Source of the DNA: Dokdonella sp.
GTDB taxonomy: Bacteria > Pseudomonadota > Gammaproteobacteria > Xanthomonadales > Rhodanobacteraceae
DNA: 32,947 nucleotides
NCBI GenBank assembly: GCA_016712865.1
Contig: JADJQH010000007.1
Span: 1-32,947 of the forward strand
Reading direction: 5' to 3'
Shown here: positions 1-32,947 of the stretch, piece after piece
Position numbering within the stretch: the stretch's first letter is position 1
How the letters are laid out: each line of letters opens with the position of its first letter
The notes under the pieces: model-generated
Told to the model about the DNA's origin: nothing
The model's input: only the letters and a program-made list of their open reading frames with translations
The model's database searches: none
Translations under genes and position numbers: made by a program

Positions 1-92
1 CACCAGGCGTTGCGGATGGCTGCGCCTTTCATCGCCGCCTTGAGACTAGGTGGGAAGGTGGCGAACACCACGTGAGCGGCTTCAGGGGTCAT
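1..92 (-). CDS. Partial small phage protein, N-terminus only
   Basis: The reading frame starts with ATG at 92 and runs off the left edge (about 30 codons visible, starting MTPEAAHVV). It is not recognised. The opening Met-Thr-Pro is shared with two other small minus-strand genes here (6010-6264 and 7246-7473), which is weak support for a phage gene of the same leftward operon. No good ribosome binding site is visible, and it is separated from the upstream primase by about 190 bp of inverted repeats and AT-rich DNA. It could be chance. Confidence 0.3.
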   Translation of the reverse strand, partial: MTPEAAHVVFATFPPSLKAAMKGAAIRNAW

Positions 93-117
93 TCTGGGCA
101 CCAGTCTTCCCCGCGAT

Positions 118-264
118 GTCTTGGGGAGTGCGGGGAGTGAGGGTTTGTTTCAACTCTATAGACCCATTTGGCAAATTATCTATTATGTTGCTATTGTCTA
201 ATTTATTAAAATTGCCAATTCCCCCTAGGGAATAGAACACTCCCCACTCCCGCACTCCCCCAAG
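118..264. repeat. Nested inverted repeats around an AT-rich core
   Basis: A G-rich arm at 120-139 (cttggggagtgcggggagtg) is answered by its near-complement at 237-264. Inside it a second pair, ttggcaa at 168-174 and ttgccaa at 212-218, flanks a very AT-rich stretch (about 172-212). GGAGTG recurs several times in each G-rich arm. No gene occupies 93-279. The position just downstream of the primase-helicase gene and the repeat/AT-rich layout would suit a replication origin or a large transcript-end structure. Function is inferred only. Confidence 0.6.
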
Positions 265-279
265 AAATAGTAGATTTAA

Positions 280-2781
280 CTACTCTCCATAAAGCGGTTT
301 CCGATGCTCATCCTCTCCCCTGACAATACGTAAACCACTTGAAACCCCTACCTTATACTTCGTAAGCCACTTTCCAAGTCGCCTTGGATCAACTTTATCA
401 GGGTCACGCCGGCTTCCAGCGATTTCCAGCAGCGCCAGCGGCAAATCATCCCTTGCAATGCCACAAACTTCGTTCCGTGGTCACGATTCGTTCGCCGATG
501 CTGTCATGCCACAGCGGCAGAATTGAATGCAGCGGAAGCCATCACTGGGTCGTCCTCTTCCAGAGCGGCGCGCGATAAGCACGGATCGGACTCCCCAACC
601 AGACCAAGGCACCACGTAATAACCCCGACCACTCCTCGAAACTGCCGTAGGGCTGGATCGGTTGCGCCGGTTTTCCTGCCACGATATAGGCACGCAGGAC
701 CGTCAAAGCGGCCCCCAATAGCTCTTGGCGATGATCGGGAACCCAATCGTTCAGGTTGCGGCTAAACATGCGGGCGTCCGGGCGCTCGCAGCCGGGATCA
801 ATCCGGCAGATCAGCAGCGCGACGCGCCATGTCTCCCAAGAATTGCAGGTTGTTACCGGTGGCGAACAGGGTGAGGTTGCAGGGCATTTCCGGCGATTTG
901 GATTTGCCCAGGATGCGCGGATTGCAGACTGGAGTCGGTCAGCATCGAATTCAGCAGTTGCCCGCCCACTGGGCGTTCGATGTTGTCCAGGTTCATCATG
1001 GAGACGCCAGCCAGCAGCAGGCTACCGAGTCGCTTTTCGTCTTCCGCTTCATCTTTGCCCTGGCTGAGCAATGGCGCGGGTCGGCCCGTAGCGATCAGCG
1101 CGGCGATCTTCACCAGCAAACCCTTCCCACTGCCCATGACCGGCGCATCAGAGGCAAACAGCGGAGCGGTGCGCAATGATCGACGTACCACGGCGGTCAG
1201 CGTGGCCGCCAGCGCGATGCTGATACCCGTGGCAGGGTCGGCAAACTGGAACTCACTGTAGGGCGTTTTGAGCGCCTCTAGAGCCGCCAAGGCGTCTGCC
1301 CGTGTGGGCGCATCCGGTACAGTCAGTGGTGGCCCTGCATAGTCCACGTATAGCCCTGACGGCGGGTCATAGCCGCTCTTGCTCAGCAGCGACCCATCCC
1401 GCCGCAACGTTGGGCATTCGATGATGCCGGTCAGCACCGGTGCCCGCCACTGGCCCACTTTCGAGAGATAGGTGGCGGCGTACTGGATAGGGGGGATCGA
1501 TCGATTTCCAGGCTTGCTCCCGCTCTTGCCATCGCTTCCAACTCGATACCGTGGCGAACCGCTCCGTCAACCAATCGGGGTGATCTCGCACAGCCGCAAC
1601 GCACCCAGCGGCAACCCATCCCCTGAGCATCCATTCCGGCCCGGAAATCATGCCGAACGACCCGCACCAGGTTCCCGGATCGCTGGTAAACGCCGCCGCC
1701 AAAGATCAACTCGGCTTCCGCTTGGCGAACGACCCGAGGCATATCCCCGGAACGCACCTCGATCAGACCAATGCGCACCAACGCCGCGTCAATTTGCGCC
1801 TTCACCCGGTCGGCGCCGTTAAACCACGCGGCTAGGTCATTGAAGTCGGTCGGCTTCTCGACCTCGTACCGCTGGCTATCACGTTGTCGTAGCGATGTTA
1901 GAGCGGCTTTGCGTTGGGCTTTGCTGGGGTCTAGTCCAGCATCTTCCAGCACCTCGGCATCGCATGGGGCCAGGAAATCAGGGACACACCAGCCGGCCCC
2001 GCCCGTCAGCGCGTAGGCCGCCGCTTTGGCCTTCTCTTGCCCGGTATTTCCGCCAGCTTTGAATGCGTCGTGGTCCCCGCAGATCAGCAGCCTTAGCCGT
2101 GGGTACGTGCCCCGGATCGCCAGTGCCACCAGCTCCAGGTTTCCGGCGTCGATGCACACCGCCACGGGTAGCCCGGTATGCTCATGCAAGCTCGCACCGG
2201 TGGCGTACCCTCGCACAGCAACGCTACCCGCGCACGCGACAAGGTGCCGATGACAAAAAGCGCCTTGCTTCTCCCCGTCCTTGAGAAGCAGCTTGTCCTT
2301 GCCGTCATCGGTCGGCTTCGCTAGGATGAATTGCAGGGTCTTCAGGTCGCCACGCACATTGCGAAGCGGGACCGTCAACGAACCTTTATGCAACCGCAGC
2401 CCATAGGATTTGACGCGCTTGCGGACGAGGTAGGGATGGTCGTTAGGTGCCGGTGTGGCATGATCCCAAATCCACGCAGCCTTTTGTTCCGGGTCGCCGC
2501 GCGCTGTCTTCGGTGTGTCTCTCGGTCGTTGCCAACCTCGATCCATGGCCATGCCGAACAGTGTGCCGATACCGACGCCGTTCTTTTTTGAAAGCTTTCC
2601 AGACGGATTTCGCATCACGTTCCTTGTGTGTCGCGCTTCCTTGCCCCCACTCATTCCAGATCGAGTAACCTGATTCTCCGGTTTCGGTCTTGATTGCCAT
2701 CCCGGCCTTGACCCATTCGTCCCGATCATCGGGATTCAGGTACGCCAGCGCGGCGCGGATGTCTTGCTCTGGACTGATCAT
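280..2781 (-). pseudogene. Phage primase-helicase (PriCT-2/Toprim/P-loop), multiply frameshifted
   Basis: One protein of roughly 830 residues can be followed from the ATG at 2781 to the TAG at 280 only by changing frame at least seven times. The N-terminal 60 residues match the PriCT-2 domain (AALAYLNPDDRDEWVKAGMA). After a shift at the A6 tract (2584-2589) comes a Toprim-like region with CIDAGNLELVA and ICGDHDAF. Then follows a helicase-like domain with a Walker A-like GSGKGLL, MNLDN as Walker B, FATGNNL, and a C-terminal GKWLTKYK/GLRIVRG segment. Further shifts lie at about 1620-1623 (G run), 1577-1580 (C run), 1490-1495 (C6 on the coding strand), near 915, near 820, and 593-596 (G run). 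Most sit in homopolymers and each is corrected by one base. It starts in ATGA overlap with the gene at 2778-3398. Such proteins prime and unwind phage DNA. As written it cannot be made intact. Confidence 0.8.
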
Positions 2782-3398
2782 GGCGCGACCTTGCGCAACG
2801 TCCAGCGCTTTACGTCATTTTTACGAGTAATAACAGGCGGTAACACCCATCCATTGAAGTTCCATCCCACGCGCCGCGACAGCCAAAATCCTAAGCGCAA
2901 ACTAGACACCACGCCCGGACTGCGGCGACCTTCTGCAATATCCAACAGCAACCCGGCTAACGGCGTCCCCGCCGCCCGGTCAATGACTTGCCGGGTCGTC
3001 AATACCACATCGCCCAGCACGGCAAACCAGCACTCAAAAACCTGAACCGCTTGCGTGAACTCCCAATCAATCGGCGTCATTTCCAGCGCCCGCGCCTGCG
3101 GAGCCTCCAAGAGTCTGCCAGCGGAAACGGGTTGATTGATCAATGATTTAGCGGTTTTATCGATCCATTCCTTGAGATTGACAGCCAGCGATGCGGGTTC
3201 CGGCATACACGCGGCGTTGCGGGCGAGTTGCGCCAGCACCCGCTCCATCCCGGCCAGGTTGATGAGGTCGCCATACAGCGGGTGTCTCAACTGGCGCTGT
3301 CCGGCTTTCACGGTATATTTCAAGATGTTGCGGGCGTTGTATTGCTGTTCTTTGTTGACGTAGCCCAGCGCTGTCGCCACATCGGCATACGTCGCCAT
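2778..3398 (-). CDS. BRO-like protein, probably 3' part of an antirepressor
   Basis: 206 codons ending in ATGA overlap with the primase start. The beginning (MATYADVATALGYVN) resembles the 'aDVa.aLGY' core of BRO/antirepressor N-terminal domains. The sequence upstream reads GVPIRILIDAHGEW in the same frame, joining smoothly to the end of the adjacent 3419-3818 gene if one base is added near 3430. It may therefore be the second domain of a longer two-domain antirepressor rather than an independent gene. The remainder (many Leu/Ala, WID, FECWF) is not recognised. No convincing ribosome binding site precedes the ATG, which supports the joined model. Confidence 0.6.
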   Translation of the reverse strand: MATYADVATALGYVNKEQQYNARNILKYTVKAGQRQLRHPLYGDLINLAGMERVLAQLARNAACMPEPASLAVNLKEWIDKTAKSLINQPVSAGRLLEAPQARALEMTPIDWEFTQAVQVFECWFAVLGDVVLTTRQVIDRAAGTPLAGLLLDIAEGRRSPGVVSSLRLGFWLSRRVGWNFNGWVLPPVITRKNDVKRWTLRKVAP

Positions 3399-3418
3399 CC
3401 ATTCGCCGTGGGCATCAA

Positions 3419-3818
3419 TCAGAATCGGATCGGAACGCCTTGAAAATCCAAGACTAGGGAAGATTCGATGACGGGTAGATCGTGGGCAGTGTCGGGAATC
3501 TGATAGCCGCCCGTCTTGCGGATGGAGGGTAAAACGTCTTCAAACAACCAAGACTCAAACCGTTCGGCTTCCGGCAACGTACTGCCGGTGATCAGTCGAT
3601 AAGTATCAGGTTCGTTGAGAATGCGGACTTCTTGGATACCGCCGGTCGTCTGAAGGGGGTAGCGTTTGCTACCCCTTGCAATGCTGATTGATGGCATCGC
3701 TGGCATTGGCGTAACCCAACACGTCGCAAACATCTTTTCCGACGAACCACGGATTGCCGTCAATGTTGAAGGCGCGGACGGAATGAGATTCAAACGAGAA
3801 TGGGATGAGGCTAGACAT
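3419..3818 (-). pseudogene. BRO-family antirepressor, frameshifted
   Basis: From the ATG at 3818, preceded by AGGAG at good spacing, the frame reads a BRO-N domain: FSFESHSVRAF, GNPWFVGKDVCDVLGYANAS, INQHCKG, then hits TAG in a G4 tract near 3675. In the next frame the domain continues KRYPLQTTGGIQEVRILNEPD, LPEAERFESWLFEDVLPSIR, KTGGYQ, which is the canonical second half of BRO-N. One deleted base restores it. BRO-N proteins bind DNA and commonly act as phage antirepressors. The frame ends at 3419, and a further one-base change would join it to 2778-3398. Confidence 0.82.
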
Positions 3819-3842
3819 GAGACAGACTCCTATTCAGCTTGA

Positions 3843-5525
3843 TCATTTTTCACCTTCCGACGCCGGTTTCTTCGTCCACTCGGACCGAAGCCACGGGAAT
3901 ACTGGGCGGAGTTGAGCCTCGCTGAACTGTTCCTTCAATCGCCACCAGACCCATCCGCGTTTATGTCCCTTCTCCTTGGCGACATTCAGTAGGCGTTTGT
4001 ACTCGTTCTTGACGCGGATTTTTTCGGCCGCCGCCCCGTCTCCGTCCATCAGCACCAGATCGCCGTCCATGCTAGTTGGAGGCTGTCGCTTCTCCCGTTC
4101 TTCCTGTTCCTGCCGGTCGCTGCTGTACTCGCCCTGGCACTGCGGGCAGATCAGCCGGTCGCTGCTTTCGGCGCTGGGCGGCTTGATGAAGCTCCCGCAA
4201 AACTTGCACGCGGCATGGCTACACGCAGGGCAGGCGATCAGCTTGGCTTCTTGCGTGAACTCCGGGCTACTGCGGTCCATGCGCTCGAACTTGCGGGCCA
4301 TGAACCGATAGTTCTCAATAATCCCCGGCTGCGTGGCCGCCACCCACCACACCGCGCCTGCATCCCGTTCGACAAATAGAGCGCCACATCCGGGAAGAAA
4401 GCAAGCGTGGGTCCGCTCGACTTTACGCTTTTTGGACGCGCCTTGCAGTGTCCAGACTCGATCAATGTGCGGCGGCCCATGCTCCAGCATGTTTCCAGCG
4501 TGATCGAGGATCAGCGCGCCCGACTTGCCTGGGGCGGTTCTAAGTACGCGCCCACACATTTGCAAAAAAAGGGCAACGCTCTTCGTGGGCCGCGCCAAAA
4601 CGCAACAGGAAAGCTCAGGAAAGTCGAAGCCCTCGGTGAGAATTTGGCAGTTGCTCACGACTTGAATATCACCGCTCCGCCAAGCCGCAAGAATTCCCTC
4701 ACGCTCCGGCGTGGCCATCTTGCCGTCCAGATGCGCGGCAGGTATTCCGGCCGCTTGGAATTGCTGGATGATGTGCTGGCTGTGCAGGATGCTGGCAGCG
4801 AAGACGATCGTCTTTTGGCCGGCCGCCCATTCTTTCCAGTGCTGCACGATGTCGCCAACCAGCTCGGCATGATCCATGGCATCGCCCAGCGCTCCCTCAG
4901 CGTAATCGCCGCCGCGTACCTTGACGCTCGCCAGCGCTGATTTGAGTTGCGCCGCCATTTCCGGCGACGGTCCGAGGCAGGTCGGCGCCACTAGAAAGCC
5001 GCTGTCAATCAGGTCTGGAACCGTAGCGACTTCCAACAGATCGTGAAAAATACCGTCCAGTCCTTTGCCGTCTAGCCGTTCCGGCGTGGCGGTCAATCCC
5101 AGCACATATGCATCTGGATAGTTTTTTAAAAGCGTCTGGTATTGCCCAGCGGCGGCATGATGAGATTCGTCAACGATGATTAGATCAGCGGGCGGGTATT
5201 CACGGCGAATCAGCGTCTGGATACTCGCAATCTGCATCGGTGCATTCGGATTCCGCGAATGCGGGTGTCCAGATAACACCACGTTGTAATCCAAGATTCC
5301 CAGCGCGCGCAGTTTCTCGGCGCATTGGTCAATCAGTTCCCGGCGATGTGCTAGAAACAAAACCCGGCGTTGCTTGGAAAGCGCGCTATGGATGATATGA
5401 GCAGCTATTATGGTTTTCCCTGCACCGCACGGCGCGACCAAACAGATAGACCTTTTCCCCTGCCCCATCAAAGCGCGTGCTTCAGCGACTTTCGATGCTT
5501 GATAAGGTCGCAAAGAAAAGGTCAT
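3843..5525 (-). CDS. DEAD/DEAH-box superfamily 2 helicase with zinc ribbons
   Basis: 560 residues, intact. Helicase motifs are in order: Q-like LRPYQ (5-9), motif I APCGAGKT (31-38), motif II DESH (119-122), motif III TATP (145-148), and a motif VI region QMCGRVLRTAPG in the second RecA-like domain around 325. The C-terminal third holds Cys clusters (CFLPGCG, CPACSHAACKFCG, CPQC) like zinc ribbons, then a charged Glu/Arg-rich segment and WVWWRLKEQF. This is the organisation of many phage replication or recombination helicases that use ATP to remodel DNA. The start is supported by overlap with the stop of the small upstream gene. It is one of the few large early genes here without a frameshift. 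Confidence 0.9.
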   Translation of the reverse strand: MTFSLRPYQASKVAEARALMGQGKRSICLVAPCGAGKTIIAAHIIHSALSKQRRVLFLAHRRELIDQCAEKLRALGILDYNVVLSGHPHSRNPNAPMQIASIQTLIRREYPPADLIIVDESHHAAAGQYQTLLKNYPDAYVLGLTATPERLDGKGLDGIFHDLLEVATVPDLIDSGFLVAPTCLGPSPEMAAQLKSALASVKVRGGDYAEGALGDAMDHAELVGDIVQHWKEWAAGQKTIVFAASILHSQHIIQQFQAAGIPAAHLDGKMATPEREGILAAWRSGDIQVVSNCQILTEGFDFPELSCCVLARPTKSVALFLQMCGRVLRTAPGKSGALILDHAGNMLEHGPPHIDRVWTLQGASKKRKVERTHACFLPGCGALFVERDAGAVWWVAATQPGIIENYRFMARKFERMDRSSPEFTQEAKLIACPACSHAACKFCGSFIKPPSAESSDRLICPQCQGEYSSDRQEQEEREKRQPPTSMDGDLVLMDGDGAAAEKIRVKNEYKRLLNVAKEKGHKRGWVWWRLKEQFSEAQLRPVFPWLRSEWTKKPASEGEK

Positions 5526-5698
5526 ATCGCCCTGCCCCGGCTCCCGATGCGCCTGGCGCGATCGAAGGCTTGTGAGAATTCGGGGAAGGTGGCGTGCGGA
5601 TGGTTGCGAAACCAGGTCCAGAGGGCGAGTAATGCTTCGCTGGATATTCTTTGCGGGGGGGATACTTCGGATACTGCGGGCGTGATAAAATACTGCAT
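5522..5698 (-). CDS. Small hypothetical phage protein (58 aa)
   Basis: A 58-residue frame beginning MQYFITPAVSEVSPP and ending RRIGSRGRAI. Its TGA overlaps the ATG of the helicase gene in an ATGA junction, and an AGGA lies upstream of the ATG at 5698. The central part (LLALWTWFRNHPHATFPEF, FDRARR) is amphipathic and helix-rich. The family is not recognised. The overlapping junction suggests translational coupling to the helicase, perhaps as a loader or accessory factor, but that is inference. Confidence 0.6.
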   Translation of the reverse strand: MQYFITPAVSEVSPPQRISSEALLALWTWFRNHPHATFPEFSQAFDRARRIGSRGRAI

Positions 5699-5743
5699 TG
5701 GGTCAATGTCCTATGGTGTTAGGGTATTGGCAAGACGTGCCGG

Positions 5744-5763
5744 GAGGCTGTTAGCGCAGCCTC
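5744..5763 (-). promoter_or_regulatory. Hairpin in the leader of the helicase operon
   Basis: GAGGCTG (5744-5750) and CAGCCTC (5757-5763) form a 7-bp perfect stem with a 6-base loop, about 45 bp upstream of the 58-codon gene. No T run follows in either direction, so it is more likely a leader-RNA structure or protein site than a terminator. Confidence 0.4.
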
Positions 5764-5786
5764 ACCGGTGCGCACAAGATAGCATG

Positions 5787-5811
5787 AAACCCGCTGTCAT
5801 GGCGGGTTTTT
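5787..5811. terminator. Rho-independent terminator, probably bidirectional
   Basis: AAACCCGC (5787-5794) pairs with GCGGGTTT (5802-5809) around a 7-base loop and is followed by T on the plus strand. It lies immediately downstream of the minus-strand gene ending at 5814, where the trailing T run is short (TTT). It would separate the 6-10 kb minus-strand genes from the helicase operon. Confidence 0.7.
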
Positions 5812-5813
5812 CA

Positions 5814-6008
5814 TTACTTAGTAGGCTTTATTTTCGGGTAAACGCAAGCGCTCCCGATATAAAAGCAATCATCCAAAGGGTATTTTTTTAGATACTCAAC
5901 CATGTAAGCAGAGGCAATTTTCCGGCTCTCATGCTTTTTTGACTTTACGACGGCAATGGTTGAGTCGTCGAAGTTTATCTCTAACTCATACCAGAATTTT
6001 TTAGCCAT
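5814..6008 (-). CDS. Small hypothetical phage protein (64 aa)
   Basis: Start chosen at ATG 6008 (MAKKFWYELEINFDD), because a strong GAGGGAGAA ribosome binding site lies directly upstream and the preceding gene stops at 6010. The protein is lysine-rich with alternating beta-like and helical segments (STIAVVKSKKHESRKI, YMVEYLKKYPLDD). The family is not recognised. A terminator follows the stop directly, so this is the last gene of its transcript. Confidence 0.65.
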   Translation of the reverse strand: MAKKFWYELEINFDDSTIAVVKSKKHESRKIASAYMVEYLKKYPLDDCFYIGSACVYPKIKPTK

Positions 6009-6009
6009 T

Positions 6010-6264
6010 TCATTCTCCCTCTTCGTGATAAACCACAATCTCAAACAGGTCCGCTTGATCAATAGCGGCCTGTCGCTGGCGTTGCAGGTCGCCTTTGCTG
6101 TGCGCCTTGGCGACCGCGCAAAAGTGCTTTTTCTCCAGCATCAATTCCTTTTGCGCCCGGTCAGCAATAGCGCCTTGCAACTCGCGCTCGGCATCGCTGC
6201 GGGCCAGGCTATCGGAGTATTCGGCAATCAAGCCTTTCAGCTTTTCAGTTTGGTCAGGGGTCAT
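6010..6264 (-). CDS. Small coiled-coil hypothetical phage protein (84 aa)
   Basis: Start placed at ATG 6264 (MTPDQTEKLKGLIAEY) with AAGGA just upstream. A longer frame would run back into the tRNA-like RNA. Nearly the whole protein is charged and helical (DAERELQGAIADRAQKELM), consistent with a coiled coil, and it ends in an acidic tail (YHEEGE). The stop is coupled to the ribosome binding site of the next gene. The family is not recognised. Confidence 0.6.
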   Translation of the reverse strand: MTPDQTEKLKGLIAEYSDSLARSDAERELQGAIADRAQKELMLEKKHFCAVAKAHSKGDLQRQRQAAIDQADLFEIVVYHEEGE

Positions 6265-6282
6265 TTTAAAATCCTTGTTGTT

Positions 6283-6438
6283 AGGTGCTACTTGCCGGAG
6301 TCGAACCGGTGACATGGTGGCGCCCGGCATTTCAGACGGGTCCCTTGTGGTTCAGGGATCGATTTACCACAATGCCCTATAGTTGCTTACACGTAGAGGC
6401 AACCCACTTCTTAGCCCCTCCTGGAGCGCCCAAGTAGC
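6283..6438 (-). ncRNA. tRNA-like RNA element (T-arm and acceptor-like stem), about 153 nt
   Basis: On the minus strand the 3' part reads CCGG-TTCGACT-CCGG, an excellent T-arm with the TTCGANT loop, followed by CAAGTAGC-A-CC, an acceptor 3' strand with a partial CCA tail. The matching 5' strand GCTACTTG is found not 70 but about 150 bases upstream (6431-6438), giving a perfect 8-bp closing stem. Inside are further stems: GGCGC/GCGCC next to the closing stem, GTTGC/GCAAC, and TTGTGGT/ACCACAA. I could not fit a normal D-arm or anticodon arm; the CTGAAAT loop resembles a Phe anticodon loop but its stem has a mismatch. It starts 1-2 bases after the stop of the upstream gene. It may be an atypical long tRNA-like RNA, a decayed tRNA, or a captured tRNA 3' half used as an attachment site. 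Confidence 0.5.
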
Positions 6439-6439
6439 G

Positions 6440-7249
6440 TCAAGCCGCAATCTGGTATTCATCGCCGTCCCCTGACCCGCAGCTATCGACGACGGCGGCG
6501 CCGCCCACGGCCCTCTCGGTCAGCAGGTCAAGTACCCATATCCAACCCAGCCGCCGATGGTCGTAATTGGATACGTGCTCTAAAATGAATTTCTTGGCAT
6601 TTTTTCGGGTGATCCAATTGGTTTCCCGGTCTCCCTTATTTGGATTTACATACATTTTATGGTGTTCAACAATAAGCCAGCCTTTCTCAATCCAGCGGCT
6701 TATCACACTGTCGTTATATCCCATGCGCCGTGCAAATTCTGAGGCGTTGATGATTTCAACGCGGGTTTTTCTGACATTAAGCCGGGTCAGTTGGCATTCA
6801 ATCCCGCGAAACGATCTTGCAAATCCAGCTATTTTAAGCTTCTTTTGAATTTGTCGCAGTGAGCTTTCCCCATAGCGTTCTAGAATATCGTTTTCCTCTT
6901 CAGTCCATGGCCTTTGGAATCGGTCTATGGCTATCATCGGCGGTAACTTCAGGTTCTTGCGCGCGCGCTCTTTCAGTGATCCAACCGGAATACCGCTTTC
7001 AGCCGACAGCCGATCCAGCTCCCGCAAACTGCGGTTCTGATAAATCCGACGAATGCGATCATCCCACTTGTCGTACTCGTACTTCTGTCCAGCCGCTAAT
7101 CGCTTGCGAACGCCGAGAACTTTGGCTTTCTGGTTGATCGTTCTGATTTCCCTGCCGGTCTTTTCGGCAATAGGCCGTGCGCCGTGTTCAGGGTACAAAT
7201 CCCGAACTAGCTTGATCTCCCAATCTTCCCATTTTTTATAACTCATCAT
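6440..7249 (-). CDS. Myb/SANT-like helix-turn-helix repeat protein
   Basis: 269 residues from ATG 7249, which overlaps the preceding stop as ATGA and has GGAG upstream. The N-terminal two thirds contain three similar tryptophan-containing helical units: WEDWEIKLVRDLYPEHGARPIA, WDDRIRRIYQNRSLRELDRL and WTEEENDILERYGESSLRQI, the last being a typical Myb-like repeat. Each is followed by a basic recognition-like helix (INQKAKVLG, LKERARKNL, IECQLTRLN). The C-terminal part (ASEFARRMGYNDSVISRWIEKGW) looks like a further winged or excisionase-type HTH. It is likely a DNA-binding regulator. Target unknown. Confidence 0.7.
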   Translation of the reverse strand: MMSYKKWEDWEIKLVRDLYPEHGARPIAEKTGREIRTINQKAKVLGVRKRLAAGQKYEYDKWDDRIRRIYQNRSLRELDRLSAESGIPVGSLKERARKNLKLPPMIAIDRFQRPWTEEENDILERYGESSLRQIQKKLKIAGFARSFRGIECQLTRLNVRKTRVEIINASEFARRMGYNDSVISRWIEKGWLIVEHHKMYVNPNKGDRETNWITRKNAKKFILEHVSNYDHRRLGWIWVLDLLTERAVGGAAVVDSCGSGDGDEYQIAA

Positions 7250-7473
7250 GATGCGCTCCAATCTGGCGCTTCCCAACTGGGCGCATAATGGGCGATTTCA
7301 TCGCCGTCAACGCCGTTCAGGCAATGCGCGGCCAGTTTATCGCGGATGAGTTCAATCCGCTGTTCCAGTTCCAGTAGCCGCCGGGCATTTCTGAAACAAG
7401 CGCCATAACACGCGCAATCGACGGGCGCGCAAACAAGGCAGTGTTGAATATCGCGGGCTTCTTCGGGGGTCAT
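7246..7473 (-). CDS. Small cysteine-rich phage protein (75 aa)
   Basis: Both ends overlap neighbours by four bases (ATGA), a strong sign of a real gene in a coupled operon. The first half has a tight Cys cluster, HCLVCAPVDCACYGACF (five Cys and one His), which could bind zinc or an iron-sulphur cluster. The second half is a Leu/Arg-rich helix (NARRLLELEQRIELIRDKL) followed by an acidic/aromatic tail. The family is not recognised. Confidence 0.7.
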   Translation of the reverse strand: MTPEEARDIQHCLVCAPVDCACYGACFRNARRLLELEQRIELIRDKLAAHCLNGVDGDEIAHYAPSWEAPDWSAS

Positions 7474-7718
7474 AGTGGCGCGTCCAGGTTTCCGGTTAAA
7501 TCAAGAACTAGCTCGTAATCCCTAGAATGGATTAATGCCCATAATCCGCTACGATAATATGCCTGTCTTTTATATTGCATCAATAAACCGTCTAAAAGCA
7601 ATTTACGGTAAACGTCATGCTCTGACAGGCACATAATCATAGTACTGATCAAGTTATGGCGCGGTAATACCCGAAGATATACCGCTTCCATGTTGTCTTG
7701 ATTAAACTGCGAGATCAA
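7470..7718 (-). CDS. Small hypothetical phage protein (82 aa)
   Basis: The frame starts with TTG at 7718, favoured by AGGGGA six bases upstream. An ATG at 7691 (MEAVYLRVL) is the alternative but has a poorer ribosome binding site. The 5' end overlaps the end of the methyltransferase frame by 17 bp, and the stop overlaps the next start. The content is helical with many aromatic residues (YKRQAYYRSGLWALIHSRDYELVLDL). The family is not recognised. Confidence 0.6.
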   Translation of the reverse strand: MISQFNQDNMEAVYLRVLPRHNLISTMIMCLSEHDVYRKLLLDGLLMQYKRQAYYRSGLWALIHSRDYELVLDLTGNLDAPL

Positions 7719-8766
7719 GCAAAGTCCCCTGAGATGATTTCGCGGTAGCTAGATTGCGACAAGCCAAATCCCAATATGATCGCTTCAATTCAGCGCCGAC
7801 AAACCGCCGCCCTTTCTGGATGGCAACATATCCCTCGCTTCCAATTCCAGCGAAAGGAGAATAGACAAGATCGTCTGGATTCGTCCACAGGGATATAGCC
7901 CGATCGATAACTTCCAGTTGTAGCGGGCAGATATGTCGCTCATCGTCGCTTTCCCTTGCCGATCTGAATTGCAGGGTGTTCGATGGATTGATGTCCATCC
8001 ATACCGGAGATGCGTACCGCTGCCACAGTTCAACAGGGAACTCATCGGAATTCTTTGTCACCGGATCAGGATTATCGCCCGGCTTGCGCATAGTCACAAG
8101 ATAATCGGGGATTCCCTGTCGGCTAATGCAGCTGTCTTTTTTCAACTGCTTGTACAGCAAACCGATAGACTTGGTGCGCTGCATTTGTATAACCGGGTCT
8201 TTCCAAATTACGACTTCAGAATGGAAAATCCATCCGTCATCAACAAACATGCGGATCAATTCGCCGCGAAAATCTTTAATTCCGATAAACCCATCATTCT
8301 GATAAGTAGCAGGTAGATTCATGCAGTGAAAAGAAAGCAAACGCCCTGATTTTGTCACCCTAAACAATTCACCAATCAAGTATTCAAAGTGCGCATAGAA
8401 CTCTGATGCGTTTCGACAATTCCCCATGTCCCGATCAGAGTTCGAGTAGGTATACAATGACGCGAACGGCGGCGAGAATATGGTGTAATCTATGGATTCA
8501 TCATCCATTTCATGCGTGATTTCCACGCAGTCGCCAAGGTGAAGATCAAAGCCGGGTCCGGTCTTGATGTCCCTGCTGTAATCGCTCTTTTCGATAGTGA
8601 TCCCTTTAACTTCCATCTCCGTAAATCTCCGCATGTGGGCAACCATTTGACCCGACATCTCGTAAGCCTGAGCCGCTTTTCGTTCAAGATTCTTCTTGAT
8701 CGCTCCTTCGCTTTCCGATGATATTAAATGGACGTTGACCTTGTTTTTTGCCCAAAGCGATAACAC
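7702..8766 (-). CDS. DNA methyltransferase, beta-class (N4-cytosine/N6-adenine), joined to helicase
   Basis: The frame (354 codons) carries the catalytic motif IV as FSPPF (about 97-101) and, much later, a motif I-like SPFAGIGSEGYVA (around 310), followed by GRRFVGAELKRSYWDLA. The order IV then I is the beta class of S-adenosylmethionine-dependent DNA methylases (PF01555 type). SPP(Y/F) is more usual in N4-cytosine enzymes, but N6-adenine is possible. The first 45 residues are not methylase-like: they continue the helicase C-terminus (NKVNVHLISSESEGAIKKN), and no ribosome binding site precedes them. The enzyme is therefore probably the C-terminal half of one helicase-methylase polypeptide. 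No restriction endonuclease is nearby, which suggests genome self-protection or a role in replication. Confidence 0.85.
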   Translation of the reverse strand: MLSLWAKNKVNVHLISSESEGAIKKNLERKAAQAYEMSGQMVAHMRRFTEMEVKGITIEKSDYSRDIKTGPGFDLHLGDCVEITHEMDDESIDYTIFSPPFASLYTYSNSDRDMGNCRNASEFYAHFEYLIGELFRVTKSGRLLSFHCMNLPATYQNDGFIGIKDFRGELIRMFVDDGWIFHSEVVIWKDPVIQMQRTKSIGLLYKQLKKDSCISRQGIPDYLVTMRKPGDNPDPVTKNSDEFPVELWQRYASPVWMDINPSNTLQFRSARESDDERHICPLQLEVIDRAISLWTNPDDLVYSPFAGIGSEGYVAIQKGRRFVGAELKRSYWDLACRNLATAKSSQGTLLDLAV

Positions 8767-9908
8767 CGCCGCACTGCCTGATAGTACGACTCGAATGAAT
8801 CATCCATTCCGACAAAGATCATATTGTGGCAGTGCTGCCAATTCAAACCAAACCCAGTAATCGATGGCTTGGTAATAATGACGCGAGAATCACCAAAGGT
8901 AAATCTTTTGATTCTCGATTCTTTTTCTTCAATCGACAATGACCCATAGACCTCCTCGGCATCCGGTATGAGCTTCTTAAGTCCGGTTGATTCATCGTTC
9001 AAATTGCACCAGATGATAAAAGTCTCATCCGATGAATTTACAATATCAGCCGCAAGCTGTACCCGATCATCAAGCGATGACCTTTTTGCGCTTCGCCGGT
9101 CGCTTAAGGTTTGCGCGATGACCGGAAATAGCTGGTCATCAGGGAAAAACCGCGCATCAACCACATGCTGATTGATGTCCAGCCCCGGCAGGATGTACCG
9201 CGATCCGTCAAATCCAATATCCTCAGGGCTTCTAATACAAACTGACCATGTAGCCATCCATTCCCAGAACTTGGTTTTCCCATGCCCTTTTAATCTCCAC
9301 TTCGACGTATCGCCGCCATCGTGAATAAAGTAAGTGGCCAGCATCTCTGTGCGGGTCATGACGCCTAAGAATTCTGCTTGATTGCCAAGCTCCATAAAGT
9401 CATTAGGGCTTGGAGTGGCAGTGCATGACAATCGGTAAGGAGTATTCTGGAAGCTTTCAATCAGTGCAGTTCTGATTTTTCCAGAAAGGCTTTTAAGAAT
9501 ACTGGATTCATCGAGAACTACGCCGATAAAATCAGCCGCCGAGAAATGATCCATCATTTCATAGTTGGTAATCACGATTGACGCTGATGTTTTATTCCCG
9601 CTTCGCGCGTATTCGACCTCTACGCCAATGCGCGCGGCCTCTTTGACGGTTTGCTGCGCAACGCACAAGGGCGCAATAATCAAGACCCGTCCTTGCGTAT
9701 GCTTTACCACCTGATCGGCCCAGGCGACTTGCATCGCTGTTTTACCAAGGCCGGTGTCGGCGAAAATTCCAGCACGGCCCCGCTTACAGGCCCATGACAC
9801 GATGGCCGATTGAAAGTCGAATAGGGCATAACGGGTAGCGTCGGAGTCAAATCCAGCAACTAGATTTAACTTTGTTTTTTTCGCGAGAAAATCAGTATAA
9901 TTATTCAT
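8724..9908 (-). CDS. SNF2-type superfamily 2 helicase, N-terminal part of helicase-methylase
   Basis: 394 codons from ATG 9908, preceded by GAGGT. Motifs: LFDFQ (Q/Ia region), DTGLGKT (Walker A, 51-57), VLDESS (motif II, 131-136), TATP (163-166), and at the very end QAVRRCYRFGQK, a motif VI typical of SNF2/RapA-like ATPases. The frame then runs into nonsense (TRSTSI, stop) directly after an A6 tract, while the overlapping next frame continues the expected helicase tail. Joining the two gives a protein of about 740 residues with ATPase and DNA methylase activities. Helicase-methylase fusions occur in phages and mobile elements. Confidence 0.87.
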   Translation of the reverse strand: MNNYTDFLAKKTKLNLVAGFDSDATRYALFDFQSAIVSWACKRGRAGIFADTGLGKTAMQVAWADQVVKHTQGRVLIIAPLCVAQQTVKEAARIGVEVEYARSGNKTSASIVITNYEMMDHFSAADFIGVVLDESSILKSLSGKIRTALIESFQNTPYRLSCTATPSPNDFMELGNQAEFLGVMTRTEMLATYFIHDGGDTSKWRLKGHGKTKFWEWMATWSVCIRSPEDIGFDGSRYILPGLDINQHVVDARFFPDDQLFPVIAQTLSDRRSAKRSSLDDRVQLAADIVNSSDETFIIWCNLNDESTGLKKLIPDAEEVYGSLSIEEKESRIKRFTFGDSRVIITKPSITGFGLNWQHCHNMIFVGMDDSFESYYQAVRRCYRFGQKTRSTSI

Positions 9909-9932
9909 GGCTAACCTCTAGCTCAGGTTGGT

Positions 9933-10202
9933 CTAATGGCCCGCACGGTGTGAACGACCGGCGCGGGCTTTCGCGTTTAATCTGGTGGAATTCCACCAGA
10001 TTAGAATGAGTGCCCGGATTGCCCGCCGGGCGCGGGTAGTTCTCACCAAAGGAGCGGGGGGCTGTGTCCCCTGTCCGATTGTTCGCGCGTTAACGGGCGC
10101 ATGGACATCGGCATCAGTCCATCGACCCCAGCCGGTGACCGTGGGCGGCATCTGGCAAAAAGGCGTCCAGAGCGCTTGGAGGCGGCTGTTTGGGTGGGCC
10201 AA
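9933..10202 (-). CDS. Doubtful small ORF (89 aa)
   Basis: Open frame starting with TTG at 10202, a few bases after the stop of the YdaS-like gene. It has no ribosome binding site, is Arg/Pro/Ala-rich, and its 3' part consists of a perfect 26-bp palindrome. Proximity to its neighbour is the only support. Regulatory DNA is the more likely content of 9939-10003. Confidence 0.22.
   Translation of the reverse strand: MAHPNSRLQALWTPFCQMPPTVTGWGRWTDADVHAPVNARTIGQGTQPPAPLVRTTRARRAIRALILIWWNSTRLNAKARAGRSHRAGH
9939..9968. promoter_or_regulatory. GC-rich hairpin upstream of helicase-methylase
   Basis: GCCCGCACGG (9939-9948) pairs with CCGGCGCGGGC (9958-9968) over most of its length, with a 9-base loop. 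It lies between the 26-bp palindrome and the helicase start. On the minus strand, which is transcribed here, no T run follows, so it is more likely a leader structure than a terminator. Confidence 0.45.
9978..10003. promoter_or_regulatory. Perfect 26-bp palindrome, candidate operator
   Basis: The 13 bases taatctggtggaa (9978-9990) are followed directly by their exact reverse complement (9991-10003), with no spacer. It lies about 70 bp upstream of the helicase-methylase start. A gapless dyad of this length suits a homodimeric repressor, a site-specific nuclease or a recombinase. The same sequence was not noticed elsewhere in the window. Confidence 0.65.
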
Positions 10203-10208
10203 GGGGGA

Positions 10209-10415
10209 TCATTTACGCCAGGGCAGGTCCGGGCGAAGCTCGGATGCAGTCATCACGCCGGCGCTGGCGTCCTCCATCTTGACTGCCAGATCGGCACTCA
10301 TGCGCCGAGCACCATACTTGCATTGACGCAAGTAAGCGAGGTTCGTGCCAGCCGCGCGAGCGACATCCTCGACTCTTGCGGTCCCGTAGTTATCGAAAAA
10401 CTGTTCTAGGTTCAT
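10209..10415 (-). CDS. YdaS/Cro-like helix-turn-helix DNA-binding protein
   Basis: 68 residues (MNLEQFFDNYGTARVEDVA). The middle, TNLAYLRQCKYGARRMSADLAVKMEDAS, is a compact five-helix HTH of the YdaS/Cro type with the usual 'tS..yL.q...g.r..s..lA..iE.at.G' spacing, ending in the common ELRPDLPW. Such proteins act as Cro-like repressors at phage switches. It is the first minus-strand gene after the divergent control region and starts only a few bases after the predicted -10 box, so its mRNA would be nearly leaderless. It probably binds the operator copies next to it. Confidence 0.82.
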   Translation of the reverse strand: MNLEQFFDNYGTARVEDVARAAGTNLAYLRQCKYGARRMSADLAVKMEDASAGVMTASELRPDLPWRK

Positions 10416-10421
10416 GTGGCT

Positions 10422-10450
10422 ATGCTAGCAATGGCTGTAAACATGGTCAA
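10422..10450 (-). promoter_or_regulatory. Predicted sigma70 promoter of the YdaS-like gene
   Basis: On the minus strand TTGACC (10445-10450) and TAGCAT (10422-10427) are 17 bp apart, matching -35 and -10 boxes at 5/6 and 4/6. The operator-like TTACAGCCATTGCT lies between and over them, so a bound protein would block this promoter. Confidence 0.6.
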
Positions 10451-10471
10451 CAAAAAATTACAGCAATTGCT
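10427..10471. promoter_or_regulatory. Pair of inverted operator-like sites
   Basis: TTACAGCCATTGCT on the minus strand (10427-10440) and TTACAGCAATTGCT on the plus strand (10458-10471) agree at 13 of 14 positions and face away from each other across 17 bp. They overlap the leftward promoter and the -35 region of the rightward one. This is the expected layout of a lysogeny/early switch recognised by the adjacent YdaS-like protein or an unseen repressor. Confidence 0.65.
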
Positions 10472-10499
10472 CTTGCATATTTGCAGCAGCAGCTATAGT
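10471..10499 (+). promoter_or_regulatory. Possible rightward early promoter
   Basis: TATAGT at 10494-10499 is a good -10 box, with a weak TTGC-containing -35 region near 10471-10476, just beside the plus-strand operator copy. It would drive the 10.6-14.3 kb operon. The -35 match is poor, so an activator or an error in the call is possible. Confidence 0.4.
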
Positions 10500-10597
10500 A
10501 TTCATCCAACCCGCCACCCTTCAGCCCTGGACCCTTCGCTACGGCGTTTGAGGTGAGGCAACAGAACGGCGGCGGGCCATCCTTCATTTGGTGGATT

Positions 10598-10635
10598 CCC
10601 CGGCGGTGCGTTGACTCCCGCCGCCGGGGCTTTTT
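10598..10635 (+). terminator. Terminator-like hairpin just before the early operon
   Basis: CCCCGGCGG (10598-10606) pairs perfectly with CCGCCGGGG (10621-10629) and is followed by C and five T, a full rho-independent signature. It ends one base before the AAGGAG of the first plus-strand gene, so transcription from the switch must pass it. That suggests attenuation or antitermination control. Confidence 0.7.
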
Positions 10636-10647
10636 AAGGAGACGAAC

Positions 10648-10959
10648 ATGGCAAAGCAGAACCCCCACATCACCGGCTGCCGCGTTGAGCGGCCGGCCAC
10701 CCTCGCTGCCGACGCCCAGCGCCGTGCCGACCAGGCGCTCCTGGAGCGGTATCAGGCCGCCCTGCGGATCATCGATGGCATTGATGAACAGCCTCATGGC
10801 GAGGTCATCCGAGATTTCGTCACCGGGCGCGGCAATCAGGTTCGCCCAATGGCTACCCGGAACCCGCCGCCGCCCCGCTATAGCCTGACGGTCATCGCAA
10901 TCAATGTCGCGCTGGTGGTCGGTTCCATCCTCGCTGCCGCCTGGCTTGTCCTGAACTAA
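10648..10959 (+). CDS. Small membrane protein of the early operon (103 aa)
   Basis: Start ATG 10648 has AAGGAG at ideal spacing. The first two thirds are soluble and charged (ERPATLAADAQRRADQALLERY). The last 25 residues form one transmembrane segment, SLTVIAINVALVVGSILAAAW, close to the C-terminus, with basic residues before it, so a tail-anchored inner-membrane topology is likely. The family is not recognised. Small membrane proteins at this place in phage early operons often concern superinfection or host takeover, but nothing here proves that. Confidence 0.7.
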   Translation: MAKQNPHITGCRVERPATLAADAQRRADQALLERYQAALRIIDGIDEQPHGEVIRDFVTGRGNQVRPMATRNPPPPRYSLTVIAINVALVVGSILAAAWLVLN

Positions 10960-10970
10960 GGGGAAACGCC

Positions 10971-11156
10971 ATGAACGCCCTGTTGCAAGACCTGCTAGAC
11001 GCCATCGACGAGGTCATGGACGATTGGAGATACGAAAACGATATTACTAGCCGCATTGACCAGGACGATGATGCGTTGATTGGAACCGGCGTTCTTCAAG
11101 CTCTTGAACGCGCCGCCGATGCAGTACGCCAGGCAATGAACGAGGAAACGACATGA
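10971..11156 (+). CDS. Small acidic hypothetical protein (61 aa)
   Basis: ATG 10971 follows AAGGGGAAACGCC, and the stop overlaps the next ATG. The protein is strongly acidic (LLDAIDEVMDDWRYEND, RIDQDDDALIG) and mostly helical. It is not recognised. The acidic character recalls DNA-mimic or inhibitor proteins, which is speculation. Confidence 0.65.
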   Translation: MNALLQDLLDAIDEVMDDWRYENDITSRIDQDDDALIGTGVLQALERAADAVRQAMNEETT

Positions 11157-11314
11157 ACGATCTTCAGAAGAAACGGGATCAAGAAGCGCTCGCGATAGTG
11201 CGAGCGGAACTGGAACGCCAGCGGCTTGAGAAGCTGGATGCTTGTCTGGAAGCATGGGCGCAAATCATCACCGCCCAGCCCCTGCTGGCCTCAACCCCGG
11301 TGAGGCGGCCATGA
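11153..11314 (+). CDS. Small charged coiled-coil protein (53 aa)
   Basis: Frame MNDLQKKRDQEALAIVRAEL... is joined at both ends by ATGA overlaps (11153-11156 and 11311-11314), which makes it a convincing gene despite its length. It is an Arg/Glu-rich helix ending with Pro/Thr/Arg. The function is unknown. Confidence 0.65.
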   Translation: MNDLQKKRDQEALAIVRAELERQRLEKLDACLEAWAQIITAQPLLASTPVRRP

Positions 11315-11553
11315 ACCTGAGCCGGTTGATGTACGCCGGCCACGCCGGCGGGTCTACCATGGTCGGGGTCGGCCCGACCGAGGTGATCCGGGCGCTTGGA
11401 CGGCGCTTCGATGTCGTCAGCGCGCACATTCCCGGCGTCTACGACCGGGAACTCAGGTGCTACGACCCCGCTACGGGGTTGCGCCTCCGGGTTCTGTATC
11501 GGCAGGACCGGAACGGGTGCTGGCAGTACCAGCCGGTGGCTGTTCGCCATTAA
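11311..11553 (+). CDS. Small hypothetical phage protein (80 aa)
   Basis: Start chosen at ATG 11311 (MNLSRLMYAGHAGG), where it overlaps the previous stop; a longer upstream extension is not needed. The sequence is Gly/Arg-rich with beta-like segments (FDVVSAHIPGVYDRELRCYD, RLRVLYRQDRNGCWQYQPV). The family is not recognised. A hairpin follows the stop. Confidence 0.6.
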   Translation: MNLSRLMYAGHAGGSTMVGVGPTEVIRALGRRFDVVSAHIPGVYDRELRCYDPATGLRLRVLYRQDRNGCWQYQPVAVRH

Positions 11554-11554
11554 C

Positions 11555-11590
11555 AAAAAAGCCGACCCGTAGTTGCTGCTACGAGTCGGC
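11555..11590 (-). terminator. Strong hairpin with T6 on the minus strand
   Basis: GCCGACCCGTAG (11561-11572) pairs with CTACGAGTCGGC (11579-11590), 11 of 12, with a 6-base loop. Six A before it make a T run on the minus strand, so it is terminator-shaped for leftward transcription although every gene here points right. On the plus strand it would be a hairpin directly upstream of the ribosome binding site of 11607. It may stop antisense transcripts or protect and control the mRNA. Confidence 0.6.
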
Positions 11591-11606
11591 CCTGAGGAGA
11601 AAGAAG

Positions 11607-11786
11607 ATGCAAGCGAAAATCATACGCATTGCCGCGCACCGGCGCAACCCGCGTCACCCCGTTCGTGGATTCAGCCAGCAAGCGCTGGACGCCCTGACCC
11701 TTCGCGCGCTGGCGGAGTTGGTGGTGGATGTTCTGGAAGAGCGCGAGCATGTAGCGCCGCGCCCCACCTGGGAGGTTAAGTCATGA
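11607..11786 (+). CDS. Small basic hypothetical protein (59 aa)
   Basis: ATG 11607 has GAGGAGA upstream, and the stop overlaps the RecT-like start as ATGA. The N-terminus is basic (KIIRIAAHRRNPRHPVRG) and is followed by a Leu/Ala/Glu helix (LTLRALAELVVDVLEEREH). It may be a small DNA-binding or recombination accessory protein. Not recognised. Confidence 0.65.
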   Translation: MQAKIIRIAAHRRNPRHPVRGFSQQALDALTLRALAELVVDVLEEREHVAPRPTWEVKS

Positions 11787-12649
11787 GCAACGAAATGGTT
11801 ATCCACCAATCCGCCCCGCTGGTTCCCTACCAGGACATGGAGCGCATGGCGGCGGTGATCGCCCAAAGTGGACTGTTCGGGGTCAAGAACCCGACGCAAG
11901 CCCTCGCGTTGATGCTGTTAGCCCAAGCGGAAGGGATGCACCCAGTCACGGCCGCGCGGGACTATCACATTATCGGAACGCGGCCGTCCATGAAAGCCGA
12001 TACTATGCTCGCCCGGTTTCAGTTTTCGGGCGGGAAAGTGGAATGGACGGCATACACCGAAAAAGAAGTAACCGGAGTCTTTTCGCACCCCGCCAGCCCG
12101 AACAAAGTGCCCGTAACCTGGACAATTGAGCAGGCCAATAAGATCGTGCAGGAAGTGTGGGCCGACAATCCGGGCGGCGGACGGACGAAGGTCAAACAGA
12201 AAATTACGGACAAGGACGTTTGGAAACACTACCCCCGGGCGATGTTGCGCGCCAGAGTGATCTCAGAAGGGATTCGGACCGTCTATCCCGGCGTCTTGTC
12301 GGGGATGTACACGCCGGAGGAAGAGACAGACCCACATGAGGTACAGGGCGAAGCCGAGACCAGCGGCCCGAACACAGCGCCGCCACCGCCGCCGGAGGAA
12401 ATCGCGCGGGACTATGACGCGGAGATCAGTCAGTTCAACGACAAGACCGCGCTGCGCACCTGGCTGGCTGAGCAACGCAAGGCGAACGGCTGGAAGCCGG
12501 ATCACCCAGTCTATTCAACCCTGAAAGCGGCCTGTGCCGAACGCGCGCAAGCCATCGATGCCGATGCCGCCAAGCTGGCAGAAGGGCAGGCAGCGGATGA
12601 TTTCGATGCCGGCTTGGGGCCGGTGAAAGACTTGGGAGAACCGGCATGA
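11783..12649 (+). CDS. recT: RecT-like single-strand annealing protein
   Basis: 288 residues. The core NPTQALALMLLAQAEGMHPVTAARDYHII, PSMKADTMLARFQ, GGKVEWTAYTEKEVTGVFSHP and WKHYPRAMLRARVISEGIRTVYPGV matches the phage RecT family that anneals complementary strands during recombination. After the conserved YTPEE motif comes a Pro-rich linker (TAPPPPPEE) and a variable acidic C-terminal domain that may contact single-strand binding protein or the partner exonuclease. It lies between a small protein and a Gp157-like gene, a common order in phage recombination operons. No exonuclease partner is visible. Confidence 0.82.
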   Translation: MSNEMVIHQSAPLVPYQDMERMAAVIAQSGLFGVKNPTQALALMLLAQAEGMHPVTAARDYHIIGTRPSMKADTMLARFQFSGGKVEWTAYTEKEVTGVFSHPASPNKVPVTWTIEQANKIVQEVWADNPGGGRTKVKQKITDKDVWKHYPRAMLRARVISEGIRTVYPGVLSGMYTPEEETDPHEVQGEAETSGPNTAPPPPPEEIARDYDAEISQFNDKTALRTWLAEQRKANGWKPDHPVYSTLKAACAERAQAIDADAAKLAEGQAADDFDAGLGPVKDLGEPA

Positions 12650-13149
12650 CCGACCTTACCCTTTACGCGCTGACTGACGAATATCGCGTCTTGTTGGACA
12701 TGGCGAACGATCCCGACGCGGACCCGGAATCCTTCGATGCCGCCCTTCAAGCTATTCAGGGCGAGTTGACGGACAAGGCAATTGCGGTCGCCAGCGTGGC
12801 CCGCAACCTGGAAGCGTTCGCTGATCAGATTGACGCTGCGGTGAAAGCGATGCAGGCGCGGGCGAAGTCGGCCCGGTCCCATGCCGGCCGGGTTCGGGAT
12901 TACCTGCTTCGGAACCTGGAGGGCGCGAAGATCAGCAAGATCGACTCGCCCTACTTCCAAGTCGCCATCCGCCGCAATCCGCCGGCGGTCATAATCGACG
13001 CGGACGCCGACATTCCGCCCGACCTGTGCCGGGTGATTCCCGCGAGGGTCGAGCCGGACAAAGCGAAGATCAAAGCGGCGCTCAAGTCTGGCGAGGCGGT
13101 AGACGGATGCAGGATCGAACCCGGCTCGAATCGCATCGAGATCAAATAA
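12646..13149 (+). CDS. Gp157-like phage protein
   Basis: 167 residues, in ATGA overlap with the RecT-like gene. The first half is a long helix pair (AIAVASVARNLEAFADQIDAAVKAMQARAK, RVRDYLLRNLEG). The second half ends in the characteristic ISKIDSPYFQVAIRRNPPAVIID, IPPDLCR, PDKAKIKAALKSGEAVDGCRI, which is the siphophage Gp157 family. Gp157 of Streptococcus phage Sfi21 is associated with phage resistance and DNA metabolism, but its biochemical role is not settled. Confidence 0.88.
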   Translation: MTDLTLYALTDEYRVLLDMANDPDADPESFDAALQAIQGELTDKAIAVASVARNLEAFADQIDAAVKAMQARAKSARSHAGRVRDYLLRNLEGAKISKIDSPYFQVAIRRNPPAVIIDADADIPPDLCRVIPARVEPDKAKIKAALKSGEAVDGCRIEPGSNRIEIK

Positions 13150-13184
13150 CACGAGGAACCCGTCAGCAATGGCTGGTTTAAAGC

Positions 13185-13478
13185 ATGAAGAAATCAGACA
13201 TCAGAATCGGCGTCACGTATGTGAACCGTGGCGCTGGAAACACACAGAGAAGGGTCGTCGACAAGGGCCTTTATGTTTCTCCTGATATTTGGATGGGCGC
13301 CGGCCCGCGCCCCGATGAAGAGGGCGTTTATTACGAACAGGTCGGCTGGTTTCACGAGTACCCTGGAACCCAGCAAAGGCATTACGGGAAAGTCTACCTC
13401 AGCGCCTTTGCCCGGTGGGCTGGGGGAGTTGTCAAGGATTCCTTGACAACTGAACCTCTGGTCAGCCAGAAAAAATAA
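13185..13478 (+). CDS. Small hypothetical phage protein (97 aa)
   Basis: Starts MKKSDIRIGVTYVNRGAGNTQRRV at 13185, with little ribosome-binding sequence. It is beta-rich with aromatic residues (VYYEQVGWFHEYP, HYGKVYLSAFARWAGGV), the style of small SH3-like phage proteins. The family is not recognised. A 25-bp palindrome lies within the last codons. Confidence 0.65.
   Translation: MKKSDIRIGVTYVNRGAGNTQRRVVDKGLYVSPDIWMGAGPRPDEEGVYYEQVGWFHEYPGTQQRHYGKVYLSAFARWAGGVVKDSLTTEPLVSQKK
13427..13451. promoter_or_regulatory. 25-bp perfect palindrome at the 3' end of a gene
   Basis: Bases 13427-13438 are exactly complementary to 13440-13451 around a single central base (core gttgtcaagga/tccttgacaac). 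It covers VVKDSLT codons and lies 40 bp upstream of a consensus promoter, so it could be an operator or, in RNA, a stem with almost no loop. No T run follows. Confidence 0.6.
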
Positions 13479-13490
13479 TCACATGACCTG

Positions 13491-13519
13491 TTGACACAGC
13501 TTCGTTGTTAGGTTAATAT
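13491..13519 (+). promoter_or_regulatory. Near-consensus sigma70 promoter
   Basis: TTGACA at 13491-13496 is a perfect -35 box, and TAATAT at 13514-13519 lies exactly 17 bp downstream. It would drive the small genes at 13567 and 13843 independently of the main early promoter. Confidence 0.8.
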
Positions 13520-13566
13520 AGAGTCATGGTTAGGCAAGGGGCCAAACCGAAGAAGGGGAAACGAAG

Positions 13567-13794
13567 ATGAACGCAAAGCAAGCCGCACAAGAATTAGCAA
13601 GAGCACTTCCAGGTCAGAGGTTTATAAACACGCAAGGATTTTATGATAGCTACTGCAAGAGCATAGGCAAGCGGCCAACCACCAAGTGGGAATTAAACGA
13701 GACAGGTTCCCGGTGCTACTTGACCATCGAAGTTTGCGGGGAATTCTTCAAAGAAGGTTCCCTGACCAGGGAACTGAAGAAAATCCTCAACTAA
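13567..13794 (+). CDS. Small hypothetical protein (75 aa) behind its own promoter
   Basis: ATG 13567 follows AAGGGGAAACGAAG. The sequence begins MNAKQAAQELARALPGQRF and has two Cys (YDSYCKS, SRCYLTIEVC) and a basic helical tail (SLTRELKKILN). The family is not recognised. Its separate strong promoter suggests early or constitutive expression. Confidence 0.65.
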   Translation: MNAKQAAQELARALPGQRFINTQGFYDSYCKSIGKRPTTKWELNETGSRCYLTIEVCGEFFKEGSLTRELKKILN

Positions 13795-13807
13795 TCCCAT
13801 CTAACCA

Positions 13808-13823
13808 CCCCCCGCAAGGGGGG
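13808..13823 (+). promoter_or_regulatory. C6-GCAA-G6 hairpin between two small genes
   Basis: CCCCCC, a GCAA tetraloop (GNRA type, very stable) and GGGGGG form a 6-bp all-GC stem between the stop at 13794 and the ribosome binding site at about 13832. No T run follows, so mRNA stabilisation or translational spacing is more likely than termination. Confidence 0.5.
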
Positions 13824-13842
13824 ATAACTGAAGGGGAACGAA

Positions 13843-14091
13843 ATGATCACTAGATTTGTTGTAATCCACTGGAGCGATTCCGAAACGATCGATTTTATCG
13901 ACTATTATGCGGATGAAGATCTGTTGCAAGCTATTGAAGAGGGATCATTCGGCGCCGACCCTGTATTCCATGACCGGTTTGACAGAGGCCCAGCGGGATC
14001 TTTCACGATCATCCGGGCCAGTGGCGGGCCAGTGATCCCCAAAGCGGCGGCGGTAAAGAAAACCAACTGGTCTTTGACTAATGACCAGTAA
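13843..14091 (+). CDS. Small acidic hypothetical protein (82 aa)
   Basis: ATG 13843 has GAAGGGGAACGAA upstream. The N-terminal half is aromatic and acidic (VVIHWSDSETIDFIDYYADEDLLQAIEEG), with a Gly/Pro-rich middle and a short basic patch (AVKKTNW). The acidic surface resembles small phage inhibitors, but no family is recognised. It overlaps the next gene by 11 bp. Confidence 0.6.
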   Translation: MITRFVVIHWSDSETIDFIDYYADEDLLQAIEEGSFGADPVFHDRFDRGPAGSFTIIRASGGPVIPKAAAVKKTNWSLTNDQ

Positions 14092-14332
14092 CCCAGGCGC
14101 CGCGCTTCGGGCCATGCGCCCGGAGCGAACCGTAACCTGCGCTTGGTGCGGGACAGCCTTCAAGGCATCCGACACCAAGGCAAAGTTCTGTTCGAACCGA
14201 TGCCGCCAAGCCGCAAAGTACGCGCGGCGGAAGGCGGCTACAAGATTTGCGACCACGAAAACCGCGTCTTGCAGTCTCTCGGAAGCCGACGAAAACCGAT
14301 TACCGTCGGCTTGGTCCGATCAAATCCGGTGA
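14081..14332 (+). CDS. Small zinc-finger protein (83 aa)
   Basis: Cys20 and Cys23 (TCAWCGTAF) and Cys37 and Cys41 (KFCSNRCRQAAKYARRK) form a Cys4 zinc-binding unit followed by a basic helix, a widespread small phage and bacterial DNA- or RNA-binding finger. The C-terminal 30 residues overlap, tail to tail, the end of the minus-strand CAP-domain gene (95 bp). The finger itself lies outside the overlap. Last gene of the early operon. Confidence 0.7.
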   Translation: MTSNPGAALRAMRPERTVTCAWCGTAFKASDTKAKFCSNRCRQAAKYARRKAATRFATTKTASCSLSEADENRLPSAWSDQIR

Positions 14333-15806
14333 ATTTAACAAGAACCTCGTCCCCGACGTCAAAAGCTGCGATGTTGCACGGCGGGTAGATGATCATCACG
14401 TTTGTCAGCTGGGCCGATTCGTTCAGGTCAAAAGCGTCTTTCTCGGATTGCAGCTTTCGGCATTCAGTATCATTAAGCGTTACTGAGCATGTGCCGGCAT
14501 TGGCATCCATCGCCGTGATGATGCCGTACCGACAATAGGGCTTCCACTTATACTGCCCAGGCTCAAGCGCAAGATGGTAGAAGACGGCGGGCGGACTGAT
14601 GGAATCTGTGAGCCTGAGCTTGCCGTGCGGCGCAAAATTGCTTCCCGCTGGCGCGATGTTTATTGATCGTTCATTGTAGACAACGACTCGCTCAGAGGTG
14701 GTTCCCGCGTCAATCGTGGCGGATGTCTGCTGATAAGCATCAATGTAGAAACCGGGAACCTCCATCGTGGCGACCTCACTTCCGACCGCCAACCCCAGGG
14801 TGTAGGTCGCGCACCAGCAATCGATGCTAAGCGCCGCCAACGCCGTCTTGCGGGCTGTTATTTCCGTGATCCTGGCGACCCTGGCAATCTTCTCCGAGAG
14901 TAGCGTCTCATAGTCTTTCTGCGCGGCCTGTTCCTTGAGCTTCGCTTTCGCGTAATTTTTCACCGCGTCTTGCAGTCCGTTCGGCACGTCGGGGTCCGTG
15001 TGCGGCGCTTCGATCTTGTCCAGCTTATCCTGTTCCTCTTCTCCGGCTTTCTTGGCCGGATCGGGAGGAAACGTGTAGGTCGTCACGGGCGGTGGATCAG
15101 GGTCCGGCTGGACGATCAGCACGCCCCACAAATGGGTGGCCGGGTTATCGGGCGCGTATTTGTAGGCCACGCCAGCCTCCGTGGCATCGGCGGACAGCAA
15201 AGCATTCACATAGTCCGTGGTGCGCTTCCAGCCGGCCAGCGTGGCATCTGGACTAGTGGACCCGTACTTGAGTAGCTCTTCAACGCTGAGCGCGCTGTAG
15301 CCCGCATATAGAACGCGATCGGCGGGTGTCGATTGGTTGTAGCCGATGTGCCCCGTCTCGCCCGTCGCGGCTTGGTTGTTCAGGTGGACCCGGCATACGC
15401 CGTCCAGGGCTGAATCGCGGGTGAGCAGGTCAAGGGAATGTTCGGTGCGGTACTCGTTGATCAGGTCAAGCAACGGCGCTTCTTGAGCACGATCAGGGTC
15501 TACCCATGGTATGCCGGTCTCCGGGTCGTCTTCCGGCACTGGAGTCAACGTGGGCGCGGTATCGTTGGCTTTAGAAATGAGGTCGTTTTTCCATTGATCG
15601 ATCACGGCGTTATAAGCGGCTTCCGCAATCGCTGAATCGTCTCTTAATAGATTGAGCGTGTTGATGGTTTTAATGAGAAGCGCGGCATAAGCGGCTTCTT
15701 GCTCTTGCAGCTTGGCAAGCTCTTGATCATATTTTGTGGTGTCATAGAGTGGGCGAACCTTATAGAGTCCGCCGCCTGTTTCAGATAAGATAATCGCTTT
15801 TCCCAT
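14238..15806 (-). CDS. Tail protein with embedded CAP/SCP domain and OB-like C-terminus
   Basis: 522 residues. An N-terminal coiled coil (about 20-75) is followed by a Pro/Asp linker and a CAP/SCP-like domain (about 111-233): LLDLINEYRTEHSLDLLTRD, HIGYNQ, DRVLYAGY, VEELL, LAGWKRTTDYVNALLSADATEAGVAYKY and WGVLIV, in canonical order. Then come a Pro-rich linker, a second long coiled coil (about 255-345), a middle beta domain with an IDCWCA pair of Cys, and an OB-like end (YGIITAMDANAGTCSVTL, AFDVGDEVLVKF, PTVIGF) as in baseplate or tail-spike base proteins. It is the last virion gene and sits four bases after the propeller gene. A cell-wall binding or cleaving role for the CAP domain is inference. 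Confidence 0.8.
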   Translation of the reverse strand: MGKAIILSETGGGLYKVRPLYDTTKYDQELAKLQEQEAAYAALLIKTINTLNLLRDDSAIAEAAYNAVIDQWKNDLISKANDTAPTLTPVPEDDPETGIPWVDPDRAQEAPLLDLINEYRTEHSLDLLTRDSALDGVCRVHLNNQAATGETGHIGYNQSTPADRVLYAGYSALSVEELLKYGSTSPDATLAGWKRTTDYVNALLSADATEAGVAYKYAPDNPATHLWGVLIVQPDPDPPPVTTYTFPPDPAKKAGEEEQDKLDKIEAPHTDPDVPNGLQDAVKNYAKAKLKEQAAQKDYETLLSEKIARVARITEITARKTALAALSIDCWCATYTLGLAVGSEVATMEVPGFYIDAYQQTSATIDAGTTSERVVVYNERSINIAPAGSNFAPHGKLRLTDSISPPAVFYHLALEPGQYKWKPYCRYGIITAMDANAGTCSVTLNDTECRKLQSEKDAFDLNESAQLTNVMIIYPPCNIAAFDVGDEVLVKFTGFDRTKPTVIGFRRLPRDCKTRFSWSQIL

Positions 15807-15810
15807 AGCG

Positions 15811-17403
15811 TTACGCCTCTTCTACCTTCATCCATGCGCGCCTTGTCGTAATCTCATAATCAATAGCGCCGACCGTCCATGACTGCATTCCATCAAAAAC
15901 CGTGTCATTCGGATGCAGGTTAGGATTAATATCACACTCCGCAAAATTCTTGAGTTCTTTGTCGAATCCAGTGCGATAGACGCCGGCCAGTGTTACCGAT
16001 TGCGCAGAGAAAGAGACTGGAATAAGCCGACCACGTACTTTTATTTTACCAGAGCGCGGCATTCTGTCGGAGTCAATATCCCACATGAGCGCTTGCAGGA
16101 ATTCGCCCATCGTTTCGCTGCCGTTTGAATCGCGCAAACCGACGTAAATGGCCAATCTCCCATCATTGGCTTTTCTGGCATATAGATCGTCCAAAATTGC
16201 CGATGATGAATTCGGAATAACAACATCAATCCATGTCGATTGACCCAGACGGCGCTGGCATTGAATGATGGAAAATGGATATTCAATAATATCGCCTCCG
16301 GTTATATAGAGGCGATAGACTATATTTAAGGCTGGCGTTGTACTTAAAGTGGGAGCGATTGGCTTTAATGTGGTGCTTGGAATCCCTAGCTCAAATCCAA
16401 GCGAGAGGCTTGGCGCTTGTAAAATAACACGGATTGTTGGGATTCCAAGGCCGTATTCCAGCGCCAGCCCTGGCGGCTCAACAATGACCGCAGGCGGAGG
16501 CTCCATTAACGCTAGTGCATAGCAATCTTCCGTGTGATTCGCGGACCACGATAGACTCCCTGACGAATCAAACACCCATAATGTTTTGCTGCTATCGACG
16601 GGACCGGCGACGTAGATATTTCCATCCTGATCGAGTTGCAGCGCACGAACGCCAGAAATAGACGTAATCGGAAATCCGCCAGTGGTTATTTCCGTCCCGC
16701 TTGAGTTGTATTTCTTGACGTACCCAAATCCGCAAACGTAGATATACCCATCCGCGCCAGCCGTAATGGCGCGGTCTGTTTCTATATTATCCGCCGACCA
16801 TTGCAAAGTTCCTGAGCTATTGTATTTGCGCATCGTATAAGTCCCGTTCGATGCGCCGCACGTATAAACATTGCCTGAATCATCAACAGCAATGCCGTTG
16901 ACGGTGGCCCCGTGATTAGCGGTCCACTGTTGAGTGCCTGAGCTATTATACTTGCGAGTGGTAATGCTACTCGATACTCTTCCGCCCGTGTAAACATTTC
17001 CAGCGGAATCCATGGCCACGGCAAACACATAATCGCCATGGTCAGCGGACCACGACAAAGTACCGGATGATGTATATTTCCGAGTGGTCTTGCTATCAAT
17101 GCCCGTGGCGCGCCCGCCGCCGATACAAACATCCGTCGAATTAGCCGAAACCGCGTAAATGGTTGTTCCGTGGTTTTTATTCCATTGCAGAGTTCCATTT
17201 AAGTATTGTCTAAGTCCACCATTTCCACCGGTTGCATTTCCAACGCCAGCACTATATAAAAAGCTGTTGATGGAGTCTGTGGAAAGTCCGTAAATAGCAG
17301 CGCTTCTGGCAATAGAATCAATCGACGATCCAGCAAAATCATAGCGTCGGATATTGACGTTGGTTGCGGTGGCAATGCCAGCGGTATAGACGTAACTCGT
17401 CAT
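15811..17403 (-). CDS. Beta-propeller tail protein, copy 2
   Basis: 530 residues. The first 300 hold about six repeats of 40-45 residues built on 'tRKYnSSGTlqWsAdHG...aiavDssGNvYtcG', typical of SBBP/PQQ-like beta-propeller blades. Next comes a hinge of repeated PPGLALEYGLGIPTI / PSLSLGFELGIPS phrases, then a domain (WIDVVIPNSSSAILDDLYAR, LAIYVGLRDSNGSE, GEFLQALMWDID, GKIKVRGRL, FAECDINPNLHPND) that looks like a tail-hub or tip module. It overlaps the upstream paralogue by ATGA. The propeller is probably exposed and binds a ligand on the host surface. Confidence 0.8.
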   Translation of the reverse strand: MTSYVYTAGIATATNVNIRRYDFAGSSIDSIARSAAIYGLSTDSINSFLYSAGVGNATGGNGGLRQYLNGTLQWNKNHGTTIYAVSANSTDVCIGGGRATGIDSKTTRKYTSSGTLSWSADHGDYVFAVAMDSAGNVYTGGRVSSSITTRKYNSSGTQQWTANHGATVNGIAVDDSGNVYTCGASNGTYTMRKYNSSGTLQWSADNIETDRAITAGADGYIYVCGFGYVKKYNSSGTEITTGGFPITSISGVRALQLDQDGNIYVAGPVDSSKTLWVFDSSGSLSWSANHTEDCYALALMEPPPAVIVEPPGLALEYGLGIPTIRVILQAPSLSLGFELGIPSTTLKPIAPTLSTTPALNIVYRLYITGGDIIEYPFSIIQCQRRLGQSTWIDVVIPNSSSAILDDLYARKANDGRLAIYVGLRDSNGSETMGEFLQALMWDIDSDRMPRSGKIKVRGRLIPVSFSAQSVTLAGVYRTGFDKELKNFAECDINPNLHPNDTVFDGMQSWTVGAIDYEITTRRAWMKVEEA

Positions 17404-19172
17404 TCAGAAACCTCCATTACCGACGATGACTTGTCGATAAAGATGGTAATCTCGTTGACGGTAAACGATTCTCCATTTCCTAAGTCAGCAACATCATTGG
17501 GACGCAAGTAAATATCCACGTCGCATCGAATGCGGCGGTCTCCGTTTCTATCATTCCGATATACAGCATTCCTTATAGAAATCGCATTGTTATTATAAGC
17601 GGTTACCGATTCTCCGTAGAGCGTGATGCTGGCGTTTTTGCTGCCACGATCCACAGAAGCGCCGCTTAAATCAACTGCAATCCATGGGTCGATTTGTTCG
17701 ATTCCATCATTAAATCGGACGCCTCGCCAGATGGTGATGGAATGACCGATTTGATCCAAAATAGCGGTCAGCGACTCTGCGTCCGGTATTTCACAAACGT
17801 AATTAGCCGATGTCGTTGTTTCAGAGATACGCAGTTGTATTGATTTGAGCTTAATCGAAATCGACTCATCATCGTCAAATACCAAACGATGAATCACTGG
17901 GACAGGCATTCCGACATAATATCGAGTAATTGTCGGTATTCCCAACGCTATTCCGAATGCCAATCCGGGCGGACTGATATACACCATGCCGGATATGGTT
18001 GGTGTGGCTAGTGAAATTGGAAGTCTTAATGATGGAGTCTGAACCTCTCGAACTGAAATACACAACGCGCCTAGCGCATTACCCGCAATATCTGAAGTAT
18101 CCGTTTCAAAAGTTGTAGCTTGCCAGTCAATCGCATAGCCCACGATACCAAATACCGTTCGCGCCGCTGTCCCTGAACTACCGCCGGAAGGAACTACCCT
18201 AACCCCATAAATAGTGTCATCAGCATCGATAGCAATAGCCGATAGCGTGAAATCGCCAAAGCCTGAGTCTTTAGTAATAAAGTTTAAGCTGGAATCATAT
18301 TCGTAAAAAACATAATAAGTTTCACTTAAAAGGACTGGCGTCATTGAAACGGCAAAGTTTCCGCTTGATAATTTTACAATTCCCATGCCCTGACTGTTAT
18401 ATCCGCTATCGTTTAGCGGTCCTATTGCGCCAGCTACAAAGCTTCCGCTTGAGTTGTATTTGCGAACCGCTTGCACCGATCCTGAATTCCAGAAAAAACC
18501 GGCAACAAATACATTACCCGATGAATCAACGGTAATTCCACGAACTAAGGAATTAAACTCATTGCAAGCGCTCCAAACAATAGCCCCATCAGATGCGTCT
18601 ATTTTAACAAGGACGTTATCAGTCCATGGGAATGCAGTCCCGCCAACATAGATATATCCGTTATGATAAATTATTGGCCTTGGATACGGGCTATCAAAAT
18701 GTCGCGCCGAAAATCCAGTATCAATTGACCATTGCAAAACGCCTGATGAGTTATATTTTCTTAAATTGTAATATCCAGTTGTCCCTTGGGTTGTTCTAAC
18801 AACTCCGCTTGAATTAACTGCATCGCCATAAACATAAATGTTTTCAGAATCATCAATGGCAATTCCAAAGCACGCCGCGCCGTGGTTTGCATACCACAAT
18901 AGGTCGCCGTCTTGATTAAATTTTCGAGTGGTCATCGCATATTCAGAATACGCGGCCAAGCTCTCGGTATCGGTATAGTATTTAAGGTCTGAAGCGCAAT
19001 ACTGACTGCCATCATCGCCAAGCGCAACCCCCCAAACGCTCGATGTATTGCGGCCAAAGAAGACCCTGTTCCCGTGCAAATATGGATTGCCGGATGAGTC
19101 TATTTTTTGCCCGAGAGGATAATCAAGACTAAAGGTTCCCTCGCAGCCAATCGCAAGTAACGGCTTGGTCAT
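17400..19172 (-). CDS. Beta-propeller tail protein, copy 1
   Basis: 590 residues with the same architecture as the 15811-17403 gene: propeller-type repeats (TTRKFNQDGDLLWYANHGAAC, LRKYNSSGVLQWSIDTG, GITVDSSGNVFVAGFFWNSG, AIAIDADDTIYGV), the hinge phrase PPGLAFGIALGIPTI, and a C-terminal hub-like module (ANYVCEIPDAESLTAILDQI, ITIWRGVRFNDG, IDPWIAVDLSG, DVDIYLRPNDV). The two proteins differ throughout, so this is an old duplication. The gene is visibly richer in A+T than the head genes. It starts two bases before the stop region of the 149-codon tail gene's neighbour and is translationally close to it. Confidence 0.8.
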   Translation of the reverse strand: MTKPLLAIGCEGTFSLDYPLGQKIDSSGNPYLHGNRVFFGRNTSSVWGVALGDDGSQYCASDLKYYTDTESLAAYSEYAMTTRKFNQDGDLLWYANHGAACFGIAIDDSENIYVYGDAVNSSGVVRTTQGTTGYYNLRKYNSSGVLQWSIDTGFSARHFDSPYPRPIIYHNGYIYVGGTAFPWTDNVLVKIDASDGAIVWSACNEFNSLVRGITVDSSGNVFVAGFFWNSGSVQAVRKYNSSGSFVAGAIGPLNDSGYNSQGMGIVKLSSGNFAVSMTPVLLSETYYVFYEYDSSLNFITKDSGFGDFTLSAIAIDADDTIYGVRVVPSGGSSGTAARTVFGIVGYAIDWQATTFETDTSDIAGNALGALCISVREVQTPSLRLPISLATPTISGMVYISPPGLAFGIALGIPTITRYYVGMPVPVIHRLVFDDDESISIKLKSIQLRISETTTSANYVCEIPDAESLTAILDQIGHSITIWRGVRFNDGIEQIDPWIAVDLSGASVDRGSKNASITLYGESVTAYNNNAISIRNAVYRNDRNGDRRIRCDVDIYLRPNDVADLGNGESFTVNEITIFIDKSSSVMEVSE

Positions 19173-19174
19173 GA

Positions 19175-19624
19175 TTAAGGCTTATAGAATAGCTTATTGG
19201 TGGCGTTCCAATTAACTGACCAGTCCGTACTGACTGAAATTACGTCAGTATCATCCGAGTTTGGGAGCATTCTAAAAACTACCGGATTCGTTACGCCGCC
19301 GAATGTTCCAACCGCTACACAAATCACATGCCGGAATGTAGCGGTTAGCGATGTCCAGGTTAAATCATCGTAGTCGATATTGGAATTCGTCACTACGGGC
19401 GTAGTGAGTTGCTTCCCACCAACTGTATAACCGCCCGTGGTGGTAAGCTCATTATAACTCGGGTCGGTGCTGTCATTAGCGCCGTTGTCCCATTGGGTAT
19501 GGGCGGAATTAAACGTATAGCTTGATGTGACTAGCCGAATACGGAGTTCCGAGGTATCCAGATCAAGCCCGCCCGTGTTAATTAGTTTCCATGAGTGATC
19601 GTACCAATACATTGATGCAGTCAT
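19175..19624 (-). CDS. Small tail protein (149 aa), beta-rich
   Basis: Starts MTASMYWYDHSWKLINTGGLDLDTSELRIRLVTSSYTFN. The 'D...lrirLvtsSYtfn..h..wddi.n..s...Y' pattern resembles small phage structural proteins found beside tail tip genes. Linked by ATGA overlap to 19621-19974. No catalytic motif is visible. A tail-associated role is inferred from position. Confidence 0.65.
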   Translation of the reverse strand: MTASMYWYDHSWKLINTGGLDLDTSELRIRLVTSSYTFNSAHTQWDNGANDSTDPSYNELTTTGGYTVGGKQLTTPVVTNSNIDYDDLTWTSLTATFRHVICVAVGTFGGVTNPVVFRMLPNSDDTDVISVSTDWSVNWNATNKLFYKP

Positions 19625-19974
19625 AATATACCATCCAGTTTTTCAATGAGTCTAGCACTAATGGTAAGCCTATTTTTATTAACCGTGGTTGACAATATCG
19701 CTGTATAAACGCCCATTAAAAATGCTAGTCTGATTTGACTGTAGTGGCTGATAAGGTATTTTAATTTTTGCAGAATATCTATTGTAGGATTGATTATATC
19801 AATTGTGATTACTTGATCAGATTCAGAGAATCCAGTATCGTAAATCGATACCGAACCATCCAGGGTATCAACAACGCTGCTACGGCGATTTGCGGAATAA
19901 GGGTTATTTGTCTTTGCGTGAGGAAATAATATAACCCCGCTTGGATCATACGTTACCGCAGTAATTGAAATCAT
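19621..19974 (-). CDS. Small tail protein after the tape measure (117 aa)
   Basis: ATGA overlaps join it to the tape measure and to the next small gene. The content is beta-rich (MISITAVTYDPSGVILFPHA, SVVDTLDGSVSIYDTGFSESD, LAFLMGVYTAIL). In lambda-like phages this place is taken by distal tail or tip attachment proteins. The family is not recognised from sequence alone. Confidence 0.65.
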   Translation of the reverse strand: MISITAVTYDPSGVILFPHAKTNNPYSANRRSSVVDTLDGSVSIYDTGFSESDQVITIDIINPTIDILQKLKYLISHYSQIRLAFLMGVYTAILSTTVNKNRLTISARLIEKLDGIL

Positions 19975-22652
19975 GTAGACCCCAGCAGGAATTGCTCAGC
20001 ATCGGAATTGACGCGGACTCTGATGTATTTCATTATCTGAAACCAAATCGCTTCTAAATGCGGTTCTAATCCAGCAGCCTCAACAGTAATCAACGCATCG
20101 CCTTTTTCGATTTGCCTTGTCTTGGCGCGAATGTTTTCAATCTCAGCTTCGGTCAGTTTTTTCTGCAATTCTAAAGCAGCATCACGGCGCTTGTTTTCCA
20201 GATCGATTTGGCTCTCAATCTTAAGCCTTGAATAGGTGTCGGCATTGGCCAGATCGCCGAACAGCGAGCCTAATAGATCGCCGGTGCTGGAGACGGTATT
20301 ATCGATGCTGGCAAATGTCGCTTCCACGATCTTTGCCTGTGCTTCCAGGTCGGCGACGTTTAAATTGACGTAAGCCTCAATGTTTTTTATGCGCTCGTTG
20401 CTGGAGATTTCCTCCATTTTCGCTTTGAAGTCGTTCGCGTTTTTCGTAACTTCGATGAATTGATCAGTGGTTAACTTGCCGGATTCAATTAACTTGTCGA
20501 GCGCGTCTTTTGCTTCTTCAGTTTTGTCTTTGACGGCGGCGAATGCGCCAGTTGCTTTAACCGTCCCGCCACCAATCTGGTCGAACGTAGTAACAAGCTG
20601 CCCCGTCTTATCGATGTAAGTGTCTAGCGTTACGTTGTTAATATCTTTGAATTTAAGGTCATCAAAAAACTTTCCTTGTTCAGCGTTTAGCTTAGTAATA
20701 GCACCAGTTGCGGTATCATAAGCATAGCCTTGTTCTTTCCAGTATTTTGTTAGACGATCTAACGACTCTGAAACGCCGTCCGTTTTTCGTGCCTCTTCGG
20801 CGCGGGCATCCAAGATGCCGTCAATTCGTAAGCGTACCTCTTTAGCTGCTTCCGATTCCTTTTCAATTTTATCAACTAGCGGCCCTATATTGTCTTTTAG
20901 CTCTTTTGTAAGCGCTATTTGATTGCGCTTTGATGTTTCCAGCACCGTATAACTCGCAACCGCCGCCAGTGCGGCCGCTGCTAGCCCTGCTGGCCCCATG
21001 GCTGCTATTAACCCGCCTGCGCCGCTTAACCCTGTTGCCAAAGCGCTGCTAGCCGTTCCAACCGCCGAAATAGCCGGACCTGCAATTGCAAGCGCGCCGT
21101 TTACTGCCAGCATTGCGCCGCCCAAAAATCCAAGGCCAACATTTGCGGCCAAGGCATAGCCGCCAATTTCGCCAAGCTTTGTTATCTTATCTATATCTAT
21201 GCTTGAGATAGCGACAGCCGCATCACCAAGTTTTGAAACAAATGGCCCAAGCGAATTTAATGCGCCTGTCGAATAGGTCGTGGTTTGCGTTAGCAGGTTT
21301 ATAACGGTTTGAATAGCTTTTGTTAGCCCTTGCTCGCTTGAAAGTGCGTCAAAGTTAAAAAGGTCTGAAATTCCCTTAAATAAATCATTCAGCGAATTTG
21401 CAAACGGCTTTAAGTCAACGCCATTAATTGCGGCCGGCAGATTATTTGCTATATTCTCAATAAGCTCGCCGATTTTTCCTAGATTATTTTCAACAACGTC
21501 AAGCAGCGGCTTAAACGTTTCTGACTTAATGGCCGTACTAAACGAAGTTGCAAGCGAGGCAAGGGCATCCTCGATTCTATTAAATTCATCGAGGAACGGG
21601 TCGCCAAGGCTAATCAGTGCAACTGTAAATGCTTGTCCTAGCGTATCGGTAGCATCCTTCATTTTATTGAAAGCAGTTTCTACCGCGCCGGACGATTTTT
21701 GCATTTGCGCCAGATTTTCATTAAATTTACTTGAATTGCTAATACCTAAAACATTTGCGGCGCTTAGCGCTTCAGTTCCGCCAGTTAAAATTGCAACCTT
21801 ATCAGCCGCGCCACCCGTCTTTGCGGCCATATCGGCAAGAATGCCGTTTAGTCCTTTTGCTTTTAAAGTTTGAGAATTCCATGAAAGCCCTAACTCTTCA
21901 GCAAGTTTAGCGGCTTCAGAACTCGGCTTGATTATTGCTGATAATAGCGCGTTAAGCCTTGTCACCGCCGCGCCGGTTGGCGCGCCTGATGCGGTCAATG
22001 TCGCTAAAGCTGCCGCAACTTCTTCAAAGGCAACGCCGCCTAAGACAGCCGTGCCCGTTACCCCAGATAATGCCGCTGAAAGTTCTGGTAAAGTTGTTTG
22101 GCCTTGCTTGACAGTATTAAATAATATATCAGCGTATTTTGCTGCTTGATCCGACGACTCGCCGTAAGCGTTAAGTGTTCCGCTTAAAACAATAACAGTG
22201 TCAGTAAGCTCAGCTTTCCCGGCAACTGCCAGCCTTTCTGATGCGGCGACAAATTCAATCGAGTTTTTATAATCAATTCCAGCAGATATGGCGGTATATA
22301 TTGCGCCTGTTACTTGATCGATGCTTTGGGTTGATGTAGATGCATAATCAAGAATCGCTTGCCGGAATCCGCTTAGATTATCTACAGTTTCGTTGGTGAG
22401 CGTTGCGATTTCGCGGAATGCTAAATCGAACTTATCGGCCTCATTGACTGCAACAATTCCAAGAGCCGCGCCCGCCGCAAGCAAACCGGCTTCAAATTTC
22501 AGAACGCCAGTGGTCGCATCGGCCAAAGGCTGAGTAAGGTCTTTCCCTTTGTTGGCGAGGTCGCCGATTGACTTTGTAACGCTATCCGCAGTCTGGCTGG
22601 CGTTATCCACACCCTCAAAGACAAGTTGAACGACCTGCTGTAGAGTTGCCAT
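19971..22652 (-). CDS. Tail tape measure protein
   Basis: 893 residues, the longest gene of the window. The N-terminal 340 residues carry TP901-type tape-measure signatures (FDLAFREIATLTNETVD, DYASTSTQSIDQVTGAIYTAISAGID, GTAVLGGVAFEEVAAALATLTASGAPTGAAVTRLNALLSAI with few changes of spacing). A hydrophobic Gly/Ala-rich stretch at about 510-600 (GFLGGAMLAVNGALAIAGPAI, GLIAAMGPAGLAAAAL) may insert into membrane during DNA entry. The C-terminal third is coiled coil. The protein sets tail length. It follows the tail chaperone by the frameshift-product stop (TAA immediately before this ATG). Long tape measures mean a long-tailed virion. Confidence 0.93.
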   Translation of the reverse strand: MATLQQVVQLVFEGVDNASQTADSVTKSIGDLANKGKDLTQPLADATTGVLKFEAGLLAAGAALGIVAVNEADKFDLAFREIATLTNETVDNLSGFRQAILDYASTSTQSIDQVTGAIYTAISAGIDYKNSIEFVAASERLAVAGKAELTDTVIVLSGTLNAYGESSDQAAKYADILFNTVKQGQTTLPELSAALSGVTGTAVLGGVAFEEVAAALATLTASGAPTGAAVTRLNALLSAIIKPSSEAAKLAEELGLSWNSQTLKAKGLNGILADMAAKTGGAADKVAILTGGTEALSAANVLGISNSSKFNENLAQMQKSSGAVETAFNKMKDATDTLGQAFTVALISLGDPFLDEFNRIEDALASLATSFSTAIKSETFKPLLDVVENNLGKIGELIENIANNLPAAINGVDLKPFANSLNDLFKGISDLFNFDALSSEQGLTKAIQTVINLLTQTTTYSTGALNSLGPFVSKLGDAAVAISSIDIDKITKLGEIGGYALAANVGLGFLGGAMLAVNGALAIAGPAISAVGTASSALATGLSGAGGLIAAMGPAGLAAAALAAVASYTVLETSKRNQIALTKELKDNIGPLVDKIEKESEAAKEVRLRIDGILDARAEEARKTDGVSESLDRLTKYWKEQGYAYDTATGAITKLNAEQGKFFDDLKFKDINNVTLDTYIDKTGQLVTTFDQIGGGTVKATGAFAAVKDKTEEAKDALDKLIESGKLTTDQFIEVTKNANDFKAKMEEISSNERIKNIEAYVNLNVADLEAQAKIVEATFASIDNTVSSTGDLLGSLFGDLANADTYSRLKIESQIDLENKRRDAALELQKKLTEAEIENIRAKTRQIEKGDALITVEAAGLEPHLEAIWFQIMKYIRVRVNSDAEQFLLGST

Positions 22653-22832
22653 TTAGCGCGCTCGCGATTGTTTGTCCGCTTTATCGGCGTAGTACATGCC
22701 CCATAGATTGCGCTCTACGTGCGTCATGTGCGGCGGGAACAAATCGGGGCGCAGTTGAAACATGAACGCGCCCCCCTTCTCACACAACATCAAGTCGATG
22801 ATGACGCTGGGGTCTGCGTAGAGTCGCTCGCT
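22653..22832 (-). CDS. Frameshift extension of the tail assembly chaperone (GT-type)
   Basis: After a -1 shift at GGGAAAA the ribosome would read SERLYADPSVIIDLMLCEK, then FMFQLRPDLFPPHMTHVERN and MYYADKADKQ, ending with TAA directly before the tape-measure ATG. The extension adds 59 residues to 144, giving a product of about 203 residues. It has no start codon or ribosome binding site of its own. Its exact fit between the slip site and the next gene is the usual G/GT layout. Confidence 0.8.
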   Translation of the reverse strand, partial: SERLYADPSVIIDLMLCEKGGAFMFQLRPDLFPPHMTHVERNLWGMYYADKADKQSRAR

Positions 22833-23263
22833 TTTCCCAAATCTGGGCCTTCGCCGATCAATTCCAGGATCGCGGCGTGCAACTTGCCGGCCACGGTCGG
22901 ATAGAACGCGATCAGCCTGAGCACGTCTTGGCGGTCCAGTTTTGGATCAACGACGCCGGCCAGCAGGTGTTCGATGCGTCGGCGCATCTCCTCGGGAACA
23001 TCATTCGACCCGAGTAAATCCCGAAAAGCTTCCGCGAACTTATCAGCCTGAGCCGCCGCGCCGATGGCCTGCACCGCCGCGACTATTTTCTGATCGCGGG
23101 CGCTGGCGTCGGCGGCACGGAAAATCTCTTCGCCGGACAACGCCCGCACCCGAAAGACCGGATCAACGCTCTCATGGAAAAATCCGGCCAGTTCAGGGAC
23201 CGGAACAATTTTTTCGCGTAGCGCGAGTTGCGCTTGCTGGAACCGATTCAGGTCAAAGCTCAT
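22790..23263 (-). CDS. Tail assembly chaperone (G-type)
   Basis: 157 residues, between the tail tube and tape measure genes, in ATGA overlap with the former. Mostly helical (FQQAQLALREKIV, VFRVRALSGEEIFRAADA, MRRRIEHLLAGVVDP, DVLRLIAFYP). A slippery G-GGA-AAA in frame at 22832-22838 lets part of the ribosomes shift to -1 and make a longer chaperone; in the zero frame translation stops soon after (PASSST). G and GT proteins coat the tape measure during tail assembly. Confidence 0.88.
   Translation of the reverse strand: MSFDLNRFQQAQLALREKIVPVPELAGFFHESVDPVFRVRALSGEEIFRAADASARDQKIVAAVQAIGAAAQADKFAEAFRDLLGSNDVPEEMRRRIEHLLAGVVDPKLDRQDVLRLIAFYPTVAGKLHAAILELIGEGPDLGKASDSTQTPASSST
22832..22838 (-). 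promoter_or_regulatory. Programmed -1 ribosomal frameshift site G_GGA_AAA
   Basis: On the minus strand the frame reads TTG GGA AAA GCG. The heptamer G-GGA-AAA fits X-XXY-YYZ and is nearly the lambda G/T site G-GGA-AAG. The -1 frame is open to the base before the tape-measure start. Confidence 0.85.
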
Positions 23264-24300
23264 GACGTGACGTTGACGCTCGCTTGACTGGCGGAAATCG
23301 TGAACGCGCCCTGCGCGGCGCCGCCCACCGGATAGGTCCGGGCCACCGCGACAATTCCTTGCGTCAGGATATACGGGGTCCGGTTTTTATCCGGCTTGAA
23401 GCGGAAAATCAGGCTTTGGCCTGCCAGGTTTACCAGCGCGTCGGTTACGCCATCGCCAAGCGAGTGTGTGAAGGATGCCTGCCCGATGCTGGAACTGACG
23501 CTGGCTTCATTCTGATTGTCGTAATAGCTCTCGGTCGTTACGCTGTTTGTAGTTTCAGCGGGAACGTAATCCCGGACGCGCGGGAGCGTGGCGTAAACCG
23601 GTGTGGCATAGCGCGCATAAACGAGCTTGCCGGCCGTCGCCGCGCTGGTCGCCGTCGCGCCGTGAATCAGCGGAATCGCGGAAGAAAAGGTTACTTTTCC
23701 GGTCAACGGGTTGGTTTGCCAGACCGGGTTATCGTATCGCTCTTGATGCGTTCCGGGAGCCGCGTAAATTTCGGTACTCAGAACCACGGCGGCGGTCACG
23801 CTGGTCGTGCGGATTTGCGCCACTTCGACGCTCCCCAGCGGAATGCTGGGCGGGCCGCCGGCTGCGCCGCGCGTGTCGCTGAATGCCGTGTTATCGGTTC
23901 CGGTGACGATGGCCACCGCGCCGCTCGAATTGACGGTTACGCTGTTGATCATGTGGGTGTCGGTCGTGACCCCGCGCGTGATCGTCAGCGAGTCATCGGT
24001 CACGGCGGCAACAGTCAGCACGCCAGTAGTCGCATCGGCACCCGTGGCCCCCGGCATCATCAGCGTCATCGCTGCAGTCCGGACGCTATCGTTCGCGGAG
24101 CCGGGGGTTACTTCGCCGCCGGTCATCAGTCCATAGGGCGCAACGACATACGGCTCTTGTCCGGCAGTAATGACTTTCCCGGACCATGGGCTTGAAGCAG
24201 CGGTAAAAACGATCCGCGATCCGTCGGCGGTTAGCGTGGCGAAAGCAACCGGCGTTTGCGCAGATTCGTAAGCGAGTTCCTGATTTTGCAATGCAGCCAT
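23260..24300 (-). CDS. Major tail (tube) protein
   Basis: 346 residues, rich in Thr/Ser/Ala/Val and beta strands (VAFATLTADGSRIVFTAASS, TTGVLTVAAVTDDSLTITRG). Near the middle the phrase IPLGSVEVAQIRTTSVTAAVV and then QTNPLTGKVTFSSAIPL look like repeated strands of a tube or an added Ig-like domain. The C-terminal section DGVTDALVNLAGQSLIFRFKPDKN, YILTQGIVAVARTYPVGGA is typical of siphophage tube proteins. It stands directly before the chaperone gene, the expected place. Longer than most tube proteins, so it may carry an extra surface domain. Confidence 0.75.
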   Translation of the reverse strand: MAALQNQELAYESAQTPVAFATLTADGSRIVFTAASSPWSGKVITAGQEPYVVAPYGLMTGGEVTPGSANDSVRTAAMTLMMPGATGADATTGVLTVAAVTDDSLTITRGVTTDTHMINSVTVNSSGAVAIVTGTDNTAFSDTRGAAGGPPSIPLGSVEVAQIRTTSVTAAVVLSTEIYAAPGTHQERYDNPVWQTNPLTGKVTFSSAIPLIHGATATSAATAGKLVYARYATPVYATLPRVRDYVPAETTNSVTTESYYDNQNEASVSSSIGQASFTHSLGDGVTDALVNLAGQSLIFRFKPDKNRTPYILTQGIVAVARTYPVGGAAQGAFTISASQASVNVTS

Positions 24301-24317
24301 GTCGGTTTACCTCGGGG

Positions 24318-24731
24318 TTAGGCGTAATAATCAAATTCAATGGTTATTTGCAACACGGTCTCGTTGCTGTTCGGCGTTGGCGCTAAAAATTGCGCGCCCG
24401 TTTCCTCAAGTCTTAATGCGTTTCCGCCAAGCCATTGGCCGCTAGGCGCGGCCCCGCCGTCAGGCTGGATAACGGCTCGCAATGCAGCCAGCGCGGTATC
24501 GAGCGCGGTATCGTATGTGGCAGTTGCAGCGGTCTTGTATTCCACGATCATCTGCCGGGTAAAAATCAGTTCGTCGTATTCCTGCACCGTCGCGCGCGAA
24601 TCATTGATGCTGTACAGCGTAATGACGGGCAGCGTTGCGGAGGTGGTTTCCAGGGCATCGCGGCCGGTGCGGACGGTCGCAACGGTTCCGAGTAAAACTT
24701 TCAACGCGGCAATTGCAGCAACGGCACTCAT
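24318..24731 (-). CDS. Tail terminator-like protein (gpU-type position)
   Basis: 137 residues. The pattern LPVITLYSINDSRATVQ...FTRQMIVEYKTAAT...DTALAALRAVI...LRLEETGAQFLAPTPNSNETVLQITIEFDYYA resembles lambda gpU/minor tail terminators: a pathology of 'lPvi.vys', a central helix and a C-terminal beta strand ending 'i.f.v.Y'. The gene precedes the tube gene and overlaps the head-tail joining gene by ATGA. Confidence 0.75.
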   Translation of the reverse strand: MSAVAAIAALKVLLGTVATVRTGRDALETTSATLPVITLYSINDSRATVQEYDELIFTRQMIVEYKTAATATYDTALDTALAALRAVIQPDGGAAPSGQWLGGNALRLEETGAQFLAPTPNSNETVLQITIEFDYYA

Positions 24732-25075
24732 TGCACTTCGATCACCGCGAATTTCTGCATATAGCCGTCATCGCTGAGCAGTTGAGTTGTCTTCCAAACG
24801 GTCGGGGATGGCGTCGGATCATCGTCGGTCGGGTCGTTCTCAATCGAGAATTCATCGCCGATGATTGCGGCATGACTCTTTGCGAGTTCGAGGGTCATTC
24901 TCAATTCCATGCGCTCCCCGTATTCGCCCGTTGGGACAAGTTCGGTTTGCATCAGCACAGTGACCGCTACGTCTTCACCGGAATCGCTGGCATGAACGGC
25001 CGCTACCCCAAACACTGTTTCAAGTGCAGGGATAGCGGATTCGGTCATGATGTCATCGAACAGCGAGGTCGGCAT
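24728..25075 (-). CDS. Head-tail joining protein
   Basis: 115 residues beginning MPTSLFDDIMTESAIPALETVFG. The style (short helix, then beta segments VAVTVLMQTELVPTGEYGERMELRMTLELAK, AIIGDEFSIENDP, VWKTTQLLSDDGYMQKFAVIEV) matches phage FII/ATP-binding-like head-tail attachment proteins located between the decoration protein and tail terminator. It lies four bases after the DUF2190 gene. Confidence 0.7.
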   Translation of the reverse strand: MPTSLFDDIMTESAIPALETVFGVAAVHASDSGEDVAVTVLMQTELVPTGEYGERMELRMTLELAKSHAAIIGDEFSIENDPTDDDPTPSPTVWKTTQLLSDDGYMQKFAVIEVQ

Positions 25076-25078
25076 TGT

Positions 25079-25441
25079 TTACAGCGCGGCCAGAACGCCG
25101 CCATGCAGCTTGACCTTCACCGTGGTCGATGCGGCGGTCGCCGTTTCCCAGATCGTGCCGATACTGTACTTGCCGGTTCCGGCAACACCGCTCACCGTCG
25201 TGACTTTCAGTTGCGACCCGGTAGAACGATACATCGCCCGCAAGCCTTGGGTCTTGACGCCGGTCGCAACCGCCGCCAGCGAAAACACGCCGTCCAGCGC
25301 CAGGCCGATCTTTTTGCCGGACCCGGTCGCCGATGCCAGGGCGACGCCGGCCATGCGGTTAATAACCTTCAGTTCGCCGTTCGAGACCGCGCCGGTGGTC
25401 GTATAGTTGAAGACATTGCCTTCGGAAAGAGTCTGGGCCAT
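25079..25441 (-). CDS. DUF2190-type capsid decoration/head protein
   Basis: 120 residues, MAQTLSEGNVFNYTTTGAVSNGELKVI... with the DUF2190 signature 'eG..i.y..tgav.sGevv.ig...Gva...a..g....l.l.GVf.l.k', ending as a Thr/Val-rich beta segment. Such proteins trimerise on capsids and stabilise them. It lies directly downstream of the capsid gene, as expected. Confidence 0.85.
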   Translation of the reverse strand: MAQTLSEGNVFNYTTTGAVSNGELKVINRMAGVALASATGSGKKIGLALDGVFSLAAVATGVKTQGLRAMYRSTGSQLKVTTVSGVAGTGKYSIGTIWETATAASTTVKVKLHGGVLAAL

Positions 25442-25500
25442 TTCGTTTACCTCATGTCATGGGAGAAAGCCGGGGATTGCCCGGCTTCGGTCAATCTGGA

Positions 25501-27567
25501 TTAAGAGCCGTTGCCCTTGTATTTGTGCATCCCGCGCCAGTCCAGAGCGGCGACACCGAAATCGACACCGATCATGTAGCTGATACCCTGCCCGTCCCAC
25601 TCTTGATTTTCCCGCATGTACGGTTCGGCCATGCCGTTCAGGAACGAGACTTCGACCGTATCGAAGATATTCGGATCGGCCAGCAGATACCATGCCAGCG
25701 TGCCGTAAGTCTGTCCGTCCAGGCGCGCATCGGTTACGACCTCATACCGGCCGCTGAAGGGGTTCGGCGGCAAGGTGCCAGCAGTGCCAGCGGGGTCATA
25801 CGTCGCGGCCATCAGCACGCGCGCAGTGTTGCCGAGCGTGACCGGTGCCAGCAGGTAGCGCGGCTTGATGTTCAACGCCTCGCCGGTGTTCGGGTCGGTT
25901 TGCAGTGCCATCGCCGTCTCGGCGGTGTTCAGCGTGGCCACGGTAGGGGCCGTAGCCGCCACGACATAGTTCTTGTGCGTCGCGGTGTGGAACAACGCCA
26001 AGCTATCCTGGTTCAGGGTCGGGCCGGTGCCGTCCAGCACGGCATAAACAATGTCGCCTACCTTCCTGTTCGCCGCGCGGCCCATCGCGCGCGGCACGGT
26101 GCCCAGCGCGTTCAGGTCGTCGTTGATGATCAGCTTCCGGCTCATCCGGTATTTCTTCCCGTAGGAAACCAACTGAATCGTTTCCTTCCGGTCCGTGAAC
26201 TTGCCGTAGCTGATGTCGCCGTCTTCCGGCACTTCGTCCAGCCCGGTGAAGCCGCTGATGCCGCTGATCTCGGCCCGCTTGAAGTCCGGCAGGGTGCCGC
26301 GCCGAGTCCAGACGTTCCAGGTTTCCGGCGCTTCATCCCAGCCCCGCAACAGCGCCTTGTTTGCGACGTTGGCGAGGATGTTGGTGAAGTCGGACGTGGT
26401 TTGGCCGCTCGCGGTGCGATAGCTGAGCGCCCGGCCGGCCAGGTCTTCATCGGACAGGCTGGCAGTGGCGATACCGACCATCCGGCAGAAATCGCCGGAC
26501 AAGGTGCGAAGGCTCTTCCCGACAACGCCGCCCTCGCGGGCCTTGGCGATGTCTTCCCGGCCTTCCAGCACGCCGGCCCGAACGAGCAGGCCATGGGTTA
26601 CGCCGTCGGCGAACTTGTCGCGTTCGTCAGTGCCCTGCTGGATTGCCCCGCCCAAGCGCTGACGCTGGCCACGATCCGGCAGAACCACGGGCGGCAGTTG
26701 CCCCTGATGCGTCGCAACCCGGACGGCGGCGGTGTCGGTGACGGTGTTCCAGTCGGCAGCAGGTTCAGCCTCGCCGCTCATCGCTTGCATCAGGATGTTT
26801 CGAGCGCCATCCAGAGGCCAACCCTCATCCACGGCGCGGGCGCGCAATCCGGCATAGAAGTCAGTGCGCGGCACGATGCCGAGATCAAACAGCTCATGAA
26901 TATCCGCGATGCGCTGACGTTCGCCAGCGATGGCTTCGGCCGCACCGGCTTTTTTGGCAAGAACATGGGCCCGTTTGGTGGCGCCAATATCAACAACCGG
27001 CGCGGAAGAAACTTCTTGGGTGCCGGCAACCGGCGTGGTGTCATCAGACATAATAACCTCCGGCCGGTGGCCAGTTGTAGGTAGAGATCGATTGATGCCG
27101 ACAGTCCTGTCGGCAGGTACGGTAACGACGGAACCTTCCAGCAGTTCCCATTCAGTTACCCGAACGGTGTCGCTGTTGGTTTCCTCTTCCCATTTGTTGA
27201 TTTGGTAGCCAATGGAAATGTCTCTTAAAAAGCCTTCCCGAACGTCCTGAAAAACCTCTTCGGCTTTCGGATTCTTTGAGAAGCGCAACATGCCGCGCAA
27301 TCGCCCGTCTTTGATCCGAATGTTCTCAATGCGGCCAATCGGCGTTCCGGCGTCATGATTCCAGAGCAAAGGGAGTGAGTCGGCGGCCCGCGTCAGGTCT
27401 ATCGCGTCGGCGGTGTGAACAAGAATCTCTTCACCCCACGGTCGCTTGACTGGAGCCTCACTCGATAACGCGGCGGGCACGGTGCGCGCGTCGGCATTGG
27501 CTTCGCGGAGTTCTAAAACAGCCAGCCGCTCAAAGCGCTGGCCGGCAAGGTCTTGGGTTGCGGTCAT
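25501..27567 (-). CDS. Fused prohead protease and major capsid protein
   Basis: 688 residues. The N-terminal 190 match HK97-type prohead proteases: LPLLWNHDAGTPIGRIENI with a likely catalytic His71, GMLRFSKNPKAEEVFQDVREGFLRDISIGY with a likely Ser118, and WELLEGSVVTVPADRTVGI. A linker (about 190-260, Thr/Ala/Glu-rich, scaffold-like) joins the capsid part: TDFTNILANVANKALLRGW, PETWNVWTRRGTLPDFK, GKFTDRKETIQLVSYGKKYRMSRKLIINDDLNALG, AWYLLADPNIFDTVEVSFLNGM. Cleavage after the linker would free the protease and capsid. Overlaps the portal gene by ATGA. A single-gene protease-scaffold-capsid is known in some siphophages. Confidence 0.9.
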   Translation of the reverse strand: MTATQDLAGQRFERLAVLELREANADARTVPAALSSEAPVKRPWGEEILVHTADAIDLTRAADSLPLLWNHDAGTPIGRIENIRIKDGRLRGMLRFSKNPKAEEVFQDVREGFLRDISIGYQINKWEEETNSDTVRVTEWELLEGSVVTVPADRTVGINRSLPTTGHRPEVIMSDDTTPVAGTQEVSSAPVVDIGATKRAHVLAKKAGAAEAIAGERQRIADIHELFDLGIVPRTDFYAGLRARAVDEGWPLDGARNILMQAMSGEAEPAADWNTVTDTAAVRVATHQGQLPPVVLPDRGQRQRLGGAIQQGTDERDKFADGVTHGLLVRAGVLEGREDIAKAREGGVVGKSLRTLSGDFCRMVGIATASLSDEDLAGRALSYRTASGQTTSDFTNILANVANKALLRGWDEAPETWNVWTRRGTLPDFKRAEISGISGFTGLDEVPEDGDISYGKFTDRKETIQLVSYGKKYRMSRKLIINDDLNALGTVPRAMGRAANRKVGDIVYAVLDGTGPTLNQDSLALFHTATHKNYVVAATAPTVATLNTAETAMALQTDPNTGEALNIKPRYLLAPVTLGNTARVLMAATYDPAGTAGTLPPNPFSGRYEVVTDARLDGQTYGTLAWYLLADPNIFDTVEVSFLNGMAEPYMRENQEWDGQGISYMIGVDFGVAALDWRGMHKYKGNGS

Positions 27568-29069
27568 GCGGCTTCATCCTGTACGTCGCTTTGAGTTGCT
27601 GCGGCCGTCGGCGCAACAGCGGGCGTGGTTTCCGGCGACGGGCGAATGTCCAGCGGGTCCGCTTCGAGCTGTTTGTCCACCGTCGCCGGGTCGCTTCCCA
27701 TATCGCGGATAACCTGATGGCGCGACTTGAATCCGTTCTGCACCGCCATTTCAAAGGCTTTTAGTTCACGGGCCGGGTCAATCCAGGGCATGTTGGGCGG
27801 TCGAATCTCTGGACGGTATAAACTTTGCATGTCAACGCCGGCCGGCACGCGCAACAGTCCGGCTAACCGGCTGGCATCGACGAACCGCCGCCAGATTGGC
27901 AAGTAGAATTTGTTCCGCAGATAAGCAAAGAGCATCCGGTAATGCGCCACGCCTTCAACCAGTTCCTGACGCTGTGCGGAATAGGTTCCGTTGTAGTCCC
28001 GCGCTATGGCCGAAAACCGCGTTCCCGTCCCAGCAGCCACGGCGCGCAATTGGCCGTTTCGGAACGCTTCCAGATTCAGGTTCGGGCGCTTGCTGTCAAT
28101 CGTCCCCACGTCCTCGCCAGGAAGCAGCCCATCGAAAACCAGACCGGGTTCCATCGAAAACGACCGGCCGGTTACTAGCCCATCATCACCCGCCACGGCG
28201 GCATCGCTGGACAAGCCGATGTCACGCTTGATGAAGGCCGTCATGGCGGCGGCGACGCGGGCGGCGATGCGCTCCGACTCTTCGTAATCCTTCAGGTCAT
28301 CGAGCCGGGTCAAGACGCCGTGGAAGATCGAGACGCCGCGCGTCTGGTGCAGGCGACGAACAAATTTTAGGTGGCTGATGGCTTCGGCGGGCTTCCACAA
28401 GACCTCGGTCGCCTGCGCGCTGAACGTCATCGCGCCGGGATGCACTTTGTTGAACCAGTACCCGATGGGGCGGCCCCATCCGTCTTTCTGGACGCCGTGA
28501 ACCACGCGGTCAGCAGGGCGGGTTAGATCGTAGGGGAGAAAATCGGATTCCAGCAGTTCCAGCCCATAAGGGACGCGACTCGCATAGGGCGCGCGGGCGG
28601 CGATCACATGCTGGACGAATAGCTCGCCATCTCTGAGCCAGGTCCGGCACACAAGGCGCTCAACGTCTGAGCCGCTCAGCTCGCCGGTCATTTCGGGATT
28701 GGCCCAGAATTCGGCCCACAGGTCATCGAGCTGACGGTTTAGTTCTTCGGCCGGTTCGCGGTTCGGGCCGCGTAGCACCATGGGTTCGATGCCGGCGCCC
28801 ACGCCCACGACGTTGGTCACGAGGTCGTTCAGACAGCCAATCGCAAGGTCGTGGTTTTCATCGAGGTGCCGCGCGAACTCCCGCATGTTGCCCTTGGAGG
28901 CATCCATGACGGCATCGGCCGCTTGCGGCCCGCCGCGCCGTGGGCGCTGGGCGGTGATCTTGACGGCTTCGTAATAGCGCTGTGCTTCGGCAAGTCTGGC
29001 TTGCCCTGCAACGCGAGACGCTGCCCAGGATGGAGCGATGCTGGCGATGAGTTTGGTCAGCGCGTCCAT
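27564..29069 (-). CDS. Portal protein, lambda family
   Basis: 501 residues. Conserved lambda-portal features: KGNMREFARHLDENHDLAIGCLNDLVTNVVG, WAEFWANPEMTGELSGSDVERLVCRTWLRDGELFVQ, LELLESDFLP, GVQKDGWGRPIGYWF, HQTRGVSIFHGVLTRLDDLKDYEESERIAARVAA (split here by its own residues only), PGLVFDGLLPGED and RDYNGTYSAQRQELVEG. Twelve copies form the DNA gate at one capsid vertex. It overlaps gpW by 13 bp and the capsid gene by 4 bp. A C-terminal Ala/Thr/Pro-rich tail (TPAVAPTAAATQ) is probably disordered. Confidence 0.94.
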   Translation of the reverse strand: MDALTKLIASIAPSWAASRVAGQARLAEAQRYYEAVKITAQRPRRGGPQAADAVMDASKGNMREFARHLDENHDLAIGCLNDLVTNVVGVGAGIEPMVLRGPNREPAEELNRQLDDLWAEFWANPEMTGELSGSDVERLVCRTWLRDGELFVQHVIAARAPYASRVPYGLELLESDFLPYDLTRPADRVVHGVQKDGWGRPIGYWFNKVHPGAMTFSAQATEVLWKPAEAISHLKFVRRLHQTRGVSIFHGVLTRLDDLKDYEESERIAARVAAAMTAFIKRDIGLSSDAAVAGDDGLVTGRSFSMEPGLVFDGLLPGEDVGTIDSKRPNLNLEAFRNGQLRAVAAGTGTRFSAIARDYNGTYSAQRQELVEGVAHYRMLFAYLRNKFYLPIWRRFVDASRLAGLLRVPAGVDMQSLYRPEIRPPNMPWIDPARELKAFEMAVQNGFKSRHQVIRDMGSDPATVDKQLEADPLDIRPSPETTPAVAPTAAATQSDVQDEAA

Positions 29070-29308
29070 GTCGCCACACTGTAGGGTTGGCCGGTGGTCG
29101 CGCCGGTCGCGATGGAGATCGCGGTTTGCAAGCGCAAGATGTACTTGCGCAGTTCGGGAAGTTCGGACGGGGTAAAACTGATTCGCTTGCCATCGCTGGT
29201 GCCGATGGAAACGGTTTTCTTGCCAATGGCGAGTTGCTGCATGGCGGTCTGCGCATCAGACAGCCAACTTTGTAATGTAGCGGTGGCGATACCAGAAAAT
29301 TCATTCAT
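29057..29308 (-). CDS. W: gpW-like head-tail connector
   Basis: 83 residues: ATATLQSWLSDAQTAMQQLAIGKKTVSIG...GKRISFTPSELPELRKYILRLQTAIS, the two-helix plus beta-hairpin pattern of the gpW family, followed by a Gly/Thr-rich tail. gpW joins the portal to later connector proteins and stabilises packaged DNA. It normally follows the terminase large subunit, but here a terminator and a regulator gene lie upstream instead. Confidence 0.88.
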   Translation of the reverse strand: MNEFSGIATATLQSWLSDAQTAMQQLAIGKKTVSIGTSDGKRISFTPSELPELRKYILRLQTAISIATGATTGQPYSVATWTR

Positions 29309-29351
29309 ACCCCCGTAAAGCGCGGCGAACCGGACTTGTCAAGCCCAATAC

Positions 29352-29383
29352 GCAAAATACCCCCAGCGGTCGCCCGCTGAGGG
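29352..29383 (-). terminator. Rho-independent terminator of the regulator gene
   Basis: On the minus strand CCCTCAGCGG and CCGCTGGGGG (29374-29383 and 29360-29369) pair around GCGA and are followed by TATTTTG. It lies between the winged-helix gene and gpW, so the virion operon needs its own promoter or antitermination. Confidence 0.75.
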
Positions 29384-29402
29384 TCTACCTTGTCTTACTT
29401 GA

Positions 29403-29684
29403 TTAGGCGGCGATGCTAAACACGCTCATTGCCTGTTCAATACGCAACGCATAACCCTTGTTGCGCTTGTCGGCAGTTGCGGCCAAACGATAGCGATGCG
29501 CCGGGAAAACTTCCGCTTGATCGAATATGCCCAGGTTGACCAGTTTCAACGCATGGGCGCGGGCGATACGCGGCGCAACGCCCGCGCGCTCCGCAATATC
29601 CTTCGCGGTAATCCAATCCTTGCCGGATGCCTTGACGGCAAGATAAACTTTGACTTGGTGCAAGCTGACTTCATTGGTTTCCAT
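29403..29684 (-). CDS. Winged-helix transcription regulator (93 aa)
   Basis: Start chosen at ATG 29684 (METNEVSLHQVKVYLAV), because AGGAG lies seven bases before it, while the ATG two codons earlier is too close. The sequence WITAKDIAERAGVAPRIARAHALKLVNLGIFDQAEVFPAHRYRL is a clear winged helix with a recognition helix and wing, of the MarR/Rrf2-like small type. It likely controls neighbouring phage genes, perhaps the divergent gene at 29804. A terminator follows. Confidence 0.8.
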   Translation of the reverse strand: METNEVSLHQVKVYLAVKASGKDWITAKDIAERAGVAPRIARAHALKLVNLGIFDQAEVFPAHRYRLAATADKRNKGYALRIEQAMSVFSIAA

Positions 29685-29803
29685 AACCATACTCCTGTGA
29701 GAGGGATATTGATTATGCCATACCTTGCCAGCTTGCGCCAGCTATTCAATAAAGGCCAGCGCCCGTTGTGCTAAAATTTCCCATCACAATCAGGAGAAAC
29801 TCA

Positions 29804-30073
29804 ATGTCCCGTTTGCCGAATACCACGAATACCACGGATACCACGGATACCACTACCAAGGCCGATGGAGCCTCAATCGAATCCGAACTAAATGAAATTT
29901 TGATCAAGCAACTCAATGAAGCCGTTTCACGGACCGACGCTCAAATGAAGAAATGGGCTGGCGGGAACACTCAATTCGAGGCTACCCGTTTTGTGCTGGC
30001 GGGCCAGCGCGCCGCCTTGGTTGCCGTCATCGAGTTGATGAAGGGGGACATGGCCGCGCTGGAAACCTTGTAG
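29804..30073 (+). CDS. Hypothetical protein with Asn/Thr/Asp repeat (89 aa)
   Basis: ATG 29804 has AGGAGAAACTCA upstream. The N-terminus reads NTTNTTDTTDTTT, encoded by near-identical 9-bp units (accacggat). The rest is a helical body (IESELNEILIKQLNEAVSRT, FVLAGQRAALVAVIELMKGDMA). The family is not recognised. It is transcribed away from the winged-helix gene and ends just before a bidirectional terminator. The 9-bp repeats could vary in number by slippage. Confidence 0.7.
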   Translation: MSRLPNTTNTTDTTDTTTKADGASIESELNEILIKQLNEAVSRTDAQMKKWAGGNTQFEATRFVLAGQRAALVAVIELMKGDMAALETL

Positions 30074-30074
30074 G

Positions 30075-30110
30075 CACAAAAAAAGGCTACCCATTGGATA
30101 GCCTTTCGTT
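30075..30110. terminator. Bidirectional rho-independent terminator
   Basis: AAAGGCTA (30082-30089) pairs with TAGCCTTT (30099-30106) around a 9-base loop. Seven A on the left give a long T run for the minus strand; cgttt follows on the plus strand. It would end the gene at 30073 and any leftward transcript coming through the NNGCC tract. Confidence 0.8.
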
Positions 30111-30112
30111 TA

Positions 30113-30697
30113 CACCCTGCCCCGCCCCGCCAAGCCTCGCCTTGCCTGCCCTGCCTTGCCTGCCCTGCCTTGCCATGCCTGGCCTTGCCATGCCCTCTGT
30201 TCTGCTGATCAAAAGCGCTGCCGCCGCTCCGGGCGCGCGCCGCCCGGGCCTTCCAGGGCCTAGTTCGGCCCGCCTCGCCCAGCCTGCCATGCCTTGCCAT
30301 GCCCGGCCTTGCCATGCCTTGCCCTGCCTGCCCTGCCCTGCCAAGCCACGCCACGCCACGCCCTGCCCCGCCCAGCCTGCCTTGCCTCGCCGCGCCGTGC
30401 CGAGCCTGCCGTGCCTGCCTCGCCCTGCCCAGCCATGCCATGCCCGGCCATGCCCTGCCTTGCCTGCCTCGCCCTGCCCAGCGCCTCGCCCTGCCCAGCC
30501 TGCCGCCCTGCCTGCCTTGCCCTGCCCAGCCGGGCCTGCCTAGCCGAGCCTTGCCCTGCCACGCCAAGCCTTGCCCTGCCACGCCTGCCTTGCCTTGCCT
30601 TGCCCCGCCGTGCCACGCCGTGCCAGGCCTGCCTGCCTTGCCGTGCCTCGCCGCGCCGTGCCGCGCCTGGCCCCGCCTCGCCGCGCCTGCCTTGCCT
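30113..30697. repeat. Degenerate NNGCC repeat tract, about 580 bp
   Basis: Almost every base belongs to units NNGCC (TTGCC, CTGCC, ATGCC, ACGCC, CCGCC, TCGCC) mixed with TGCC, broken only by a unique 80-100 bp patch around 30195-30285 that itself contains a CCCGGG-type palindrome. The tract separates a terminator from the end of the 30696-31178 gene, whose TAG lies at its right edge. All six frames are nearly free of stops, so the long Ala/Pro or Gly/Arg-rich ORFs in it are not evidence of coding. On the minus strand GG recurs every 4-5 bases, which allows two-layer G-quadruplexes. Confidence 0.85.
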
Positions 30698-31178
30698 ATG
30701 CTGGGCAGTTGATCTTGCCGATGATCGACTCGATTTTCTTAACGCGCCGCTCAATCCACTGTTGGCGCTCGTGAAGTTCGGACATGATCATCAATGTCCC
30801 CTCGTGCGCATGTTTGGATTCCGGGTCCATTTCGTCCCACTTGACGCCCCTCAGGATTTGCACGCCCTTTGAGAGCTGCCGGTCGGACCGCGTTTTGTGT
30901 TTAATCGCAATCTCCCGATGCTCACTAGCGGCCGCGATCTTGTATCCCAAGTTCGGGATGTTCCGAACGGCCCGCTGATGCTCGCGCGATAACCGAGACT
31001 TCGACCGGATCACCGCGTTTCTGGCATCCACTACCGAATAATCGCGGGACGATCCGATATTCAAGGCATGGATGATGCTTTCGTATTCAAAAACATCGCC
31101 CGGACTCCCGTCGCCCTTGATTAGATCGATCACCACATCCGTTGTGGACCGCCCATCGAGCCGTTTAGGTTTGAACAT
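30696..31178 (-). CDS. Hypothetical phage protein (160 aa)
   Basis: Starts at ATG 31178, overlapping the preceding TAA as TAATG. Basic N-terminus (MFKPKRLDGRSTTDVVIDLIKGDGSPGD), then DARNAVIRSKSRLSREHQRAVRNIPNLGYKIA, which resembles a winged DNA-binding wing, and a helical C-terminus with HERQQWIERRVKKIESIIG. The middle is reminiscent of phage regulators with a 'lGYki' wing (as in the C-terminal effector domain), but identification is weak. It closes the RAMP-like transcript and ends at the NNGCC tract. Confidence 0.65.
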   Translation of the reverse strand: MFKPKRLDGRSTTDVVIDLIKGDGSPGDVFEYESIIHALNIGSSRDYSVVDARNAVIRSKSRLSREHQRAVRNIPNLGYKIAAASEHREIAIKHKTRSDRQLSKGVQILRGVKWDEMDPESKHAHEGTLMIMSELHERQQWIERRVKKIESIIGKINCPA

Positions 31179-31757
31179 TACTTGACCTCCACGATAGAGC
31201 CACGGAACCGGCCATACCCGTTCACACGGTTGTCGCCGATGCCGACGGTAAGACCGGCAGTTTCCGCCAAATCTGAAAGCTCATCAAAATTCAGCCCGAC
31301 ATCGGGAATAAACAGCCCGGCCAGGCACATGCTCCAGACGTTGAACTGCGGCCGGACCCGCATCACCCGTTTCCCCTGAACGCCGACCGATAGCCGGGAG
31401 TGGAACTGCCGGTTATCGAACAACTCCTCGATCTTCTTCGGCCCTTCGTACTTCAGCGGCACGTTCAAGGAGGTGAACGACAAGGCTTTTTCCATGGCCT
31501 TCCCCAGGTTTCCTGATCTTGGCTGCTTCGATAAGGCACTTGCGAACCTTGGAGGTCGGCTGCACCACTACGCCGTTTTCCTCGTACAGACCGCCATACC
31601 ATTCCAACCTTTCAATTTCCCGCAAATCCTCGTCGGTCTTCTTGCGCTTGCCGGTGATGGCTTTGATCTGGCGGTTCAGGTCGTACTCAGGATCGACCAT
31701 GCGCGGGTTGTGCATCAGTAGCGGCGATGTAGACACTAGACGAATTTCTATATTCAT
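31178..31757 (-). pseudogene. RAMP/Cas7-like phage protein, interrupted by one frameshift
   Basis: Two overlapping frames (31413-31757 and 31178-31495) fit into one protein of about 190 residues with a one-base change near 31502-31512. The start IEIRLVSTSPLLMHNPRMVDP recalls the first strand of Cas7/RAMP folds ('PLLMHNG..'). The middle reads KAITGKRKKTDEDLREIERLEWYGGLY and TSKVRKCLIEAAK, and the end GIGDNRVNGYGRFRGSIVEV resembles the RAMP glycine-rich loop. Known phage relatives are annotated only as hypothetical as far as I know. No cas genes or CRISPR array are in the window, so a nucleic-acid binding role is inference. Confidence 0.65.
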
Positions 31758-31774
31758 TATGATTGCCTGTTGAC

Positions 31775-31836
31775 CGAAAAATTACGGCAACCCAAAAGTA
31801 CCGCTTTTAGTTTCTATATGCAATACCCTCACGCAT
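31775..31836 (-). promoter_or_regulatory. Possible promoter of the RAMP-like operon
   Basis: The segment between the H-NS-like terminator and the start at 31757 is AT-rich. On the minus strand TTGCAT and TACTTT lie 17 bp apart, a moderate sigma70 match, followed by about 40 bp of leader containing CCGTAATTTTTCGG, an interrupted dyad. Confidence 0.4.
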
Positions 31837-31861
31837 AAAAAACCGCCCGGTTAAGGGCGGC
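31837..31861 (-). terminator. Rho-independent terminator of the H-NS-like genes
   Basis: On the minus strand CCGCCC and GGGCGG (31855-31860 and 31843-31848) pair around a 6-base loop and are followed by TTTTTT. It lies about 20 bp after the stop at 31883. Confidence 0.88.
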
Positions 31862-31882
31862 TATTATGTGGATCGATTCTCG

Positions 31883-32311
31883 TTAAAACCCGGCTTCGGG
31901 GTCAACTTCAGCAACCGCCGGCTTGTCGATCAAGAAGTCTTCCAGCTTTGCCCCGGCATCGACCTTCTCTTTCAGCCAGTTCGGCATCTTGCCGCGCCCG
32001 GCCCAGGTGTTCTCCGGCTTTTCCGGGTCCCGATACTTGGCGTTGAAGGGTTGGCAAACTTGACCGGCTGCGGTTGCAGCGCTTCCAGTTCGGCTTGATC
32101 GGCGGCGATGCGTGCCTTGAGTTCGGCCAGCCTCTCTTGCGCCTTCGTGTCCAGCATCGCTTGCACCTCGCCTTGATATTCTTCGACCTTGCTGCTGATG
32201 TACTTCCAGATCATCAAGCCCAGCGTCCAAATGGTAGGAAGGATCAGGCGGGCTTCAACCGGACCAGCAGGCGTCACCCATGATTTCATTGATCTTGATC
32301 GCTTGCAGCAT
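31883..32311 (-). pseudogene. H-NS-family protein, frameshifted second copy
   Basis: From ATG 32311 (AGGAG seven bases upstream) the frame starts MLQAIKINEIMG but soon stops. A coiled-coil segment (YISSKVEEYQGEVQAML, ERLAELKARIAADQAELEAL) follows in another frame, and the C-terminal DNA-binding loop (FNAKYRDPEKPENTWAGRGKMPNWLKEK) in a third. One missing C at about 32050 and a change near 32205 would reconnect them. Intact H-NS proteins bind AT-rich DNA through the W-x-GRG loop and polymerise through the coiled coil. It is second in an operon behind an intact relative. Confidence 0.8.
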
Positions 32312-32324
32312 GTTTGTTCTCCTG

Positions 32325-32651
32325 CTAACTAATTCGGTATTGTTCGATGTCAGCGACATCTTTTAGCCAGTAGGGGCGCTTTCCCCGACCCGTCCAGGTC
32401 CGGCCGTTATCGGGATGGCGGTACTTGGGAGCGCCTGGCGCGCGCGTCTTCTTGCCGCTGGCCAGAACATCCTCCAGCGAAACACCCAGCGCGGCGGCCT
32501 TGGCTTCCAGTTCGGCGCGCATCGCTTTCAGGATTTCATCCTTGCGCCGGTTCAGTTCGGCGCGGTATTCAGCCAGATCGGCCTCGGCTTCAGCAATTAA
32601 TTCCAAGATCGATTCTGTTGCCAACTCTTTGCAGTCCACATCCACCTTCAT
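32325..32651 (-). CDS. H-NS-family nucleoid-associated protein
   Basis: 108 residues, intact. The N-terminal 60 residues are a coiled coil (ILELIAEAEADLAEYRAELNRRKDEILKAM). The C-terminus KYRHPDNGRTWTGRGKRPYWL (about 76-96) is the H-NS DNA-binding motif with the TW-TGRGKRP minor-groove loop. Such proteins silence AT-rich, foreign DNA; carried by a mobile element, they can silence the element itself or replace the host's H-NS. AT-rich sequence with TA-rich steps lies directly upstream (32652-32720), a natural autoregulatory target. Confidence 0.93.
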   Translation of the reverse strand: MKVDVDCKELATESILELIAEAEADLAEYRAELNRRKDEILKAMRAELEAKAAALGVSLEDVLASGKKTRAPGAPKYRHPDNGRTWTGRGKRPYWLKDVADIEQYRIS

Positions 32652-32732
32652 TTAATCACCTATTGCTGTTTAAACTGAATTAGTATTTTAACTAAAATAA
32701 ACCGCATTACAACCTGTTTATTTTACCCGAAT

Positions 32733-32768
32733 TGCGCGAAAAGCCTCGTCCTTTAGGGCGGGGAGGAT
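32733..32768 (+). mobile_element. IS200/IS605-type right-end hairpin, orphan
   Basis: AAGCCTCGTCC-TTTA-GGGCGGGGAGGATGTCA forms a hairpin of eight pairs including G-T. This sequence is the recurrent right end that follows tnpB (orfB) in IS200/IS605/IS607-type elements, also the 3' end of the omega-RNA scaffold. No tnpB or tnpA precedes it; H-NS genes and their AT-rich upstream region do. It is therefore a solo end, from a deletion or a non-autonomous relative. Confidence 0.6.
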
Positions 32769-32770
32769 GT

Positions 32771-32947
32771 CAATAATCAGGATAACGCCAAGGGCTACGC
32801 GACGCGCCGCGCCGGCCGGCCGCCCGACAATCCATTATCCCCGTTGCCAGCGCCCGATTGATCCCGGTTACCGTTTGCCCGAACCGATCTAAGCGGTGCG
32901 CCAGGGTTGATGGCGCAAGACGATTATGCGGTTGCAAGCCGGGTAAT
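32771..32947 (-). other. Open frame running into the right edge, undetermined
   Basis: On the minus strand one frame is open from the edge to TGA at about 32771 (58 codons, including HRLDRFGQTVTGINRALATG). It reads plausibly as the end of a protein, but the DNA is GC-rich and other frames are also largely open. No family is recognised. It may be flanking host or element DNA next to the solo IS end. Confidence 0.25.

What the first reader, a model, noticed from the sequence alone, without database searches (positions are those of the whole stretch)
6283..6438. Long tRNA-like RNA with T-arm, partial CCA and an 8-bp closing stem
The 3' end is a textbook T-arm and acceptor strand, but the exact 8-base complement of the acceptor lies about 150 bases away, twice a normal tRNA. 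The interior folds into several stems of its own (GGCGC/GCGCC, GTTGC/GCAAC, TTGTGGT/ACCACAA) and lacks a recognisable D-arm. The element fills the gap between two genes almost exactly. It may be a phage tRNA-like regulatory RNA or an aminoacylation decoy.
Basis: partly seen in the sequence, partly recalled or inferred. Interest (0 to 1): 0.7.

Follow-up and report, generated by a model that had tools for sequence, protein, structure and literature searches.

The report
Phage RNA with tRNA-like ends
Between two phage genes lies a spacer whose two ends can pair into a clean copy of the upper half of a transfer RNA, with twice the usual length in between and no sign of the parts that read the code; it may be an unusual processed RNA, a decayed tRNA gene or a coincidence, and no relative was found that could settle it.

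Summary
The ends of the reported element are real, on the minus strand (6438 to 6283). GCTACTTG (6438-6431) is the exact complement of CAAGTAGC (6294-6287), next to a 4-bp T-stem with a canonical TTCGACT loop and an ACC end: a 12-bp tRNA 'top half' (8+4 instead of 7+5) closed over 152 nt. That form occurred in 0 of 5000 shuffles of the window and in 0 of 794 kb of fetched, mostly viral loci. The spacer is non-coding and fits the element. The interior is not supported: it folds no better than shuffled sequence, no canonical D-arm or 7-nt anticodon loop is seen, and ARAGORN (default cut-off) and Rfam find nothing. With 20 nt or more of flank the predicted fold drops the closing helix altogether. 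No homologue was found, so covariation is untested. No host tRNA shares the 3' half, against an attachment-site relic. The nearest known kind is T4 rnaC, a 139-nt stable RNA; nine sequences show the same T-arm plus acceptor closure with compensatory changes, but its model does not match the window. Verdict: perhaps a tRNA-like element of the rnaC kind; decay or chance are nearly as likely.

The parts
6431..6438 (-). 5' strand of the closing (acceptor-like) helix, GCTACTTG
   Evidence: sequence; paired with 6287-6294 in the MFE of the exact element, but not once flanks are added
6287..6294 (-). 3' strand of the closing helix, CAAGTAGC
   Evidence: exact reverse complement of 6431-6438
6295..6309 (-). 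T-arm CCGG-TTCGACT-CCGG (4-bp stem, canonical 7-nt T-loop)
   Evidence: sequence; in MFE and centroid and kept with flanks; strict 8+4 descriptor once in window, 0 of 5000 shuffles
6283..6286 (-). A73-C-C then T: partial, not complete, CCA end
   Evidence: sequence
6414..6427 (-). hairpin in the D-arm position (GCTCC-AGGA-GGGGC), not canonical
   Evidence: MFE of the exact element only; interior not better than shuffles
6381..6404 (-). hairpin in the anticodon-arm position with a 12-nt loop; no assignable anticodon
   Evidence: MFE
6311..6376 (-). long branched arm in the variable-arm position
   Evidence: MFE; not supported by shuffles
6440..7276 (-). upstream ORF (278 aa; weak PHROG matches to D5-like regulator and HNH endonuclease families)
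   Evidence: 28% match in a related phage contig
6010..6264 (-). downstream ORF (84 aa, resembles phage DsbA-type transcriptional regulator), start at 6264
   Evidence: phrog_639 E 5.8e-7 and sub-threshold Pfam Phage_DsbA, both for the 106-aa form; homologue in L101 starts within one codon of this place

Best explanation
The minus-strand transcript of this phage operon carries, between two genes, the upper half of a tRNA: a 12-bp acceptor/T stack with a canonical T-loop and an ACC end. A 121-nt interior that is not a decoding tRNA body replaces the D and anticodon arms. Most likely the host's tRNA maturation enzymes recognise this top half: RNase P cuts at 6439/6438, just behind the upstream stop codon, and 3' trimming and CCA repair follow at 6284. 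The result would be a tRNA-like RNA of about 155 nt, and the two mRNAs would be separated. This is the plan of T4 rnaC, not a homologue of it. Shown: sequence, complementarity, position in a non-coding gap, lack of a decoding core. Inferred: transcription, formation of the closing helix in the cell, processing, stability and any further role.
For: 8+4 top half: 1 in window, 0 in 5000 shuffles, 0 in 794 kb of fetched loci; looser form 1 in 600 shuffles. In IMG/VR a same-acceptor pattern without a T-stem requirement matched twice, both overlapping long ORFs and without a T-stem by eye. The 175-nt gap stands in an operon where 9 of 11 neighbour gaps are 49 nt or less or overlaps (my choice of ORFs), and the downstream start at 6264 is supported by a homologue. 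The ends of the element lie 1 and 18 nt from the genes. T4 rnaC shows that phages make long RNAs with this closure: 93.4% of cells paired, 20 of 49 pairs with changes on both sides, 0 of 500 shuffles as high.
Against: With 20, 60 or 120 nt of flank the MFE has 0 of 8 closing pairs. Interior folding is no better than shuffles (277 of 500; z -1.13), whereas rnaC has z -4.57. A49-C65 mismatch; no encoded final A; no homologue found; the spacer is absent beside three homologous genes; no promoter called near it. ARAGORN at default cut-off, also with introns, and Rfam at E up to 10 are silent; at a lowered cut-off one of 8 calls in 5901-6900 ends at 6287 but starts at 6530, not 6438. The descriptors were post hoc and the number of windows screened before this one is unknown to me.
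Confidence: 0.38

Rival explanations
1. Remnant of a phage tRNA gene: a once normal tRNA whose body was replaced or expanded by insertion and drift, leaving the acceptor and T-arm; no present function.
For: Perfect top half with non-tRNA interior; no decoding loop; no comparable element in 77 methylase-bearing loci or in fetched related phage contigs; two near-identical loci of that set carry a true tRNA-Thr (L004, L006).
Against: No remnant of a D-arm consensus or U8 next to the acceptor strand; 12 perfect pairs kept while everything else is lost would be odd for neutral decay.
Confidence: 0.26
2. Coincidence: a T-arm lookalike in a spacer with a chance 8-nt complement upstream.
For: Interior like shuffled sequence; closing helix lost from the MFE with flanks; a T-arm with NCC alone is expected 0.065 times per shuffled window; a single sequence, without relatives; selected by eye from an unknown number of windows.
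Against: 0 of 5000 shuffles reach the 12-bp form, and it sits in one of the two long non-coding gaps of this gene run and fills it.
Confidence: 0.3
3. Attachment-site relic: the 3' half is a copy of a host tRNA 3' end used by a phage integrase.
For: A tRNA 3' end without a tRNA body is typical of att sites (L133 in Ilyobacter shows one beside an integrase). The contig is only 32,947 bases with no end repeats and may lack the integrase.
Against: No host tRNA with this 3' end: longest shared run with the loci of all 44 host tRNA matches is 11 nt; pattern only in the window among 59 family genomes, no match in the 84,980-species collection. No integrase among the 32 ORFs scanned, of 166 ORFs of 60 aa or more. 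The exact 5' complement would be accidental.
Confidence: 0.04

Closest known systems
T4 rnaC (species 1 RNA), AF158101 70908-71046
   Same: Phage RNA nearly twice tRNA length (139 nt), closed by an acceptor-like helix with a T-arm at the 3' end and no decoding core; shown here on 9 sequences (T4 and 8 relatives) with compensatory changes. Transcribed, role unknown (passages of PMC9697503, and PMC3014915).
   Different: Its covariance model does not match the window. rnaC is strongly folded (z -4.57), lies in a tRNA cluster and has matches in 710 phage records; the window element is poorly folded, solitary and without relatives found.
tmRNA (tRNA-like domain)
   Same: acceptor plus T-arm, no normal D stem, long interior (recalled knowledge)
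   Different: 156 nt instead of roughly 350 (recalled); no Rfam match at E up to 10 and no tmRNA call by ARAGORN at default cut-off
canonical phage tRNA, including class II and intron-bearing tRNA
   Same: acceptor helix, T-arm, order of arms in the MFE of the exact element
   Different: 12-nt loop at the anticodon position, no U8 or D-loop consensus, 8+4 stack, not found by ARAGORN at default cut-off even with introns allowed

Membership tests
tRNA | acceptor/T stack of 12 bp with T-loop TTCRANY and G53-C61 | tested here: met
   8+4 bp by complementarity, TTCGACT; in the MFE only without flanks
tRNA | D-arm with U8, A14, GG | tested here: not met
   position 8 is G; the hairpin at 6427-6414 has a 4-nt loop
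tRNA | 5-bp anticodon stem with 7-nt loop | tested here: not met
   12-nt loop in the MFE; ARAGORN none at default cut-off, with or without introns; Rfam none at E up to 10
tRNA | aminoacylation or 3' CCA | not testable with these tools
   only ACC encoded
T4 rnaC family | match to a covariance model of rnaC | tested here: not met
   R2 finds T4 rnaC (159.7 bits) and nothing in the window at E up to 10
T4 rnaC family | long RNA closed by acceptor-like helix plus 3' T-arm | tested here: inconclusive
   complementary ends and T-arm present, but closing helix lost from the MFE with flanks and no transcript known; architecture only, no homology
tmRNA | match to tmRNA models | tested here: not met
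tRNA-type attachment site | 3' end identical to a host tRNA gene | tested here: not met
conserved structured RNA | compensatory changes in relatives | tested here: inconclusive
   no relatives found

The most novel reading that the evidence does not exclude
A phage-specific tRNA-like RNA that arose independently of T4 rnaC, built from a tRNA top half around a non-decoding body. Host RNase P and CCA enzymes would cut it out of an operon mRNA, and it would act in trans, for example as a decoy for tRNA enzymes or for tRNA-cutting defences.
Probability: 0.16. Interest if true: 0.7.

Novelty: new variant of a known kind. Interest (0 to 1): 0.35.

Why it matters
If real, it would be a second, unrelated case of a long phage RNA with tRNA ends and no decoding core, after T4 rnaC, whose role is still given as unknown (passages). 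It would suggest that phages make such RNAs more than once, and it would be directly testable with RNase P and CCA-end sequencing. If not, it is a clean example of how a tRNA end can look convincing without one supported interior helix.

Tried and rejected
Coding reading of the 3' half: ORF 6010-6330 is open through the T-arm. A first tblastn even aligned its residues 2-99 to L101, but the stretch before the homologue's start runs through stop codons; without composition correction the alignment begins at residue 26, and the homologous ORF starts within one codon of 6264. So I take the spacer as non-coding. Three 24-nt matches in class genomes lie in loci without tRNA genes; I take them from memory to be a tolQ-like gene, a chance match. 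The phage LpeD match is the T-arm of a tRNA called by ARAGORN. The Ilyobacter match is a tRNA 3' end between two recombinase genes. Two IMG/VR matches to a spaced pattern overlap long ORFs and lack a T-stem by eye. In the 77 methylase-bearing viral loci ARAGORN found only a tRNA-Thr in L004 and L006; in the capsid relatives it was run on L083-L088 and L101-L109 with no call, not on L089-L100. The strict descriptors found nothing in the pooled loci. The single-sequence model of the element gave, outside the window, only E 1.1 for that tRNA-Thr (two loci) and E 4.1 in L031. Searches with the neighbouring proteins gave no close relative. ARAGORN at lowered cut-offs gives 235 and 241 tRNA calls over the window and is worthless there.

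Papers: the searches returned nothing; those listed 1, 3 and 1 papers, which I judged by title and start of abstract as not on such RNAs and did not open. led to the two T4 papers, of which I saw only passages. Whether rnaC's tRNA-like closure is already in print I cannot say beyond these searches; most subscription papers are not held.

Full report
What is there. The window is the whole of contig C7 (32,947 bases) of a 3.75-Mb bacterial assembly and has no terminal repeat. Its genes are those of a tailed phage: portal, capsid/protease, tape measure, helicases, methylase, RecT-like and Gam-like proteins. The element lies on the minus strand. From 5' to 3' it reads: GCTACTTG (6438-6431), a 121-nt interior, T-arm CCGG-TTCGACT-CCGG (6309-6295), CAAGTAGC (6294-6287), ACC (6286-6284), T. 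The 8-bp helix and the 4-bp T-stem make a 12-bp stack, the length of a tRNA top half, in an 8+4 instead of a 7+5 split; A49 (6310) is left unpaired.

Is it more than chance? A descriptor with a T-arm (at least 4 of 5 pairs, G53-C61), NCC and a perfect 7-bp complement within 250 nt finds the element once, 1 match in 600 dinucleotide shuffles of the window and 0 in 782 kb of fetched loci; the T-arm with NCC alone is expected 0.065 times per shuffle. The stricter 8+4 form gives 1 in the window, 0 in 5000 shuffles and 0 in 794 kb. Both were written after seeing the element, so these figures flatter it. The pooled loci are mostly viral, partly overlapping, and include one plasmid stretch and one bacterial stretch; the descriptors missed the ARAGORN-called tRNAs in that pool (L004, L006, L134), so they are strict rather than sensitive.

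The interior does not pass. Whole-element z is -0.67 with short flanks and -1.13 with exact ends; the plus strand gives -0.25. With the ends fixed, 277 of 500 shuffled interiors fold at least as well. With 20, 60 or 120 nt of flank the MFE keeps the T-stem (4 of 4 pairs) but none of the 8 closing pairs; the 5' strand pairs with 6413-6406 instead. This is the strongest computed result against the tRNA-like reading, although minimum-energy folds of long RNAs are uncertain.

The gap. Among 12 minus-strand ORFs that I picked between 853 and 9908, 9 of 11 gaps are 49 nt or less or overlaps; the exceptions are 175 nt here and 288 nt at 5526-5813. The downstream ORF could be read from 6330, through the T-arm. 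Its homologue in a related phage contig (L101, 39% over 74 residues) starts within one codon of the 6264 start, and there a mechanical ORF overlaps it upstream, so no such spacer exists. The homologues of the upstream gene, 28% in L101 and 27% in a Sphingobium plasmid, are followed by an overlapping ORF and by a CDS 16 nt on. So the spacer is non-coding and particular to this phage as far as seen.

Known RNA families. ARAGORN at default cut-off finds no tRNA or tmRNA, nor with introns up to 3000 nt. At a lowered cut-off one of 8 calls in 5901-6900 uses this 3' end (6287) but starts at 6530. Rfam has no match in the window at gathering scores and none at E up to 10 for 6200-6500.

Relatives. 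None found: phage records (only a T-arm match), plasmids, E. coli genomes, 147 genomes of relatives with a longer query (one 40-nt match outside the element), 398 genomes of the order, 369 of the class (three 24-nt matches taken as chance), a single-sequence covariance model over 87 sources (best other matches E 1.1, a true tRNA-Thr) and 99 genomes, and the 3' end in IMG/VR. Genome counts include the window's own. Covariation is therefore untested, and that is a main weakness.

Attachment site. The host has 44 tRNA matches, several seen with an encoded CCA. The longest run shared between the element and the fetched loci of all 44 is 11 nt. The 3' end pattern occurs only in the window among 59 family genomes and has no match in the 84,980-species collection. 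No integrase was seen among the 32 ORFs scanned, but the contig may be incomplete.

The closest kind. T4 annotates rnaC, 139 nt, next to its tRNA genes. Its 3' end is a T-arm followed by an acceptor-like strand whose complement is at the 5' end. I took T4 and eight relatives, mainly the most divergent of the 60 rows listed out of 710 records. For a structure taken from the T4 MFE plus two inner pairs, 93.4% of cells are paired and 20 of 49 pairs have changes on both sides (0 of 500 shuffles), with slid versions far lower. In the closing helix (74.6% of cells paired) two pairs change on both sides; two U-U positions in eight sequences are U-A and C-G in phage phiR1-RT. The T-loop itself varies in some relatives. 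rnaC folds at z -4.57; Rfam gives only sub-threshold hits there. Two papers say that rnaC is transcribed and of unknown role (passages only: PMC9697503; PMC3014915). A model of rnaC does not match the window, so the element is not an rnaC; it shares only the plan.

How it would work. RNase P needs little more than an acceptor/T stack and a 3' RCC(A) end, and CCA enzymes read the same half (established knowledge, recalled). The element offers both, placed so that cleavage would fall one base behind a stop codon and leave the next gene its own ribosome-binding site (AAGGA at 6276-6272). I hold processing into a tRNA-like RNA as the most likely single reading (0.38), coincidence at 0.30, a decayed tRNA gene at 0.26 and an attachment relic at 0.04.

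Judgement. The ends are striking, the body is not, and there is one sequence only. Interest 0.35; if the novel reading held, about 0.7.

Noticed in passing
window 5696-5815 (+), in the 288-nt gap 5526-5813: Three strong hairpins in a row, the last with a U-tract on the + strand: z -5.81, 0 of 200 shuffles as stable. No Rfam match at gathering scores, no phage match; among 70 genomes (own included) two others have short matches (24-30 nt) at the last hairpin. A far better structured RNA candidate than the one given, either a + strand RNA or a leader of the minus-strand helicase gene.
   Followed up: partly
L153 1409-1547 (T4 rnaC) and nine-sequence alignment A2: T4 rnaC has an acceptor/T-arm closure with compensatory changes across T4-like phages, no Rfam hit above threshold, and overlaps a gene annotated as tRNA-Lys in phage G4507, probably a mis-annotation.
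   Followed up: partly
window 32325-32651 (-): Phage gene with an H-NS C-terminal domain (PF00816, E 9.3e-10): a possible phage-borne silencer-like DNA-binding protein.
   Followed up: no
window 16786-17089 (-), gene 15811-17403: Segments matching several places of a related phage contig, in a protein with a beta-propeller-repeat PHROG match.
   Followed up: no
L101 3518-5738: In the related phage contig the homologue of ORF 6440-7276 stands next to ORFs that look like an excisionase and a tyrosine integrase (naming by eye).
   Followed up: no
L133 (Ilyobacter polytropus plasmid pILYOP01): A bare tRNA 3' end between two recombinase genes, presumably an attachment site.
   Followed up: no
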